Below, one piece after another: positions 1 through 64,000 of a DNA stretch of 64,000 nucleotides. The position numbers were made by a program, and so were the translations under genes. The notes below the pieces were generated by a model. The model worked only from the letters and a program-made list of their open reading frames with translations. It was not told the origin of the DNA and did no database searches. Positions within the stretch are counted from its first letter, which is position 1; each line of letters starts with the position of its first letter. This DNA comes from Paludisphaera mucosa (GTDB taxonomy: Bacteria; Planctomycetota; Planctomycetia; Isosphaerales; Isosphaeraceae): NCBI RefSeq assembly GCF_029589435.1, contig NZ_JARRAG010000001.1, forward strand, positions 1 through 64,000, read 5' to 3'.

Positions 1-127
1 TGTGCGGCTGGACCGCGAACAGGCGTTCCAGCGGCACGAAGACCGCGACCAGGATCATCAGCCAGAGCGACAGCCGGAAGACGGAGACCAGGGCGCCCTG
101 CAAGTGCGGTCCGATCGACTCCATCAT
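1..127 (-). CDS. N-terminus of a membrane protein, possibly sterol desaturase/fatty acid hydroxylase family (partial)
   Basis: Only the first 42 codons lie in the window; the gene runs off the left edge. It opens with two consecutive ATG codons (127 and 124) preceded by CAGGA about 8 bases upstream. Residues about 16-32 form one strongly hydrophobic helix (LSLWLMILVAVFVPL), followed by ERLF. A first membrane helix ending in a V-P-L-E-R-L-F type sequence is what I associate with the sterol desaturase/fatty acid hydroxylase superfamily, but the histidine boxes that would prove it lie outside the window, so the family is inference from a short segment. That there is a membrane protein start here is better supported than its identity. 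Confidence 0.5.
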   Translation of the reverse strand, partial: MMESIGPHLQGALVSVFRLSLWLMILVAVFVPLERLFAVQPH

Positions 128-266
128 ACGCGTGATCCTGACGAGGGGGCGGGTTCGAGGCGGTCCGGCGACGGCGGTCGCACGCGGGACGGCGAAACGC
201 GATCCCCCCGTCGTCGAGGAGATCGCGCGAGGCTCCCAGGTTGGTTGCGTCGGGCGGGCCGTCGGC

Positions 267-1028
267 TCAGCGGGAGCGGCGGCGAAGCGCGGCGACGCCG
301 CCGAGCCCGGCCATCCCGACGACCAGCATCGAGACCGTGGCCGGTTCCGGGACCGCCGCCGTGACCGAGACGCCGTCGAGCAGCATCAGCGGGGGCACGC
401 CGTTGGGCTGGCCCTGGGCCAGGAAGGAGAGGACCTGGCTGGCGCCCGTCGCCGTGAACGTCAGGGTCGTCTGGAACCAGCCGCTGAAGCCGTGCTCCAC
501 GTCGTTCGTGAGCGTCGTCGACTGGGTGACGCCGCCGAACGAGACGTCCCAGTACTTGTTGAAGGTTTCCCCGTCGAAGCCGGACTGCTGGCCGGTCGCC
601 CAGCTGAAGCTGACGTCGTACTCGTCCCCGGCGACGAGGCCGGTGATCGTCTGCGAGATGGCCGCGTGATACCCCTCGGCCCCGTCCGCGACGATGTAAT
701 TCCCCCCCAGGGGGCTGTCCGTGAAGCCGTTGTTCGACCCGGTGGCTGGGCTCCAGATGTTGAACCCGCCGTACTGGCCCGTGGCGCCGGTGTTGGAGAA
801 CCCCGGGGCGACGACGAAGCTGAGGCCGCCGCCGTTGACGCTGGTGTCCACGGTCCAGTCGACCAGCTGCGTGAACCCCGCCCTGAGCTGCAGGTTGGCG
901 CCGTTGGTGGTCTGTTCGAAGTCGCCGTTCGACACGAGGTTGAGCCCCGAGGCGAGCGAGACTTCAGGTGCGGCCGCCGCCCAGGCCAGGGCGCAGACGC
1001 CCGCCACGATCGTGTTCTTCCAGTTCAT
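267..1028 (-). CDS. PEP-CTERM sorting domain protein
   Basis: A 253-residue secreted protein. The start at 1028 follows GGAG with good spacing and gives a signal peptide (MNWKNTIVAGVCALAWAAAA). The mature part begins LNLVSNGDFEQ, the opening typical of carbohydrate-binding-like beta-sandwich exported proteins, and is rich in Gly, Ser, Thr and aromatic residues. The C-terminus has the full tripartite sorting signal: VPEPAT, a hydrophobic helix (VSMLVVGMAGLGGVAAL) and an RRRSR basic tail. In bacteria with exosortase this tail is processed during transit to the cell surface or exopolysaccharide. No exosortase gene is in this window. The mature part is of unknown function. It is divergent from the DUF1569 gene. 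Confidence 0.88.
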   Translation of the reverse strand: MNWKNTIVAGVCALAWAAAAPEVSLASGLNLVSNGDFEQTTNGANLQLRAGFTQLVDWTVDTSVNGGGLSFVVAPGFSNTGATGQYGGFNIWSPATGSNNGFTDSPLGGNYIVADGAEGYHAAISQTITGLVAGDEYDVSFSWATGQQSGFDGETFNKYWDVSFGGVTQSTTLTNDVEHGFSGWFQTTLTFTATGASQVLSFLAQGQPNGVPPLMLLDGVSVTAAVPEPATVSMLVVGMAGLGGVAALRRRSR

Positions 1029-1355
1029 AAGTGCTCCAGATGCCGTCGATTCACGATGGTTTTCGCGACGCCTTCGTCGAAGAGAGCCCGAACGCCGTGC
1101 CCGGGCCCAAGGAGTATCGAGATCGACCGGGCCGGATCGCAATCGCGATTGAGAGCATGGTGGCGAATTACAACATCATGATGATATATAAGAAGACGGT
1201 TGTCGATTCCATGGACCTCGATTCAATGGATGCGACGCATGGCGTCGGGCGTCGACGCGGGCTGCGGCGGGGTTTTGGAGGCGGGGCGTGACCCGGCCGA
1301 GCATGGGGCGTTAGCATGGAGGCCGGGGATTCCGAACGACCAGCCGGGGACGACC
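1029..1355. promoter_or_regulatory. Divergent intergenic region with an AT-rich core and short palindromes
   Basis: This 327-bp gap separates the divergent PEP-CTERM and DUF1569 genes, so both promoters should be here. Against a GC-rich background, 1165-1200 is strikingly AT-rich and contains TATATAA (about 1185-1191), usable as a -10 in either direction, but I see no well-spaced -35 on either strand. Two perfect palindromes lie nearby: CAATCGCGATTG (1140-1151) and CATCATGATG (about 1175-1184). They may be operator-like; this is inference. No gene is seen here. Confidence 0.4.
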
Positions 1356-1820
1356 ATGACGCCGGGACGACGACCGCTGAACTACGGGAACTTCGAAGAG
1401 ATCGACGCCGACCTGGACCGCCTCCTGGAAGGGCATGAGACGGTCGGCGCCTGGACCCTGGGGCAGATCTGCCATCACCTGGCGACGGTGACGCAGAGGG
1501 TGCTGGCCGCGCCGGCGGACGCGACGCCGGACCTCTCGCTCCGCCTGAGCGACGAGGACCGCGAGCGGATCTTCGCGACGCGGAGCCTGCCCGAGGGGCT
1601 CCCCCTGGCCCGGGGGATGGAGGCGCCCGACGACGTCGAACCGCGTCGGGGCGCCGAGATGCTGCGCGAGGCGCTCGCGGCGATGGCCGCCGCGCCCGGG
1701 CCCCTGGCACCGCATCGGCTGCTGGGGCCGCTCACCATGGAACGATGGCGTGAGGTCGTCTGCATCCACTGCGGCCATCACCTGAGCTTCGCGGTCCCGG
1801 CGGAAGGGGGGGCGTCTTGA
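1356..1820 (+). CDS. DUF1569 domain protein (DinB-like helical fold)
   Basis: A 154-residue cytoplasmic protein. The ATG at 1356 was chosen because family similarity begins here (RRPLNYGNFEEIDADLDRLL) and GGGGA lies 6 bases upstream; a longer reading frame upstream has no family character. Family markers are WTLGQICHHLATV near residues 28-40 and the C-terminal HCGHHLSF, whose histidines match the putative metal-binding positions of the DinB/DUF1569 fold. DUF1569 proteins are frequent in Planctomycetota and have no established reaction. The stop TGA at 1818-1820 overlaps the TTG start of the sulfatase, so the two are probably translationally coupled. Confidence 0.85.
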   Translation: MTPGRRPLNYGNFEEIDADLDRLLEGHETVGAWTLGQICHHLATVTQRVLAAPADATPDLSLRLSDEDRERIFATRSLPEGLPLARGMEAPDDVEPRRGAEMLREALAAMAAAPGPLAPHRLLGPLTMERWREVVCIHCGHHLSFAVPAEGGAS

Positions 1821-3274
1821 GCCTGCGGACGTGGATTGCGGCGGGCCTCGCGGCCGTCTCGACGGCCGTCGCCGCGTGCGCCGACGAGGCCCGGCCGAAC
1901 GTCCTCTGGATCGTCGTCGACGACATGTCGCCGAATTTCGGCTGCTACGGCGAGACGGCGATCGCGACGCCGAACGTCGACCGGCTGGCCCGCGAGGGCA
2001 CGCGGTTCTCCCGGGCGTTCGTCACGGCGCCGGTCTGCTCGGCGAGCCGCTCGGCGCTCATCACCGGGATGTACCAGACGACCATCGGGGCCCAGAACCA
2101 CCGCAGCGGCCGGGGCGCCGAGACGATCCGGCTCCCCGAGGGCGTCGATCCGATCCCGGCCCTGTTCCGCCGCCACGGCTACTACACCGCGATCGGCTCG
2201 CCCCAGGGCGGCGGAAAGCTCGGCAAGACCGACTACAACTTCGAATGGGATCCCGGCCTGTACGACGGCGCCGACTGGAGCGGCCGCAAGCCCGGGCAGC
2301 CGTTCTTCATGCAGGTCCAGCTCAACGGCGGCAAGCAGCGCGAGAACGAGAACTGGTTGAAGACGGGCCGGAAGCGATTCGGCGTCACCATCCCCGACGT
2401 CGTCAAGCCGCCGCCCTACTACCCCCGCGACCCCGTCATCCTCGAGGACTGGGCCGCCTATCTCGACGCCGTCCGCCACACCGATCGCCAGGTGGGAGAG
2501 GTCCTGGCGCGGCTGGAGCGGGAAGGGATCCTGGACCGGACGGTCGTCCTGTTCCTGACCGACCACGGCATCAGCCACGCCCGCGGCAAGCAGTTCCTCT
2601 ACGACGAGGGGATCCACGTCCCGCTCGTCGTCCGGGGCCCCGGCATCCCAAGTGGGGCCGTGCGCGACGACCTCGTCTCGCACATCGACCTCGCCGCCAC
2701 GTCGCTCGCCCTGGCCGGCGCGCCGATCCCGAAGGCGATGCAGGCGCGCGACCTCTTCGCGAACGGCTACGCCCCCCGCGACGCCGTCTTCAGCGCCCGC
2801 GACCGCTGCGACGAGACCGTCGACCACATCCGCAGCGTGCGGACCGATCGCTACAAGTACATCCGCAATTTCCTGCCCGACCGCCCCCATCTCCAGCCGA
2901 ACCGCTACAAGGACGCCAAGGCGATCGTCCGGCGGCTCCGCGAGCTGCACGCCGAGGGCAAGCTCGACGCCCATCAGGAGCGTCTGCTGTTCGCGCCGAC
3001 CCGCCCGAAGGAGGAGCTTTACGACCTCCGGGCCGACCCGGACGAGATCCACAACCTCGCGGAGGACGTCGCGCATCGCGAGACGCTCGAAGCCCTCCGC
3101 AAACGCCTGGACGACTGGATCGTCGAGACCGGGGACCGGGGCGCGACTCCCGAGGCGGCGTCGATGTACGACAGCGACATGAAAGTCTACGTCGACGGCC
3201 AGAAGGCCGCGGAGGCCGAGATCCTGAGGCGGAACATCGCGATCATGAAAGGCTGGGCCGCCGAGGGGAAGTGA
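1817..3274 (+). CDS. Secreted type I sulfatase (N-sulfoglucosamine sulfohydrolase-like)
   Basis: A 485-residue exported arylsulfatase-family hydrolase. The start is TTG at 1817, supported by the run AAGGGGGG just upstream and by an immediate signal sequence (MSLRTWIAAGLAAVSTAVAACADE), whose AVAAC could also serve as a lipobox. The calcium ligands are in VVDDMSP (Asp35-Asp36). The formylglycine motif is CSASR with Cys74, so the enzyme needs conversion of Cys74 by a sulfatase-maturating enzyme encoded elsewhere. Downstream are the MYQTTIGAQNHRS segment, the LTDHG metal/sulfate motif and KELYDL-type C-terminal sequence (KEELYDLRADPDEIHNL). Overall it resembles the heparan N-sulfatase-like group. 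The substrate is probably a sulfated polysaccharide, but that cannot be read here. Confidence 0.93.
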   Translation: MSLRTWIAAGLAAVSTAVAACADEARPNVLWIVVDDMSPNFGCYGETAIATPNVDRLAREGTRFSRAFVTAPVCSASRSALITGMYQTTIGAQNHRSGRGAETIRLPEGVDPIPALFRRHGYYTAIGSPQGGGKLGKTDYNFEWDPGLYDGADWSGRKPGQPFFMQVQLNGGKQRENENWLKTGRKRFGVTIPDVVKPPPYYPRDPVILEDWAAYLDAVRHTDRQVGEVLARLEREGILDRTVVLFLTDHGISHARGKQFLYDEGIHVPLVVRGPGIPSGAVRDDLVSHIDLAATSLALAGAPIPKAMQARDLFANGYAPRDAVFSARDRCDETVDHIRSVRTDRYKYIRNFLPDRPHLQPNRYKDAKAIVRRLRELHAEGKLDAHQERLLFAPTRPKEELYDLRADPDEIHNLAEDVAHRETLEALRKRLDDWIVETGDRGATPEAASMYDSDMKVYVDGQKAAEAEILRRNIAIMKGWAAEGK

Positions 3275-3299
3275 GGCCGTCGCCCGGCCCTTCCGGCCC

Positions 3300-4481
3300 T
3301 CATCGGCCCGCGAGCGGCATGCGGAACGTGAAGCAGGTCTCGCCCGCCGTCGAGGCGACTTCGAGCACGCCTTGATGGCCGCGGGCGATCTCCGACGCGA
3401 TGTAGAGGCCCAGGCCCAGCCCCTCCTGGCCGGCCTCGCCGCCACCGCGGAAGAACGGCTGGAAGAGCCTCTCGCGGATCTCGGGCGGGATCGTGGGGCC
3501 GCGGTTCGCGACCGCGATCTCGAAGGCGTCCGTCGACGCGCCGGCGCGCACCCGGATCGGGCTGTCGGGGTCGCCGTGGGCGAGGGCGTTGGCGAGCAGG
3601 TTCGAGAGCATCTGGGCCAGCCGGCCGCCGTTGCAGAACACGGGCCGGCCGACCTGGATCTCGCGCAGCACCACGCGTCTCGGCCACGCGGATTCCAGCT
3701 CCATGACGACCTGGTTCAGGATTTCATCGAGGCCCTCTTCCTGCCTGCGGATCAAGGGGAGGCCGCCGCCGAGCCGGCCTCGGGCGAAGTCGAGCACGTC
3801 GTCGATCAGGGCGGACATCCGGCCGACGCTGCGATCGATCCGGCCCCGCACCTCGTCGGATTGGGGACCCTTGGGCAGTTGGCTCAGCAGGAACGCGCCC
3901 GCGCGGATCGACCCCAGGGGGTTCCGCAGGTCATGCCCCAAAACGGCGATGAACTGCTCGCGGAGCTGGGAGGCCTCGCGCTCGTCCAGGAGCGCCTTCT
4001 CGCTGGCCATCAGCCGCAACTCCGATTCCAGGTGGAGGGCGATGAGGCCGGCGAAGAGCCGGAACATCTCGATCGTCTCGGGCTTCTTCAACTGCGCCGG
4101 GCGGGGGTCGATGGCGCAGAGCGTCCCGAAGAACCGGCCGTCGGGCAGGACGATGGGGACGGAGATGTAGCTCCGGAACCCGTACCGCTTGGGCGTCGGG
4201 TGGCGGTCGTACCGTTCGTCCGCGTCGGCGTCCTCGATGACGACCAGCTCGCCGCTGCGGCGGATCTCGTCGCAGATGGTCGTGTCGACGACCAGTTCGC
4301 CGCCCGGCTGGAGGCCGAACGCGATCTCGTCGCGCACCGCGCAGGCGATCCAGCGCGACTCGGTCACGCGCGCCACGGCCGAGAAGCCCAGGCCCGTCGT
4401 CCGGCCGACGACCTCCAGGATCCGCGCCACGGACTCGATCCGGCCGACGGCCGCGATGTCGTCGCTGAAGTCTTCACTCAT
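3300..4481 (-). CDS. GAF-domain sensor histidine kinase
   Basis: A 393-residue soluble two-component sensor, chosen from the ATG at 4481 because the GAF similarity starts about 15 residues later. Residues about 15-155 form a GAF domain (FRSYISVPI, GRFFGTLCAID). A coiled-coil linker follows, then HisKA with the phosphoacceptor in VLGHDLRNPLGS (His183). The HATPase domain has an N box (QMLSNLLANALAHGD), and the G2 box GLGLGLYIASEIARGH near the C-terminus. There is no membrane segment, so it probably senses a cytoplasmic ligand or redox state. No cognate response regulator is adjacent. It is convergent with the sulfatase (25-bp gap) and divergent from the thioredoxin-domain gene. Confidence 0.92.
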   Translation of the reverse strand: MSEDFSDDIAAVGRIESVARILEVVGRTTGLGFSAVARVTESRWIACAVRDEIAFGLQPGGELVVDTTICDEIRRSGELVVIEDADADERYDRHPTPKRYGFRSYISVPIVLPDGRFFGTLCAIDPRPAQLKKPETIEMFRLFAGLIALHLESELRLMASEKALLDEREASQLREQFIAVLGHDLRNPLGSIRAGAFLLSQLPKGPQSDEVRGRIDRSVGRMSALIDDVLDFARGRLGGGLPLIRRQEEGLDEILNQVVMELESAWPRRVVLREIQVGRPVFCNGGRLAQMLSNLLANALAHGDPDSPIRVRAGASTDAFEIAVANRGPTIPPEIRERLFQPFFRGGGEAGQEGLGLGLYIASEIARGHQGVLEVASTAGETCFTFRMPLAGR

Positions 4482-4699
4482 CCAATAACGTCCGATCGGC
4501 CCGGTTTCGATCCGCGACGGACGAGCCTCCTCGCCGCCGCCGGATATTCTACGGCCGCGGGACGATGGAAACGATCGCAGTCGGTGCGGAGCCGCCGCGG
4601 CTACGTCGCGCGCTCCTGGACCAAGCAAGAACCGGCCACGGTAGGATACTTTCGATAATTTGAAGTGTGAGGCTCGCTGAGTGCCCGGCGGATAACCCT

Positions 4700-5926
4700 A
4701 TGCCCTGCCGAATCAGCCGCCGTTCGATGGCGTCTGCGATGCTGCTTGCGACGGCCTTCGGCGCAGCCCTCTCGGCGCAGGAAACGGCTGGCGTCGCCTC
4801 GCCGTCGAACATCCTGGACGGCCTCACGAAGGAGTGCGAACGGGACTACCGCGCCTGGGTCGAGGTCGAGAGGGCGTCGAGGACGGGCAAGGAAAAGGAG
4901 GTTGCGGCCCGCGAGCGTCCCGATCCCTCGGCATGGGCGGCGCGGTTTCGAGACTTCGCCGACGCGCATCGCGCGGATCCCTCCGCGATCGAGGCTCTCT
5001 ATCGCGCCATCGGGCTGTTCCGGCAGGACGACCGGGCGAATCGAGAGGCGATGGAATCCGTTTTCGACCGCCTGAAGACGGATTGGGCCGGCTCGCCGGC
5101 CCTGGCGAAGACCTTCCCCCGCATCGGCGTCTATGGCGGCCTGTGCAAGGGCTCCGTGCCATTCCTGCGCGAGGTCGTCGCCAAGAATCCCTCTCGCGAG
5201 GTTCGGGGCCATGCGGAGTTCGCCCTGGCGGGGATGCTCGATCGCCATTCGCGGCTGTCGGTCCTCGCGGCGGAGAGCCCACAGACCCGTGACAAGCTAG
5301 AAGCGGCCTACGGGAAGGAGAACCTGGAGTCGATCCTGAAGATCGACGCGGACCGGCTGGCCGCCGAATCCGTGACGTTGGCCGAGCACGTCGCGGCCGA
5401 GTATGCCGACGTGCCCTGGTGGCTCGGGCTCCCGCCGGGCGCGCCGAAGCCCCGGACGCTCGGGTCGTACGCGGCCGACATGCTGGCGCGGGAACGCGAG
5501 ACGGCCGTCGGCCGGCGCATGCCCGAAATCGTCGGCGAGGACGTCGGCGGCGAGCCGCTGCGGCTGTCCGACTACCGCGGCAAAGTCGTCGTAATCGTCT
5601 TCTGGGCCTCGTGGTGCGGGCCCTGCATGGCGATGCTTCCTCACGAGCGCGAACTTGTCGCCCGGCACAAAGATCGGCCCTTCGCCCTGATCGGCGTCAG
5701 CGTGGATCGCACCCGCGAGGACGCTCGAGCGGTCGTCGAGCGAGAAAAGCCAACGTGGCCCTCGTGGTTCGACGGAGAGCGGAAGATCAGCGAGCGCCTC
5801 CACATCGACGGTCAGGGGATCCCCAGGGTTTACGTTCTCGACGCGGAGGGGGTGATCCGCTTCAAGGACGTCCGCGCCGAACGCCTGGACAAGGCCGTCG
5901 ATTCGCTCCTGCAGCCGGGGCGGTGA
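4700..5926 (+). CDS. Exported TlpA-like thioredoxin-domain protein with CxxC
   Basis: A 408-residue protein from the ATG at 4700, where a signal peptide begins (MPCRISRRSMASAMLLATAFGAA); a GTG at 4667 would add 11 unlikely residues. Residues about 30-270 are helical with no recognised family. The C-terminal 130 residues are a TlpA/AhpC-TSA-type thioredoxin fold: GEPLRLSDYRGKVVVIVFWASWCGPC with redox cysteines Cys306 and Cys309, then FALIGVSVD and the cis-Pro region GIPRVYVLD. It is probably a periplasmic thiol:disulfide reductase. A paralogue without the cysteines lies at 32742-33935, with the same helical-domain-plus-thioredoxin layout. Confidence 0.88.
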   Translation: MPCRISRRSMASAMLLATAFGAALSAQETAGVASPSNILDGLTKECERDYRAWVEVERASRTGKEKEVAARERPDPSAWAARFRDFADAHRADPSAIEALYRAIGLFRQDDRANREAMESVFDRLKTDWAGSPALAKTFPRIGVYGGLCKGSVPFLREVVAKNPSREVRGHAEFALAGMLDRHSRLSVLAAESPQTRDKLEAAYGKENLESILKIDADRLAAESVTLAEHVAAEYADVPWWLGLPPGAPKPRTLGSYAADMLARERETAVGRRMPEIVGEDVGGEPLRLSDYRGKVVVIVFWASWCGPCMAMLPHERELVARHKDRPFALIGVSVDRTREDARAVVEREKPTWPSWFDGERKISERLHIDGQGIPRVYVLDAEGVIRFKDVRAERLDKAVDSLLQPGR

Positions 5927-6016
5927 CGACTCGGCGAAGGCTGGACCAGGAGCCCGGCGGGCGATGAAGCCCTTCGATCGCCCCGCGTCTCGACCATCTC
6001 CCGGTCCCTGCCGCGG

Positions 6017-9000
6017 TCAACGCCCGACGTCGGTCGCGGCCGGCTCGTCGAGCGGGGTTTCCTCCTCTGGCGGGGGAGGCGGGCCGGGGTCGAACCAGGG
6101 GTAGATGGCGGGGATGACGATGAGCTTCAGGAGGGTGCTGGTGAGGATGCCGCCGATGACGACGGTGGCCAGCGGGCGCTGGACCTCGGCGCCGGAGCCG
6201 TGCGAGAAGGCCATGGGGACGAAGCCCAGGCTGGCCACCATGCCGGTCATCAGGATCGGCCGCAGCCGCGACATGGAGGCGGTGCGGACGGCGGCGTCGG
6301 GCGGCTCGCCGGCCTCGATGAGCTGGCGGATCGCCGAGACCAGGACCAGGCCGTCGAGCACCGCCACGCCCGAGAGCGCGATGAAGCCGACGCCCGCCGA
6401 GATGCTGAAGTTCAGGTCGCGCAGCCAGAGCGCCATCACCCCGCCGATCGCCCCCAGCGGGACGGACAGGAAGATGAGCAGGCCCAGGCCGACGGACTGG
6501 AAGGTCGCGTAGAGAAGCAGGAAGACGAGCAGAAGCGCCACCGGGACGACGATCGTCAGCCGCCGGGTGGCCGATTGCAGGTTCTCGAACGTCCCTCCCC
6601 ATTCGAGGGTGTAGGAGCGGGGCAGGCCGACCTGGGACTCGACCTTGGCCTGGGCCTCGCGGACGAAGCTCGCCAGGTCGCGGCCGCGGACGTTGGCCTG
6701 GATCATGACGCGGCGGCGGCGGTCCTTGCGCCAGATCTCGTAGACGCCGTCGACGTTCTCGACGTCGGCCACGTCCTGGAGCGGGATGAGCCGGCCCTGG
6801 GCGTCGCGGATTCGGAGCTGGCCGATGGCCTGCGCGTCCTTGCGCATGTCGGCCGCGACGCGGACCTGCAGGTCGAACCGCCGCGAGCCCTCGACGACCT
6901 GGCCGACGATCTTGCCGCCGAGCGCCGTGCCGACGTCGAGGACGTCGGACGCGTCGATGCCGTAGCGGGCGATCCGGTCGCGGTCGATCGTGATCTTCAG
7001 GAACGGCAGCCCGCCCAGCGCCTGGGCCTTCACGTCGGTCGCGCCCGGGATCTTCTGGAGCACGGCGGCGATCGCGTCGGCCTTCTCCTGCAGCACGTCC
7101 AGGTCGTCGCCGAACAGGCTGACGCCGACGTCGGCGCGGACGCCCGCGAGCAGGTCGTTGAAGCGGAGCTGGATTGGCTGCGTGAAGCTCAAGAACGTGC
7201 CGGGCAGCACCTCGGCGGCGATCGCGTTGATCCGGTCGATGAGCTGTTCCTTCGAATGGACCGACTTCCACTCCTCGGCCGGCTTGAGCAGCACGAACAC
7301 GTCGGTCAGGTTCACGCCCGCCGGGTCGATGCCGATCTCGGGCCGGCCGGTGCGGCTGACGATCGTCCGGACGACGTCGGGGAGCTGGGCGTGCAGGGCG
7401 GCCTCGAACCGGGTCGTGCACTCCAGGCCCTCGGTCAGCGAGGCGTCGGGCGGGCGGATCAGGACGACGACGAGGTCCCCCTCGTCGAGCTGGGGGATGA
7501 ACTCGCCGCCGAGCTGCATCGCGAACGGGATGCAGGCCGCCAGCGCCACGGCCGCGGCCAGGGCCACCACGATCGGGCTGCGCACCGACCAGTCCAGCAC
7601 CGGGCGGTACAGCCGCTTCGCCGCGCGGATGGGCCAGGTGTCGCGCTCCTTCGCCCCCGGCTTGAGGAAGAACGAGGCCAGCACGGGGGTCGCCGTGAGG
7701 CTCAGGATCAGCGAGCCGATGAGCGCGAAGACGACCGTGAGCGCCATCGGCCGGAACATCTTCCCCTCGACCCCCTCCAGGGCCAGGATCGGCAGGTGGA
7801 CCATCGTGATGATCGCCACGCCGAAGACGACCGGCTTGCGGACCTCCAGCGTCGCGCGGCGGACGACGTCGACCGCCTTCTCGCGGGGGCCGGCGTGGGC
7901 CAGGCGGCTGACGCAGTTCTCGATGACGATCACGCCGCTGTCGACGATCAGGCCGAAGTCGAGCGCGCCCAGGCTCATCAGGCTGCCGGCGATGCCCGAG
8001 GCCAGCATCAGGTTGCCGGCGAACAGCATCGACAGCGGGATCGCCGAGGCCACGATCAGCCCCGCCTTCAGGTTGCCGAGCAAGACCAAAAGCACGCCGA
8101 CGACCAGAACGCCCCCCTCGGTCAGGTTGCGGACGACGGTGGCGATGGTCCGCTCGATGAGCGCCGCGCGGTCGTAGAAGGGCTCGACGACGACGCCGGG
8201 GGGGAGGGTCTTCTGGATCTCGGCGATCTTGGCCTTGATGCGATCGACGACCACCCGCGAGTTCTGGCCCGCGAGCATGAGCACGGTGGCCGTGGCGGCC
8301 TCGCCGCGGCCGTCGCGGGTGACGGCCCCGGTGCGGATCCGCGGGGCGAACCGGGCCTCGCCGATGTCGCGGACGCAGATGGGCGTCCCCGAATCGCTCG
8401 AATCGATGACGACCTCGTTCAGCGCCTCCAGGTCGCCGATCAGGCCGACCATGCGGATCACCCGCTGCTGCCCGCTGCGCTCGATGTAGCCGCCGCCGGA
8501 GTTGGCGTTGTTGCGGCTGACCGCGGCGAACACCTTGTCCATCGAGATGTTCCGGGCGGTCAGCCGCGCGGGGTCGACGGTGACCTCGTAGGTCTTCAGC
8601 TCGCCGCCGAACGGGTTGACCTCGACGACCCCGGGGACCGTCTTGAGGGGCCGCGCGACGTCCCAGTCGAGGATCGTCCGCAGCTCCATCAGCGAGCGGG
8701 GGCGCTCGGCGTCGGGGGCGTTGCGGACCTCGAACTGGAAGATCTCGCCGAGGCCGGTGGCGACGGGGCCGATCTCGGGCCGGCCGAAGTCGGGCGGGAT
8801 GTCGGCGGTGATCTGGCCGAGCCGCTCGCCGACCTGCTGCCGCGCCCAGTAGATGTCGGTCCCCTCCTCGAACACGACCGTCACGCCCGAGATGCCCAGC
8901 TGCGAGAACGAGCGGACCTCGCGGACGTAGGGGATGCCGTTCATCTCGTTCTCGACCGGCACCGTGATGAACTGCTCGACCTCCTCGGGCCCCAGCGCCG

Positions 9001-9160
9001 GGGCGTTGGTCAGGGCCATCACCTGGACGTTGGTGATGTCGGGCACGGCGTCGATCGGCAGGTTCACGAGCGAGTTCGCGCCCACCGCCGCCAGGGCGAC
9101 GAGCGCCAGGACCACCAGCGATCGGTTGCGCAAGGACCAGATGATCAATTGATCGAACAT
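6017..9160 (-). CDS. Heavy-metal RND efflux pump inner-membrane subunit, CusA/CzcA type
   Basis: A 1047-residue inner-membrane proton-driven pump subunit, full length for the HME-RND family (about 1020-1070). The N-terminus MFDQLIIWSLRNRSLVVLAL is the standard first helix, followed by NLPIDAVPDITNVQV. The proton-relay helix carries DFGLIVDSGVIVIENC, the family hallmark. There are two large periplasmic loops and about 12 membrane helices. The pump should export a divalent or monovalent metal (Co/Zn/Cd/Ni or Cu/Ag), which cannot be decided by eye. It normally needs a periplasmic adaptor (CusB/CzcB) and an outer-membrane channel; neither is adjacent. Upstream on the same strand is a small secreted protein. 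The last residues are acidic and proline-rich. Confidence 0.95.
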   Translation of the reverse strand: MFDQLIIWSLRNRSLVVLALVALAAVGANSLVNLPIDAVPDITNVQVMALTNAPALGPEEVEQFITVPVENEMNGIPYVREVRSFSQLGISGVTVVFEEGTDIYWARQQVGERLGQITADIPPDFGRPEIGPVATGLGEIFQFEVRNAPDAERPRSLMELRTILDWDVARPLKTVPGVVEVNPFGGELKTYEVTVDPARLTARNISMDKVFAAVSRNNANSGGGYIERSGQQRVIRMVGLIGDLEALNEVVIDSSDSGTPICVRDIGEARFAPRIRTGAVTRDGRGEAATATVLMLAGQNSRVVVDRIKAKIAEIQKTLPPGVVVEPFYDRAALIERTIATVVRNLTEGGVLVVGVLLVLLGNLKAGLIVASAIPLSMLFAGNLMLASGIAGSLMSLGALDFGLIVDSGVIVIENCVSRLAHAGPREKAVDVVRRATLEVRKPVVFGVAIITMVHLPILALEGVEGKMFRPMALTVVFALIGSLILSLTATPVLASFFLKPGAKERDTWPIRAAKRLYRPVLDWSVRSPIVVALAAAVALAACIPFAMQLGGEFIPQLDEGDLVVVLIRPPDASLTEGLECTTRFEAALHAQLPDVVRTIVSRTGRPEIGIDPAGVNLTDVFVLLKPAEEWKSVHSKEQLIDRINAIAAEVLPGTFLSFTQPIQLRFNDLLAGVRADVGVSLFGDDLDVLQEKADAIAAVLQKIPGATDVKAQALGGLPFLKITIDRDRIARYGIDASDVLDVGTALGGKIVGQVVEGSRRFDLQVRVAADMRKDAQAIGQLRIRDAQGRLIPLQDVADVENVDGVYEIWRKDRRRRVMIQANVRGRDLASFVREAQAKVESQVGLPRSYTLEWGGTFENLQSATRRLTIVVPVALLLVFLLLYATFQSVGLGLLIFLSVPLGAIGGVMALWLRDLNFSISAGVGFIALSGVAVLDGLVLVSAIRQLIEAGEPPDAAVRTASMSRLRPILMTGMVASLGFVPMAFSHGSGAEVQRPLATVVIGGILTSTLLKLIVIPAIYPWFDPGPPPPPEEETPLDEPAATDVGR

Positions 9161-9294
9161 GGCTCGGCTGAGGCTCCGAGGAGGCGGCGCGGGATGAGAC
9201 GAGAGGAGGTGACGGCGGGCGCGCGCCCCTCCTACTCCCGACGGGAAAAGGAATGAGGGCGCAGGTTCGCTTCAGGCGCGCAGGGCGGCCCGTC

Positions 9295-9675
9295 TCAGAA
9301 GCGGAGCCGGCCGAGGAGGCTCAGCGGCGAGCCTCGGGGAGGCGCGGGGAGTGCGGCCCAGGAGGGCGGAGGAGGGGGCGTCGCGGCGCGATCGAGGAGG
9401 CTCAAGCCCGCGAGGAGGATCGACGCCGGCGAGCGGCCCTTGGAGCCCATCGCCTCGCCGGGGTCTTCCTCGTCGTCCCCCTCGGGCTCGTCGGGGAACT
9501 CCTCGACCTCGTCGTCGAGCGGCGTCGAGGAGGTCGCGGCCGAGCTGGGGCGGGCCGTCTCGATCCCCAGGAAGCTCGCCGCCCAGGGCCCCGGCGCGCG
9601 GACGACGGCCGTGACGGACGGGCCGTCCTGACCGACGAGCGTCAAGCCGAGCAGGCAGACGAGCGGGGCGAGCAT
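9295..9675 (-). CDS. Small secreted protein of unknown function upstream of the RND pump
   Basis: A 126-residue frame from the ATG at 9675. It has a signal-like N-terminus (MLAPLVCLLGLTLVGQ), a middle part rich in Glu and Asp (EVEEFPDEPEGDDEEDPGE, about residues 55-73), then a short Ala/Leu/Pro segment and RLRF end. It is on the same strand as the pump and ends 134 bp before the pump start, so co-transcription is possible. Its acidic patch could bind metal, but this is inference. No family is recognised and the ribosome-binding site is weak, so the gene itself is only moderately certain. Confidence 0.55.
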   Translation of the reverse strand: MLAPLVCLLGLTLVGQDGPSVTAVVRAPGPWAASFLGIETARPSSAATSSTPLDDEVEEFPDEPEGDDEEDPGEAMGSKGRSPASILLAGLSLLDRAATPPPPPSWAALPAPPRGSPLSLLGRLRF

Positions 9676-9802
9676 GGGGTTGGAGTCCGGGATCGAATTC
9701 CGGAAGCGCGGTGGAATAAGATGAGTATACGCGGAGGGCCCGTACGTCGTGGAGCCGAATTCCGCGAAAACGCCGCACCGATCCGAATCTTGGAGAACTT
9801 TC

Positions 9803-10327
9803 ATGTCGACCCGATCCGCCGCGATGGCCTTCCGCCTCGCCCTGGCGGCCGCCGTCGGGGCGATCGCGGTCGTCACGCCCGTGGAGCTCTTGATTCTGCC
9901 GCTGGCCGCGTGGGCATTCTTGACGTGGCGATGGGCCGCAGGGGGCTTCGTCGGCTGGGCCGCCCCGGCGGCCGTCCTGGTCGCGGTCGCGGCGGCCGCG
10001 GCCTTCGCGCCAGTCAAGAACCTCGACCGGATCAAGGATCGTCGGATCACGGTCCCGCGGGCGACGATGACGATCGCCGAGTTGCGAGAGCCGGAGGAAC
10101 ACGGCCTGGCCCGGCCGTCGCTCAGCTATTCGATGGGATCGACGGCGGGGACGGACGAGCGCGTGGTCCGGTTCGCGTCGCCGACCCCGAGCATCCGGGA
10201 GTTCATCGGGGCGATCGAGGCTCAGGCCGGGCTACGTCATCGGTTCTACCACTGCCTCAACGGGTGGACGATCCTCTGGGGCTATGACGCGACGACCGGC
10301 CTGGGGTTCTCGGCTCCGAGGTCGTAA
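9803..10327 (+). CDS. Small membrane protein of unknown function
   Basis: A 174-residue protein. The ATG at 9803 has GGAG 7 bases upstream. Residues about 8-30 and 35-67 form two or three membrane helices (LALAAAVGAIAVVTPVELLI; FVGWAAPAAVLVAVAAAAAF). The C-terminal hundred residues are soluble, with SIREFIGAIEAQAGLRHRFY and GWTILWGYDATTGLGF, a pattern I do not recognise. It is divergent from the small secreted protein and lies 82 bp before the ABC-F gene on the same strand, with no obvious functional link. Confidence 0.65.
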   Translation: MSTRSAAMAFRLALAAAVGAIAVVTPVELLILPLAAWAFLTWRWAAGGFVGWAAPAAVLVAVAAAAAFAPVKNLDRIKDRRITVPRATMTIAELREPEEHGLARPSLSYSMGSTAGTDERVVRFASPTPSIREFIGAIEAQAGLRHRFYHCLNGWTILWGYDATTGLGFSAPRS

Positions 10328-10409
10328 GCCGCCGTTTTCCGGTACAATGCTCCCGTGCGTCCGGTTCGCCGGTCGGGGTCGCGTCCGAAGGTTCGAGTCG
10401 AAATCCATC

Positions 10410-12206
10410 ATGGCGTTATTGAGCTTGCGCGGGGTGGGGCTGTCGTTCGGCGGCCCCAAGTTGCTGGACGGCGTCGACCTGACCATCGAGCCGGGGGAGC
10501 GGGTCTGCCTCCTGGGCCGCAACGGCGAGGGGAAGTCCACGCTGCTGAAGCTGATCAGCGGCGAGCTGGCGCCCGACGAGGGGGCCATCCTCCGCCAGCA
10601 GGGGCTGCGGGTGGCGCGGCTGCTGCAGGACGTCCCGGCCGGGCACGGCGGGACCGTCGCCGACGAGGTGGCCGCCGGCCTGACGCACGACGACCACGGC
10701 TTCGGCGGCGACGACCACCGGGTCCAGGCCGTCGTCTCCCGCGTGGGGCTCGACCCCGACGCGCGGTTCTCGGAACTCTCCTCGGGGATGAAGCGGCGCG
10801 TCCTGCTCGCCCAGGCGATCGTCGACGAGCCCGACGTGCTGCTGCTCGACGAGCCGACGAACCACCTGGACATCGAGTCGATCGGCTGGCTCGAAGGGTT
10901 CCTCCTGCGCTATCCCGGCACGATCGTCTTCGTCACCCACGACCGGGTCTTCCTCCAGAAGCTGGCGACGCGGATCGTCGAGCTGGACCGCGGCCGGCTC
11001 GCCGACTGGGCCTGCGACTACCCGACGTTCCTGCTCCGCCGCGACCAGCTCCTCGCCGCCGAGTCCCGCGAGCGCGACCTGTTCGACAAGAAGCTGGCCG
11101 AGGAGGAGAAGTGGATCCGCAAGGGCGTCGAGGCCCGCCGCACCCGCAACGAGGGCCGCGTCCGGGCGCTCGAAGCCATGCGCCGGTCCCACCAGCAGCG
11201 CCGGGAGCGGCAGGGGACGGCCCGAATCCAGGCCCAGGAGGCCGAGCGGTCGGGCATGCTCGTCATCGAGGCCGAGGACGTCGAGTTCGGCTACGGCGAC
11301 CGCTCGGTGATCCGCGACCTCTGCACCACGATCATCCGCGGCGACAAGGTGGGCGTGATCGGACCCAACGGCGCCGGCAAGACGACGCTCCTCCGCCTCC
11401 TCCTGGGCCACCTCGCCCCCCGCGCGGGGACGGTCGTCCAGGGGACGAAGCTCGAGGTCTCGTACTTCGAGCAGCTGAAGGCGGCCCTCGACGACGAGAA
11501 GACCGTCCAGAAGAACATCACCGACTACGACATGGTCACCATCGACGGCCGCGAGCGGCACGTCCTGGGCTACCTGCAGGACTTCCTGTTCACCCCCGAC
11601 CGGGCCCGGACGCTGGTCAAGTACCTGTCCGGCGGCGAGCGCAGCCGGCTCTTGCTGGCGAAGCTGTTCACCCGGCCTTCGAACGTGCTCGTGCTCGACG
11701 AGCCGACGAACGACCTGGACCTGGAGACGCTCGAACTGCTGGAGTCGCTGCTGGTCGAGTACCAGGGGACGGTGTTGCTCGTCAGCCACGACCGGGCCTT
11801 CCTGAACGACGTCTCCACGAGCGTCCTGGTCGTCGAGCCCGACGGCCGCGTCAAGGAGTACGAGGGGGGTTACGACGACTACCTCCGCCAGCGGGCCGTC
11901 GAGCCGCCCGCCGACGCGAAGCCGCCGGCCCCCGCCGCCCCGTCCAGGACCGCCCCGGCCGACGCCGCCCGCCCCAAGGTCCAGAAGCTCACGAACCTGG
12001 AGCGCAAGGAGCTGTCGACGCTCCCCGGCAAGATCGAGAAGCTCGAAACGGCCCTCGCAGCCCTCCACAAGACCATGGCCGACCCGTCCTTCTACAAGAA
12101 GGACCGCGACGCCATCGCCCAGGCCAACGCCCAGTTGCAGGCCCTCGAAGCCGACCTCGCCGCCGCCTACGGGCGCTGGGAGGCCCTCGACGCCATCGGC
12201 GGCTGA
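10410..12206 (+). CDS. uup: ABC-F family ATPase, Uup-like
   Basis: A 598-residue cytoplasmic protein with two ABC ATPase cassettes and no membrane domain. The ATG at 10410 gives MALLSLRGVGLSFGG, the normal start of the family. Walker A motifs are GRNGEGKST (residues 36-44) and GPNGAGKTT in the second half. Walker B is LLLDEPTNHLDIES in cassette 1 and VLDEPTNDLDLE in cassette 2, with signatures LSSGMKRR and LSGGERSR. An interdomain linker of charged helix follows cassette 1. The C-terminal 70 residues form a coiled coil (ERKELSTLPGKIEKLETALA), the DNA/ribosome-binding element of Uup. ABC-F proteins act on ribosomes and Uup also affects branched DNA intermediates. Confidence 0.93.
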   Translation: MALLSLRGVGLSFGGPKLLDGVDLTIEPGERVCLLGRNGEGKSTLLKLISGELAPDEGAILRQQGLRVARLLQDVPAGHGGTVADEVAAGLTHDDHGFGGDDHRVQAVVSRVGLDPDARFSELSSGMKRRVLLAQAIVDEPDVLLLDEPTNHLDIESIGWLEGFLLRYPGTIVFVTHDRVFLQKLATRIVELDRGRLADWACDYPTFLLRRDQLLAAESRERDLFDKKLAEEEKWIRKGVEARRTRNEGRVRALEAMRRSHQQRRERQGTARIQAQEAERSGMLVIEAEDVEFGYGDRSVIRDLCTTIIRGDKVGVIGPNGAGKTTLLRLLLGHLAPRAGTVVQGTKLEVSYFEQLKAALDDEKTVQKNITDYDMVTIDGRERHVLGYLQDFLFTPDRARTLVKYLSGGERSRLLLAKLFTRPSNVLVLDEPTNDLDLETLELLESLLVEYQGTVLLVSHDRAFLNDVSTSVLVVEPDGRVKEYEGGYDDYLRQRAVEPPADAKPPAPAAPSRTAPADAARPKVQKLTNLERKELSTLPGKIEKLETALAALHKTMADPSFYKKDRDAIAQANAQLQALEADLAAAYGRWEALDAIGG

Positions 12207-12276
12207 GCGGCCGGTCGGGCCCCGTCGAATCGAACGTCCGGAAGCGACCGTAAGCCGCGTGCCGAGGAGACGAGCC

Positions 12277-14025
12277 GTGGAGACCGCGAAGATCGCCCAG
12301 ATCCTCGACGACATGGGGACGATCCTGGAGGTGCAGGGGGAGAACCCCTTCCGCTGCCGCGCCTACCACAACGCGGCGCAGGTCCTGCACGGGCTGCCGG
12401 GGGACCTGACGGAGATGATCGCCGACGGCAGCCTCGCCGAGGTGCAGGGGATCGGCGAGACGCTCTACGCCAAGATCGTCCAGCTCGCCACGACGGGCCG
12501 GCTGCCGGCCTACGAGAAGCTCCGCGCCCAGACCCCGCCGGGCCTGCTGGCGCTCCTGCGGGTCCCGGGGGTCGGGCCCAAGAAGATCAAGGCCCTGCAC
12601 GAGGCGCTCGACATCCAGAGCCTGGCCGACCTGAGGGCCGCCGGCGAGTCGGGCGCGATCGCCAAGGTGAAGGGCTTCGGCGCCAAGACCGAGGCCAACA
12701 TCCTCGAAGGGATCGGGTTCCTGGAGACCACCGGCGGGCGGATCCTCCAGAACGAGGCGCTGGCCCTCGTCGCGCCGATCCTGGACGCCGTCCGCAACCA
12801 CCCCGGCGTGAGCCGCGCCGAGGCCTGCGGCAGCCTGCGGCGGCGGGCCGAGACGATCGGCGACCTCGACGTCCTGTTCAGCTCGAAGGACCCCAGGCCG
12901 GTCCTCGACCACTTCGCGGGGCTGCCGCAGGTCGCCAAGGTCCTGGGCCACGGGGCGACCAAGGTCAGCGTCCTGCTCCCCGGCTTCAAGACCGACCAGT
13001 TCGTCCAGTGCGACCTGCGCGGGGTGGCCGACGACCAGTTCGCCTTCGCGCTGCACTACTTCACCGGCTCGAAGGCCCACAACATCGCCATGCGCAAACG
13101 CGCCCTGGCGCGCGGGCTCTCGCTCAACGAGTACGCCCTGAGCGGCGTGAAGGACCCGACGAAGACGATCCCCTGCCGCGACGAGGCCGACCTGTTCCGG
13201 GCGCTCGACCTGGAGCCCATCCCCCCCGAGCTGCGCGAGGACGCCGGCGAGTTCGAGGCCGCCGGGGCCGGCGCGCTCCCCCGGCTCGTCGAGCCGGGCG
13301 ACCTGACGGGGACGTTCCACTGCCACTCCGACTGGAGCGACGGCGACGCCACGCTCGAAGAGATGGCGGCGGGCGCCCGGGAACTGGGCATGCAGTACCT
13401 CGGGATCGGCGACCACTCGCGGTCGCTGGCCATGGCGCGGGGCCTCACCATCGACCGCGTCCGCGACCAGTGGGCCAAGATCGACGCCCTGAACGCCCGG
13501 TTCGGCGGGTCGTTCCGGATCTTCAAGGGGACCGAGTGCGACATCCTCGGCGACGGCTCGCTCGACTTCCCCGACGACGTGCTGGCGGGCTTCGACTACG
13601 TCGTGGCGAGCGTCCACTCGCGGTTCAAGATGCCCCGCGACGAGATGACCGCGCGGATCATCCGGGCGATCTCCAACCCCCACGTCACCATGCTCGGCCA
13701 CGCCACCGGCCGGCTCTTGCTGTCGCGGGCCCCGTACGAGGTCGACCTCGACGCCGTGATCGACGCTGCAGCGGAGCATCGCACGATGATCGAGATCAAC
13801 GCCAGCCCCTACCGCCTGGACCTCGACGCCGTCCACTGCCGACGGGCCCGCAAGAAGGGCGTGGCGATCGTCATCAACCCCGACGCCCACTCCGTCGCCG
13901 GGCTCGGCGACCTCCGCTACGGCGTGAGCGTCGCCCGCCGCGCCTGGCTGACGAAGGACGACGTCTTCAACACGGCCCCCCTGGCCGAGATCGCCGAGCG
14001 GCTCGCGAGCCTGCGGCCGCGGTGA
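12277..14025 (+). CDS. polX: DNA polymerase X family with PHP 3'-5' exonuclease domain
   Basis: A 582-residue repair polymerase. I chose GTG at 12277 (METAKIAQILDDMG) because GAGGAG lies 6 bases upstream; the GTG at 12259 is less well placed. The N-terminal half has the 8-kDa-like and helix-hairpin-helix modules (GIGETLYAKI, VPGVGPKKIKAL). The nucleotidyltransferase site is GSLRRRAETIGDLDVLF with Asp196 and Asp198. The C-terminal PHP domain has FHCHSDWSDG, GIGDHS, GTECDI, VASVHSRF and MLGHATGR, so the manganese ligands look complete. Bacterial PolX does gap filling and base-excision repair. All active sites appear intact. Confidence 0.95.
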   Translation: METAKIAQILDDMGTILEVQGENPFRCRAYHNAAQVLHGLPGDLTEMIADGSLAEVQGIGETLYAKIVQLATTGRLPAYEKLRAQTPPGLLALLRVPGVGPKKIKALHEALDIQSLADLRAAGESGAIAKVKGFGAKTEANILEGIGFLETTGGRILQNEALALVAPILDAVRNHPGVSRAEACGSLRRRAETIGDLDVLFSSKDPRPVLDHFAGLPQVAKVLGHGATKVSVLLPGFKTDQFVQCDLRGVADDQFAFALHYFTGSKAHNIAMRKRALARGLSLNEYALSGVKDPTKTIPCRDEADLFRALDLEPIPPELREDAGEFEAAGAGALPRLVEPGDLTGTFHCHSDWSDGDATLEEMAAGARELGMQYLGIGDHSRSLAMARGLTIDRVRDQWAKIDALNARFGGSFRIFKGTECDILGDGSLDFPDDVLAGFDYVVASVHSRFKMPRDEMTARIIRAISNPHVTMLGHATGRLLLSRAPYEVDLDAVIDAAAEHRTMIEINASPYRLDLDAVHCRRARKKGVAIVINPDAHSVAGLGDLRYGVSVARRAWLTKDDVFNTAPLAEIAERLASLRPR

Positions 14026-14426
14026 CGCCGGCGCACCTTGGTATGCGGTTCGTTGCATGAAACGGCACCGTAGGTGTTCGCCGCGGGTTCCTCGGCCGTC
14101 GACGGCGAGGTCGGGGCGAGACTCGCCGCGTCGGTCGTCGCGCCGGCCTCGCCTGCCCTTGTTGGGGTGGGGCGGCGTCCTATAATGAAACGGTGAATCT
14201 ACAAGGAAGGTCGTCGGACGTCCACCGGACATGGGGCCCTGGAACGATTCCGCCGGTCCTCCTCGATCGTCGAGCCGGATGGGACGAATTCATCGACACG
14301 AAGGTCCGGCTCGTCCGCGCGTCGTCTTGACCGGCGTACGGCGCCCGATTCGCATCTCCCGCTCCGTCGCGTCGGCCCTTCGACCCGGTTTCATCCGCCT
14401 TCATCCCTTGGTTGCGAGGACGTTCC
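14026..14426 (+). other. Intergenic region upstream of the DUF2203 gene
   Basis: About 400 bp between polX and the DUF2203 gene. It contains the promoter listed at 14159-14186, giving a leader of about 235 bases. Short frames exist on both strands but none has a ribosome-binding site or protein-like composition. I see no riboswitch or clear terminator for polX. Confidence 0.5.
14159..14186 (+). promoter_or_regulatory. Sigma-70-type promoter for the DUF2203 gene
   Basis: TTGTTG (14159-14164), 16-base spacer, then a perfect TATAAT (14181-14186). In DNA this GC-rich a perfect -10 with a reasonable -35 at good spacing is unlikely by chance. Transcription would start near 14193. Confidence 0.6.
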
Positions 14427-14885
14427 ATGGCCGTGACGAAACCCCTTCGGGATACACGCAAGCGATATTACACGGTCGAAGAGGCCAACCGGGCGCTCCC
14501 GTACGTCCGGGCCATCGTCGCCGACGTCGTCCGCCAGAACGGCGTGGTCGAGGAGCTGCAGCAGCGGCTCGCCCGCGTCGGCCGCGAGCGCAAGAAGAAC
14601 TCCGACGACCTCTACTCCGAAGAGCTGACCCAGTTCCGCAACGAGCTGGAGGTCGAGGAGGAGCGGCTCAACACGTTCCACCAGGAGCTGAAGGCCCTGG
14701 GCGTCGAGCTGCGGAACATGGAAGGGCTCTGCGACTTCCCCAGCCTGATGGACGGCCGCGAGGTCTACCTCTGCTGGCGGCTGGGCGAGCCCACGGTGTC
14801 GCACTGGCACGAGCTGGAGGCCGGTTTCGCCGGCCGCCAGCGGCTCTCCGACAAGGCCGACGGCGCGACGACCCCTTCGGCCTGA
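14427..14885 (+). CDS. DUF2203 family protein
   Basis: A 152-residue cytoplasmic protein. The ATG at 14427 follows CGAGGA with about 7 bases spacing; an upstream TTG at 14412 is less likely. It shows the whole family pattern: KRYYTVEEANRALPYVRAIV at the start, a long charged coiled coil (about residues 40-90), and the C-terminal EVYLCWRLGEPTVSHWHE followed by GFAGRQ. DUF2203 proteins have no known function and are widespread in Planctomycetota and related phyla. A strong promoter precedes it. The next gene, cmk, follows after 142 bp. Confidence 0.9.
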   Translation: MAVTKPLRDTRKRYYTVEEANRALPYVRAIVADVVRQNGVVEELQQRLARVGRERKKNSDDLYSEELTQFRNELEVEEERLNTFHQELKALGVELRNMEGLCDFPSLMDGREVYLCWRLGEPTVSHWHELEAGFAGRQRLSDKADGATTPSA

Positions 14886-15027
14886 GCCGATCCCGCCCCA
14901 CACCCCCGAAATCCCCCACTCGCCCCGCGCGGCCCCCGGCCTCGCGGGGCGAGTGCTTGAAGTTCGCGGCGACTTGAGCACAATGGACCCCAGCCGCCTC
15001 CTCCCGCGAGGGGGGGAGGCCCGGAGC

Positions 15028-15708
15028 ATGGCTCTCGCCCCAGGACGTCTTCTCGTGCATCGCGTCGTGACGATCGACGGCCCCGCCGGGGCCGGCAAGA
15101 GCACGGTCGCCCGGCTGCTGGCCGAGCGGCTGGGGTGGCGGTTCCTGGACACGGGGGCCATGTACCGGGTCGTCACCCTGGCGGCGCTGCGGGGGGAGGT
15201 CGCCCTCGACGACCCCGAGGCGCTCGATCGCCTGGCCGCCCGCCTCGAAGCCGCCTTCCCGCCGGGCCGGGCCCTGCTGGGGGGCGAGGACGTCTCGCAG
15301 GCCATCCGCGACGTCGCCGTCACGCGGGCCTCGCGGTTCATCGCCGATTGCGCGGCCGTGCGGGCGCGGCTCGTCGCCTGGCAGCGGGCCTTCGCCGACG
15401 CCGCCGACGTCGTGACCGAGGGCCGCGACCAGGGGACCGTCGTCTTCCCGGACGCCGCCCGCAAGTTCTTCGTCACCGCGTCGGAGGTCGAGCGCGCCCG
15501 CCGCCGACACCGGGAGCTTCAAGCCAAGGGGAGCGACACGACGTTCGAGGCCGTCCTGGCCGACCAGCAGGCGCGCGACGCCCGCGACGCCTCCCGCGCC
15601 ATCGCCCCGATGAAGCCGGCCGACGACGCCGAGACCGTCGACACGACCGGCCTGACCATCGACCAGGTGGTCGACCTCCTCCACCGGAAAGTCCTCCCCT
15701 CCCCATGA
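15028..15708 (+). CDS. cmk: Cytidylate kinase
   Basis: A 226-residue enzyme that phosphorylates CMP and dCMP with ATP in pyrimidine nucleotide metabolism. The ATG at 15028 gives the usual family length and has GGGGGGAGG upstream; earlier ATG/GTG codons would add a tail without family character. The P-loop is GPAGAGKST (residues 18-26), followed by FLDTGAMYRVVTLAAL, the CMP-binding region. TEGRDQGTVVFPDA matches the family's GRDIGT segment with Gln in place of Ile. FVTASEVERARRRHRE is the lid. The stop overlaps the plsC start (ATGA). Confidence 0.94.
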   Translation: MALAPGRLLVHRVVTIDGPAGAGKSTVARLLAERLGWRFLDTGAMYRVVTLAALRGEVALDDPEALDRLAARLEAAFPPGRALLGGEDVSQAIRDVAVTRASRFIADCAAVRARLVAWQRAFADAADVVTEGRDQGTVVFPDAARKFFVTASEVERARRRHRELQAKGSDTTFEAVLADQQARDARDASRAIAPMKPADDAETVDTTGLTIDQVVDLLHRKVLPSP

Positions 15709-16427
15709 ACGCCGACGCCCCGCTCACCCCCGCCGAGCCCGCCCCGGCCCCCAAACGCGAACGTCCCGCGTCGACCGGCGCCGACCGGTCTCGGCTTGCG
15801 TCGATCTGGTACCGGCTGGTGAAGGGGATGGCGGCCACCTGGCTCGCCGCGTTCGGGGGCTGGCGGTCGACCGGCTGGGAGAACATGCCCGCGACCGGCG
15901 GCGCGCTCCTGGTGTCGAACCACCTCAGCTACCTGGACGTCTTCGTCCTGGGGATCGGCGTGCGCCGGCCGCTGAACTACGTGGCGCGATCGACCCTGTT
16001 CGTCCCGGTGCTGGGCCCCTTCATCCGCTCGGTCGGCGGCTTCCCGATCCAGCGCGAGGGGATGGGGGCGTCGGGCATGAAGGAGACGCTCCGGCGGCTG
16101 CGGTCCGGCGGCGTGGTCACCCTCTTCCCCGAGGGGACCCGGAGCCCGGACGGCGAGCTGGGCGAGCTGAAGCCGGGCATCGCCCTGCTCGTATCCCGCG
16201 CGGGGGTCCCCGTCGTCCCGGCCGGGGTCGCCGGCACGTTCCGCGCCTGGCCCCGGGGCCGGCTCCTGCCGCGTCCCTACCCGGTACGCGTCCACTACGG
16301 CGCGCCCATCCTGCCGACGGACCTCGAAGGACTGGAACCTCGGGCCGTCACCGCCCTCATCCGCGAGCGCATCGCCGCATGCATTGAGATCGCCCGCCAG
16401 GGCCTCGCCCGCGACCTGGGCGTCTGA
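15705..16427 (+). CDS. plsC: 1-acyl-sn-glycerol-3-phosphate acyltransferase (PlsC family)
   Basis: A 240-residue lipid acyltransferase that makes phosphatidic acid from lysophosphatidic acid at the inner membrane. The ATG at 15705 overlaps the cmk stop. The catalytic HX4D motif is NHLSYLD (His73, Asp78); acyl-acceptor binding motif FPEGTRS is at residues 141-147, and VPVVPAGVAGT is motif IV. Hydrophobic segments around residues 40-50 and 63-90 should anchor it. An N-terminal extension of about 30 residues is Pro/Ala-rich. The cmk-plsC order is common in several phyla. Confidence 0.92.
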   Translation: MNADAPLTPAEPAPAPKRERPASTGADRSRLASIWYRLVKGMAATWLAAFGGWRSTGWENMPATGGALLVSNHLSYLDVFVLGIGVRRPLNYVARSTLFVPVLGPFIRSVGGFPIQREGMGASGMKETLRRLRSGGVVTLFPEGTRSPDGELGELKPGIALLVSRAGVPVVPAGVAGTFRAWPRGRLLPRPYPVRVHYGAPILPTDLEGLEPRAVTALIRERIAACIEIARQGLARDLGV

Positions 16428-16444
16428 AGCCGCCGGGATTCCTT

Positions 16445-16474
16445 TTGAAGCCGCGACCCCGAGTCGTTTAGAAT
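16445..16474 (+). promoter_or_regulatory. Candidate sigma-70 promoter for the sugar isomerase-mnmM pair
   Basis: TTGAAG (16445-16450), an 18-base spacer and TAGAAT (16469-16474), 72 bp before the ATG at 16547. Five of six -10 positions and four of six -35 positions match consensus. Confidence 0.45.
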
Positions 16475-16546
16475 CCTCGACGATCCTCCCCGGAAGTTGA
16501 TGACACGCATCCTCACGTCCTCCCTATCCAGCGACGGGAACGCCTC

Positions 16547-17527
16547 ATGACCCTGGAAGATCCGACGCGGCGACCGATCGAGATGAACCGTCGCGCCGCG
16601 CTGGCGGGCCTGGCGGGCGCGACGCTCCTGGGCGCCGCGCCGCGGACGGCGGAGGCCGGGTCGCGGGCGGCCGCGGGCTCGTTCATCCTGGGCCTGAACA
16701 CGGCGACGATCCGGGGGCAGAAGCTGGGGATCGTCGAGATCGTCGACATCGTCGCGAAGGCCGGTTATCAGGGGCTGGAGCCCTGGCTGGACGAGATCCA
16801 CCGCTACAAGGACGGCGGCGGGTCGCTCGAAGACCTGGGCAAGCGGCTCCGCGACGCCGGCGTCTCGGTCGAGAGCGCCATCGACTTCTTCGAGTGGGGC
16901 GTCGACGACCCCGAGCGGCGCCGCAACGGGCTCGAGGCCGCCCGGCGCTCGATGGAGACGCTCCAGAAGATCGGCGCGAAACGCGTCGCCGCGCCGGCCT
17001 CGGGCGCGACCGACGCCGCGGTCGAGCCCGCCCGCCTGGCCGAGCGCTACCGGGCGCTCCTGGAGCTGGGGGACCAGTTCGGGATCGTCCCCGAGGTCGA
17101 GGTCTGGGGGTTCTCGAAGACGCTGGGCACCCTGGCCGAGGCGGCGTACGTCGCGATCGCGTCGGGGCATCCCCGGGCGTGCATCCTGCCGGACGTCTAC
17201 CACCTGCACCGCGGCGGCTCGTCGTTCGAGGGGCTGAAGCTGCTGGGCCCGGCGGCGATCCCGGTCTTCCACTTCAACGACTACCCGGCCGCGGCCGACC
17301 GCACGAAGCTCAACGACTCCGACCGGGTCTACCCCGGCGACGGCGTCGCGCCGATCCCCCAGATCCTGGAGACGCTCGCCGCGGGCGGCTTCCGGGTCAT
17401 GCTCTCGCTGGAGGTCTTCAACAAGGCGTACTGGGCGCAGGACCCCGCCGTGGTCGCCGCGACCGGAGCCCGGAAGATGAAGGCGTTGGTCGACGCGATC
17501 CCGTCGCCGACGCGGGCCGGGGGATAA
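16547..17527 (+). CDS. Exported sugar phosphate isomerase/epimerase-like TIM-barrel protein
   Basis: A 326-residue xylose-isomerase-like TIM-barrel protein. From the ATG at 16547 the N-terminus has MNRRAALAGLAGATLLGAA at residues 13-31, a Tat-like signal (an ATG at 16583 starts exactly there and is an alternative start). The barrel begins FILGLNTATIRGQ, with GYQGLEPWLDE, PEVEVWGF, CILPDVYHLHRGG (Asp/His metal ligands), FHFNDYP and LSLEVFN, i.e. the Glu/Asp/His/Glu metal set of the AP-endonuclease-2 clan. The substrate is probably a sugar or sugar acid; such exported isomerase-like proteins are common in planctomycetes. mnmM starts 3 bases after the stop. Confidence 0.87.
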   Translation: MTLEDPTRRPIEMNRRAALAGLAGATLLGAAPRTAEAGSRAAAGSFILGLNTATIRGQKLGIVEIVDIVAKAGYQGLEPWLDEIHRYKDGGGSLEDLGKRLRDAGVSVESAIDFFEWGVDDPERRRNGLEAARRSMETLQKIGAKRVAAPASGATDAAVEPARLAERYRALLELGDQFGIVPEVEVWGFSKTLGTLAEAAYVAIASGHPRACILPDVYHLHRGGSSFEGLKLLGPAAIPVFHFNDYPAAADRTKLNDSDRVYPGDGVAPIPQILETLAAGGFRVMLSLEVFNKAYWAQDPAVVAATGARKMKALVDAIPSPTRAGG

Positions 17528-17530
17528 CCC

Positions 17531-18100
17531 GTGTTCCACCCGATCCTCAACCAGGCCCACGCCTGGATCGAGCGGATGCTGAGGCCGGGCGACCTGGCGG
17601 TCGACGCCACGGTCGGCAACGGCCGGGACACGGCCATCCTGGCCGAGCGGGTGGGGCCGAAGGGGCTGGTGATCGGATTCGACCTCCAGCAAGACGCGCT
17701 CGACGCCGCCGCCGCCCGCCTGACGTCGCCGGGGACGGCCGATCGGGTGATCCTGGTCCGGACGGGCCACGAGGGGATGGCCGGCGTCGTGGCGAGGGAG
17801 GCGCCGGGGCGTCGGCCCAAGGCGGTCATGTTCAACCTGGGCTACCGGCCGGGCGGCGATCGGGCGTTCGCCACCCGGGCCGCGACGACGATCCCGGCCC
17901 TGGAGTCGGCCCTCGAGCTGACGACCCCCGGCGGGATCGTCACGGTCGTCTGCTACCCCGGCCACGCCGGCGGCCAGGACGAGCAGGACGCCGTCCTCGC
18001 CTGGGCCCGCGCCCTGCCTTCGCCCCGCGCGACCGTCGTCCTCTACCAGTTCTGGAACGCCGTCCGCGCGCCCTGCCTGCTGGCGATCACGCCCAAATGA
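17531..18100 (+). CDS. mnmM: SAM-dependent methyltransferase, MnmM/YtqB family
   Basis: A 189-residue class I methyltransferase starting at GTG 17531. The SAM-binding motif is AVDATVGNGRDTAILAE (about residues 24-40) and the acidic ribose-binding loop is IGFDLQQDAL. The family-specific motif is MFNLGYRPGGDR, and the end is RAPCLLAITP. Members of this family (Pfam rRNA_methylase; YtqB) have been shown to complete the mnm5 group on U34 of tRNA in bacteria lacking MnmC. The start lies 3 bases after the isomerase stop, so they are co-transcribed, although no functional link is evident. Confidence 0.85.
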   Translation: MFHPILNQAHAWIERMLRPGDLAVDATVGNGRDTAILAERVGPKGLVIGFDLQQDALDAAAARLTSPGTADRVILVRTGHEGMAGVVAREAPGRRPKAVMFNLGYRPGGDRAFATRAATTIPALESALELTTPGGIVTVVCYPGHAGGQDEQDAVLAWARALPSPRATVVLYQFWNAVRAPCLLAITPK

Positions 18101-18135
18101 AAAGGGCCGACCGGGGCGGTCGCCCCGATCGGCCC
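18100..18135 (-). terminator. Intrinsic terminator of the DUF1559 gene
   Basis: Inverted repeat with 15-base arms 18104-18118 and 18121-18135, one mismatch, in the 73-bp gap between convergent genes. Read on the minus strand the hairpin is followed by TTTTCATTT, so it fits a rho-independent terminator for the DUF1559 gene. For the plus-strand mnmM there is no T-run. Confidence 0.75.
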
Positions 18136-18173
18136 GAAGTCCACCCGCGAGGGAGGAACCTTCGCGATCGCGA

Positions 18174-19268
18174 TCAATACGCGTCGGCGCTGACGATCTC
18201 GCCGCCGGCCCTGGTGCCGAGGGACTGGAAGACGCCGCCCGGGGTCGTCGGGGCGTAGACCCAGGCGCTGCCGGAGCCGGAAGCCCCCTGGGCGCCGGGG
18301 TTCCAGGACGCGATCGAGTTCTTGATGTAGCGGACCGAGCCGTCGCAGAGGGCGAAGTTGGCGCCGCCCGGGTGCATGCTGGCGGCGGTCATCTTGAAGT
18401 TGCTGCTGCGGGGGAACTTGGTGGCCGGGGCGCCGGGGTTGACGGTCGGGTCGGACTGGCGGCTGTCCTTGAAGTAGTTGGGCGGGAAGAACGTCGAGAA
18501 GGCGCAGTCGCCCCAGTCGCCCGAGATGAACATGTTGGTCGTCCACTTGTCATTCGTGGTGTCCGAATTGTAGGGGACGATCCGGGCGTGGGCGTGCTCG
18601 CCGTAGAGCAGGGTGTTGCTGGTGCCGTCGGTGATGGCGGCGATCCTCACCGGGGCGAAGGTGCTCGGGCGGGTGATGTTCGGGGCCGTGTTGCCGGCGC
18701 AGTGGTTGAAGATGCCGTCGGACTGGCTGAGCTTGGGGTCGTCCCAGCGGTAGGCGAGCGTCCCCATGTTGGCCGCGTAGCTGCTGTACGTGAACGGCTG
18801 GTAGGCGTCGTCCCAGCCCGTGGTGTCGCTGCCGAGGTTGGGCGCGCGGAGGCCGGCCACGTCGTCGCTGGGGCACCACAGGGTGTTCATGCCGTTGGCC
18901 GTGATGGTCGTGTTCGCGCCGACCCAGATCGTCAAGTTCTGATTCAACGCGTTCCAGACCGTCCCGCCCTCGTAGTAGGCGAGCAGGGCCACGAACGGGC
19001 TGAAGTTCTGGCGCATGGCGGAACCGTCGTTGTCGCGGCCGTTGCTGTCCCCCATGGGGAACGAACCGTTGGTGCTCTCGTAGTTGTGCGTGGCCAGGCC
19101 CAACTGCTTGAGGTTGTTGGTGCACTGGGCGCGGCGGGCGGCCTCGCGGGCCGACTGCACGGCCGGCAGCAGGAGCGCGATCAGGACGGCGATGATGGCG
19201 ATGACGACGAGCAGCTCGATGAGCGTGAATCCGCGACGAGCCCCCGCGACCGAATGTGAACGGTCCAT
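18174..19268 (-). CDS. DUF1559 domain protein with prepilin-type N-terminus
   Basis: A 364-residue member of the large planctomycete family of pseudopilin-like proteins. The ATG at 19268 has GGGAAA upstream and places the type III signal RRGFTLIELLVVIAIIAVL at residues 11-29, with cleavage expected after Gly13 and Glu at +5. The helix continues as LLPAVQSAREAARRAQCTNNLKQLG, the family signature. The C-terminal half has the AITDGTSNTLLYGE and HPGGANFALCDGSVRYI (H-X9-DG) signatures. The family's role is not established; it is expanded to dozens of copies per genome. A terminator follows, and a small lipoprotein gene precedes it on the same strand. Confidence 0.95.
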   Translation of the reverse strand: MDRSHSVAGARRGFTLIELLVVIAIIAVLIALLLPAVQSAREAARRAQCTNNLKQLGLATHNYESTNGSFPMGDSNGRDNDGSAMRQNFSPFVALLAYYEGGTVWNALNQNLTIWVGANTTITANGMNTLWCPSDDVAGLRAPNLGSDTTGWDDAYQPFTYSSYAANMGTLAYRWDDPKLSQSDGIFNHCAGNTAPNITRPSTFAPVRIAAITDGTSNTLLYGEHAHARIVPYNSDTTNDKWTTNMFISGDWGDCAFSTFFPPNYFKDSRQSDPTVNPGAPATKFPRSSNFKMTAASMHPGGANFALCDGSVRYIKNSIASWNPGAQGASGSGSAWVYAPTTPGGVFQSLGTRAGGEIVSADAY

Positions 19269-19414
19269 GAGGTTTCCCTTTCCTGTGATGAGAGCTGAAC
19301 AGCGATGCGAGGCGAGTGATCGGACGAAGTGGATGGAATTGGTCGAGGCCGAAGCCTCGGTGCGACGTCGGGATCGGATCCCGACCCGGCGCGCGACGGA
19401 TGTGGGCCTGTTCA

Positions 19415-19657
19415 TCAGAGCTGCTTCGCCTGTTCGGCCTGGCGGCGCATCTCGCGACGCTCCGCGGGGCCGATGTCCGGCTTGGCCTCCTTGCCCTTCT
19501 TGCCCTTGGACGCGACCTTGGGCGGCTCCTCCGGGGCGGGGGCCTTCGGCGTCTCGGGCGTGGGGGCCGGCGCCGGCTCGCCGCATCCCGCGACCGTCAG
19601 GGCCAGACAGCCGGTCACCACCAGCGCCGCCTCTCTCCATGAGCGACTGATTGTCAT
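19415..19657 (-). CDS. Small lipoprotein paired with the DUF1559 gene
   Basis: An 80-residue protein. The ATG at 19657 gives a lipoprotein signal with lipobox LTVAGC (Cys25). The mature part is PAPAPTPETPKAPAPEEPP, a Pro/Ala stalk, then a Lys-rich stretch (KGKKGKEAKPD) and a charged helix (PAERREMRRQAEQAKQL). GAGG lies about 14 bases upstream. It precedes the DUF1559 gene by 146 bp on the same strand, an arrangement seen often in planctomycetes. The function is unknown; the basic mature segment could contact DNA, cell-wall or acidic polymers, which is inference. Confidence 0.72.
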   Translation of the reverse strand: MTISRSWREAALVVTGCLALTVAGCGEPAPAPTPETPKAPAPEEPPKVASKGKKGKEAKPDIGPAERREMRRQAEQAKQL

Positions 19658-20061
19658 CGATCTCGAAGCCTCCTCATCGTGGAACGGCGAGATTCTGCGC
19701 GCAGCGTCGACGCATCGCCCGGGCTGCCGCGCGGGACGGGGAATCGCGACGCCGAACTTCGCTTGACGGGCGCCGAGCGACTCGGCGGGCCCGCCGATCG
19801 AGTCGGCGTCGACTCGGAACGGCCCCCCCGCCGCAATCGCGCGGGAGGACGGGAACGGACAAGAGCGATCGATCGGGACGAATGCAGAGAAGCGGGACGG
19901 CTCGCCTGCGATGCTCTGCGAGGCGAGGACGTCGAGGGACCAACATGATTCGATCCACGACGATGAAGCCGGGATCATGGAAAATCCTACCGCGCCTCGG
20001 GCGGAAACGAAATCGGATTCTCTGATCCTTGCCCGCATTTCATGGAAGATGCGCCGCAGCC
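19658..20061. other. Gene-free stretch upstream of the lipoprotein-DUF1559 pair
   Basis: About 400 bp between two minus-strand genes. It must hold the promoter of the lipoprotein gene. A weak candidate on the minus strand is TAGGAT near 19990 with a poor -35. A frame open across it on the minus strand lacks protein-like character. Nothing else is recognised. Confidence 0.35.
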
Positions 20062-21333
20062 TCACAACCGCAGGTAAACGCTCCGCTTCTCCAGCGATCG
20101 GACGAACATCCAGGACACGCCGAAGAAGACCGTCAACGCGACCAAAGCGTACCAGAGCGGCGAATCTTTAGGCGTCGCCGCCAGCACGGCCCCCTCGACG
20201 TAGTGGTGGATGATGTAGGCCGCGAGGGGGTTCTGGCCCAGGGTGCGGAACAACCCCAGCCGCGCGCCGGCGACGTCGCAGGCCGGGATGAACAGCGCAT
20301 ACAGGGCCATCGCGAAGCCCGACGAGAAGAGCGTGAACGGCAGGCTCACCAGCTTCTTGTTCATCTGCCAGTAGTTCACCGGCAGGACGTTCTTGGGCGG
20401 CGGCTGGACGAACGGCGGAGTCGGCAGCAGCGAGGTGATCGGCCGCCCGCCCGCCATCCGGAAGTCGGGGATCACCGGCGAGGCCGCCACGTCCTTGCCC
20501 TCGAGCGGCACGCTGCCGTGGCGGGTGTCGTAGAGCGTCGCCAGGCCGTTGAGGGCGTAGCCGGCTATCATCAGGGCGGCCCCCGCCTTCAGCAGCTTGC
20601 CCGCCGCGACCCTCAGGTCGTGCGCCGCCATCACGTCGTAGACGAGCGTCCCGAAGAGCATGGGGATCGCCCAGCTCAGGGGCCCGAAGAAGCCGCCGTC
20701 CCAGGCCCCCTTGCCGCTGAGGCCCCAGACGTCGTCCATCCAGTTCGGCAGGCCGTAGATGAAGAAGACGTTGAACGAATGCGCCAGCACGAGCGCCACG
20801 GCCATGCAGGCCGCCGTCGCCGCCAGTCGGACCCGGAAACCCGCCGTGATCACCGGCATGATCACGATCTGCGCCACGCCGATGATCGCCAGGGTCTCCC
20901 AGAGGTCGGCCTTGAGGATCCCCAGGATGTACTTCCCCGGCGCCCCGGCCAGCTCGTCCCACTTGCCGATCTCGAAGTCCTCCTGGCCGTACATCACCAT
21001 CGAGATCAGCACGAGCGCCAGGCTGCGCAGGAGGAACCGGCCGTAGGTCGCGGCCGCGCCCGCCCGCTCCAGCCGCCGCAGCGCCGACAGCCGGTACGAG
21101 AAGCCGGCCGCGAACAGGAAGGCGGGCATGATCGTGTCGGCGTAGCTGAAATAGTGGTCGTGGTGCTTGAGCACCTCGGGGAGCGCCTTCAGGCCCCCCA
21201 CGAAATTCACGACGAACATCCCGGCGACCGTGTAGCCGCGGAACTGGTCCATCGAGACGATGCGGGGCGACGGCGGTGTCGTTGTCGACGTCGACGTCGG
21301 CGGCGACGGGGGGGCCACGGCGGCGGCGCTCAT
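20062..21333 (-). CDS. Membrane acyltransferase of the HGSNAT/DUF5009 family
   Basis: A 423-residue polytopic membrane protein with about 10 helices. The first is [20 protein letters not shown], the family signature seen in heparan-alpha-glucosaminide N-acetyltransferase-like and DUF5009 proteins. It is followed by [23 protein letters not shown] with the conserved histidines and Asp. Members move acetyl groups from cytoplasmic acetyl-CoA across the membrane to glycans, but bacterial substrates are mostly unknown. The N-terminal 24 residues are Ser/Thr/Pro-rich and may be mis-annotated leader; the Met at residue 28 is an alternative start. It is divergent from the flavin reductase gene. Confidence 0.85.
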
Positions 21334-21485
21334 GGGCGGTTCTCGAATTCCAGGCGATGGGAGCGGTGCGAGGTGGACCGGAGATCGGCGCGACCGATCG
21401 TACTGGGTCGCGCCCGGGCCGGCAACGTGGGCGACCGCGACGTCCCGGATTTTCGACGTCGTCGGCCCGCGCCGGCGCGTCCCCC

Positions 21486-21491
21486 TATAAT
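21486..21491 (+). promoter_or_regulatory. Perfect TATAAT -10 upstream of the flavin reductase gene
   Basis: TATAAT lies 89 bp before the GTG start at 21575 and 42 bp before an ATG at 21533. There is no recognisable -35 at the correct distance, so this is only a candidate. Confidence 0.35.
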
Positions 21492-21574
21492 GATCGATCG
21501 TCCTCGGGGCCCGTCCCCGATCCGTCCCCTCGATGCACCACGACGAGCGCCCGCGATCGGGCGAGGAAGCGGCC

Positions 21575-22198
21575 GTGACCGACGCCTATTTCTACGAGCC
21601 CGCCAAAGGGCACGGCCTGCCCCACGACCCGTTCAAGGCGATCGTCGCGCCCCGGCCGATCGGCTGGATCTCGACCCGGGACCGGCAGGGTCGGGTGAAC
21701 CTGGCCCCGTACAGCTTCTTCAACGCCTTCTGCGACGCGCCCCCCATCGTCGGCTTCAGCAGCACCGGCCGGAAGGACAGCCTGCGGAACGCCGAGGAGA
21801 CCGGCGAGTTCGTCGCCAACCTGGCCACCAGGGCGCTCGCCGAGGCGGTGAACCTCTCGTCGGCCGCGGTCCCCCACGGCGTCGACGAGATGGCGATGGC
21901 CGGCCTGACCGCGGCGCCCTGCCGCCTGGTCGCCGCCCCGCGCGTCGGCGAGTCGCCCGCGGCCCTCGAATGCAAGCTGCTCCAGGTCCTGCGGCTCCGG
22001 GACGTGGACGGGGCCGAGACGAACAACCACCTGGTGCTCGGCCAGGTCGTCGGCGTCCACCTGGACCCGGCCTACCTGAAAGACGGCCTGTTCGACATGA
22101 CCCTGGCCCGCACGATCGCCCGCTGCGGCTATCGGGGCGATTACGCCGAGGTCGACCACCTTTTCGAGATGCTCCGGCCGGAGTCGGGCGGGGCCTGA
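21575..22198 (+). CDS. Flavin reductase-like FMN-binding protein
   Basis: A 207-residue protein. I prefer GTG at 21575, which has GAGGAAG upstream, over an ATG at 21533 without a ribosome-binding site. The split-barrel signature is [20 protein letters not shown] followed by [20 protein letters not shown], the FMN-binding segment. [11 protein letters not shown] and [13 protein letters not shown] complete the fold. Proteins of this family reduce flavin with NAD(P)H for partner monooxygenases or act in related redox reactions; the partner is not evident here. It is 55 bp upstream of the menC-like gene on the same strand. Confidence 0.9.
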
Positions 22199-22253
22199 GC
22201 CCCGCGGGCGGCTCGCCTTGACAGGCCCCGGCCTCAGGACCGAAGCTGAAATC

Positions 22254-23366
22254 ATGCGTATCGAACAGGTCGACCTCGCGATCGTGCGCCTCCCGTTGAT
22301 CCGTCCCTTCCAGACGAGTTCGAGCCGCAAGGCGCACCTGGACCACATCCTGGTGCGGATCGTCGCCGACGGCGTCGAGGGCTGGGGCGAGTGCGCCAGC
22401 CCGTCCGACCCCTTCTACTGCCCGGAGACGACCGAGACCTGCTGGCACATCCTCCACGACTTCCTCGTCCCGATGACCCTCGGGAAGTCGTGGTCGACGA
22501 TCGAGGAGCTGACGGGCCTCTACGCCAAGGTGAAGGGGAACGGCTTTGCCCGCGCCGGGCTGGAGATCGCCTGCTGGGACGCCCTGGCGCGGTCGCAGGG
22601 CCTGCCGCTGCATCGCCTGCTGGGTGGGACGCGGGCCGAGGTCCTCTCGGGCGTCAGCCTGGGGATCGAGTCGAGCGTCGAGGCCCTCTTCGAGCACATC
22701 GACCAGTACCTCGCCGAGGGCTACCGCCGCATCAAGCTCAAGATCGCGCCGGGGTGGGACGTCGACGTCGTCCGCCAGGTCCGCGAGCGTTATCCCAACA
22801 TCGCGCTGCAGGTCGACGCCAACTCGGCCTACACGCTCGCCGACGTCGATCTCTTGAAGCGGCTCGACGATTTCGACCTATTGCTGATCGAGCAGCCCCT
22901 GGCGCACGACGACATCATCGACCACGCCAAGCTCCAGGCCGCGATCGAGACGCCGGTCTGCCTGGACGAGAGCATCCACACGGCGGACGACGCCCGCAAG
23001 GCGATCGAGCTGGAGGCCTGCCGGGTGATCAACATCAAGGTCAGCCGCGTCGGCGGCCCGCTGGAGGCGCGGCGGATCCAGGAGGTCTGTCGCGAGCAGG
23101 GCGTCCCCGTCTGGTGCGGCGGGATGCACGAGTTCGGGATCGGCCGCGCGGCCAACGTGGCGGTGGCGAGCCTCCCCGGCTTCTCGCTCCCCGGCGACGT
23201 CTCGGGCTCGGACAAGTACTATCGCGAGGACGTCGTCGAGCCGGCGATCCTGGCGCGCGACGGGGCCATCGCCGTCTTCGAGGGCCCCGGCCTGGGCGTC
23301 GAGCCGGTCGTCGACCGGATCCGCAAGAACACCCTGCGCGCCGCGACCCTCCGCGCCGGCGCCTGA
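22254..23366 (+). CDS. Enolase-superfamily o-succinylbenzoate synthase/N-succinylamino acid racemase
   Basis: A 370-residue enzyme of the MenC type 2/NSAR group, starting at ATG 22254. The (beta/alpha)8 barrel catalytic set is complete: KLK motif with Lys161 and Lys163, metal ligands Asp188 (VDANSAY), Glu213 (IEQPL) and Asp238 (LDES), and Lys262 (NIKVSR). Spacing matches the Amycolatopsis NSAR enzyme almost residue for residue. Such proteins make o-succinylbenzoate for menaquinone, racemise N-succinylamino acids, or do both. The next two genes are an M20 peptidase and a GNAT acyltransferase, and no other men gene is adjacent, so I favour the amino-acid role. This is inference from context. 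Confidence 0.9.
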   Translation: MRIEQVDLAIVRLPLIRPFQTSSSRKAHLDHILVRIVADGVEGWGECASPSDPFYCPETTETCWHILHDFLVPMTLGKSWSTIEELTGLYAKVKGNGFARAGLEIACWDALARSQGLPLHRLLGGTRAEVLSGVSLGIESSVEALFEHIDQYLAEGYRRIKLKIAPGWDVDVVRQVRERYPNIALQVDANSAYTLADVDLLKRLDDFDLLLIEQPLAHDDIIDHAKLQAAIETPVCLDESIHTADDARKAIELEACRVINIKVSRVGGPLEARRIQEVCREQGVPVWCGGMHEFGIGRAANVAVASLPGFSLPGDVSGSDKYYREDVVEPAILARDGAIAVFEGPGLGVEPVVDRIRKNTLRAATLRAGA

Positions 23367-23388
23367 ACCGAACCCGAGCCCGCCCGCC

Positions 23389-24528
23389 ATGAACCCGCAA
23401 TCCGTCCGCACCTTCGTCGCCGATCGCCTGGACGCCTACCTCGGCGAGCTTCGGGGGCTGGTCGAGCACGAGTCCCCCAGCGGCGACAAGGCCCGGCTCG
23501 ACCGGCTCGCCGACGTGATCGCCGCCCGCTGGGCCGGGCTGGGCGGAGCCGTCGAGCGGGTGGCGAACGACCGCGGCGGCGACCACCTCGTCGGCCGGTT
23601 CTTCACGTCGCTCCCCGGCCGCCCGGCGCTGGTGGTCGGCCACTTCGACACGGTCTGGCCCGTCGGCACGATCGATCGCCTGCCGTTCCGCCGCGAGGGG
23701 GACCGGCTCTACGGCCCCGGCGTGTACGACATGAAGGCCAGCCTGATCCTCGTCGCCGCCGTGCTCGAAGCCTTCGCCGCCCTGGGGGGGACGCCGGCCC
23801 GGCCGGTGACGGTGCTGTTCACGTCGGACGAGGAGGTCGGCAGCCGGACGTCGCGGGCCCTGATCGAGTCGCTCGCCCGCGGGTGCGGCCACGCCCTGAT
23901 CCTGGAGCCACCGCTGGCCGACGGCTCGCTCAAGACGGCCCGCAAGGGCGTCGGCCGGTTCACGATGACGATCGAGGGCCGGGCGGCCCACGCCGGGGTC
24001 GCTCCGGAGCTGGGGGCCAGCGCGATCGTCGAGCTGGCGCATCAGGTCCTGAAGGCCCAGGCGCTCAACGACCCCCAGGCCGGGACGACGGTGAACGTCG
24101 GGCTCGTCCAGGGGGGCACGACCCCCAACGTCGTCCCCGCCCGCGCCTCGGCCGAGATCGACGCCCGCGCCGTGACGATCGCCGGGGCCGAGGCCGTCGA
24201 GCGGGCCCTGCTCGGCCTGACCGCGGCGACGCCGGGGACGCGTGTGACGGTGGCGGGCGGCTTCAACCGGCCGCCGATGGAGCGCAGCCCGGCCGTCGTC
24301 GCCCTGTTCGAGCAGGCCCGACGCGTGGGAGCGGACCTCGACCTGGCGCTGACGGAGGGCTCGACGGGCGGCGGCAGCGACGGCAACTTCACGGCCGCCG
24401 TCGGCGCGGCGACGCTCGACGGCCTGGGGACGCACGGCGGCGGGGCCCACGCCGACGACGAGCACATCCTCGTGAGCACGATCCCCGAACGCGCGGCGCT
24501 GCTGGCCGCCCTGCTGCTGGACATCTGA
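23389..24528 (+). CDS. M20 family metallopeptidase, probable N-succinyl-L-amino acid desuccinylase
   Basis: A 379-residue dizinc amidohydrolase. Metal and catalytic residues are visible: GHFDTVW (His85, Asp87), YDMKAS (Asp114), TSDEEVGS (Glu148-Glu149), LEPP (Glu173) and a C-terminal GGGAHADDEH histidine. The dimerisation/lid domain is between about residues 185 and 300. M20 enzymes remove acyl or aminoacyl groups (CPG2, ArgE, DapE types). The gene starts 22 bp after the NSAR-like gene and is followed 11 bp later by a GNAT gene, so it probably hydrolyses the N-succinyl-L-amino acid that the racemase makes. CPG2-like glutamate carboxypeptidase activity is the alternative. Confidence 0.9.
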   Translation: MNPQSVRTFVADRLDAYLGELRGLVEHESPSGDKARLDRLADVIAARWAGLGGAVERVANDRGGDHLVGRFFTSLPGRPALVVGHFDTVWPVGTIDRLPFRREGDRLYGPGVYDMKASLILVAAVLEAFAALGGTPARPVTVLFTSDEEVGSRTSRALIESLARGCGHALILEPPLADGSLKTARKGVGRFTMTIEGRAAHAGVAPELGASAIVELAHQVLKAQALNDPQAGTTVNVGLVQGGTTPNVVPARASAEIDARAVTIAGAEAVERALLGLTAATPGTRVTVAGGFNRPPMERSPAVVALFEQARRVGADLDLALTEGSTGGGSDGNFTAAVGAATLDGLGTHGGGAHADDEHILVSTIPERAALLAALLLDI

Positions 24529-24539
24529 GTCTCCCGGAT

Positions 24540-25370
24540 ATGCGAAAGAAACCCGACATGTCGAGCCTCCGCCGCGAGCTGGAAGGCGTCGTCATCCGAC
24601 GCGCCCAGAGCCCCGCCGATTATCGAGCCTGCCAGGACGCCCAGCGCAAGGCGTGGGGGATCGCCGAGGACGGCTACGTCATCCCCGTCGCCACGATGGC
24701 CGGGGCGAACCTGCACGGCGGCCTGGTGCTCGGCGCCTTCCAGGCGGACGGCGCGGCGGCGGCGATGTCGTTCGGCTTCCTCGCCCGGATCGAGGGCCGG
24801 ATCGGCCTGTACTCACAGCTCACCGGGGTCGTGCCGGGGCGGCAGTCGATGGGCCTGGGCCGGCACATGAAGCTCCTCCAGCGCGAGTTCGCCCGGGCCG
24901 ACGGCTTGCCCGTGATCGCCTGGGCGTTCGACCCGCTCCAGTCCGGCAACGCCCGGTTCAACCTGGCCAAGCTGGGCGTCCGGGTCCGCTCCTACGTCGA
25001 CGACATGTACGGGCCCCGGACCGACGCGCTCAACGTCGGCGTCCCCACCGACCGCGTCATCGCCCTGTGGGACGTCTTCGAGGACCATGCCCCGCTCGAC
25101 GATCCCGGCGACGCGCCGAGCCTGATCGCGATCCGCGAGGGCCTGCCCGCCGCCGTTCCCGCGACGGCCGACGCCGACCGCCTCTGGCTGCCGATCCCCC
25201 ACGACGTCGCCGCCCTCCGCCACGAGCGTCCCACGGTCGCCGAGGCCTGGCGCCAGGCGGTCCGCCGCGCGTTTCAGGCCGCGTTCGACGCCGGTTACGA
25301 GGCCGCCGGCTTCGTGCGCGAGGGCGAGCCCCGCTGCGGCTATATCCTCCGCCGCCGCGCCGGAGATTGA
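24540..25370 (+). CDS. GNAT-superfamily acyltransferase, probable D-amino acid N-succinyltransferase
   Basis: A 276-residue protein of the COG3375-like GNAT group found beside NSAR genes. I start at ATG 24540; ATG 24558 is also possible. The fold is visible in VVIRRAQSPADYRACQDAQRKAWG, the beta-bulge GGLVLGAFQADG, then YSQLTGVVPGRQSMGLGRHMK with the acetyl-CoA-type pyrophosphate loop (RQSMGLG), and IAWAFDPLQSGNARFNLAKLGV. The C-terminal 80 residues are family-specific. In characterised cases such a neighbour transfers succinyl from succinyl-CoA to a D-amino acid, feeding the racemase. The assignment rests on gene neighbourhood. It is convergent with a membrane-protein gene. Confidence 0.82.
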   Translation: MRKKPDMSSLRRELEGVVIRRAQSPADYRACQDAQRKAWGIAEDGYVIPVATMAGANLHGGLVLGAFQADGAAAAMSFGFLARIEGRIGLYSQLTGVVPGRQSMGLGRHMKLLQREFARADGLPVIAWAFDPLQSGNARFNLAKLGVRVRSYVDDMYGPRTDALNVGVPTDRVIALWDVFEDHAPLDDPGDAPSLIAIREGLPAAVPATADADRLWLPIPHDVAALRHERPTVAEAWRQAVRRAFQAAFDAGYEAAGFVREGEPRCGYILRRRAGD

Positions 25371-25454
25371 GGCGCGGTCCTGGCTCTTCGGGGCCTTTAC
25401 GAAGATCGAGAGCCGGTTCCAGGCGGCGACCTGCGGTCTCGCATCCCGCCTGGT

Positions 25455-26036
25455 TCAACGCGTACCTTGATCGAATCCGTATACCGAGAACAAGGAAGGC
25501 AGGGAGCAGGCGAGGAGGCCGGGCAGGGAGGCCAGCAGGAGGAACCCGGCCGACATCGTGATCAGGCGCGGCCAGGAGCGGTCCAGGAGGCTGTAGACGC
25601 CGATCATCGGCACGAAGACCATCGAGAGCACCAGCATCGCGGGCGTGAAGCAAGGAGCGCCGAGCGGCACGTCGAAGCAAGCGACGAAGGCCCAGAGGAC
25701 GGCGAGGGCCGTCAGGAGGAAGCGGCAAATCGCGTCGTGAGGACGATCGCGCGTCGGCCCCGGATCCATCCCCTTTCCAGGGCCTGCAGGCCCGAGGTCG
25801 TCCACGACGGACGTCCCGACGTCGATGCTCGCCCACCAGGCGCAGAAGCGCTGGATCGACCGGAAAGCGGTCGCCACGAAGAACGGGACAGGGGCCAGGA
25901 TCGTCGCGTAGACCGAGCTGTACGTCGCGATGCGGTCGGGGCGGGTCGACGCCAGGATTGCCAGGCAGGCCGCCGCGGCGGCGTTGAAGACGACCAGCTC
26001 GCCGATCGTGAGCCGAAGGCGCCGGGCTGCGGCCAT
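25455..26036 (-). CDS. Four-helix membrane protein of unknown function
   Basis: A 193-residue membrane protein with hydrophobic helices near residues 12-29, 42-60, 106-122 and 133-185 (the last stretch holds two). The loop between helices 2 and 3 is Pro/Gly/Asp-rich and cytoplasmic or periplasmic. No family is recognised. It starts 21 bp after the accA stop on the same strand and so probably belongs to the kinase-accA transcript, although a lipid-related role is only a guess. Confidence 0.7.
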   Translation of the reverse strand: MAAARRLRLTIGELVVFNAAAAACLAILASTRPDRIATYSSVYATILAPVPFFVATAFRSIQRFCAWWASIDVGTSVVDDLGPAGPGKGMDPGPTRDRPHDAICRFLLTALAVLWAFVACFDVPLGAPCFTPAMLVLSMVFVPMIGVYSLLDRSWPRLITMSAGFLLLASLPGLLACSLPSLFSVYGFDQGTR

Positions 26037-26057
26037 TGGGTCGTCTCTCGGGGGCGT

Positions 26058-27110
26058 TCAGACGGCGGACTGGGCGTGGCCGTTGCGCTGGGGGTCCAGG
26101 AGGGAGGGCTCGGGGGCCTCTTCGAGGAAGACCCCGATCTTGCGATACTTGGCGTAGCGGCGGTCGAGCAGCTCGTCCTTGGGGACCTGGATCAGGCGGC
26201 GGAGGTTGCGGAGCAGGAACTGCTTCAGGGTCGCGGCCATCTCGGGGTGGTCGCGGTGGGCGCCGCCGAGGGGCTCCTGGATGATCTCGTCGATGATGCC
26301 GAAGCGGTGCAGGTCGCGGCTGGTGAACTTCAGGGCCGCGGCCGCCTTGGGGGCGTGCTCGGCCCCCTTCCACAGGATCGTGGCGCAGCCCTCGGGGCTG
26401 ATGACCGAGTAGTACGTGTGTTCGAGCATCCCCAAATGGTCGCCGATGCCGATGCCCAGGGCCCCGCCGGAGCCCCCCTCGCCGATGACGACGCAGATGA
26501 TCGGGGTGGCGACGCCCGACATGTGCATCAGGTTCTCGGCGATGATCGCGGCCTGGCCGCGCTCCTCGGCCGAGATGCCGGGATAGGCGCCGGGGGTGTC
26601 GATGAAGGTGACGATCGGCAGGCCGAACTTCTCGGCGAACCGCATCTTGAGGAGCGCCTTGCGGTAGCCCTCGGGGTGGGCGCAGCCGAAGTGGCAGGCG
26701 GTGCGCTGGGCCAGGTTCTTGCCCTTCTGGTGGCCGATGAACATGACCTTCATGTCGTCGAGGTAGCCCAGGCCGGTGACGATCGCCTGGTCGTCGCCGA
26801 TGGCCCGGTCGCCGTGCAGCTCGAGGAACTGGTCGAAGAGCAGGTCGATGTAGTCGCGGGTCTGGGGGCGCTGGGGATGTCGCGAGACCTGCACCGTCTG
26901 CCAGGGGTCGAGCTGGGAGTAGATCTCCCGCTTGAGGGCCGCCAGCTCGCGACGGAGGCGGCGGATCTGCTCGCCGATCTTCGAGTTGTCGCCGCCGGCG
27001 CGGTTCTTGGCGTACTGCGCCTCCATCTCGACGAGCCGCTGCTCCATCTCGTAGATGGGGGCCTCGAACGGGAGTCGCTGCTCGTGGGCGCTGCGCATGA
27101 AAGGCTTCAT
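26058..27110 (-). CDS. accA: Acetyl-CoA carboxylase carboxyltransferase subunit alpha
   Basis: A 350-residue subunit that, with AccD, transfers CO2 from biotin to acetyl-CoA in the first step of fatty acid synthesis. The N-terminal helical region (EAPIYEMEQRLVEMEAQ) is followed by the crotonase-like core: GLGYLDDMKVMFIGHQKG, DTPGAYPGISAEERGQAAIIA, and the oxyanion glycines IGEGGSGGALG. PEGCATILWK is the conserved biotin/CoA-site segment. Length is a little over the usual 320 because of an extended C-terminus. The start may be ATG 27110 or ATG 27098. It lies 50 bp downstream of a kinase gene on the same strand. accD is not in the window. Confidence 0.96.
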   Translation of the reverse strand: MKPFMRSAHEQRLPFEAPIYEMEQRLVEMEAQYAKNRAGGDNSKIGEQIRRLRRELAALKREIYSQLDPWQTVQVSRHPQRPQTRDYIDLLFDQFLELHGDRAIGDDQAIVTGLGYLDDMKVMFIGHQKGKNLAQRTACHFGCAHPEGYRKALLKMRFAEKFGLPIVTFIDTPGAYPGISAEERGQAAIIAENLMHMSGVATPIICVVIGEGGSGGALGIGIGDHLGMLEHTYYSVISPEGCATILWKGAEHAPKAAAALKFTSRDLHRFGIIDEIIQEPLGGAHRDHPEMAATLKQFLLRNLRRLIQVPKDELLDRRYAKYRKIGVFLEEAPEPSLLDPQRNGHAQSAV

Positions 27111-27160
27111 CCTCGAAAACGGGCGGTCGCGGGGCGGGGGCCGGGCCGGCTCATCTCAGC

Positions 27161-28105
27161 TCAAAGGGACGATCCATCCCGATTATCGGCTCGCGGGTCG
27201 GGGTCGTTCCGGTAAATCCGGATATTCCGGAAAGTCGCGAGGAAGGCGTGCAGGTCGGGGAACCGCTCCTCGGGGGCCTTCCTTAGCATCCGCAGGACGG
27301 CCTCGTTGAACTCCGGGGTCACCTGGTCGTCCCGCGAGGTCAGGGGCAGGGGCTTCTCGCGCATGTGCTTGTTCAGCAGTTCCTGCTGCGAGTTGGCCCG
27401 GAAGGGGGGCCGCCCGCAGGCCAGCTCGTAGCAGGTGGCCCCGAAGCTGTAGACGTCGGCCGCGGGGGCGGGGGACTCGCAGCGGATCTGTTCCGGGGCC
27501 ATGTAGGTGCCCGTCCCCTGGCGGGGGATCTTGCCGCCGAACAGCCGGGACAGGCCCGACCGGGGCCGCATGGCGATCGTGTAGTCGATCACCCGGACGT
27601 CGCCGGCCCGATCCGCCAGGATGTTCTCGGGCTTGACGTCGCGGTGGATCCAGCCCTTGTCGTGCATGCAGGCCAGGCCGGCGGCCGCCTGGCGGATGAT
27701 CTTGTGGAGGTGCTCCTTCGGCATCGGATACACGGTCGGCCGCGCCAGGGGGAGCTTGAGGTTGGGGGCGGGGAAGTACTCCATGACGAAGTAGGGCTGT
27801 TCGCGGTCGTCGACGAACTCGTGGACGCGGATCAGGTTGGGATGCCGCAGCTCCAGCCCGAGCCTGGCCTCGACGGCGAACTTCCGGCGCTCGGAGGCGT
27901 CGCCGCAGAGCGGGCCCGCGAGCTGCTTGACGGCGTAGCGGCGGTGGGTGGCGTCGTCCACGACCTCGGCGACGACCGACGTGACGCCGGCGTGGATCAC
28001 CCGGACGACGCGGTACGCGCCGATTCGATCCTCTGCACTGGCCGCCCCGCCGCTCGTCGCCAAACCCCAGCCCCCTCGCGGATGCGCCTCGGCGAGCCTC
28101 GTCAA
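27161..28105 (-). CDS. Ser/Thr protein kinase with atypical glycine loop and DYT instead of DFG
   Basis: A 314-residue soluble kinase, starting at TTG 28105 with AGGGA close upstream; an in-frame stop excludes a longer form. The glycine loop is degenerate (VIHAGVTSVVAEV at residues 37-49). The ATP-anchoring lysine is Lys60 in YAVKQL. The catalytic loop is complete (IHRDVKPENIL, Asp156), but DFG reads DYT (Asp174 kept). The activation segment ends GTGTYMAPEQ, and DVYSFGATCYELACG is the F helix. It has no membrane helix or extra sensor domain and ends 15 residues after the kinase fold. The gene is upstream of accA on the same strand. Activity is likely but not certain. Confidence 0.88.
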   Translation of the reverse strand: MTRLAEAHPRGGWGLATSGGAASAEDRIGAYRVVRVIHAGVTSVVAEVVDDATHRRYAVKQLAGPLCGDASERRKFAVEARLGLELRHPNLIRVHEFVDDREQPYFVMEYFPAPNLKLPLARPTVYPMPKEHLHKIIRQAAAGLACMHDKGWIHRDVKPENILADRAGDVRVIDYTIAMRPRSGLSRLFGGKIPRQGTGTYMAPEQIRCESPAPAADVYSFGATCYELACGRPPFRANSQQELLNKHMREKPLPLTSRDDQVTPEFNEAVLRMLRKAPEERFPDLHAFLATFRNIRIYRNDPDPRADNRDGSSL

Positions 28106-28296
28106 ATCCCTGCAACCCGCATCATCCTACAAAAATCCGCCGGCCCCGACAACGCGCCCCGACCTTCTGGCGGGCCCCCCGCCGAGCCGCTCAAGAGTGG
28201 AGGCGTGGCGGGTCGATCATGGAGGAACGGGGAGTCCAGCCGAGAGCCCCGCGCGGCGATCGCGTCGCCTGCAGGAGTCAACCAAGGAGTCGGTCG
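28106..28296. promoter_or_regulatory. Divergent promoter region between the kinase and the ExeA-like ATPase genes
   Basis: A 191-bp gap between divergent genes, so promoters in both directions are expected. The sequence CTACAAAAATC near 28127 is the only AT-rich patch. I cannot assign -35 and -10 elements. Confidence 0.3.
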
Positions 28297-29610
28297 ATGA
28301 TGGAGCGGAATCGGCACAACGCCCCGCAGGGAAGCGGCTCGGAGCGTCGGACCGGGTCGGGGACGGGATCGTGGGACGCCGCCGTCGCCAGCCGTCGCGC
28401 GGCCCTCGAAGCGATCGCCGCGACCCTGCTGGACGCCCCGGGGGCCGGCCCGATCCTGCTCACCGGCGAGGCGGGCGCGGGCAAGACCTGGCTCCGCCGC
28501 CGGCTCGTCGAGGGCCTCCCGACGGCCTGGCGGGCGGCGGTCGTCGCGGCCGCCCCGGCGCACGACGCGGTCGATTTCCTGACCCTGACCGCCGCCCGGC
28601 TCGGCGTCGCCGCCCTCCCCGATCGCCCCTCGGCGCTCCGGCTCGCCGTCGCCCAGGCCCTGGAAGACGACGCGAACGAGGGACTGACCTGGCTCCTGAT
28701 CGTCGAGGACGCCCACCACGCCGCGCCCGCCGTCTGGGCCGAGGTCGAGGCCCTGTGCGACGGCCTCCGCACCCCCGGAGGCTTCGCGGCCGTGGTCCTG
28801 GCCGGCCGGACCGAGCTGGCCCGCCGCCTGGCCTGGCGGCCGCTGCGGGCCGTCGCCTCGCGGGTCTCGAAGCACGTCCACCTGCCCCCCCTCGACGTCG
28901 ACGAGGCCGGCCGCCTCCTGGCCGCCGCCGACGCGACGGAAGTCGAACGCCTCCATCGCGACGCGGCCGGCAACCCGCGCCGGCTCCTGGGCCTCGCCGG
29001 CGGCCGAACGCCGCAGCGCCTCGACGCGCCTCCGACGCCCGCCCGGCCGGCGGCCTCCGTCGCCGAGGCCCCGGCCCCGCCGGTCGCGCCCCCCGCGCCG
29101 GCGGTCCGCAACGATTGGGCGCCTCGGGTCGAGGCGAAGGCCCCCGCCGAGGCCCGGCCGGCGCCCCCCGCGCTGCTGCCGAGCCGGCCGCCGCTCCGGA
29201 TGGAGGAGGGCCTGATCGAGGTCGGCTGGGAAGGCAGCCTGGACGCCGAGGAAGCGGCTGAGTTCGAATCCGCCGACGAGGCGACCCCGGTCGACGGCGA
29301 GCTGATCGAGGACCACTACGCCGCGCTCCAGGCCTGGTCCGAATGGGCTCGCAACCGCGACCGCCTCAACCGGGGCGCCGACGCCGAAGACGATGAAACC
29401 GATGCCGAGGCGGATGAGGACGAGGTCGACGAGGTCGTTTCGCCCGTGGGCGTCCAGGCCCTGGGCGACGGCGACGAGGACGAAGATTCCGAGGTCGACT
29501 CCGAGACGGCCGAGGAGCCCGAGACCGGCGGAGCCCTCCGCGCCGAGCCCCGGCACGAGCACGCCCCCTACAGCCAGCTCTTCACCCGGCTGCGGCAGTC
29601 GAGCAGCTGA
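28297..29610 (+). CDS. ExeA-like AAA ATPase with a long acidic C-terminal tail
   Basis: A 437-residue protein. The ATG at 28297 has AAGGAG 7 bases upstream. The AAA core spans residues about 22-240: Walker A GEAGAGKTW (about 57-65), Walker B WLLIVEDAHH, sensor-like VLAGRTELARRL and the ExeA-type closing segment RLHRDAAGNPRRLLGLAGG. ExeA/GspA-like ATPases assemble secretion or envelope structures; others in planctomycetes are orphan. A Pro/Ala linker follows (about 245-310). The last 130 residues are extremely acidic (DDETDAEADEDEVDEVV) and end with a short helix (APYSQLFTRLRQSSS). There are no cell-wall or membrane segments, so its partner is unknown. Confidence 0.8.
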   Translation: MMERNRHNAPQGSGSERRTGSGTGSWDAAVASRRAALEAIAATLLDAPGAGPILLTGEAGAGKTWLRRRLVEGLPTAWRAAVVAAAPAHDAVDFLTLTAARLGVAALPDRPSALRLAVAQALEDDANEGLTWLLIVEDAHHAAPAVWAEVEALCDGLRTPGGFAAVVLAGRTELARRLAWRPLRAVASRVSKHVHLPPLDVDEAGRLLAAADATEVERLHRDAAGNPRRLLGLAGGRTPQRLDAPPTPARPAASVAEAPAPPVAPPAPAVRNDWAPRVEAKAPAEARPAPPALLPSRPPLRMEEGLIEVGWEGSLDAEEAAEFESADEATPVDGELIEDHYAALQAWSEWARNRDRLNRGADAEDDETDAEADEDEVDEVVSPVGVQALGDGDEDEDSEVDSETAEEPETGGALRAEPRHEHAPYSQLFTRLRQSSS

Positions 29611-29671
29611 CCCGGGCCGCCGGCGATGCGACCGGCCGTCGACTTTTCGACAGGTCGACGATCGGCTTCGT

Positions 29672-29709
29672 AATGGGTTCGTCCGTCCAAAAAGCGGACG
29701 AACCCATTT
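29672..29709 (+). terminator. Candidate intrinsic terminator after the ExeA-like gene
   Basis: A perfect 14-bp stem (AATGGGTTCGTCCG at 29672-29685 with its complement at 29695-29708) and a 9-base A-rich loop, 61 bp after the stop. Only three T follow, so termination is plausible rather than certain. It could also be a small mobile inverted repeat. Confidence 0.55.
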
Positions 29710-29914
29710 GGCGTAAACCGTTCTGCGTCATCGATTTGACATAGGTTTTCGGTTCCATCGGCTCGTCTCGATTTTTTCATTTCTCCCCATCCTTCCAGCC
29801 CCCTCCGGCCACCCCGGTCAGCCGATTGGGAACCGCGAACGCGGACTCCCATGAGAGACAATGGCTCACGATCGCCGATCGGCGAGCGCACGCCTCATCC
29901 CTGCGGCCCGGAAT

Positions 29915-30071
29915 CCTCCCCGCTCCCGCCGGGAGAGGGCGGCCGTGCAGCGGCGGGTGAGGGTCGTCGGAGCGCAAAGAGCCCGTCGGACCTGCGGCAT
30001 CCGGGCCGTCTCCACAGGTCCGACGACTCTCACCCGGCCCTCCGGGCCATCCTCTCCCGGGGGGCGAGGGA
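29915..30071. repeat. Palindromic repeat element, copy 1
   Basis: About 157 bp with imperfect inverted arms of about 55 bp. The left arm contains GCCGGGAGAGGGCGGCC, then GCAGCGGCGGGTGAGGGTCG; the right arm, read on the minus strand, contains CCGGGAGAGGATGGCCC, then GGAGGGCCGGGTGAG. The centre is unrelated. A second copy lies at 32336-32495 in the opposite orientation. The arms would form a long cruciform or RNA hairpin. No transposase is present. Confidence 0.8.
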
Positions 30072-30281
30072 CGTCGGGCGCTTCGTCGACATGGCGACGG
30101 CGACCCCGCGCGGCGGGCGGAGGCGTCACAGTCCCGATTTTCGGGAGGAACGAGTGATGAAAGCGGTCCGCGGGGGTCGATGCCTATCATAACGACCGAG
30201 CGCGGCGCGAGCCGGTGTGTCGCGTCGTGATCCGTCATGTAGGACGAGCAGGCGTCGTCGACGTTCCACGCGGTGCTCCCA

Positions 30282-30308
30282 CTCGTCCCCCTTCCCGGGG
30301 GAGGCGAG
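30282..30308. repeat. Imperfect GC hairpin resembling a repeat half-arm
   Basis: CTCG...CCCCC, a short loop, GGGGG...CGAG. The order of motifs recalls the outer end of the palindromic repeat arms and may be a decayed fragment. Confidence 0.35.
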
Positions 30309-30417
30309 ACGTACGGCGGCGTCGGACGCCACGCGACATCGCGTCGCGGACGACGCACCGGAGGCGGCGCCTGCTTATCCCAACCCACCCCCGACTCGAC
30401 CTCCACCCGCCCCTTCG

Positions 30418-30771
30418 TCAGCCGTGCTCGCGCTCGCGGACGGTGACGTAGACCTCCTGGCAGGTCTCGGCGATCTTCTCGCCCAGGCCCTGGTGCTTGG
30501 TCTCCAGCTGGGTGGAGTACATCCCCAGCACCTTGCAGAGGAAGGCCCCGTGGCAGGGGTCGTTCTCCTGGACGAGCTGGTCCAGCGATTCCTCGATCTG
30601 GTCGGCCAGGTAGAGCAGGAACTGCGCCTGGCCCTTGATCTCGGCCAGGTACTTCCGCAGGTCGGGCGAGACCATGTCGCGGGGCGGGGCGGCTTCGCCG
30701 TGCTCGGCGTCGACGTCCGGGCCGGGGAACTGGTGCAGGGTGGGGGTCCCGTTCTCGGCCGAGGCGCTCAT
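30418..30771 (-). CDS. Small helical protein, second of a tandem paralogous pair
   Basis: A 117-residue protein from ATG 30771, which overlaps the stop of the upstream paralogue (ATGA). About 30 disordered residues precede two long amphipathic helices: EIKGQAQFLLYLADQIEESL and AFLCKVLGMYSTQLETKHQG. Positions align with the neighbour: I-[KR]-G-x-x-QFL-x-YL and Q-[DE]-x-x-DP. There is no signal peptide, metal motif or DNA-binding motif. No family is recognised. Helical propensity and heptad-like leucines suggest a dimeric or hetero-oligomeric coiled-coil/bundle. Confidence 0.7.
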   Translation of the reverse strand: MSASAENGTPTLHQFPGPDVDAEHGEAAPPRDMVSPDLRKYLAEIKGQAQFLLYLADQIEESLDQLVQENDPCHGAFLCKVLGMYSTQLETKHQGLGEKIAETCQEVYVTVREREHG

Positions 30772-31073
30772 GAGGGGTCTCCGGCCGGGAAGGCGGTCTC
30801 GGGCGACTGGACCATGGCGTCGAGCATGTCGCACAGGTCGCCGATCGACTGCATGTGCTGGCTCTCCTGGCGGAGGTTGGCCGTGTGCATCTCGACGAGC
30901 TGCTTGATGAAGATCCGCGTGCCGGGGTCGGACTCATCCTGGAACCGCTCGACGTCGGCGACGACGGCGCGGACCAGGTAGTCCAGGAACTGGAGCTTGC
31001 CGCGGATCGAGACCGAAAGCCGGGTGAGCGTCGGGCTCCCCGCAGCCGCCGGCGGCGCTGTGAGTTGGGACAT
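30768..31073 (-). CDS. Small helical protein, first of a tandem paralogous pair
   Basis: A 101-residue protein from ATG 31073, with AAGG very close to the start. After about 20 Ala/Pro/Thr residues comes SIRGKLQFLDYLVRAVVADV and then FQDESDPGTRIFIKQLVEMH, NLRQESQHMQSIGDLCDML. It shares the I-[KR]-G-x-x-QFL-x-YL and DP-anchored second helix with the downstream gene and overlaps it by 4 bases, so the two come from a duplication and are translated together. The function is unknown. Both are divergent from the ThuA gene. Confidence 0.7.
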   Translation of the reverse strand: MSQLTAPPAAAGSPTLTRLSVSIRGKLQFLDYLVRAVVADVERFQDESDPGTRIFIKQLVEMHTANLRQESQHMQSIGDLCDMLDAMVQSPETAFPAGDPS

Positions 31074-31410
31074 CCTTGGAGCGTCTCCGGGCCGAAGGCC
31101 GGACACCTGGGCGAGGCGTCAGCGTCCGTGCAGGGTGTAGGTCATGGCTGGGGATACGAACCTGGGTTCCGAATTTCCCCTGGAGATTACTCCGCCCCGC
31201 CATGCGTTGCAAGCGGAAAGCCCGGGCCCCCGACGGCCGCCCGCATGCCGTCGGCGACGGCCTCGCGGCCGCTTTTCTCGGCCGGGGGGGCGACCGGTTT
31301 CCCCGGCGGCCGGCGCGGTGTACAAGGAAAGGATGGGGCCGAAACGTCGGGCCCGATCCGGGTCGACCGGCCGCGATGGCTTCCACAGCACAGCGATGGA
31401 GAACCGCAAC
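31074..31410. promoter_or_regulatory. Divergent intergenic region between the small-protein pair and ThuA gene
   Basis: A 337-bp gap between divergent genes; promoters for both should be here. I find no convincing -35/-10 pair. The only relatively AT-rich segments are around 31165-31185 and 31318-31335. No gene is seen. Confidence 0.3.
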
Positions 31411-32313
31411 ATGTCGCGCAACATCAACCGTCGGGAACTGCTCCTGGCCGGGGCGGGCGCCGCCTGGCTGGGCTCGGGCGTCCTCTCGCGGGCCGTCGGG
31501 GCGGCGGCCAAGGCCCCCAAGAAGGTCCTCTACTTCACCAAGAGCTCGGGCTTCCCGCACTCGGTCGTCACCCGCAAGGGGGACGCCCTGGCCCACTCCG
31601 AGAAGATCCTGACCGAGATCGGCAAGGAGCACGGCTTCGACGTCGTCGCCTCCAAGGACGGCCGCCTGTTCGAGCCCGACAAGATCGGCGAGTGGGACGG
31701 CTTCGTCTTCTGCACTACGGGCGACCTGACCACCCCCGGCACCGACAAGACGCCGCCGCTCTCGGCCGAGGGCGAGAAGGCCCTCTACGACGCCCTCCGC
31801 AAGGGCAAGGGCTTCATCGGCATGCACTGCGCCACCGACACCTTCGGCCACCACGGGGCCCGGAACAAGGGCGTCGAGGACCCTTACATCCAGATGATCG
31901 GCGGCGAGTTCGTCTCGCACGGCCCCCAGCAGGTCGCGGTCATGGAGGTCGTCGACCCCAAGTTCCCCGGCCTGCCCGAGGGCTTCGGCAAGTCGGCCTC
32001 GTTCAAGATCAACGACGAGTGGTACGCCCTCAAGAACCTGCCCGAAGACCTGCACGTGATCCTGGTGCAGAAGACCGAGGGCATGGAAGGCGCGATGTAC
32101 CACCGCCCCGACTTCCCGGCGACCTGGGCCCGCAAGTACGGCGACGGCCGCGTCTTCTACACCTCGATGGGCCACCGCGAGGACGTCTGGACCAACCCCA
32201 ACTACCAGTCCCTCCTCCTCGGCGCCCTCGCCTGGACCACCGGCCTCGCCGACGCCGACCTCACCCCCAACATCAAGGAAGTCACCCCCGGCTACGCCAA
32301 GCTGACGAAGTGA
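31411..32313 (+). CDS. Tat-exported ThuA domain protein (trehalose utilisation-like)
   Basis: A 300-residue protein. ATG 31411 is preferred over ATG 31396 because GGAGAA lies 7 bases upstream and the protein then begins with a Tat signal (NINRRELLLAGAGAAWLGS). The ThuA fold is a glutamine amidotransferase-like barrel: KKVLYFTKSSGFPHSVV, WDGFVFCTTGDLT, GKGFIGMHCATDT, MIGGEFVSHGP, and GDGRVFYTSMGHREDVW near the end. ThuA proteins process trehalose or related sugars; in planctomycetes they are common in polysaccharide-use and secreted forms. The exact reaction is not known. Confidence 0.92.
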   Translation: MSRNINRRELLLAGAGAAWLGSGVLSRAVGAAAKAPKKVLYFTKSSGFPHSVVTRKGDALAHSEKILTEIGKEHGFDVVASKDGRLFEPDKIGEWDGFVFCTTGDLTTPGTDKTPPLSAEGEKALYDALRKGKGFIGMHCATDTFGHHGARNKGVEDPYIQMIGGEFVSHGPQQVAVMEVVDPKFPGLPEGFGKSASFKINDEWYALKNLPEDLHVILVQKTEGMEGAMYHRPDFPATWARKYGDGRVFYTSMGHREDVWTNPNYQSLLLGALAWTTGLADADLTPNIKEVTPGYAKLTK

Positions 32314-32335
32314 CGAAGCGAAGGTCAGCCGGACG

Positions 32336-32495
32336 TCCCCTCGCCCGCCGGGAGAGGGTGGCCCGGAGGGCCGGGTGAGGGTCGTCGGACTGTAGGGACG
32401 GCCCCGGCGCTGCGGATTCGCGCGCTGATACCTTCCCCGCGCTGCGGCGACCCTCACCCGCCGCTGCGCGGCCGCCCTCTCCCGGCGAGAGAGGG
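32336..32495. repeat. Palindromic repeat element, copy 2 (inverted relative to copy 1)
   Basis: Left arm (about 32337-32390) contains GCCGGGAGAGGGTGGCCC, then GGAGGGCCGGGTGAGGGTCG; right arm (about 32447-32495), read on the minus strand, contains GCCGGGAGAGGGCGGCC, then GCAGCGGCGGGTGAGGGTCG. The GCAGCGG arm is left in copy 1 and right in copy 2, so the copies are in opposite orientation. The centre differs from copy 1. Confidence 0.8.
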
Positions 32496-32548
32496 ATGAT
32501 TTCAGGCCGCCCGAACCCCGCGAGGAACAGGATTGCTCCCGGGGTCTG

Positions 32549-32571
32549 CCTTCCCCCGCCAGAGGGGAAGG
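32549..32571. repeat. Short perfect inverted repeat
   Basis: CCTTCCCC, a 7-base loop, GGGGAAGG, just after repeat copy 2. There is no T-run, so it is not a typical terminator. Confidence 0.45.
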
Positions 32572-32741
32572 CGCACGGCCGTCGCCTGCCGATTCCGTGA
32601 TACGATCAAATCGACGCCGAGGAAGCCGAGTTGAGCGTCGAGGAGCCTCCGTAAAAGCCCGAATGGCTTGAGGCCAGACGGCGAAATTGCTCACAATGCG
32701 GTTGATACCGTCTTATAAGTGGCAACCGGAGGCTCGAAATC

Positions 32742-33935
32742 ATGACGCGATTCGGCTGGTGGATCGTCACATTCTGGCCCCTGGCCGCAATAGGCCAGGG
32801 GCCCGCTCCAGGCTCCCCGCCCGCGCCGGATACGCTGGCGAGCATTGAGGTGGAGGCCAAATCGGCGCGGGACTCGTTCGTCGAAAAAGCGAGCAAGGTG
32901 AAGTCCGGGGCGGAGGCGACCGCCGCGGACAAGGCTCGTCACGACCAAATTCTGAGCCTGATGGACCGGGCCCTGACGCTGGCCCGCTTGCATCCGGGAG
33001 AACCAGAAGGCGTGGCCGCAGCCGCGTGGGCGGTGGCTGAGTTGGGCTTTGAGAGAGGCGACGACGTCGGAGAACGCGGCGACGCGGCGTACCGCCTCCT
33101 GTCCGACGCCCCCGAACTCGACGATCCGGTCGTCCTCCGGGCGATCTTCGCCGCCCCGAGCGTCGTCCCTCGCTGCCTCGAGGCCGAGCGCTTCCTACGC
33201 TCGGTCATCTCCCGGAGTCAGCACCCGGGTCTCGTCACCACCGCTCAGGCCGTATTGGCCAACTATCTGGCCGAAATGGCTCGTTTGCACGACAGGCTCG
33301 CCGCGCCGATCAGCGGCCCCGTGTTGATGAGAGAATTGACGAAGGTTTGCCTCGATCGCTGTCGGGCGGTCGACGGCCCGAAGCTACGCGGCGAGGCCGA
33401 AACCCTGCTGGAACAGGTCGTACGCGAGCAGGGGGATGAACCCAAGACCTTGGGTGGGCAGGCTGCGGGCGAACTCTTTCGAATTCGGCACCTCCGGATC
33501 GGCCAGCCCGCGCCGGAGCTCGTCGGCGAGGACCTCGACGGGGCACCCATCCGGTTGAGCGATTTCCGGGGCAAAGTCGTGCTCCTGACGTTCTGGGCGA
33601 TTTCGAGCAATCCTCGCCTGAGTTTAATCCGTCAGGAGAAGGATCTCGCCGCGGCCATGAAGGGGCGTCCGTTCGCGCTGGTGGGAGTCAACGGCGACGC
33701 GGCCGAGGACCGAGCCAAGGTCAAGGAGACGGTCGCGAAGGAAGGGATCACCTGGCGGTCGTTCTGGGCGGGCGGCCCCGACGGGGCGATACCCCGGGAG
33801 TGGGGCGTCGAGCGCTGGCCTACGTCCTACGTCATCGACGTCGGTGGAATCATCCGCGACGACCAGGTCGGCGGGAAGCTCACCCCCGCCGCCTTCCAGC
33901 CGCTCGTCCAGGCGGCCGAGGAGGCCGCTCGATGA
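32742..33935 (+). CDS. Thioredoxin-fold protein lacking redox cysteines
   Basis: A 397-residue protein from ATG 32742, with GGAGG 9 bases upstream and a signal peptide (MTRFGWWIVTFWPLAAIGQG). Residues about 30-245 are helical. The C-terminal domain is TlpA-like: GAPIRLSDFRGKVVLLTFWA, then ISSNPRLSLIRQEKDL, FALVGVNGDAAEDR, and RWPTSYVIDVGGIIRDD. Where the CxxC should be, the sequence reads W-A-I-S-S-N-P-R; the two cysteines correspond to Ser289 and Arg292. It cannot be a thiol oxidoreductase and may bind ligands or partners. It is a clear paralogue of the protein at 4700-5926, which keeps CGPC. Confidence 0.87.
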   Translation: MTRFGWWIVTFWPLAAIGQGPAPGSPPAPDTLASIEVEAKSARDSFVEKASKVKSGAEATAADKARHDQILSLMDRALTLARLHPGEPEGVAAAAWAVAELGFERGDDVGERGDAAYRLLSDAPELDDPVVLRAIFAAPSVVPRCLEAERFLRSVISRSQHPGLVTTAQAVLANYLAEMARLHDRLAAPISGPVLMRELTKVCLDRCRAVDGPKLRGEAETLLEQVVREQGDEPKTLGGQAAGELFRIRHLRIGQPAPELVGEDLDGAPIRLSDFRGKVVLLTFWAISSNPRLSLIRQEKDLAAAMKGRPFALVGVNGDAAEDRAKVKETVAKEGITWRSFWAGGPDGAIPREWGVERWPTSYVIDVGGIIRDDQVGGKLTPAAFQPLVQAAEEAAR

Positions 33936-34104
33936 TCCCCGCGGGCAGATTCGAACACCCTTGATGCCATCGCTGGCATGGAGCGGCGCATGCCCCAGTG
34001 GCCGCCACGCTAGTCGGCGAGCCGGCGAATGAGGAGGGACGAGCACGAGGCCCGCTGGAATCAGGCTGTGCCGCCCCCCTCTTCTGATCGCAGCCCGGCT
34101 GGCC

Positions 34105-35883
34105 TCACGCGCCTGAGGTCCAGGCCCCCAGGGTCACCGTGATGGTCGTCGTCCCGTCGGGGACGGGGTCGAACTTCGCGGGGACCTGGGCCTGGCCCGT
34201 GGGCGCGGGGGGGACCGGGCCCGGGTTCTCGTCGAAGCTGAACCCGTAGGCCATGGCCATCGGGGCCCCGGTCTTGGCGACGGCGGGCTTGGCCGGCCGC
34301 ACGAAGATCGGCGAGCCGCCGACCGTCGCGGTGTGCAGGAACAGCGAGAAGAGGTTCTGGGGCTGCCCGGGCGGATACCAGTTGGATTCGGTGCCCCAGT
34401 ATCGGGTCGTACTCCCGTCCGTCGAGGGGGTCATCGGCCCCGGCGCTCCGGTCGTGCCGGGGACGACCGCCACGCCCCGGTTGAGGGCCGAGACGATCTG
34501 GTTCTCGAGGTTCCCCAGGACGGCGATCTGGGCTCCGGTCACCCCTTGCTGCACGGCGTCGGCGAAGAGGCCCGCGCCGCCGAACACCATCGCGCCCCGC
34601 GTGAGCTTCATGGTGCCGGTGTAGGGGAGCTGCGAGAAGACGAGCTGATCGCCGGTGACGGCGAACGGCAGCGGGTTCTTCAGGGTGACGACGACCTTGC
34701 CCGACTTGTCCCGGGCGAGGCTCGTGACGAAGTTCGTGGCCAGGCCCGCCGCCTGGTCGAAGTACTGCCCGAACACGTACATCCCGGGCTTCAGGACGCC
34801 CGGCAGCGGGGCGTTGGTCAGGGTGATCTTGTTGAGCGCGGTGGTCGTGGCGGCGGTGATCGGCTTGCCGTTGGCGCCCAGGAAGACGTTGACCCCGACC
34901 GGGCTGAAGACCTTGAGGGTGTTGCCGCCCCCCTGGAACCGCAGCCCCCGGAGCATCACGGGCTTGCCGGTCACGGGATTGACCAGCGACCCATATTGAT
35001 AGGTCCCCGCCGTCGCCGTGTAGACGTTGGAGTCCGTCCCCTTGAGGCTCCACCCGCTCCGCGCGAAGAGGGTGCCGAGGGCGCGGTCGAAGACGCCGTT
35101 CAGCGGGCTGGCCGCGTTCGCCGGCAGCGGGTTGCCCCCCGCCGGCTCGATCAGGTAGGTGTACGGGTTCAGCAGCCCCTCGGACTGGCCGGCCGCCTTC
35201 GCCGACGCGGTCAGCTGGAGCGGCTTGTACATCGTCCGGCCCGAGGCCGACGCGAACGTCTGGAACTGCGAGATGACGGCCGCGCGGGTGCCGCTCGCGC
35301 CCGAGAGGGGCTGGCCCACCTGGCCGAGGCCGTCGTTCAGCGTCAGCGTGACCGGGAAGGCGAAGCCGTCGACCGTCGGGACGTCGATCGTCGGCCGGCC
35401 GCCGCCGGACGGCTGGGTGAGTTCGAGATACTGATACACATAGGGATAGGCGGGCGGGTTCGCCGGCTGCGTGCCGAATGGGAACGAGGGCGGGGCCTGG
35501 CCGCTGGGCACGATGAAGAGGTAGATGCGGCCGCCGTCGACCGGCTGGGTCGTGTCGATCTGGATCGTGCCGTACTCGCCCTGGCCCGACCCGACCTGGA
35601 AGCTGGGCACCGTGTCGCCGTGCGCCGCGAACGCGAGCGTCCCCGGCGACGAGCCCGGCTGGAGCGTCAGTCCGCTCCCCGTGGAAAAGCCGTCGACGTA
35701 GATCGAGTACTTGGCGGGGTCGAGCAGCGTGCCGTCGACCAGGGGCAGCGTGTAGGTCGACAGGACGGTCCGGGATTCGAGCCGCTCCGGACGGAACGCG
35801 GCCCGGCGGCGGGGACGTCGCGACGTCGAAGTCCGGGGGCCGAACGTCCGCTTCCACGTTGAAGCGAGAGAGGGAACGATCAT
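34105..35883 (-). CDS. Cell-surface protein with LEPR-XLL-type N-terminus and beta-1,3-glucanase (GH64)-like region
   Basis: A 592-residue exported protein from ATG 35883 (AGGAGA 6 bases upstream). Residues about 25-42 contain RPERLESRTVLS, the LEPR-XLL-type motif found at the start of many planctomycete surface proteins in place of a classical signal peptide. Residues about 43-250 resemble glycoside hydrolase family 64/thaumatin-like sequences: YSIYVDGFSTG, GRIYLFIVPSG, YQYLELTQ, DVPTVDGFAFPVTLTLND and SGTRAAVISQFQTF. The rest is Gly/Thr/Pro-rich beta structure with ANPP-type loops. The glucanase assignment is by remembered pattern and is moderate; catalytic acids were not located. Confidence 0.7.
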   Translation of the reverse strand: MIVPSLASTWKRTFGPRTSTSRRPRRRAAFRPERLESRTVLSTYTLPLVDGTLLDPAKYSIYVDGFSTGSGLTLQPGSSPGTLAFAAHGDTVPSFQVGSGQGEYGTIQIDTTQPVDGGRIYLFIVPSGQAPPSFPFGTQPANPPAYPYVYQYLELTQPSGGGRPTIDVPTVDGFAFPVTLTLNDGLGQVGQPLSGASGTRAAVISQFQTFASASGRTMYKPLQLTASAKAAGQSEGLLNPYTYLIEPAGGNPLPANAASPLNGVFDRALGTLFARSGWSLKGTDSNVYTATAGTYQYGSLVNPVTGKPVMLRGLRFQGGGNTLKVFSPVGVNVFLGANGKPITAATTTALNKITLTNAPLPGVLKPGMYVFGQYFDQAAGLATNFVTSLARDKSGKVVVTLKNPLPFAVTGDQLVFSQLPYTGTMKLTRGAMVFGGAGLFADAVQQGVTGAQIAVLGNLENQIVSALNRGVAVVPGTTGAPGPMTPSTDGSTTRYWGTESNWYPPGQPQNLFSLFLHTATVGGSPIFVRPAKPAVAKTGAPMAMAYGFSFDENPGPVPPAPTGQAQVPAKFDPVPDGTTTITVTLGAWTSGA

Positions 35884-35969
35884 CAAGCTCTCCTGTTCAT
35901 CGGAACGGCGATGGGGTCGAGCGAGCGAGACTCCCCCCGGGCTCGGACGGCGCGGGGGAAACCGACGTG

Positions 35970-36016
35970 CGGGCCGAACGAGACGCTCGGCCCGAAAATC
36001 CGTAGAAAATTCTACG
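35970..36016. promoter_or_regulatory. Two adjacent palindromes upstream of the LEPR-XLL gene
   Basis: CGGGCCGA (35970-35977) with its complement at 35987-35994, and a 16-base perfect palindrome CGTAGAAAATTCTACG at 36001-36016. The second lies about 118-133 bp upstream of the minus-strand start at 35883. It has the symmetry of a repressor site. It could instead be part of the terminator of the upstream HEAT gene. Confidence 0.4.
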
Positions 36017-36126
36017 ACGCCGCGCAGGCGAGCGGGAGGGTGTGGGTGGATCGACGCCGTGCGGCGTTGCCCGAAAACCACATGCGATGTTCCGGCCGCC
36101 TCGACCCGAGGGAGGGCCGAGGCCGG

Positions 36127-37758
36127 TCACTGGGATTTCGCGGCGGCGTGGGGATCGATTTCTCTGAGGGCCTCCTCCACGGCGATCTGGACGCGGCCGT
36201 AGGAATCGCGGGGCGTCCGTCGCAATTCCGGGATGGAGCCCGCGGCGAGCGGGCCGAACCGGCCCAGGGACCGGGCGGCGGCCTCCCGCGTGTAGACCCG
36301 ATCGGCCCGCAGCGCCGGGACGAGGGCCGCGACGGCCGCCGGGGCCGCCTCGCATCCGGGCGCGATGCGGCCCAAGGCCGATGCGATCGGGGTGCCGCAA
36401 TCGAAAGAGCCCGGGGTCGCGATCGCTTCCCCGAGCGCCGAGGCGAGGGCGAGGATGGCGCCCTCGGCCTCGCCCCCCATGAGGCCCAGCGCCTCGGCCG
36501 CGGCCGCCCGCACCGGGGGCCGCTTCGAGCGCAGGGCGGCCGTGAGCGCGGCGACGACCCGATCGCCGGAAGGCGCGCCCGGGGCGATCCGCGAAAGGGC
36601 CCGGCACGCTTCGCGGGCCAGTTCCTCCATCGCGGGGGCGTCGGCCGTCCCGTCCCCGGCCAGGCCGCGCTCCAGGGCGGCGAGGAGTTCGGGGATCGCC
36701 CCGGCGGCCTCGCCCCCCATCGATCCCAGGGCGTACGCCGAGGCGTCGCGCACCCGGGGCTTTTCCGACCGCAGGGCGGCCGACAGCGCGGCGACCACCT
36801 GGTCGCGCGCAGCCGCGCCCGGCGCGATCCGGGCGAGGGCCAGCGACGCATCGAAGGTCAAATCCGGCATCGCGAACGAGGCGGGGGCGTCTGCCGATTC
36901 CAGGCTCCCCTCGAAGGCCGAGAGGAGTTCGGGGATCGCCTCGGAAGCCTCCGGGCCGATGTTCCCCAGGATCATCGACGACGCGATCCGCCCTCGCGCG
37001 TCGGGACCCTTGAGCGCCGCGATCAGGTCCGGGACCACGGCCGGGGAAGGCTTCAGCTTCCGCAACGGCCCGCGATAGTGGTTCTCCCATTGGTCGTCGG
37101 CCGCGATCAGCCGGAGCAGGGGCGGGATCGCCGGGTCGAGGCCCGCGGAGAACTCCGAAAGCGCCCGGGCCGCGGCGTAGCGGACGGCGGGGAAGGGGTC
37201 GTCCAGGGCGGAGATCAGCTCCCGCGGCGCTCGGGAGCCCGGCGGCTTGCCGAAGGCCGCCAGGGCGTCGGCGGCCGCCGTCCGGACGGCCGGATCGGGG
37301 TCGGTCAGGCATTTCAGCACCCCCGCGGCCGCGGCCCGAGCCGGTTCGAGGAACGCGGCCCCCGCGCCGCCCTGCTCCCCGAAGGGCCCCGACGAGCCGC
37401 CTGCGTCGCCGGCCGTCTTCGTCACGAGCCAGGCGATGGAACGGGCGGCCGCCTCGCGGACCTGGGGCTGGACGTCGTCGGCCGCCCCGGCGAGGGCCGC
37501 GAGCGCCTTCCAGGAGTCGTCGGGACCCGCGTCTCCCAACCTCGCCGCCGCCTCGCGACGCACGTACGCGTCCTCCTCGCCCAGGGCCTGGATGTGGGCG
37601 TCGACGGCGGGGTCGCCGCGACGGCGCGTGAACACGTCGTGCGTCGCGGCCCAGAAGACGAGCGGGAGACAGGCGGCGGCGGCGATGGCGAGCACGGCGA
37701 GGCGCTGGCGACGCGTCAACGGCGTCCGACTCGAATCCGAGGAACTCCAGGTATCCAT
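36127..37758 (-). CDS. HEAT-repeat protein with an N-terminal membrane anchor
   Basis: A 543-residue protein from ATG 37758 (GGAGGAGG about 8 bases upstream). Residues 19-38 form one membrane helix (LAVLAIAAAACLPLVFWAAT). The rest is about 10 HEAT-like helical repeats with the signature R-x-A-A-A-x-A-L-G-x-x-G/P: examples are YVRREAAARLGDAGP, AVRTAAADALAAFG, PVRAAAAEALGLMGG and YTREAAARSLGRFGP. HEAT proteins are binding scaffolds. It starts 36 bp downstream of the fused amidohydrolase on the same strand, so the two are probably in one transcript. Confidence 0.88.
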   Translation of the reverse strand: MDTWSSSDSSRTPLTRRQRLAVLAIAAAACLPLVFWAATHDVFTRRRGDPAVDAHIQALGEEDAYVRREAAARLGDAGPDDSWKALAALAGAADDVQPQVREAAARSIAWLVTKTAGDAGGSSGPFGEQGGAGAAFLEPARAAAAGVLKCLTDPDPAVRTAAADALAAFGKPPGSRAPRELISALDDPFPAVRYAAARALSEFSAGLDPAIPPLLRLIAADDQWENHYRGPLRKLKPSPAVVPDLIAALKGPDARGRIASSMILGNIGPEASEAIPELLSAFEGSLESADAPASFAMPDLTFDASLALARIAPGAAARDQVVAALSAALRSEKPRVRDASAYALGSMGGEAAGAIPELLAALERGLAGDGTADAPAMEELAREACRALSRIAPGAPSGDRVVAALTAALRSKRPPVRAAAAEALGLMGGEAEGAILALASALGEAIATPGSFDCGTPIASALGRIAPGCEAAPAAVAALVPALRADRVYTREAAARSLGRFGPLAAGSIPELRRTPRDSYGRVQIAVEEALREIDPHAAAKSQ

Positions 37759-37794
37759 CGAGCGACCTCCTCCGCGATCAAACACCCGGACGAT

Positions 37795-40700
37795 TCACGG
37801 CCGGTTCGCCTCGAACGCGACGCCGCCGTCGACGATCGTATGACGCACCTTGGCCCCGAGGACGCCCGCCGGGGGCTGCTGGAACAGGTCGCGGTCGAAG
37901 ACGGTGACGTCGGCGCGGAAGCCGGGCTTGAGGACGCCCGAGCGCATCTCGGCGAAGGCGGCGTAGGCGGCGCCCGCGGTGAAGGCCCGCAGGGTCTCTT
38001 CCAGGCTCATGCGCTGGTCGGGATGCCAGCCGCCCTTCGGCTCGCCCGCGGCGTCCTGGCGGGTGAGGGCGGCGTAGAGGCCCCACTGGGGGTCGACGAC
38101 CTCGACGGGGAAGTCGCTGCCGAACGCCAGGCGGACCTTGGCGTCGAGGAACCAGCGCCAGGCGTACGCGCCGTCGACCCGGCCGGGGCCGAGCCGCGCG
38201 TCGGCCCAGCGCATGTCGTCGCTGGCGTGCGAGGGCTGCATCGACGCGATCACCCCCAGCTCGGCGAACCGGGCGACGTCCTGCCTGCGGACCACCTGCG
38301 CGTGCTCGATCCGCAGCCTCGGCTCGGTCGCCAGCGGGAACGCCCGGCGCGCCGCGGCGAAGGCGTCGAGGACGAGCGCGTTCCCCTTGTCGCCGATCGC
38401 GTGGACGGCGACCTGCCAGCCGTTCTCGATGGCCGCGGCGGTCGTCGCCTCCAGCGTCTTGGGGTCGATCAGGAGGAGCCCGACGTTGTGCGGGTCGTCG
38501 GCGTAGGGCTCGAAGAGCAGGGCCCCGCGCGAGCCCATGGCGCCGTCGATGAACAGCTTGATCGCCCGCATCTCGAACCGGCTCCCCGGGGTCGCGGGCC
38601 TGGGCGGCTTGCTCACGAACTCGACCTCGCGGCCGGCGGGGGGCGAGGCCATCGCGTAGACCCGCAGCTTGAGCGCGCCGCCTTGATCCAGCTCGCCGAA
38701 GACCTCGGCCTCGCGGGCGGAGACCCCCGCGTCGTGGACGCCGGTCAGGCCGTACGAGAGGATGCGGTCCTGGGCCGCCAGGATCCGCTTGCGGACGTCT
38801 TCACGCGAGGGCGGCGGCACGACCCGGCCGACCAACCCCATGGCGCCGTCGATGAAGACGCCCGAGGGCCGGCCGTCGGCCAGGTGGTGGATCTGGCCGT
38901 CGGACGGGGGCTGCGACGACGCGTCGACGCCCGCACGCCTCATGGCCTCGGTGCTGGCCCATCCGGCGTGGCCGTCGACCCGCGAGAGCCAGACCGCCCG
39001 CCCGGGCGCGGCGGCGTCGAGGACCGAGGCGTCCGGGAAGGCGCCGCCGGGCCAGAGGCTCTGGTCCCAGTTCGCCCCCAGGACCCAGGCGTCGGCGGGC
39101 AGGCCGGCGGCGTGCTCCTTGACCCTTCGCGCCACCTCGTCGAGCGACTTGACGCCCCGGAGGTCGAGTTGGAGCAGGCTGGCGCCGAGCGACTCGATGT
39201 GGCCGTGGGCGTCGACGAGGCCGGGCGTCGCGAGCGTCCCGGGGGCCTCGACCAAGCGGGTCGACGGCCCTTTCCAGGCGAGCCCCTCGTCGCGCGAGCC
39301 GACGGCGACGATCGCGCCGGCGCGGGCCGCAAGGGCCTCGGCCCAGGGCCTGGCGGGGTCGCCGGTCCAGATCCGGCCGGGGAGCAGCACGAGGTCGGCC
39401 GGGCCGTCCTTCTTGAGCCGCAGCGCGCGGCCGGGGAGCCTGTCGTCGGGCCCGGGGTAGTCGGGCCGCTTGCCGTCGGCGACGACCGCGACGCCGTTGA
39501 CGAACACGAAGCGGGCGCCCTCCGCGTACTTCATCGGCTCCTCAAAGGTGGCGGCGTCGCGGAAGGTCTTCGGGTCGAAGACCACGAGGTCCGCGTACGC
39601 GCCCGGCCGCACGACGCCGCGGTCGCACAGGCCGAGGATGGAGGCCGGCAGGCCCGCGTTGGCGCGGACGGCCTGTTCGAGCGTGAGGACGTGCTCGTCC
39701 TCGGCATAGCGGATCTTGCGCGGGAAGGTGCCGAACGACCGCGGGTGCGGGCGGGCCCCGTCGTCGATCTCGCCGCGGGCCGAGCCGTCGGAGGCGGTGG
39801 CGACGAACTCGGACCGCATCACGGCCCGGACCTCGTCCTCGCTCATGCTGAAGTTGATCGCCTGCGTCCCGCCGTGGCGCTGGACGTCGAGCACGACCTC
39901 GATGGGCGTCGTCCCTTCCTCCTTCGCGATCGTCTCCAGGTCCTTGCCTACGCGGCTGGGCTTGGGGGCGTAGGTCGTCAGGCGGATGGCCGCGCCCCCC
40001 ATGCGCTCGTCCAACTCGCGCTGGATTTCTTCGCGGAGCTTGGGCCCTTGCACGGGGTCGTCGGCGAGCTTGGCGAAATCCTCCTTGCTCACGCGGACGG
40101 CCCAGTGGGGGACGACCATCGCGCCGAGCGACGTGCTGGAGGCGACGTACGGGTACTGGTCGGCGGTCGCGACGCGGCCTTTGGCGCGGGCCTCGGCGAT
40201 CTTAGCCAGGGCCTGGGCCGTCTTGCCCCAGTTGCGTCGGCCGCTGGCCTTGAGGTGGGAGATGTGCACCGGCGCGCCCGACTGTTCGCCGATCGCCAGG
40301 GCCTCGTCGACGGCTTCGAGCAGCCCTCGCTCCTCGTTGCGGATGTGGCTGGCGTAGATCCCGCCGTAGCCGTGGACGAGCTTCGCCAGCTCGACCAGCT
40401 CGGCGGTGCGGCCGTATCGGCTGGGGACGTAGATCAGGCCCGTCGACATCCCCCACGAGCCGGCGTCCATCGCCTGCTTCGCCAGCTCCTTGAGCTTCGC
40501 CATCTCCTCGGCGGTCGGTTCGCGGTCCTCGACGCCCAGCACGGCCCGGCGGAGCGCGCCGTGGGGGATCAGGTGGACGACGTTCGACCCCGCGCCGACG
40601 GCGTCGATCCGGGCGAAGTACTTCGCCACGTCGATCGGCCCCATCCCGCAGTTGCCGGTGACGATCGTGGTGACGCCCTGGGTGATGTAGTTGAGGTTGA

Positions 40701-41019
40701 GCCGGCCCTTCGCGGCCACGATGCCGTCGTCGGAGTGGGTGTGCAGGTCGATGAAGCCGGGGGCGACGACCAGGCCGGCGGCGTCGATCGTCCGCGACCG
40801 GGCCAGGGCCGCGAGGTCGCCGACGGCGACGATGCGATCGCCCCGGATCGCGACGTCGGCCGTCCGCCGGGGCGAGCCGGAGCCGTCGACGAGCGTCCCG
40901 CCGCGGATCACCACGTCGGCCGGAAGCTCCTCGGCCCGCGCGGGCCCCGCGACCCAGCAGGCCAGCGCCGTCAGGCCGGCGACGACGCGCAGGCCCCGAT
41001 TTCGTCCAAGGGTGATCAT
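37795..41019 (-). CDS. Fusion of D-aminoacylase and YtcJ-like amidohydrolase
   Basis: A 1074-residue secreted protein (signal peptide about residues 8-29) with two complete amidohydrolase barrels. Residues about 35-530 match N-acyl-D-amino-acid deacylase: DLHTHSDDG (His93, His95), TGNCGMGP (Cys124), ASHIRNEE (His225), ISHLKASG (His255) and ATASDGSARG (Asp411). Residues about 540-1074 match the YtcJ-like/LAF3 family: VDAHGHIESLG (His605, His607), RVDGHAGW, IDGAMGSRGA, VHAIGDKGN, IEHAQVV and FGSDFPVE. Both metal sites look intact. Each half alone is a normal gene length. No stop or frame change lies between them. The start at 41019 has AGAGGA 7 bases upstream. Confidence 0.92.
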   Translation of the reverse strand: MITLGRNRGLRVVAGLTALACWVAGPARAEELPADVVIRGGTLVDGSGSPRRTADVAIRGDRIVAVGDLAALARSRTIDAAGLVVAPGFIDLHTHSDDGIVAAKGRLNLNYITQGVTTIVTGNCGMGPIDVAKYFARIDAVGAGSNVVHLIPHGALRRAVLGVEDREPTAEEMAKLKELAKQAMDAGSWGMSTGLIYVPSRYGRTAELVELAKLVHGYGGIYASHIRNEERGLLEAVDEALAIGEQSGAPVHISHLKASGRRNWGKTAQALAKIAEARAKGRVATADQYPYVASSTSLGAMVVPHWAVRVSKEDFAKLADDPVQGPKLREEIQRELDERMGGAAIRLTTYAPKPSRVGKDLETIAKEEGTTPIEVVLDVQRHGGTQAINFSMSEDEVRAVMRSEFVATASDGSARGEIDDGARPHPRSFGTFPRKIRYAEDEHVLTLEQAVRANAGLPASILGLCDRGVVRPGAYADLVVFDPKTFRDAATFEEPMKYAEGARFVFVNGVAVVADGKRPDYPGPDDRLPGRALRLKKDGPADLVLLPGRIWTGDPARPWAEALAARAGAIVAVGSRDEGLAWKGPSTRLVEAPGTLATPGLVDAHGHIESLGASLLQLDLRGVKSLDEVARRVKEHAAGLPADAWVLGANWDQSLWPGGAFPDASVLDAAAPGRAVWLSRVDGHAGWASTEAMRRAGVDASSQPPSDGQIHHLADGRPSGVFIDGAMGLVGRVVPPPSREDVRKRILAAQDRILSYGLTGVHDAGVSAREAEVFGELDQGGALKLRVYAMASPPAGREVEFVSKPPRPATPGSRFEMRAIKLFIDGAMGSRGALLFEPYADDPHNVGLLLIDPKTLEATTAAAIENGWQVAVHAIGDKGNALVLDAFAAARRAFPLATEPRLRIEHAQVVRRQDVARFAELGVIASMQPSHASDDMRWADARLGPGRVDGAYAWRWFLDAKVRLAFGSDFPVEVVDPQWGLYAALTRQDAAGEPKGGWHPDQRMSLEETLRAFTAGAAYAAFAEMRSGVLKPGFRADVTVFDRDLFQQPPAGVLGAKVRHTIVDGGVAFEANRP

Positions 41020-41080
41020 GCGGTGATCCTCTTTCAGCCCGATCGGATCCGGCCGCCGGGCCTGGTCCCGCGGCGGCGCG

Positions 41081-43546
41081 TCACCCGAGGTTACCGGAGG
41101 GGCGAGGATCGGCGGAAGGGGCGGCCGCGGAGGCCGCGACGTCGGACGCGGGTGCGGGCGCGGCCGGCGCGGGGGTCGTCGCGACGAGGGCCGGGGGGCG
41201 TCGCCGCCGCCGCTCGCCCAGGGTGAGGCAGGCGGGGAGCAGCAGCAGGTTCCCCAGCGTGCTGCCGCCGGTGGCGACGGCCACCATCGTGCCGAAGTTG
41301 ACGAACGGCTCGAATTCGCTCGTCCGCAGGGCGAGGAAGCCGACGGCCACCGCCAGGCTGGAGAGCAGCACCCCCGGCCCCGACACCGCGTAGCTGGCGA
41401 ACAGGCTGCGGCGGAACCCGCGCGTCTTGCGCAGCCTGTGGTACTGGATCAGGCAGTGGAACGTGTCGTCGACCGAGAGCCCCAGCGCCACGCTCGCCAC
41501 CAGCGCCGTGGCGATGTCCAGCTTGATCGAGAGCCAGCCCATCAGGCCCAGGACGAAGGCCACCGACAGCAGGGTGGGCAACAGCGCCAGGGCGGCCAGG
41601 GCGGGGCTGCGGAAGGCCAGGGTGAGCATCGCCAGGATGCCGAAGGCCGACCAGGCGAACGTGCTCCACTGGGTCGCGACCACGCCCTCGGTCGTCTTGG
41701 TCATCAGGTACGACAGGCCCGTCAGGTAGGCGTCGGGGCCGAACTCGGCGCGGGCGGCGTCCTCGGCGCGGCGGAAGATCGACGCCTTGGTCGCGGCCGG
41801 CTGCTGTTCGAGCAGGCGGACGAGGATCCGCGTCTGCTTGGCCTCGGGGTTCCAGAAGTTCCGCAGCAGCGAGGCCTGGGGCGAGGCCGCGATCAGGTCG
41901 AGCTTGTCGGCCAGCACGCGGGCGCGGGCGTCGGGGGCGAGCGCCGCGATCCGGCCGTCGGGGTCCAGCACGGTCGCCAGCGAGAGCACCTGCGCCACGG
42001 CCCGGGGGTCCTCGGGCGTCAGGCCCCGGATCACGCCGCCGACCCGTTCGAGCTTCGCCACGGCGTCGAAGTCCAGGGTCGACCCGACCGGGGCGACGAT
42101 CTCGACGAGGCCGATGCCGCCCAGCTTGGACTCGACCCGCTTGTAGTCGCGGACCACCCGCGTCGCCGGCTTGAACAGGTTGATGTAGTTGGTCTCATAC
42201 GTGAGCCGGAACATGCCGACCGCCAGCGGCAGCGTCACGGCGGCGACGGTCGCCACCACGATCGTGGGTTGGCGGTGGACCAGCAGCGTGAGCCGGTTCA
42301 TCGCCGCCGAGACCCGCGATTTCGACCCCTGGCGGACCGGGATTTCCATGGGGAAGGGGGGCAGCATGGCCACCGGCGCGAGGGCCATCACGAGCACCGC
42401 GGCGATCAGCGTGCAGCTCCCCAGGATCGCCCCGAACTGGCGGATCGGCATCACGTCGCTGGTGACGAGCGCGAGGTAGCCGATGGCCCCCGTGGCGGCC
42501 GTCCAGAGGATCGGCGTCAGGACCGCACGCAGCGTCGTCCGCGCCGCGGGGCGGGGGGCCATCTTGCGGCGGTCGTCGCGGAAGTGGATCGCCAGGTGGC
42601 TCGCCGCCGGCATCGTGAGCACGATGATCTGGGCCACGAGCGGCCCTCCCGACAGCGACAGCCGGATCCCCAGGGCGTGCAAAAGCGCCTCGGTCGCCAG
42701 CCAGACCGTCCAGCCGGCGACGATCGGCACGATCGCCCACCAGACGCTGCGCACGGCCGAGAGCGTGACGAGCGCGATCAGGATCATCCCGACCGCCGCC
42801 AGCCGCCGGCCGTCGATCTCGATCGAGGCGAAGCCGTCCGCCAGCAGGACGGGCGGGCCCACGACCGCGGGCCGGGCCAGTCCGTGCCGGGCGGCGAACG
42901 CGTCGGCCTTCTCGCGGAGCTGGCGCACGGTCGCGACGACGTCGTGCTCGTTGGTCTTCCGCAGGCGGGCGACGACCGCCGTCGTCGTCGCGGTCGGGTC
43001 GATGAGCGTGCCGACGAACAGGGCGTTCTTGACCAGCCGCTCCTGGATCGCCGCCCGCCGCGCGGCGTCGGCCCCCCGCACGGCCCCGCCGACGGTCATG
43101 CTGTTCGTCTTGAGGTCGATGTTCTTGACGGCCCGCCGGGCCGCGTCCATCGCCGGCTTGCGCGCGAAGTTCGGCAGCTTGTCGAGCGTCAGCAGGGCGT
43201 CGTCGAGCGCCCAGACCAGCGGCATGGCGTCGATCGACTCGACCCGCACCACGCCGGGGATCGCGGCCGGCGAGACCGCCGCGGCCAGCTCGGCGGCGCG
43301 GTCCACGCCGGCCGCGCTGACGACCTCGGGGTCGTCGTAGACCAGGAAGACGAAGTTGTCGTCGCCGAAGGTCGCGGCGGCGTCCTGATAGACCCTCATC
43401 GCCGGGTCGTCCTCGGCGAAGAACGATCCGATCGACTGCTCGTAGCCGACGCGCTCGCCGAAGACGACCAGGTAGGCCAGCAGCGCCAGGACGATCGACC
43501 CGACGACGTAGCGCGAGCGCAGCAGGATTTCGATCACGGCGGCCAA
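41081..43546 (-). CDS. MMPL/RND-family exporter (HpnN-like)
   Basis: An 821-residue membrane protein starting at TTG 43546 (GAGAAGG 4 bases upstream). Two sets of helices with an RND-like plan: helix 1 (VGSIVLALLAYLVVFG), a large periplasmic loop (about 40-250), helices 2-6 with LSGGPLVAQIIVLTMPAA, a second loop and helices 7-12, including ALVASVALGLSVDDTFHCLI, in which a pair of Asp replaces the usual proton-relay Asp. MMPL proteins export lipids such as hopanoids, glycolipids and siderophores. The C-terminal 45 residues are Ala/Pro-rich. It is 61 bp upstream of the fused amidohydrolase on the same strand. Confidence 0.9.
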   Translation of the reverse strand: MAAVIEILLRSRYVVGSIVLALLAYLVVFGERVGYEQSIGSFFAEDDPAMRVYQDAAATFGDDNFVFLVYDDPEVVSAAGVDRAAELAAAVSPAAIPGVVRVESIDAMPLVWALDDALLTLDKLPNFARKPAMDAARRAVKNIDLKTNSMTVGGAVRGADAARRAAIQERLVKNALFVGTLIDPTATTTAVVARLRKTNEHDVVATVRQLREKADAFAARHGLARPAVVGPPVLLADGFASIEIDGRRLAAVGMILIALVTLSAVRSVWWAIVPIVAGWTVWLATEALLHALGIRLSLSGGPLVAQIIVLTMPAASHLAIHFRDDRRKMAPRPAARTTLRAVLTPILWTAATGAIGYLALVTSDVMPIRQFGAILGSCTLIAAVLVMALAPVAMLPPFPMEIPVRQGSKSRVSAAMNRLTLLVHRQPTIVVATVAAVTLPLAVGMFRLTYETNYINLFKPATRVVRDYKRVESKLGGIGLVEIVAPVGSTLDFDAVAKLERVGGVIRGLTPEDPRAVAQVLSLATVLDPDGRIAALAPDARARVLADKLDLIAASPQASLLRNFWNPEAKQTRILVRLLEQQPAATKASIFRRAEDAARAEFGPDAYLTGLSYLMTKTTEGVVATQWSTFAWSAFGILAMLTLAFRSPALAALALLPTLLSVAFVLGLMGWLSIKLDIATALVASVALGLSVDDTFHCLIQYHRLRKTRGFRRSLFASYAVSGPGVLLSSLAVAVGFLALRTSEFEPFVNFGTMVAVATGGSTLGNLLLLPACLTLGERRRRRPPALVATTPAPAAPAPASDVAASAAAPSADPRPSGNLG

Positions 43547-43707
43547 GATCCTTCTCGGGAGGACGCGGTCCGGTCGCGACGCCCGTCTCCCTCGCAGGAC
43601 CGCCGCTGTAAGTTCGCCATTCTACCAGCGAGAGGCCGGTTTGAGAGCGCCGCGCGCGCGCTCGCCGCGCAGGCCCGGGCGTCGGGAGGCCCCTGGGAGC
43701 GTCGGCC

Positions 43708-45501
43708 TCACTCGCCCAGGGCCGCGTAACGGACGATCCGGAAGCGGGCGCCCTGGGCGTCGCGGATCCGGGCCGCGAGCTTCTCGTGGAGTTCGGGGGT
43801 CCAGGCCCCCCATCGGGTGAAGAAGGCCTCGGCGGCGGCCCGGTCGCCCTCGTACTGCGCCGCGAGCACTTCGCGGAGGAGGTCGGTGACGACTTCCGCG
43901 TACCGGGCGTAGTCGATGCTCAGCCGCGCGGTCGTCGGGTCGGCGGCGATCAGGCCCTTCTCCAGGAAGTAATTGAACTGGGCGAGCTGCATCGTCTGGT
44001 AGGGCTGGTCCTTGCGAGGTTTGACGTTCTGGAGCGTGCGACGGACGCCGCCGGCCTGGACGGCGCGGAGGAGGGTCGCGTCGATCGCGCCGTCCTTCGC
44101 CATGCGGTGCAGGGTGAACAGGGAGACGAGGTCGGCCTTCATCTCCTCGAGCGCGTCGGCCTGGTCCTGGAGGGCCGCGTCGAGCGTGCGTCCCTGCTTG
44201 TCACGATCTACGCCCAGGTAGTGGCCGACCTCGTGCCAGAGCGTCCGCTGGAAGTTCCCCGCCGGGGCGAGGTCGTCGGCGAACGCGTCGTTCGTGGCCG
44301 CCCTCCAGATCCGCAGGTCGGCCGCGAAGATTTCGGGGTGCTCCATCACGTTGCGACGCAGCAGGATGGTGCGGCCGTACTTGCGAGAGAAGGCCGCGTC
44401 GTTCGGCAGGATCGTCGCCGTGTTCGTGCCGCGGGCCTGGCCGAAGTCGGCGACGACGTCGTAGATCCCCACGGAGATGTCTTCCCGGACGCGTTTGTGA
44501 TGGTCGTAGGGGAGCGCGTCCTCCACCTGCTGGAGCCCGCCCAGCTTCTTGCGCAGCTCGTCGGTCGCCGCGCGATCGTTCAGGAGAAGGCTGAAGCTGG
44601 AGAACGCCTTCACCCCGAAGAGGGCGTCGTCGTAGGTCTCGTAGGCGCCGATCTGCGCGTTGAGCTTCTTGAAGCGGCCGGCGACCCACGACGCGTCGCC
44701 GCTCTCGTAATCGTTCGACAGGAGGTCGCGGGCGCGGTTGCGGAGGTAGGCGGCCAGATCCTCGTCGGTCGGCTCGATGCTGGCGGCGGCGTCGACCATA
44801 TGCTCGTAGGCCAGCCGTAGGTCGGCCCCGTAGGCCACCGCGTAAGGCACGGCGTAGAACGCCTTGGGGTCGGGGCTCCGGGAGAGCGCCTGCAGCTCGG
44901 CCTTGAGGCCCCGATGCAAGACGCCGAGGGCGCCGTCCTCGAGCGCCTTGAGGTCGCGATCGAGGCTCTCGCGCGTCGCCCGTCTTACGACGCTGCGCTC
45001 GGCGAGGATCGTGCTTCGGCGTTCGGGATGGGCGGCGATGAAGGCGTTCACCTCGTCGCCGGTCGCGTCGATCGGGTAGACGTTCCGCCCGGGGACCTGC
45101 GGGTCGACGGGCAGGAACGGCTCGCGGGCGTTGGCGAGCGTGGTGGCGATCGGGCCCTGGAAGAGCCGGTAGAGGTCGAGGAGGTCCTTCGTCCGCTTCG
45201 GCCCGCCCAGGCGGCGGTCCAGCGCGATCAGATCCCGTCCGGCCTTCAACGCCTGGTGGTGGCGAGCCTCCTCGTAGAGCCCCTGGAAGATCGCGCCGGC
45301 CTTGAGCAGGGAGCCGACGGCCGCCTTCTCGCCGTCGTCGAGCCCGGAGAGGTCGGGGGCCAGCCGGATCTCCTGGGTCTTCGCCAAAATCTCGACGACC
45401 TTGGCTTCGGGCCAGCATCCGCCGGGAAAGGCGGCCGGATCCTCGGCGAGCGCCGCGCCGGTCGTCATCAATCCCAGGGCCAGTCCGGATAGGAATTTCA
45501 T
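43708..45501 (-). CDS. M49-like (dipeptidyl-peptidase III-type) zinc metallopeptidase, exported
   Basis: A 597-residue protein with signal peptide (MKFLSGLALGLMTTGAALAE). The zinc motif is LWHEVGHYLG (His423, Glu424, His427), then a third ligand in ALEEMKADLVSL (Glu452/Glu453). This is an HExxH version of the M49 motif (canonical HExxGH), as reported in some bacterial members such as Caldithrix. Around it are the family segments GTNTATILPND and ILLRRNVMEHPEI. M49 enzymes cleave dipeptides from the N-terminus of short peptides. The upstream region is divergent from a lactonase gene. Confidence 0.85.
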   Translation of the reverse strand: MKFLSGLALGLMTTGAALAEDPAAFPGGCWPEAKVVEILAKTQEIRLAPDLSGLDDGEKAAVGSLLKAGAIFQGLYEEARHHQALKAGRDLIALDRRLGGPKRTKDLLDLYRLFQGPIATTLANAREPFLPVDPQVPGRNVYPIDATGDEVNAFIAAHPERRSTILAERSVVRRATRESLDRDLKALEDGALGVLHRGLKAELQALSRSPDPKAFYAVPYAVAYGADLRLAYEHMVDAAASIEPTDEDLAAYLRNRARDLLSNDYESGDASWVAGRFKKLNAQIGAYETYDDALFGVKAFSSFSLLLNDRAATDELRKKLGGLQQVEDALPYDHHKRVREDISVGIYDVVADFGQARGTNTATILPNDAAFSRKYGRTILLRRNVMEHPEIFAADLRIWRAATNDAFADDLAPAGNFQRTLWHEVGHYLGVDRDKQGRTLDAALQDQADALEEMKADLVSLFTLHRMAKDGAIDATLLRAVQAGGVRRTLQNVKPRKDQPYQTMQLAQFNYFLEKGLIAADPTTARLSIDYARYAEVVTDLLREVLAAQYEGDRAAAEAFFTRWGAWTPELHEKLAARIRDAQGARFRIVRYAALGE

Positions 45502-45824
45502 GATATGACCGCTCGCGAATTTTATGGAGGAGTGCGGGCTCGAGGCGCGGCGACGTCGGAGGTCCCCCCGCGTCCATTAGATTCGACGGCCCGGGCGCGC
45601 TCAAGGAAATAGCCGGCCGCCGGGAAAACTCGACGGCGCCGCGACTCGTTCCCGGATCGCACGGACGACGGTCCGGGCCGGCCGTCGAATCGCCCGCTCG
45701 GCTTGCGTCGCGTGCGGCCCGCCGTGAGAATCTCATGGCGAACGCCGCACAGCTCCGAGGACGACGATCCGGTCGAGCCGCTGCACTCATCACGGTCCGC
45801 ATCGCCAAAGGTTACATCAACCCC
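45502..45824. promoter_or_regulatory. Divergent intergenic region upstream of the lactonase and M49-like genes
   Basis: About 320 bp between divergent genes. The only AT-rich element is the segment at about 45517-45526 (GAATTTTATG), giving CATAAAATTC on the minus strand as a possible -10 for the peptidase. The rest is GC-rich with no recognised elements or gene. Confidence 0.3.
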
Positions 45825-47090
45825 ATGACATCATCCGATCCTTCCCGTCGCTCGTTCCTGAAGGTCTCCGCGGCGCTGGCGGGGGCGGCCCCGCGGCTGG
45901 CCGGCACGCTGCGGGCGGGGCAGGGCGAGGCCCCGCTGTTCGCCTACGTCGGGACCTTCAGCTCGCCGCTCAAGGACATGCTGCCGACCCAGGTGGACCT
46001 GCCGCCGGGCAACGGCCGGGGCATCCATATCTTCCGGGCGGACCGCGGCACCGGCGCGTTGACGGCCGTCGGCGTCCACGAGCTGGGTGCGAGCCCGAGC
46101 TGCCTGGCCCTGAACGCCGCCGGCGATCGGCTGTACTCGGCCAACGAGACCGACCGGCAGGGCGACGACAAGCAGGGGACCGTCGGCGCCTTCGCCGTCG
46201 ATCGGGCGGACGGCTCGCTGAGGCCGCTGAACTCCGTCCGCTCCGGCGGCGCGGGGCCGACCTACGTGAGCCTCCATCCGTCGGGCCGGTTCCTGCTGGT
46301 GGCGAACTACTTCGGCGGCTCGGTGGCGGTGCTGCCGATCCTGGCCGACGGCCGCCTGGGCGACGCGGTGGACGTCAAAACCGACGCCGGCGCGATCGGC
46401 CCCCGGCGCGCGCCGCACGCCGCGCCGGGCAGCTTCGCCTTCAGCGGGCACGACCGGACCCACGCGCACATGATCCAGGCCGACCCCGCGGGGCGGTTCG
46501 TGCTCCACGTCGACCTGGGGCTGGACCGGATCTTCGTCTGGAAGTTCGACGACAAGACGGGGGCGCTGACCCCGAACGAGCCCCACGCGGTCGCGCTGCC
46601 GCCCGGGGACGGGCCACGGCATTTCCACTTCCACCCCAACGGCCGCTGGTTCTACTCGATCCAGGAGGAGGGTTCGACCCTCGTCCTGTTCGACTACGAC
46701 GCGGCGACGGGACGCCTGACCGAGCGGCAGACGATCTCGACGCTCCCCCCCGGGTTCGCCGGCAGCAACTTCACCTCCGAGGTCCTGGTCTCGGCGGACG
46801 GCCGGTTCGTCTACGCGGGCAACCGCCTGCACGACAGCATCGGCATCTTCGCCGTCGGCCCGGACGGCTCGCTATCGTACGTGGGCGAGGAGTGGACCCA
46901 CGGCGACTACCCCCGCAGCTTCAGCTTCGACCCTACGGGCCGGTTCCTCTACTGCTGCAACCAGCGCGGCGATAATATCGCCGTCTTCCGGGCGAACAGC
47001 GAGACGGGAGGCCTCGCGTTCACGGGGCACTACGTCCCGGTGGGCAACCCCTCGCACGTGGTCTTCCTGGATGCGGCCAGGGGGAAGTGA
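45825..47090 (+). CDS. Tat-exported lactonase family protein (6-phosphogluconolactonase-like beta-propeller)
   Basis: A 421-residue protein. ATG 45825 gives a Tat signal (SDPSRRSFLKVSAALAG); an ATG 90 bases earlier only adds non-homologous residues. The seven-bladed beta-propeller of the lactonase family is visible in repeated units: ELGASPSCLALNAAGDRLYS, GAGPTYVSLHPSGRFLLVAN, GDGPRHFHFHPNGRWFY, and GDYPRSFSFDPTGRFLYCCN. Export makes a role in lactone hydrolysis outside the cytoplasm, or a non-enzymatic role, more likely than the pentose phosphate pathway. It precedes the zinc-ribbon protein by 25 bp. Confidence 0.92.
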   Translation: MTSSDPSRRSFLKVSAALAGAAPRLAGTLRAGQGEAPLFAYVGTFSSPLKDMLPTQVDLPPGNGRGIHIFRADRGTGALTAVGVHELGASPSCLALNAAGDRLYSANETDRQGDDKQGTVGAFAVDRADGSLRPLNSVRSGGAGPTYVSLHPSGRFLLVANYFGGSVAVLPILADGRLGDAVDVKTDAGAIGPRRAPHAAPGSFAFSGHDRTHAHMIQADPAGRFVLHVDLGLDRIFVWKFDDKTGALTPNEPHAVALPPGDGPRHFHFHPNGRWFYSIQEEGSTLVLFDYDAATGRLTERQTISTLPPGFAGSNFTSEVLVSADGRFVYAGNRLHDSIGIFAVGPDGSLSYVGEEWTHGDYPRSFSFDPTGRFLYCCNQRGDNIAVFRANSETGGLAFTGHYVPVGNPSHVVFLDAARGK

Positions 47091-47115
47091 TCGTTCGGCG
47101 ACGACCGGAGGAGCG

Positions 47116-47640
47116 ATGGAGACCGCCTGCTGTCCTCGTTGCCGCGGGACGTCCGTCTTGACGGTCGACGTCTGGACGGGTGAGGGGATCCCCCCGGGAT
47201 ATCCGGCCAGCGTCCGGCCGCGCCACTGTCGCCCGCCGGGCGCCGGCTTCGGCCTCCCGGCGTTCTCCGCCTGTTTCACATGCGGCCTCGTCTGGTCGTC
47301 CGTCGAACCGGACGCGCTTCGGGGCTTCATCCATCGTCGCGGCGAGGAGATCGCCAGGCAGCACCTCGACGAGATCGAACGGGGGCCGTTCCGCGACCTG
47401 CCGGACACGGACCTGGCGCGCGAGATCGGGGCGGCGATCGCGGACGTCGACGCCCTGTCGCGCGCCGGCTCGTCGGCGGTGCCCCGCCGCTATCGCGAGC
47501 TGCGGGGCGTGCCGTGGGATCAGGCGCTGCACGACACCAGGAACTGGCGCCGCCTCACCCGCGAGGAGAAGCTGGAACTCTTCGGCTGGGCCCCGAAGAA
47601 GAAGTCGGCGCTCGACGACTTCGACGCGCCGTTCCCCTGA
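47116..47640 (+). CDS. Zinc-ribbon-like protein of unknown function
   Basis: A 174-residue cytoplasmic protein from ATG 47116 (GGAGGAGC upstream). Two CxxC pairs at residues 5-9 (CCPRC) and about 52-55 (CFTC) could make a zinc ribbon, separated by a Gly/Pro-rich loop. The C-terminal half is charged and helical (LTREEKLELFGW). No family is recognised. It is probably co-transcribed with the lactonase and convergent with the transporter gene. Confidence 0.72.
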   Translation: METACCPRCRGTSVLTVDVWTGEGIPPGYPASVRPRHCRPPGAGFGLPAFSACFTCGLVWSSVEPDALRGFIHRRGEEIARQHLDEIERGPFRDLPDTDLAREIGAAIADVDALSRAGSSAVPRRYRELRGVPWDQALHDTRNWRRLTREEKLELFGWAPKKKSALDDFDAPFP

Positions 47641-47652
47641 AACCGGCGGACC

Positions 47653-49131
47653 TCACGAGGCGAGCAGGCTCCGCGCCAGGTCGAAGGCGCTGTAGCCGGC
47701 GACGATCGTGATGGCGACGAAGGCGATCCAGGTGCAGGCGTCGCTCAGCCGCGACGGGCCGACGCGCGGGTCGTCGTCGCGGCGGCGGAGGTAGATCGTC
47801 GCGCCGGCGATCAGGGGGAGCATCATCCCCTGCGCCACGCCGCCCGCCTTGACGAGCCCCAGCGGCTCGCGGACCGCGTAATAGAGGGCCAGCGCCAGCG
47901 CCGGGTAGACCACGCAGAAGACCTTGATCGCGCGTTCGCGGCCCGCGTCGCCCGCCGGCCGCCAGAGGCCGGTCAGGTTCAGGAAGTCGACCGTCAGCCG
48001 GGCGTTGGCGGCGGTCGCGACGTAGAGCGTCTTGAACAGGACGGCCCATGCGCCGAGCAGGAAGGCGATGCGGACGCCGCCCCGCAGCGGCTCCAGCGGC
48101 GTCCCCTCGAGCGGCCCCAGGTACATCCGGGCGAGCGTGGGGATCATCTCGGGCCCCTTGGGGTCGAGCCCCTGGGGGTGGAGGACCGCCGCGCCCAGCA
48201 GGTAGAAGGCGACCGTGGCGATCGTGAAGACGAGCATGCTGACCCAGGCGTCGAGCTGCATGACCCGCGTCCAGCCCCGGGCGCGATCGACCCAGCCCGA
48301 GTCGTCGCCGCGCGGGCGGGGGCCGACGAACCGGGCGTAGCCCTTCTCGATGCACCAGTAAGGATAGGCCACGAGTTCGGCCGCGCCCACGCCGGTGATC
48401 CCGAACGCCGAGAACGCCAGCCCCACGGCCGTCGCGGGCAGCGCCAGCGTGAAGCCCGAGGCGACGTCCGGGAAGCCGATGCGGAACCGCGTCCATTGCA
48501 GGACCGCCACGCTGGCGACCGTGTAGAGCGTCACCGCGGCGACCAGGATCGTGGTGATCCGCTCGATCCGGCGGTAGCCGCCCGAGAGCAGCAGGGCCGA
48601 CGCCGCCAGCGTCGTCAGCGCGGCCCAGATGTACTCCTCGCGGGTCTTGAGGAACGCCCCCCACGACGGCGACACCGAGCCGACCGCCGAGGCCATGGCG
48701 TCGGACGCCCCCGGGAAGGCCATGTGCGCCGCCTGGCCGACGGTCCCCTCCATCGCGGCGATCTGCGCCTGCGTCGCCAGCATCATGAACAGCCAGAGCC
48801 AGCAGATCCACGAGGCCCCCGCGCGGGGGCCGGGCAGGGTGTCGAAGGCCGCGAGCGTCGTCTTGCCGTGGACGATCGCGTAGCGGCCCAGCTCGACCTG
48901 GACGAACACCTTGACGACGCAGCTCGCCAGGATCAGCCAGAGCAGCGTGAACCCCGCCTTGGCTCCCAGGCCCGTCGTGTTGATCAGCTCGCCCGTGCCG
49001 ACGATCGCCGCGGCCAGGATCAGGCCGGGGCCGATCCGCCCCAGCGCCTTCCTCAGCGTCCGCGGCGGCTCCTCGACGGCGTCGGCCGGCGTGGCGTAGA
49101 GGTCGTGTTCCTCGGGCGCATGCTCGCTCAT
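47653..49131 (-). CDS. Nramp-fold transporter with non-canonical TM1 and TM6 motifs
   Basis: A 492-residue polytopic protein of the Nramp (SLC11) superfamily from ATG 49131. TM1 carries GPGLILAAAIVGTGELINTT, where true Nramps have a DPGN metal-binding motif, and TM6 reads AFGITGVGAAELVAYPYW, where MPH would be expected. TM2-TM3 and the rest of the 11-helix layout follow the superfamily (ELGRYAIVHGKTTL, WLFMMLATQAQIA). The N-terminal 30 residues are acidic and soluble. Since the metal ligands are absent, substrate is uncertain; such VGTGEL-type members are common in planctomycetes. It is convergent with the zinc-ribbon gene and divergent from a kinase gene. Confidence 0.88.
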   Translation of the reverse strand: MSEHAPEEHDLYATPADAVEEPPRTLRKALGRIGPGLILAAAIVGTGELINTTGLGAKAGFTLLWLILASCVVKVFVQVELGRYAIVHGKTTLAAFDTLPGPRAGASWICWLWLFMMLATQAQIAAMEGTVGQAAHMAFPGASDAMASAVGSVSPSWGAFLKTREEYIWAALTTLAASALLLSGGYRRIERITTILVAAVTLYTVASVAVLQWTRFRIGFPDVASGFTLALPATAVGLAFSAFGITGVGAAELVAYPYWCIEKGYARFVGPRPRGDDSGWVDRARGWTRVMQLDAWVSMLVFTIATVAFYLLGAAVLHPQGLDPKGPEMIPTLARMYLGPLEGTPLEPLRGGVRIAFLLGAWAVLFKTLYVATAANARLTVDFLNLTGLWRPAGDAGRERAIKVFCVVYPALALALYYAVREPLGLVKAGGVAQGMMLPLIAGATIYLRRRDDDPRVGPSRLSDACTWIAFVAITIVAGYSAFDLARSLLAS

Positions 49132-49367
49132 CGATCCCGGCTCCGATCCGACCTGGCGACGCGACGACCCTCCGCCCCGCGACAGGCGAATCATCCTACG
49201 GGGCCGCGAGGGCCGACGCCATCGGCTTGTCGGGCGGGCCGCGTCGACTTCCGGCAACATCCATCGCTTCATCGTGCTCGGCCCGTGAATGGGGCCTAGC
49301 GTTGAATCAGGAGGCCGGCGCGAAGCGGCCCGGGCCGGCACACCATCCAGGAGGCGAAACGACGACC

Positions 49368-50564
49368 ATGATCGCCGTGAACGACCCATCCCCGCGCGGA
49401 GCCGCGCGCGGTCCCCGACTCCGGCCGGTCGACGCCTCGCACGCGGCGACGCCGTCCGCCCTGACCCACCTGTTGATCTCGGGGGCCGCGGGCGATTCCT
49501 GCGGCATGAGCCTGGATTCGGGGATCATCGCGACGTCCGCCCCGCCGGCCGCGCCGCGGGATTCGCGGCTCCGGCCGTTCCAGCGGGTCGGCCCGTATCG
49601 GCTGCTCGCGCGGCTCGGTCGCGGGGCCCAGGGCGAGGTCTGGAAGGCCGTGCGCGGCGACGCCCGCAGCCACGTCGTCGCCCTGAAGATCCTCAACCAG
49701 GGGCTCTCGATCCACCCCCGCCGGCTGGCCCAGTTCCGCCGCGAGGCCGAGCGCGGGGCGCGGCTCGCCGGGCCGTCGCTGCTCCAGGTCGTCGACGCCG
49801 GCGAGGCCGACGGCTGCTTCTACATGGCCATGCCCTACGTCGAGGCCGCGACTCTCCACGACGTGATCCACGAGCGCCGCGTCCGTCGCATGGGCGAGCC
49901 CGCGCTCCCCGTCCATCCCCTCGTCGCGATGGCCGACGCGCCCTATTACGTGGAGGCCGCCCGAGCCCTGGCGCGGGCCGCGCGGGCCCTCGACCACGTC
50001 CACGTCCACCGCGTCGCGCATCGCGACGTCAAGCCGGCCAACATCCTGCTGGAGCGTCGTCGGCCGTTCGGCGTCTACCTCTGCGACCTGGGCCTCGGCC
50101 GCGACCTCGACCTGGCGACGAGCGAGCAGATGCGCGACGGCGCCGGGACGCCCATGTACATGTCCCCGGAACGCCTGCTGAAGGCCCCGGCCGACGAGGT
50201 CCTGTCCGACGTCTACTCGATGGGCGTGACCCTGTTCGAGACCCTGACCCTCGGCCGCCTGTTCGAGACGATCCGCGACGTCCCCCCCCCGGCGCTCGCC
50301 TCCCTGCTCGCCAGGGCCCGGCCGCGTCGGCCTCGCGCGGTGGACCCGTCCCTCCCCGACTGCTTCGAGGCCGTCATCCTCAAGGCCACCGCCCGCGACC
50401 CCGACGCGCGGTTCCGCTCGGCCGCCGAGCTGGCCTCGGCCCTCGAACGCGCCCTCCCCGAGGCCCGCCGCGAGCTGGGTCTCGTCGGGCCTCCGCCCCG
50501 CCCGCGCTTCTTGACCCCGCGCCCGCACCGGTCCCCCGCGGACGTCCGCGCCGAAGTGCGGTAG
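49368..50564 (+). CDS. Ser/Thr protein kinase
   Basis: A 398-residue soluble kinase. I start at ATG 49368 (GGAGG is about 14 bases upstream, rather far). About 75 residues of Ser/Ala/Pro-rich N-terminal extension lead into YRLLARLGRGAQGEVWKA (glycine loop about 84-89), ALKIL (Lys107), HRDVKPANILL (Asp220), DLGLGRD in place of DFG (Asp240), GTPMYMSPE and DVYSMGVTLFE. No transmembrane helix or PASTA-type sensor is present, and the C-terminus is a short Pro/Arg tail. It is 36 bp upstream of a hydrolase gene. Confidence 0.92.
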   Translation: MIAVNDPSPRGAARGPRLRPVDASHAATPSALTHLLISGAAGDSCGMSLDSGIIATSAPPAAPRDSRLRPFQRVGPYRLLARLGRGAQGEVWKAVRGDARSHVVALKILNQGLSIHPRRLAQFRREAERGARLAGPSLLQVVDAGEADGCFYMAMPYVEAATLHDVIHERRVRRMGEPALPVHPLVAMADAPYYVEAARALARAARALDHVHVHRVAHRDVKPANILLERRRPFGVYLCDLGLGRDLDLATSEQMRDGAGTPMYMSPERLLKAPADEVLSDVYSMGVTLFETLTLGRLFETIRDVPPPALASLLARARPRRPRAVDPSLPDCFEAVILKATARDPDARFRSAAELASALERALPEARRELGLVGPPPRPRFLTPRPHRSPADVRAEVR

Positions 50565-50600
50565 AGTGGGACGCGCCGCGATCGATCAAGGAGGATGACG

Positions 50601-51347
50601 ATGGACGTCCCCGGGAGCCCCGCCTGCCTCGCCGTCCACGGCCTGGGAGGCGGCCCCTACGAGCTGCAACCCTTGGCCGACGCCCTGCGCGCGAAGGGCC
50701 GACGCGTCGCCGCGCCGACCCTCCCCGGCCACGACGGTCCCGGTCCCGTCATGCCCGCGTCGACCTGGGCCGACTGGACCGGGGCGGCGGAGGGCTGGTA
50801 CGACGAGCTGGCCCAGGAACCGGGCCCGGTGAGCGTCGTCGGCTTCTCGACGGGCGCGTTGATCGCGCTGCACCTGGCGAGCCGGCGGCCCGTCGCCCGC
50901 CTGGTCCTGATCGCCCCGTTCCTGGCGATCCGCTATACGGCCTGGCTCCCGTTCCGGGCCTCGCACGTCCTCCGGGCGGTCGCCCCCCTCGTCCCGGATC
51001 TCCGCCGCCGCGCCCCGGCCGTGCGCGACCCCGAGGCGCGGGGTCGGCTCGCCGCGCTCGACCGCTACCGCACGTTCAGCCTCCCCGCGGCCCTCTCGGC
51101 CCTGGAGCTGATCGAGGCCGTCGCGCCGACGCTGCCGGCGATCGCCGCGCCGGTCTTGATCATCCAGGGGGCCCTCGACACGGTCGTCGAGCCCGCACGC
51201 GCCGCCTGGCTCCGCGACCGCCTGGGCTCGCGAGTCAAGCGGCTGGTCATGCTGGATCGCAGCGACCACCTGGCGCTCCACGACCGCGACCGCGACCGCG
51301 CGATCGCCGAGGCGGTCGCGTTCCTGGACGAACCGATGCTCGACTGA
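50601..51347 (+). CDS. Alpha/beta hydrolase (carboxylesterase-like)
   Basis: A 248-residue alpha/beta hydrolase. ATG 50601 is preferred to ATG 50595 because the Shine-Dalgarno AAGGAGG directly abuts the latter. The oxyanion start is CLAVHGLGGGPYEL, the nucleophile elbow is VVGFSTGALIAL (Ser), the acid is in IIQGALDTVVEP and the His is in RSDHLAL. The overall pattern resembles Est30-type carboxylesterases/monoglyceride lipases. The substrate is not known. Confidence 0.9.
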   Translation: MDVPGSPACLAVHGLGGGPYELQPLADALRAKGRRVAAPTLPGHDGPGPVMPASTWADWTGAAEGWYDELAQEPGPVSVVGFSTGALIALHLASRRPVARLVLIAPFLAIRYTAWLPFRASHVLRAVAPLVPDLRRRAPAVRDPEARGRLAALDRYRTFSLPAALSALELIEAVAPTLPAIAAPVLIIQGALDTVVEPARAAWLRDRLGSRVKRLVMLDRSDHLALHDRDRDRAIAEAVAFLDEPMLD

Positions 51348-51361
51348 CCCGTCGGCTCCGC

Positions 51362-52927
51362 TCAGGGCCGATTCGGCCCGTTGATGGTCGCGTTCGGGCC
51401 GAACCGGATGTGCAGGCTGGCGTGTCCGGCGAAGCGGTCGCCGTAGATGGCGCGAACCACGGCCCAATCGGCCAGCACCGCGAGCGACGACGCCACGACC
51501 CCCGCCGCAACCAGCCGCCCCCATCGCACGCGCCGGGCGCCCGCGATCGCGGCCGGCGCCGCCTCGGCCTCGCCGCGCGGCGGCGACGCCAGCAGCAGGA
51601 TCAGCGTGCAGATCACCGCGTTCGCATAGACGACGCCCTCTGTGATCAGGCGTTGATCGGCGAATTTGACCAGGGCCTTTTCGAAGTTGCCGACGACGAC
51701 GATCGCCAGCAGGATCAGGTACAGACCCTGGCCCCGGCCGATCGCCGACTCGGGGACGACGGCGATCGGCCGGCGGTCGTGGCGGATCATCAGCACGAAC
51801 AGGGCCGCCGCCGCGATCGCGAAGCCCAGGTCGAACCAGGTCTCGGCGGCGACCCCGTACATCGCCGCCGGCACGGCCTGGACGTCGACCCAGTGGCCGA
51901 CGCTCTTGCGGAAGTTCACCAAGGGGATCGCCAGCAGGGTGAACGCCACCGCCAGGCGCTCCGGCCATCGTCGCGAGGATGGAATGATCCCGTCATCGAT
52001 CGTCCCGGCCCGCGCGGCGAGCCCCGCGACGGCCAGCGCCAGGCCCAGGCCGTTGATCAGGCCCGTCGTCTGCTCCAGGACGCTGTGCCAGTTCGTCTCG
52101 TAGCCGCTGGTCACGGCGACGAGCTTGATCATCGACGCCCCGGCGAAGCTGATCCCCCCCACGACCCCCGTGACGACCGCGGCTCGCGCGACCTGGGGCA
52201 AACCGTTGCGCAGGCAGTAGGCGAGCATCCCCGCGACCAGGCCCACCATCCCGGCCCAGTTGTCGCCCCGGGGCGGGGTCATCCTCAATCCCAGGATCGG
52301 CACGAGCGTCAGGAACCCGATCCACCACCCGATGGTCATGTGCAGGATCAGCGACGTCGCGCGATCGACCCGCCGCCGGACCCCCGCGTAGATCAGGACC
52401 GCCGCCATCGCGAAGGAGACCCCCAGCCAGTCGGAGTCGTACCAGTTGAGGCTGTAACCGCTTTGATGCAACCAGGGTTGGACGAGCCGGCCCTGGACCT
52501 GCCAGGCCGCGAAGACGGCCAGGATCGGTGGGAACAGTTCGACCAGGCGGTCGCGGTCGGCCTCCGCGGGGAGCGCCGTGCCGGCCCCGCCGGGCGCGGC
52601 CCAGAGGAAGCCGATCACGAACAGGCTGGCGAATCCATATAAAACGGACTCCGAATGCCCCGAATGGGTGTAGCCGATCACCTGCATGTACGAGATGCTG
52701 CCCCCGAACGACCATCCCAGCGCCCCGAAGAGGGCGAAGAACGGCAGCCGCCCATACCAGTCGCGGCGGCCCGAGAGGAGCACCGCCGCCATCGCCGCCA
52801 GGGCCCCCGGGATCATCGCCCCGTACTCGTGGCCGAAGTTTCCGCGTATCCCCCAGCCCACTGAGAGCGAGAGGGCCGTCAGCACCCAGAACGCCGCACC
52901 CGTCGCGACCGTCGATCCCGGCATCAT
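51362..52927 (-). CDS. Large multi-helix membrane protein of unknown function
   Basis: A 521-residue membrane protein from ATG 52927 (GGAGGGG upstream), with about 12 hydrophobic helices. The first part is WGIRGNFGHEYGAMIPGALAAM, with His and Glu conserved-looking in a helix, and then GWSFGGSISYMQVIGYTHSG. I recall related uncharacterised proteins in Planctomycetota but no function. A C-terminal cytoplasmic tail contains RRVRWGRL and ends in NATINGPNRP. It is divergent from mpg. Confidence 0.75.
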   Translation of the reverse strand: MMPGSTVATGAAFWVLTALSLSVGWGIRGNFGHEYGAMIPGALAAMAAVLLSGRRDWYGRLPFFALFGALGWSFGGSISYMQVIGYTHSGHSESVLYGFASLFVIGFLWAAPGGAGTALPAEADRDRLVELFPPILAVFAAWQVQGRLVQPWLHQSGYSLNWYDSDWLGVSFAMAAVLIYAGVRRRVDRATSLILHMTIGWWIGFLTLVPILGLRMTPPRGDNWAGMVGLVAGMLAYCLRNGLPQVARAAVVTGVVGGISFAGASMIKLVAVTSGYETNWHSVLEQTTGLINGLGLALAVAGLAARAGTIDDGIIPSSRRWPERLAVAFTLLAIPLVNFRKSVGHWVDVQAVPAAMYGVAAETWFDLGFAIAAAALFVLMIRHDRRPIAVVPESAIGRGQGLYLILLAIVVVGNFEKALVKFADQRLITEGVVYANAVICTLILLLASPPRGEAEAAPAAIAGARRVRWGRLVAAGVVASSLAVLADWAVVRAIYGDRFAGHASLHIRFGPNATINGPNRP

Positions 52928-53075
52928 CGCCCCTCCTCGTTCCGAACCCATCGCCCCATCCCCGCACGCAGGGATCGCGGGTCCAGGGTACGGGCTTAAC
53001 GAGCCTCCGGCAACGACCGACGGGGATCGCAAGTCGACGTTGCCTTGCGCATCGGAACGCGGGTAGGCTGATCGA

Positions 53076-53630
53076 ATGGACATCCTGCCCAAGAGCTTCT
53101 ACGACCGCAACGCGAAGGAGGTCGCCCCGGAACTGCTGGGGATGCACCTCGTACGCACGATCGACGGAGTGGCTCGGATCGGCCGGATCGTGGAGACGGA
53201 AGCCTACCTCGGCCCGCCCGACCTCGCGGCGCATTCCACGAAGGGCCTCACCAAGCGGACGAGCGTGATGTACGGCCCGCCGGGGTACGCCTACGTTTAT
53301 TTAATCTACGGGATGTATCACTGCCTGAACATGGTCACCGGACCGGGCGGACATGCGTCGGCCGTCCTGGTCCGAGCCCTGGAGCCGATCTCGGGGATCG
53401 ACGAGGCGACCAACGGTCCGGGCAAGCTCTGCCGGGCCTTGAAGATCGATCTGCGGCTCTACGGCCACGACCTCTCCGGGGGGGAGTTGACGGTCATGCG
53501 GCCGAAGGGGCGGCCGGAGCCGTTCACGATCGCGACCAGCCCCAGGATCGGGGTCGATTACGCCAAGGAGTGGGCGCTGGAACCCTTGCGGTTCACGATC
53601 GCGGGGAACCCGTACCTGTCCCGTCGCTAG
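53076..53630 (+). CDS. mpg: DNA-3-methyladenine glycosylase (AAG/MPG family)
   Basis: A 184-residue base-excision repair enzyme that removes alkylated purines. The family is clear: LGMHLVRTIDG, IGRIVETEAYLGPPDLAAHS with catalytic Glu42, and the DNA-intercalating segment YGPPGYAYVYLIYGMYHCLNMVTG. RALEPI and NGPGKLCRALKI form the rest of the active site. It has normal bacterial length. It is one of three DNA repair loci in the window. Confidence 0.96.
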   Translation: MDILPKSFYDRNAKEVAPELLGMHLVRTIDGVARIGRIVETEAYLGPPDLAAHSTKGLTKRTSVMYGPPGYAYVYLIYGMYHCLNMVTGPGGHASAVLVRALEPISGIDEATNGPGKLCRALKIDLRLYGHDLSGGELTVMRPKGRPEPFTIATSPRIGVDYAKEWALEPLRFTIAGNPYLSRR

Positions 53631-53696
53631 CTCGAGGCTCGAGGTCGGGTCGTCCATCGCGGCGACCCGGCCTGGAAACCCGCAGCTGGTCAGGAG

Positions 53697-54212
53697 TTAG
53701 CGGAAGGACCTCGCGTCGGCGGGGGCCGACCCGGGGCTCGATCCAGGACGAAAGATCCGGGGCGGCAACGGCGTCGGCGGCGACTCGTCGCCCGAGCCCG
53801 AGCCCGACCGGCGAAGGGCCTCGCGACCGTCGAGGACGTGTCGGACGATCTCGCTGGGGTCGACGGGCTTGACGAGGTGGGCGTCGAAGCCCGCCTCGCG
53901 CGACTTCCGCATGTCTTCGGGCTGGCCGTACGCTGTCTGAGCCAGCAGGATCGGCGGATCGGACAACGCCGAGCGGATGGCGCGGACGACCTCGTAGCCC
54001 GACATCCCGGGCAGCCCGATGTCGATGAACACGACGTCGTGCGGCTTCTGGATCGCCAGGCGCAGCCCTTCCCAGCCGTCATGCGCCACTTCCACGCGAC
54101 AACCGTAGTATTGCAAGAGGCTGGCCTGAGACAGCGCCAGGTCCTCGTTGTCGTCGATGATGAGGACGCAACGGCCAGGTGTCGCGCGGTCGGTTGATTG
54201 AGTTTTCATCAT
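53697..54212 (-). CDS. Single-domain response regulator
   Basis: A 171-residue receiver. ATG 54212 follows GGGAGGG. The acidic pocket is IIDDNED (Asp20, Asp21), the phosphoacceptor is Asp64 in FIDIGLPGM, Thr93 is in AQTAYG and Lys115 in LVKPVD. There is no output domain; the last 40 residues are a Ser/Pro/Gly-rich tail. It may act by protein contact like CheY. The GAF histidine kinase is 50 kb away. It is 94 bp downstream of the TPR gene. Confidence 0.92.
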   Translation of the reverse strand: MMKTQSTDRATPGRCVLIIDDNEDLALSQASLLQYYGCRVEVAHDGWEGLRLAIQKPHDVVFIDIGLPGMSGYEVVRAIRSALSDPPILLAQTAYGQPEDMRKSREAGFDAHLVKPVDPSEIVRHVLDGREALRRSGSGSGDESPPTPLPPRIFRPGSSPGSAPADARSFR

Positions 54213-54306
54213 GCTCCCTCCCTTTGCCTGGCCAATGCAAGGGCCGTGCCGAGCCCGGGATGTATCCGATGTTCCTCGGGGAAGTCGCCGGAAGTCCCGA
54301 GGGATT

Positions 54307-55596
54307 TTAGCGATCGGCGGATTTCGCCGGGCCGGAGGACGAGGGCGGATATTTCTCGTTGAAATGGAAGAGCGCCTGTTGCGCCGCGGCGTCGAGGGGG
54401 TCGCGGCCGATGGCGAACTTGAGCCAGGCGCGGGCCTCGGGGATGAAGCCGGCCTGGGTGCAGACCTGCACGGCCTGGCCGACGATGCCGGGATCGGTCC
54501 GGCCGGCGGGCGTGGCCATGCGCTGGACGAGCGAGTTGAACGCCTCCAGCGCCTCGGCCTTGCGGCGGAGAGGCGCGGCCTGGTCGCGCCGGCCGCATAG
54601 TTCGAGGGCGTTGATCAGGCCGAAGACGGCGTCTCGGTTGGCCGGGTCGAAGTCGTAGGCGATCCGGTAGTACCGCAGGGCCGCGGGCCCGTCGCGGCGG
54701 GCGAGCGCGACGCGGCCCCGCAGCCGGGCCAGCTCGGGATCGTCGTCGGGGCCCTTCTTCAGGAGTTCCTCGGCCCGGTCCTCTTCCTGGCGGTCCATGA
54801 GGATCATGACCCGGTGCGCGAGGGCCCGGGGATCGTCCTCCGGCAGGGGGGCCAGGGCCTCCTCGGCCTCGGCGTAGAGGCCGAGGCGGCGGTCGTTGTC
54901 GGCCAGGGCCAGCCGGGATTCGCGGTCGTCGGGGTCGGCCGCGAGGTAGCCGCCCAGCGTCTTGGCGACCTCGCCGGCCTCCCACAGGCAGTTCCGCACC
55001 AGGCACCAGTGGAAGAGGTTCTCATAGGTGAGGGGCGAGATCTCCGACAGCGCGGCGAACTGGTCGCACAGGTCGCGACGCCTGAGCTGCATGCCGTAGA
55101 TGTAGATCAGTTCGCGACGCGCCTGGGCCAGCTTGGGGTCGAGCCGGAGGGCCTCCTGCAGGTCGGCCTCGGCGAACCGGGCGCGATCGCGGCGAAGCTC
55201 GATCTGGCCGGCGAGCAGCCGGGCGTTGGCCGCGGTGCGGTCGGAATCGGGGACCTTGGCCAGCATGGCGACGGCGTCGTCGATCCGTCCCTGCGCCACG
55301 GCCACCTGGCCCTGGAGCATCCAGTCCTGGGGCAGGGGGGCCCGGGCCCGGGTCAGGCGGTCGAGGATCCGGGCCGCGTCGTCGATCCGATCCTCGCGCA
55401 GGCTGACCTGGGCGTCGCGCCAGAGCTGGTCGGGGTCGGCGGACTTCGAGAAGACGGCGATCGCCGCCACGGCCGTCGCCGCGGCCAGGGCGACCGCGCC
55501 GACACCCAGGGCGATCCGACGCCGCCAGGGCGACGCCCGCCGCGTCGGCGGCGTCGCGGGCGCTTTCGACGAGGTGCCCATCATCGTCATCCGCAT
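54307..55596 (-). CDS. Membrane-anchored tetratricopeptide repeat protein
   Basis: A 429-residue protein. From ATG 55596 (several other Met codons follow within 6 residues), one membrane helix lies at about 27-49 (RIALGVGAVALAAATAVAAI). The remainder is made of TPR-like helical pairs (LRRDRARFAEADLQEALRLDP; GLYAEAEEALAPLPEDDP; DGPAALRYYRIAYDFDPANR). TPRs bind partner proteins; this one probably faces the periplasm. It is divergent from the peptidase-MA gene. Confidence 0.85.
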   Translation of the reverse strand: MRMTMMGTSSKAPATPPTRRASPWRRRIALGVGAVALAAATAVAAIAVFSKSADPDQLWRDAQVSLREDRIDDAARILDRLTRARAPLPQDWMLQGQVAVAQGRIDDAVAMLAKVPDSDRTAANARLLAGQIELRRDRARFAEADLQEALRLDPKLAQARRELIYIYGMQLRRRDLCDQFAALSEISPLTYENLFHWCLVRNCLWEAGEVAKTLGGYLAADPDDRESRLALADNDRRLGLYAEAEEALAPLPEDDPRALAHRVMILMDRQEEDRAEELLKKGPDDDPELARLRGRVALARRDGPAALRYYRIAYDFDPANRDAVFGLINALELCGRRDQAAPLRRKAEALEAFNSLVQRMATPAGRTDPGIVGQAVQVCTQAGFIPEARAWLKFAIGRDPLDAAAQQALFHFNEKYPPSSSGPAKSADR

Positions 55597-55848
55597 CGGA
55601 GTGCACGTAGGAAAGGAGTCGACTCGACCTGATCATGGCCACTTCCGCGACGGTCCCGCAAGCCCTCCCCGCCCCGGAATCGCCGCCCCGGGCGGGTGCG
55701 TCGGGTTCCGGTTGACGGCGCGGCGGATTGCGAACATACTCCGGCGGGCCTCTCGATCCGGACCCGGATCCGCGCGGGGTCGCCCGGTCGCCGGCCGCGA
55801 GGATCCGCGGGCGGACGACGACGGACAGACCGCACCTCCCAGCAGGAC

Positions 55849-57786
55849 ATGGACGTCATGCGCCAGGCTCTCCGGACCCTCCTGTTCGTCGCGACGATCG
55901 CCCCGGCCGCCCTCGCCGCCGGCGGTCCCGCCGACGCCGTCGCCCAGGCCCGCAAGCTGATCGCGGCCAAGGACCTGAAGGCCGCGTCCGGCGTCCTGGA
56001 AGAAGCCATCGGGGCCGCCCCCGCCCCCGCCGGCGACGACCGCAAGGCGCTCGTCGACCTCCTCAAGGAGACGTACAAAGGCCTGATCCGCGACGCCAAG
56101 GCCGCCGGCACGCCCCAGGTCGCCGCCTCGTACGAGGACGACCTGGCCATCCTCGAGGCCGCCGCCCCCGCGCCGGCCCCGGCCGCGACGCCCGCGCCCG
56201 CCCCGGCCCCGCCGGTCGTTCCGCCGCCGACCCGGTCGCTCCCGCCGGTCCCCGAGTCGACGCCGCCGCCGGCCGAGAAGGTCGTGATCCCGCACGTCGA
56301 GGCCGCGCCGGCCCCCGCGCCCGCCCCCGCCGGCGTCACCCGGCCCGCGGACCTCCCCCCGCCCGGCGATCCCGCGGCCGCATCCGCCCCGACGCTGGAG
56401 CCCGAGCCCGAACAGGGCCCCGTCGACGTCCCCGCGAAGGTCGCGCCCCCGCCGAGGTCGCACGACGAAGGCGTGGGCCGGGCCGCCGCCGTCGCGCCGC
56501 AGGCGCCCGACGAGCTGGCGCAGGCCGACGCCCTCTTCAACAAGAAGCAGTACGACCAGGCCGGTAAGATCTACGCGGGGCTCGCCCGCAAGGGCCAGCT
56601 GCCCGCCGTCCGCAACAAGGTCTGGGCCTACTGCCGATGGTCGACGGTGGTCGCCCGGATCAACGCCGGCCCCAAGACGAAGCCGGAGTGGGACGTCATC
56701 GAGCGCGAGATCGAGAGCATCCAGCGGCTGACGCCCGGCAACTGGTTCGGCGAGTACCTCAAGGACCTGGTCGCGGACGCCCGCAGCGGCAAGCGGCCGA
56801 TCGCCAAGAGCCCCGGCCTCGCCGTCCGCGGCGCCTCGCCCGACGAGCCCGAGCCCGCCGCCGCCCCCCAGCCCCGCAAGAAGACCCAGGCCCAGCCGCT
56901 CGAACTCCCCGGCGCCACCGACACCCCGGTCGAGGCCGCCCCGACCGCGGCCCCGGAGCCGGAGCTGGCGCCGGCGCCAGCCGATGAGCCGCAAGCCTCC
57001 GCGCCGGCGGTCCCCCGCGCCGCCGCGCCGGTGGCGTGGCAGGTGCACGAGACGGCGAGCTTCCGGATCTTCCACACCGATCCCGCCCTGGCCGCGAAGG
57101 CCGCCGAGTCGGCCGAATCGGTCCGGGCCTCGCAGGGGAAGCGATGGGCGAGCCCGGCGGCGCGTGGGGCTTGGTCGCCGCGGTGCGACATCTACCTGTA
57201 TCCCACGGCGGCCGACTTCGCCCGCATGACCGGCCAGCCCGAGACCTCGCCCGGGTTCTCGACCATGGGGATCGGCGGCGGCCAGGTCGTCGCCCGCCGC
57301 GTGAACCTCCGGGCCGACCACCCCCAGTTGATCGCCGCCGTGCTCCCGCACGAGGTGACCCACGTCGTTCTGGCCGACGTCTTTACCGACCAGCAGATCC
57401 CCCGCTGGGCCGACGAGGGCATGGCCGTCCTCGCCGAGCCCGTCGCCGAGCAGGTCGGCCGCGCCGTCGAGCTGAACGCCCCCCTCGCTGAGGACCGCGT
57501 CTTCCGGCTCGACAAGCTGATGACCATCGACTACCCCGAGTCGAAGGACTGGAACCTGTACTACGCCCAGAGCGTCTCCCTGACCCAGTTCCTGATGGCC
57601 CAGGGCACCCCCGCCCAGTTCGTCGCGTTCATCAAGGAGACCCAGCAGCGCGGGCCCGACGCCGCCCTCCGCGGCTCCTACCGCATCGCCGGCCTCGACG
57701 ACCTCGACCGCCGCTGGCGCGACTACGCCCGCGCCGAGTCCGCCCGCCTGGCCTCGGCCGCGACCGACGGGGCGACGACGAAGTAA
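55849..57786 (+). CDS. Exported peptidase-MA-like zinc metallopeptidase with a Pro/Ala linker
   Basis: A 645-residue protein from ATG 55849 (AGGA close upstream; ATG 55858 is an alternative), with signal peptide (RTLLFVATIAPAALA). Residues about 20-100 are helical; 105-215 is a Pro/Ala-rich linker; 220-320 is a TPR-like region (ALFNKKQYDQAGKIYAGL); another linker follows. The C-terminal 250 residues are a gluzincin: LPHEVTHVVL (His501, Glu502, His505) and WADEG (Glu523) supply the zinc and catalytic residues. The surrounding FRIFHTDPALAAKAAE and YAQSVSLTQFLM fit the peptidase MA-like family. Substrate is unknown. Confidence 0.82.
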   Translation: MDVMRQALRTLLFVATIAPAALAAGGPADAVAQARKLIAAKDLKAASGVLEEAIGAAPAPAGDDRKALVDLLKETYKGLIRDAKAAGTPQVAASYEDDLAILEAAAPAPAPAATPAPAPAPPVVPPPTRSLPPVPESTPPPAEKVVIPHVEAAPAPAPAPAGVTRPADLPPPGDPAAASAPTLEPEPEQGPVDVPAKVAPPPRSHDEGVGRAAAVAPQAPDELAQADALFNKKQYDQAGKIYAGLARKGQLPAVRNKVWAYCRWSTVVARINAGPKTKPEWDVIEREIESIQRLTPGNWFGEYLKDLVADARSGKRPIAKSPGLAVRGASPDEPEPAAAPQPRKKTQAQPLELPGATDTPVEAAPTAAPEPELAPAPADEPQASAPAVPRAAAPVAWQVHETASFRIFHTDPALAAKAAESAESVRASQGKRWASPAARGAWSPRCDIYLYPTAADFARMTGQPETSPGFSTMGIGGGQVVARRVNLRADHPQLIAAVLPHEVTHVVLADVFTDQQIPRWADEGMAVLAEPVAEQVGRAVELNAPLAEDRVFRLDKLMTIDYPESKDWNLYYAQSVSLTQFLMAQGTPAQFVAFIKETQQRGPDAALRGSYRIAGLDDLDRRWRDYARAESARLASAATDGATTK

Positions 57787-57796
57787 TCCTTGCAGC

Positions 57797-58519
57797 TTAT
57801 TCGCCGACGTCCGGACGCACGAAGGCCCGCAACGTCGCGACGCTGCGGAAGCCCAGGCGCTCGTAGACCGAGAGGCCGTCCGGGCTGGCCTGCAAGGTCG
57901 CGCTTCGCAAGCCGTCGCCTCGGGCGGACGCCAGCGTCGCCAGCAGCAGCCGGCCCGCCAGGCCGCGGCGGCGGTGGCCGGCCTCGGTCGCGACGTACTG
58001 GATGCTCAGGTCGTCGCCGATCGCCATCGTCAGCGCTACGCAGACGAATGCGTCGCCGTCGCGCAGGCCGTGGGTACGCACGCGATCGTCTCGAATCGCG
58101 CTCACGAGCGGGCCGAAGACGCCGAACTGGCCGTACGCTCGCTCGTTGACGTCGCCGAGCGCCGCCAGCGACGGCGTCCCCACGTCCGACGCGCCACCGT
58201 CGAGTTTCAGCGCCGGATCGTCGAGTGCGAGTCCCAGGCACGGCGTGGCGATCCCGGCCGCTTCCACCCGTCCCGGCGCCGAGTCGGCCACGGTCCAGAG
58301 GCAGCGCGGGAGTCGCGGATCGTCGGCCGGGGGCGATTCGTCGATCGGCACGACCGCCGCGTCGAACCAGGGGTTGTCGGCCGCGGCGTCGATCCGCGCG
58401 CCCAGGGCGTCGCGCCGGCGCACCTCGGCCTCAGGCCCCACGCCCCAGCGTCCGAGCGCCGCGATCATCTCGCCGAAGCCGAGGATCGAGCGTCGGGCCA
58501 GTTCGGAATCGTCCAGCAT
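57797..58519 (-). CDS. GNAT family N-acetyltransferase
   Basis: A 240-residue protein from ATG 58519 (GAGGAGC 5 bases upstream). The acetyl-CoA-binding core is at the C-terminus: LSIQYVATEAGHRRRGLAGRLL (motif A with the RRRGLA loop) and SATLQASPDGLSVYERLGFRSV (motif B). The N-terminal 120 residues are not recognised. The substrate is unknown. It is 17 bp downstream of addA on the same strand and may belong to its transcript. Confidence 0.88.
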   Translation of the reverse strand: MLDDSELARRSILGFGEMIAALGRWGVGPEAEVRRRDALGARIDAAADNPWFDAAVVPIDESPPADDPRLPRCLWTVADSAPGRVEAAGIATPCLGLALDDPALKLDGGASDVGTPSLAALGDVNERAYGQFGVFGPLVSAIRDDRVRTHGLRDGDAFVCVALTMAIGDDLSIQYVATEAGHRRRGLAGRLLLATLASARGDGLRSATLQASPDGLSVYERLGFRSVATLRAFVRPDVGE

Positions 58520-58536
58520 GCTCGGCTCCTCGGAGG

Positions 58537-61500
58537 TCACGCTTCGCCCCGCCACACACGATAAAGCCGATCCCGCTCCGCGTCGTCGATCGGCTCGCGG
58601 CGCTCGGACTTCAACGACCCGTCCGGGGCGATGCGGATCAGCCACGAGGGGCCGAGGGGGCCGAGCCCCTTGCGGTCGAGGGCGGGTGCGGAGAGCGAGG
58701 CCCGCAGCCGGCCCCAGGGCTCGGGCTCGCCGGGCGCGAGGAACGTCAGGGGCCGCCGGCGGCCGTCCTCGCCGCGGACGAGGGCGTCGCACGAGCCCCG
58801 CAGGGTGGTCGGGCCTTGCAGCGTCCAGGTCTCGCACGGGCGGACGTCGCGCGGGGGCGTCTCGCGCAGCCTGGCGAAGAACGGGCTGGCGACCCAGGCC
58901 CGGAGCCAGGCCACGGCCTCGGTGCGGAGCGAGGCGTTCGCGGCCGGCGTGCGACGGCTCCCCAGGCGGGCGGCGACCTCCTCGGGGTCGGCGCCGGCGA
59001 GCAGCTCGGGGTCGACGGCCGCCGCGCGGATCAGCTCGCCGAGCCGGGCCGTGCGCGTGGCGTCGAGCCGGAGCGATTCGAGGTCGACGAACCGGGGGAT
59101 GGGCGTCGGCGAAGCCGCGGCGACGTCCTCGCGCGGCGCGTCGGAGATCGCGGCGACGATCTCCGCGAGCTTCGGGCGGGCGCGAGGGGCGGCCGGCTCG
59201 TCGCCGGGGGCGATCGCCGCGAGGTCGACGACGGCGACGTCGGGCGCGGGCCAGCCGTCCGGGAGGGGGGCCAGGCAGCGTCCGGTCCGGCCGTCGAAAC
59301 GCTCCCACAGCAGGTTGAGCGCGGGCGAGAGCTTGGCCACCGAGGCGGCGACCTCGGCGAGCGGCGTCGCGAAGCCGGCCGACAGGACGAGGTCGTCGCG
59401 GGCCCGCGTGGCGGCGACGTAGAAGAGCCGCAGGGCCTCTTCGCGCTCCTCGCGGTCCTCGATCGCCCGATAGGCGAGCCAGCCCAGGCTCTCGCCGCTC
59501 CCCGGCAGGGCCGGGTCGAGGTCCGTCGTCGCCGGCCGGGGCTTGAGGACCAATCCCAGCGCGCGTTCGAAGCCCAGCGCGCCGGTCTTGAGGCCCGCGT
59601 TCTTGTTCAGGTCGGGCAGGACGACGATCGGGAACTCCAGGCCCTTCGCCTGGTGGACCGTCATGATCCGGACGCTGGGGCTGTCCTCCTCGGTCGTCGT
59701 CGCCTGCTCCTCGCGGGGCGGGTCGTCGGCGAACGCCCGCAGCCGGCCGACGAAGTCCGCCAGGCCGAAGCCGCCGCGACGGTCGAACTCGCGGGCCGTC
59801 TCGACCAGCTTCCGCACGTTGGCGAGCTTCCGCGCCCCCAGGAATTCGCACACGAGCGCCGCGGCGAAGCCCGACTCGTCGAGCGCGGTCGACAGCAGCT
59901 CGGCCATCGGGACGTGGTCCTTCAGCCCCCGCCACCGGGCCAGCGCCGCGCGGGCGCGCAGGGCCTGGCGGCGGTCGCCGTCGGAGAGGCCCGGCACGTC
60001 GGCCGCCCGCTCCAGCCCCCGGCTAAGGCCGCCCCGCGACAGCCAGTACAGGCCCTCGTCGCTCAGGGCGAAGAACGGGCTCCGCAGGCAGCCGGCCAGG
60101 GCCACCTCGTCGAGCGGGTCCTCCACGACCGAGAGCAGGTTGACGACGTCGAGGATCTCCTGCTGCGAGTAGAACGCCGAGCCGCCGATCGTGTGGTACT
60201 CGAACCCCTGGTCGGCCAGCGCCGTCTCGTAAGGCCAGACGTCGGTCATCGCGCGGAGTAGGATCGCGACGTCGCCGGCGTGGGCGCGACGCGGCTTGCC
60301 CGACTTGCGGTCGATGATCGTCCAGCCGGCGTCGAGCCGTTGGCGGAGCCATCGCGCCAGGGCGTCGGCCTCGCGGATGCGGCACTCCTGGACCGAGGGC
60401 TTCGCCGCCTCTTCGTCGTCGCCCTCGGCCGCGGGGGGCTCGACCCAGAAGAAGTGGACGGCCGGGCCGTCGGCGTGGTCCTCGCGGGCGGGGGTGAGGC
60501 GGACGGCGAGCGGGTCGACGACCGCGCCGGGGTCGGCGAACGACTCGGCGAACAGGGCGTTGACGAAGTCGAGGATCCGCGGGACGGTCCGGAAATTCTC
60601 CGAGAGCCGCAGCCGGCCCAGCTCGGGGAACTCGCCACGCCACCGGCCGAAGATGGCCGGCTCGGCGCCGCGGAAGCGGTAGATCGACTGCTTGGCGTCG
60701 CCCACCACGAACATCCGGCCGCCCAGGAATCCCTCGCGCCCCAGCAGCCGGAGCACGTCGCTCTGGACCTGGTCGGTGTCCTGGAACTCGTCGACCAGGA
60801 CGAACTCGATCGCCGAGGGCTCGACGTCGCGATCGGCGTCGGGCTCGGACGCGCCGGCGGGGGCGGAGGCGAGGTCGCGGAGGGCGTCGCGGGTCAGGAT
60901 GATGAGGTCGGCGAAGTCGAGGCCGCGGCGGCGGACCTTGAGCGAGTCGTAGTCGGCGCGGGCCTCGCGGGCGACGCGGGCGAACTGGGTCGTCTCCTCG
61001 GCCGACCGGAGCGTGACGGCGTCGTCCCACGCGAGCTTCTCGCGGACGTCGGCCACCCGGGCCCGCAGGTCCTTGAAGGCGTCGGCGACCCGGGCCTTGA
61101 CCGCGTCGTCGGGCCAGTCGTTCTTGCCCCGCAGGCCGGCGACCTTGGCGGCCTCGCGGAGCCGGTCCAGGTCGTCGTCGCGACAGCCCGGGGATTCGAC
61201 GGCCGCGAGCGCGTCGAGGACGTCCCGGCGGACGTTCGCGAGCTTGGGGCCGACGTCGACGAGCGGCTCCAAAACACGGCGGCAGGCGCGGGCGGCGGGG
61301 GCGATCCTCGCCAGGATCGCGGGCCGGGCGCGGGCCGTCCACACGTCGCGCCAGCGGGCGACGACCTCTTCGGGCTCCAGGTCGCAGAGCGGGTCGACCT
61401 CGTCGGGCGAGCGGCGGGCGAGGGCGTCCTCGAGCATCTCGCGGAGCGTCCGCAGGGTGTGGGGCACGGCCAGATCGAGCAGGTCGGGGTCGCGGGCGGC

Positions 61501-61962
61501 GAGGAGGCGGCGGATCGCCGAGCCGACGGCCTGCTCGCGGAGCGCGCCGGCGACGACGTCGTCGAGGACGACGAACTCGGGGTCGACGCCGATCGCCGTC
61601 GCCCGGCTCCGCAGAACCCGGCCGCAGAACTCGTGGAACGTGCCGATGGGCGCCGCTTCGAGGGCGCGGAGGACCGTCGTCCACCAGGCGGGATCGGTCC
61701 CGCCGGAGAGCCGGGCGCGGCAGCGGGCGCGGATCCGCTGGCGAAGTTCGCGCGCCGCCTTCTCGGTGAACGTCATGACGGCCAGCGACCGCAGCGCGCG
61801 GCCCTCGGCCCCGTCGATCTCGCGCAGGAACCGCTCGGTCAGGACGGTCGTCTTGCCGCAGCCGGCGCCCGCGGCCAGGGCCACGCTCGCCCGCCGCATC
61901 AGCAGCGGCCCCTGCTGCTCGCTCGTCAGCGAGACCCGCTCGTCGCCGTTGGTCGCGCTCAC
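58537..61962 (-). CDS. addA: AddA-type UvrD-family helicase, with degenerate C-terminal nuclease
   Basis: A 1141-residue subunit of the AddAB double-strand break resection complex. It starts at GTG 61962, which overlaps the addB stop (GTGA). Walker A is AGAGCGKTT (residues 31-39). Others: LVDEFQDTDQVQ (Walker B), LSENFRT (motif IV), SVRIMTVHQAKGLEFPIVVL (motif V) and ATRARDDLVLSA (motif VI). The C-terminal region has TLRGSCDALVRG (Asp1059) in the position of the GxxD nuclease motif, but the following DYK is replaced by LTFLAPGEP and the usual QxxxY is missing. So the AddA nuclease is probably inactive and only the helicase works. Confidence 0.93.
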   Translation of the reverse strand: MSATNGDERVSLTSEQQGPLLMRRASVALAAGAGCGKTTVLTERFLREIDGAEGRALRSLAVMTFTEKAARELRQRIRARCRARLSGGTDPAWWTTVLRALEAAPIGTFHEFCGRVLRSRATAIGVDPEFVVLDDVVAGALREQAVGSAIRRLLAARDPDLLDLAVPHTLRTLREMLEDALARRSPDEVDPLCDLEPEEVVARWRDVWTARARPAILARIAPAARACRRVLEPLVDVGPKLANVRRDVLDALAAVESPGCRDDDLDRLREAAKVAGLRGKNDWPDDAVKARVADAFKDLRARVADVREKLAWDDAVTLRSAEETTQFARVAREARADYDSLKVRRRGLDFADLIILTRDALRDLASAPAGASEPDADRDVEPSAIEFVLVDEFQDTDQVQSDVLRLLGREGFLGGRMFVVGDAKQSIYRFRGAEPAIFGRWRGEFPELGRLRLSENFRTVPRILDFVNALFAESFADPGAVVDPLAVRLTPAREDHADGPAVHFFWVEPPAAEGDDEEAAKPSVQECRIREADALARWLRQRLDAGWTIIDRKSGKPRRAHAGDVAILLRAMTDVWPYETALADQGFEYHTIGGSAFYSQQEILDVVNLLSVVEDPLDEVALAGCLRSPFFALSDEGLYWLSRGGLSRGLERAADVPGLSDGDRRQALRARAALARWRGLKDHVPMAELLSTALDESGFAAALVCEFLGARKLANVRKLVETAREFDRRGGFGLADFVGRLRAFADDPPREEQATTTEEDSPSVRIMTVHQAKGLEFPIVVLPDLNKNAGLKTGALGFERALGLVLKPRPATTDLDPALPGSGESLGWLAYRAIEDREEREEALRLFYVAATRARDDLVLSAGFATPLAEVAASVAKLSPALNLLWERFDGRTGRCLAPLPDGWPAPDVAVVDLAAIAPGDEPAAPRARPKLAEIVAAISDAPREDVAAASPTPIPRFVDLESLRLDATRTARLGELIRAAAVDPELLAGADPEEVAARLGSRRTPAANASLRTEAVAWLRAWVASPFFARLRETPPRDVRPCETWTLQGPTTLRGSCDALVRGEDGRRRPLTFLAPGEPEPWGRLRASLSAPALDRKGLGPLGPSWLIRIAPDGSLKSERREPIDDAERDRLYRVWRGEA

Positions 61963-64000
61963 GGCCGGCCCGCCTTCGTCCGCCCGGCCTTGGCCGGCCG
62001 GCCGCCCAGCGTCCTGTCGGCCGCCGCCGCGGGCCCGGCGTCGGCCTCGACCTTCTTGTCGGCGGCGCGGACCTGGCGGATGCGGCAGACGCTGCGGTAT
62101 TCGCAGTAGGTTTCGCAGCCGTCCTTCTGCGGCGCGACCTGGAAGGCCCCGCCCCGGAGGCGCTGGATCACGGCGAAGACGCGGGCGACCAGGGCCTCGC
62201 GGACCTCCTGCCACTGTTCGAAGACGATCGGCCGGTAGCCCTTGTCCTTCAGGCCCCAGTAGCCCACGTCGAGCAGGCCGGCCTGGCCGCTCTGGTACAG
62301 CAGCCGCTCGACGGCCATGGCGTAGAGCGGGAGCTGGAGCATGCGGCCCTCGGTCACGTCCTTCGCGCTCGGCGGGTAGCCGCTCTTGTAGTCGATGACG
62401 CGGAACCGCGAGCCGGTCGGCGTCTCCAGCAGGTCGATGCGGTCGATCCGGCCCTTGAGGCGGACGACCTCGGCGCCCAGCGACAGCTCGAACTCGGGGT
62501 GCTCGGTGCCGGCCTCGCCGAAGCCGAACTCGAACCATTTGGGCGCGGGGGCGGACGGCGCCTGGGTCTCGTACTCGGCGCGCTGGTGGGCGTACTGGGC
62601 GATGATCCGCTGGATCTGGCCGTGCTCGATCTCGCGGAGGCCCAAGTCCAGCTCGCTCAGCTCCTCGACCTCGCGGGCCAGCACCTTGTCGATCGCCGCG
62701 GTCAGCAGCCGGTCGTCGGGGGCCGCGCCCTCGGCCTCGGCCCGGCGCTTCTCGAACTCCTCCAGGATGTCGTGCAGGCGGCTGCCGCGCTCGGTGTAGT
62801 CCTCGTCCAGCTCGTCGCGCTCGACGATCGGCTCCAGGTGGAGGACGTGGCGGCTGAAGAACTGGAAGGGGCAGGTCAGGTACGTTTCGAGCTGGCTGGG
62901 GCTGAAGGTGTGGTCGACCGGGCCGAACTCGCGGGCCAGCCGCGCGCGGGCCTCGGGATCCTCGATGAGCCCCTCGAACGCGCCGAAGGGGGCGCCCTTG
63001 CGGCGACGTTCCAGGGCGACGAGCGCGGCCGCCGCCCCTTCGAGCGGGCCGCGGTGGGCCGGGTCGCGGGCCAGGTCGCGGAGCCGGGCCGTCCGGCCCT
63101 TCTCGCCGGCCAGGGCCGCAGCCAGCACCCGGGCGTCCGCCGGCGCGAGCGCCAGGTCCTCGCGGTCCAGCAGGGCGGGGTGGAACCGCCGGTGGGCCTG
63201 GTGGCACGCCGACTCGGCCGCGGTCGTGAGCGCGCCGAGCAGGTCGTCGAGGAACCCGGCGCGGAGCAGCGGCTGCCCCTTGGCGTCGGTCGTCGGGTAG
63301 AACAGGTGCGCCCCGCGCTCGGCCGAGCCCAGCACCCGGGCGAACCGCAGCGCCTCGGCCGAATACGCCTCGCGGGCGGCCTCGCCGGGCTCCTCGCCGG
63401 GCTTCAGCTCCAAAAACCGCTGGACGGCCGGCCGCCTCGGGAAGCTGCCCTCCACCAGCCCGACCAGCAGGACGTGCCCCGCGCGGCAGCCGTCGACCTC
63501 GTCGACCAGGGCCGTGCGGATCGAGCCGGCCGGGGGCGTAGGCTGCGGCGCGGCGATCTCGGAGGCGATGTCGGCCAGCTCGTCGACGAACTCCTCCCAC
63601 GAGACGGCGACCCGGCCGCGGCCCAGGCGTTCGAAGATCGCGGCGCGATCTTCCAGGGCGTCCCACAGTGCCTCCAGCGCGCGGCCGTCGCGGCGGCCGA
63701 GCCCCAGCGATTCGACGGCCCGGCGCAGCTCGGCGGCGTGTTCCGCCCACGGCCGGGGCCGGCTCAGCGGGTCGATCGCGCCGATCAGGTTCTCCAGGAT
63801 CGGGTGCGCCCGCGTCGCCTGCTCGATCTTGCGGCGGCGGCGGTCGCGCTCGGCCTTGTCGGGGGCGTCCTCGTTGCGGGCGATCGCTCGCGCGAGGGCC
63901 GCGAGGATCTGCCGCCGGCCCCGGAAGACGGACATCTCGCGGAGCGTCGACGCGGCCTCGGCGAGCGCCAGGCGGTCGACGTGCTCGCCCCAGGCGGGCC
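61959..64000 (-). CDS. addB: AddB-type nuclease subunit (5' end truncated by window)
   Basis: About 680 codons of the C-terminal part; the frame stays open to the right edge. The nuclease domain is intact: LKGRIDRIDLLETPTGSRF then RVIDYKSGYPPS and MLQLPLYAMAV (the GRIDRID...DYK...QxxxY core). Four cysteines fit an iron-sulfur cluster: TCPFQFFSRH at the start of the domain and GCETYCEYRSVCR near the C-terminus. Such Fe-S-stapled nuclease domains are characteristic of AddB. The N-terminal UvrD-like inactivated helicase is partly outside the window. addA follows by a 4-base overlap. Confidence 0.92.
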   Translation of the reverse strand, partial: PAWGEHVDRLALAEAASTLREMSVFRGRRQILAALARAIARNEDAPDKAERDRRRRKIEQATRAHPILENLIGAIDPLSRPRPWAEHAAELRRAVESLGLGRRDGRALEALWDALEDRAAIFERLGRGRVAVSWEEFVDELADIASEIAAPQPTPPAGSIRTALVDEVDGCRAGHVLLVGLVEGSFPRRPAVQRFLELKPGEEPGEAAREAYSAEALRFARVLGSAERGAHLFYPTTDAKGQPLLRAGFLDDLLGALTTAAESACHQAHRRFHPALLDREDLALAPADARVLAAALAGEKGRTARLRDLARDPAHRGPLEGAAAALVALERRRKGAPFGAFEGLIEDPEARARLAREFGPVDHTFSPSQLETYLTCPFQFFSRHVLHLEPIVERDELDEDYTERGSRLHDILEEFEKRRAEAEGAAPDDRLLTAAIDKVLAREVEELSELDLGLREIEHGQIQRIIAQYAHQRAEYETQAPSAPAPKWFEFGFGEAGTEHPEFELSLGAEVVRLKGRIDRIDLLETPTGSRFRVIDYKSGYPPSAKDVTEGRMLQLPLYAMAVERLLYQSGQAGLLDVGYWGLKDKGYRPIVFEQWQEVREALVARVFAVIQRLRGGAFQVAPQKDGCETYCEYRSVCRIRQVRAADKKVEADAGPAAAADRTLGGRPAKAGRTKAGRP

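Follow-up and report, generated by a model that had tools for sequence, protein, structure and literature searches.

D-aminoacylase from Alcaligenes faecalis (1m7j) and the Bordetella N-acyl-D-glutamate deacylase (3gip) are subtype V amidohydrolases with a Cys/His/His metal site, an HxH motif, and a catalytic Asp. In PMC12017989, Lys, Tyr, Ser, and Arg residues are assigned the role of carboxylate anchors and, for the GlcNAc1A deacetylase OngB (PpOngB, 9kb1), Leu116 is the acetamido contact and Ser292 the discriminating residue. Among the YtcJ-like/Amidohydro_3 proteins, the solved members 3icj and 3igh are uncharacterized. A preprint (PMC13081902) describes the six-residue metal site of YtcJ-type enzymes and, in Bilophila, a metal-dependent bile salt hydrolase, BwBSH1, in which Ser194, Gln381, Asn443, and His544 bind the sulfonate and His196 is catalytic. 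BwBSH1 is an exported YtcJ/Amidohydro_3 protein whose extra domain is described there only as an additional C-terminal domain.

The window, that is, the whole stretch of 64,000 nucleotides of Paludisphaera mucosa DNA analyzed here, encodes on its minus strand (37795..41019, read from 41019) a protein in which an enzyme of the first kind is followed by one of the second. The gene is a single uninterrupted open reading frame of 1,074 codons, from an ATG start to the stop with no internal stop codon, and full-length homologues with 82 to 85% identity are found in four of the five other genomes of the genus. Residues 1 to 29, approximately (40933..41019, minus strand), resemble a signal peptide by eye: they begin with basic residues, continue with a hydrophobic run, and close with A-x-A. 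A crude hydrophobicity scan of 20 fused relatives found a candidate export start in 17 of them and none in G003, G001, and G033, and we consider the protein, which the initial annotation had called secreted, to be probably exported. Domain 1 (D1, residues ~30 to 515, 39475..40932, minus strand) is a predicted D-aminoacylase-like barrel with a beta-sandwich, and domain 2 (D2, residues ~537 to 1074, 37798..39411, minus strand) is a predicted YtcJ/Amidohydro_3-like barrel. The junction (residues ~516 to 541, 39397..39474, minus strand) is made of a tail of D1's native type, a few residues, and then [DE]GP; this short pattern, G[RK]xL[RK]xxx[DE]GP, recurs in 20 of 21 full-length fused proteins and is absent from G010. 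An antisense open frame of 1,771 codons (35911..41226, plus strand) overlaps the fused gene as well as its neighbors and is probably a product of the high GC content.

Comparison by phmmer with solved structures matched residues ~30 to 515 to 1m7j (2.9e-87), 3gip (2.1e-77), and 1rjp, and residues ~541 to 1067 to 3icj (2.2e-46) and 3igh (7.2e-44). The whole protein scores 413.2 bits against PF07969, for which the gathering score is 29.7, the best stretch (residues 589 to 1067) spanning positions 2 to 470 of 472, and PF01979 also matches. In an AlphaFold2 model built from the 21 fused sequences (pLDDT 80.7, pTM 0.79), nine D-aminoacylase-type chains (3gip, 1m7j, 9g5m, and OngB with its variants) matched model residues 3 to 513 at Z scores of 43.4 to 45.2. 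The score was 45.2 for 3gip (model residues 3 to 506, 449 residues aligned) and 44.4 for 1m7j (model residues 4 to 506, 448 residues aligned). Model residues 512 to 1029, corresponding to D2, matched 3igh at Z 40.8 over 472 residues and 3icj at Z 39.1 over 458 residues, below which the next best structure drops to Z 32.5. Judged by sequence and predicted fold, the first half is of the D-aminoacylase kind and the second of the YtcJ/Amidohydro_3 kind, which agrees with the separate subfamilies initially assigned to them. Unlike 1m7j and 3gip, D1 is joined to a second enzyme, and D2 is the second domain of a fusion whereas 3icj and 3igh are whole proteins.

Both active sites are complete, so that the initial description of two entire amidohydrolases within one 1,074-residue protein stands. 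D1 carries H93 and H95 of the HxH motif, the Cys/His/His metal site formed by C124, H225, and H255, and the catalytic D411, whereas D2 carries H605, H607, K821, H873, H906, and D969 (HxH, Lys, His, His, Asp), the six metal-site residues that it shares with 3icj and 3igh; going by the description of BwBSH1 in PMC13081902, its metal site is of the same kind. All 12 residues are invariant in the 21 full-length fused proteins, that of the window included, and the six of D1 are kept in 51 of 51 D1 rows. The carboxylate anchors known from 1m7j and 3gip are also present: K257, S295, and R427 in 21/21 fused proteins and Y289 in 20/21 (G001 differs), the Tyr being assigned by the residue spacing given in PMC12017989, and Tyr291 is likewise invariant in the fused proteins. 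Purifying selection is alike in the two halves, with dN/dS values of 0.218 to 0.335 for D1 and 0.205 to 0.340 for D2 (Nei-Gojobori script, all 10 pairs of five genomes of the genus). Where only one half is left in the family, its active site is kept as well, in 7/7 D1 rows without a whole D2 and in 4/4 D2 rows without D1.

The residues lining the D1 cavity give a mixed picture of the substrate. The anchor Ser295 is directly followed by Thr296, as in D-aminoacylases. D1 has the fold of PpOngB (Z 43.8) and its anchoring residues; however, in 21/21 fused proteins Thr296 stands where the OngB enzymes have the discriminating Ser292, which argues against the OngB reaction. Ser259, a small residue, occupies the position of a Met in 1m7j, as read from the alignment. 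Compared with 1m7j and 3gip, D1 lacks 23 residues in the stretch after the metal-site Cys (HMMER alignment), and the region around the equivalent of OngB Leu116 lies in this shortened, gap-rich part, the loop-2 position being poorly alignable. The fused protein as a whole resembles BwBSH1 in being an exported YtcJ/Amidohydro_3 protein with an additional domain (export being probable here), which differs from that of BwBSH1 in being N terminal and a second complete amidohydrolase. We rate the protein as a combination of known enzyme kinds that is itself undescribed: as the initial annotation supposed, no published account of the fusion was found among 5.39 million open papers, a scope outside which subscription papers and unannotated database entries lie.

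The genome set of the order consists of one family, Isosphaeraceae, with 45 genomes. The full-length fusion occurs in one frame in 21 of them, the window's included, and is cut by contig ends in two more (G019, and G060, where it lies across two contigs). D1 without D2 was found in seven family genomes (G061, G021, G025, G020, G007, G026, and G034, the last as a partial match at a contig start), D1 with a D2 lacking its barrel in G023, and D2 without D1 in four (G002, G011, G015, and G024), and the ten other genomes (eleven with G034) gave no match at 1e-120. Outside the family, no fusion was detected in 297 genomes of the class, 45 of which are the family members (1e-130), or in 294 genomes of the phylum (1e-170); these searches scored the two best candidates per genome, and their cut-offs could miss a very distant fusion. 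A scan of named genomes with DNA patterns drawn from D2 retained the best 80 of at least 552 loci. Nine of these 80 are fused, eight of them assigned to Isosphaeraceae, Paludisphaera, Aquisphaera, Singulisphaera, or Planctomycetales and one to Planctomycetota only; of the others, L149 is D2 alone and 70 are D2 loci with no D1 above 80 bits. The same architecture, which the initial annotation proposed to seek in other planctomycete genomes, is thus present there, among the genomes searched in Isosphaeraceae only.

The trees and the remnants of the missing halves point to the order of events. Family rows are monophyletic relative to 21 outgroup rows in the D1 tree (support 100/96) and relative to 17 outgroup rows in the D2 tree (98/96), although the inner branches are weakly supported. 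Several single-half rows are nested among fused ones: G021 and G061 group with the fused G060 and G062 (100/98), G023 with the fused G035 (100/100), G002 with five fused congeners (99/99), and G015 with the fused G031 and G014 (100/96). The fewest state changes number five on each tree, the starred branches forcing four for D1 and three for D2. Since such counts alone cannot separate gain from loss, the direction is taken from the remnants. In G011, a hydrophobic start leads into the fusion junction and then D2; G015 has an apparent first strand of D1 directly before D2; and in G023, D1 is followed by the beginning and a C-terminal part of D2, the barrel being missing. At this last locus (L064, 3..1826), the fused gene has lost the whole D2 barrel, and an intact D1 still carries both ends of D2. 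The G025 and G020 proteins stop just past the DGP junction motif, and the tails of G061 and G021 are altered.

Outside the family, D1 proteins have little sequence beyond the equivalent tail. The native tail is readable in 20 of 21 outgroup D1 rows (G187 being unreadable), and none of these 20 contains the DGP junction, G168 having an EGP at a different spacing. In the locus of G187 (L089, 7466..12467), two single-domain D-aminoacylase-like genes lie in tandem, each with 51% identity to D1. The ends of G007 and G026 resemble those of the unfused outgroup D1 proteins, with the prefusion type of tail, and these two might never have been fused. Taken together, the trees are consistent with a single fusion, after which one or the other half was lost repeatedly. 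Fission was considered and set aside in favor of loss, since the one-half genomes gave no second match at 1e-120, although draft genomes could hide one. Part of the losses could be only apparent, since G011, G015, G023, G061, and G020 are draft genomes, in which an assembly error may look like a deletion. With regard to the sources of the two halves, 20 outgroup D1 loci (including L072 and L073) show no D2 in the stretch read, usually 8 to 10 kb on each side and less at contig ends. D2 may have a history different from that of D1 because, in a wider D2 tree (midpoint root, bootstrap not settled, moderate support), the family D2, together with G041, clusters with five myxococcal rows (90/81), apart from 13 other planctomycete D2 rows and L184.

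Starting from the gene, its homology, its ligands, its restriction to one family among the genomes searched, and the domain losses, all of which can be read directly, the best explanation as a whole, which we consider probable, is one ancestral fusion that gave two coexported, independent amidases, with later losses of halves. A resident planctomycete D1 gene and a YtcJ-type D2 gene, unlinked in the outgroup loci read, would have been joined end to end once in the ancestor of the family. The export signal would have been kept at the start of the joined gene, so that both amidases reach the periplasm as one chain. D1 would most likely deacylate a substrate that has a carboxylate beside the amide, of the N-acyl D-amino acid type, presumably using the Cys/His/His metal site with Asp411 as the catalytic residue. 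D2 would hydrolyze another amide at a binuclear site in which a carboxylated lysine forms the bridge. The benefit would probably be coexport and a 1:1 dosage of two scavenging amidases rather than an obligate pathway, since in several lineages one half has later disappeared and the half that remains has an intact active site. The same losses suggest that each half works alone.

An alternative is a coupled bifunctional enzyme, in which D1 and D2 act in turn on one and the same substrate, such as an N-acyl D-amino acid conjugate or a lipo-amino acid, and their joining makes transfer from site to site more efficient. Such an enzyme would be in keeping with two fully kept active sites in 21/21 fused proteins, a short junction conserved in 20/21, and the persistence of the fusion across the family. 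However, either half has repeatedly been lost while the other keeps its ligands, and the halves have no genomic linkage in the outside loci read; we therefore regard this alternative as unlikely, though worth keeping in mind. A more specific form, a two-step periplasmic enzyme that cuts one natural N-acylated substrate at two amide bonds, passes the intermediate between paired barrels, and has been abandoned by lineages that changed substrate or use another enzyme, is a little harder to credit. The sequential or coupled hydrolysis put forward in the initial annotation is not supported in an obligate form; a facultative coupling may exist.

The same annotation had also hinted that the fusion and its neighbors form an export and processing module, a reading that we deem improbable. 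In the window, an MMPL/RND-type gene (41081..43546, minus strand, PF03176) lies 61 bp upstream of the fusion and a HEAT-repeat gene (36127..37785, minus strand, PF13646) 9 bp downstream, all on the same strand. When the neighbors were searched by tblastn at 1e-10 in the fused loci of 20 relatives, the MMPL gene was found upstream and on the same strand in 10, but at most about 0.6 kb from the fusion in only 5, namely, L039 to L042 of the window's genus and L045 of another genus, and at 2 to 5 kb in L044 and L046 to L049. Nine fused loci (L050 to L058) showed no MMPL match over about 8 kb of upstream sequence, and the stretch of L043 is too short on that side to tell. Of the family's 13 loci with a single half or a cut fusion, 4 (L059, L062, L063, and L066) also have the MMPL gene upstream on the same strand. 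The HEAT gene, with a match in 1/20 (45% identical, 3.4 kb away), was rejected as a conserved partner. What stands of the proposed module is a possible link between the MMPL gene and the fusion, and this linkage in half of the fused loci leaves room for a functional context.

A ThuA-type gene, its family assigned on the window copy, lies on the opposite strand in 9 of the 20 fused loci and cannot share a transcript with the fusion, since the two are convergent. Some single-half loci keep the same neighbors, namely, MMPL in L059, L062, and L066 and ThuA in L059, L060, L062, L068, L070, and L071, and several losses can therefore be placed at the ancestral locus. For stand-alone D2 genes of other phyla, clustering of the longest open reading frames at 70 loci gave nothing usable on the neighbors, spurious frames dominating the GC-rich stretches. 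Two further genes of the window were noted. A metallopeptidase-like protein of 597 residues (43708..45501, minus strand) has an HEVGH motif and a subthreshold Pfam match (MPTase-PolyVal), and an 83% identical copy lies upstream of the MMPL gene in one congener (L039). A protein of 658 residues (34105..36081, minus strand) has a weak, subthreshold match to beta-1,3-glucanase GH64.

That one half serves mainly as a scaffold or stabilizer of the other, its own chemistry being secondary, would agree with the short junction between the domains, but the invariant ligands and equally low dN/dS of both halves, as well as the existence of each half alone, make it very improbable. An assembly or frameshift artifact joining two neighboring genes, for which no supporting point was found, is ruled out by independently sequenced isolates and metagenome-assembled genomes with the same architecture (e.g., Paludisphaera soli JC670, Aquisphaera insulae JC669, and Singulisphaera sp. 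GP187), and these independent assemblies also answer the initial concern about an assembly join or orthologues that are always split. The fusion is thus natural, as first supposed.

The reading as two coexported, independent amidases that arose by one fusion gives the history of this gene more use than the fusion itself. With one fusion, reciprocal and repeated losses, remnants, and often the same neighbors, it offers a test made by nature of whether the joining of two enzymes is of consequence. The joined state may count for more than coexport, given that 23 of 45 genomes keep the fusion. It is also a caution for function prediction, because a fusion by itself is no proof of a shared pathway, although one is commonly inferred.
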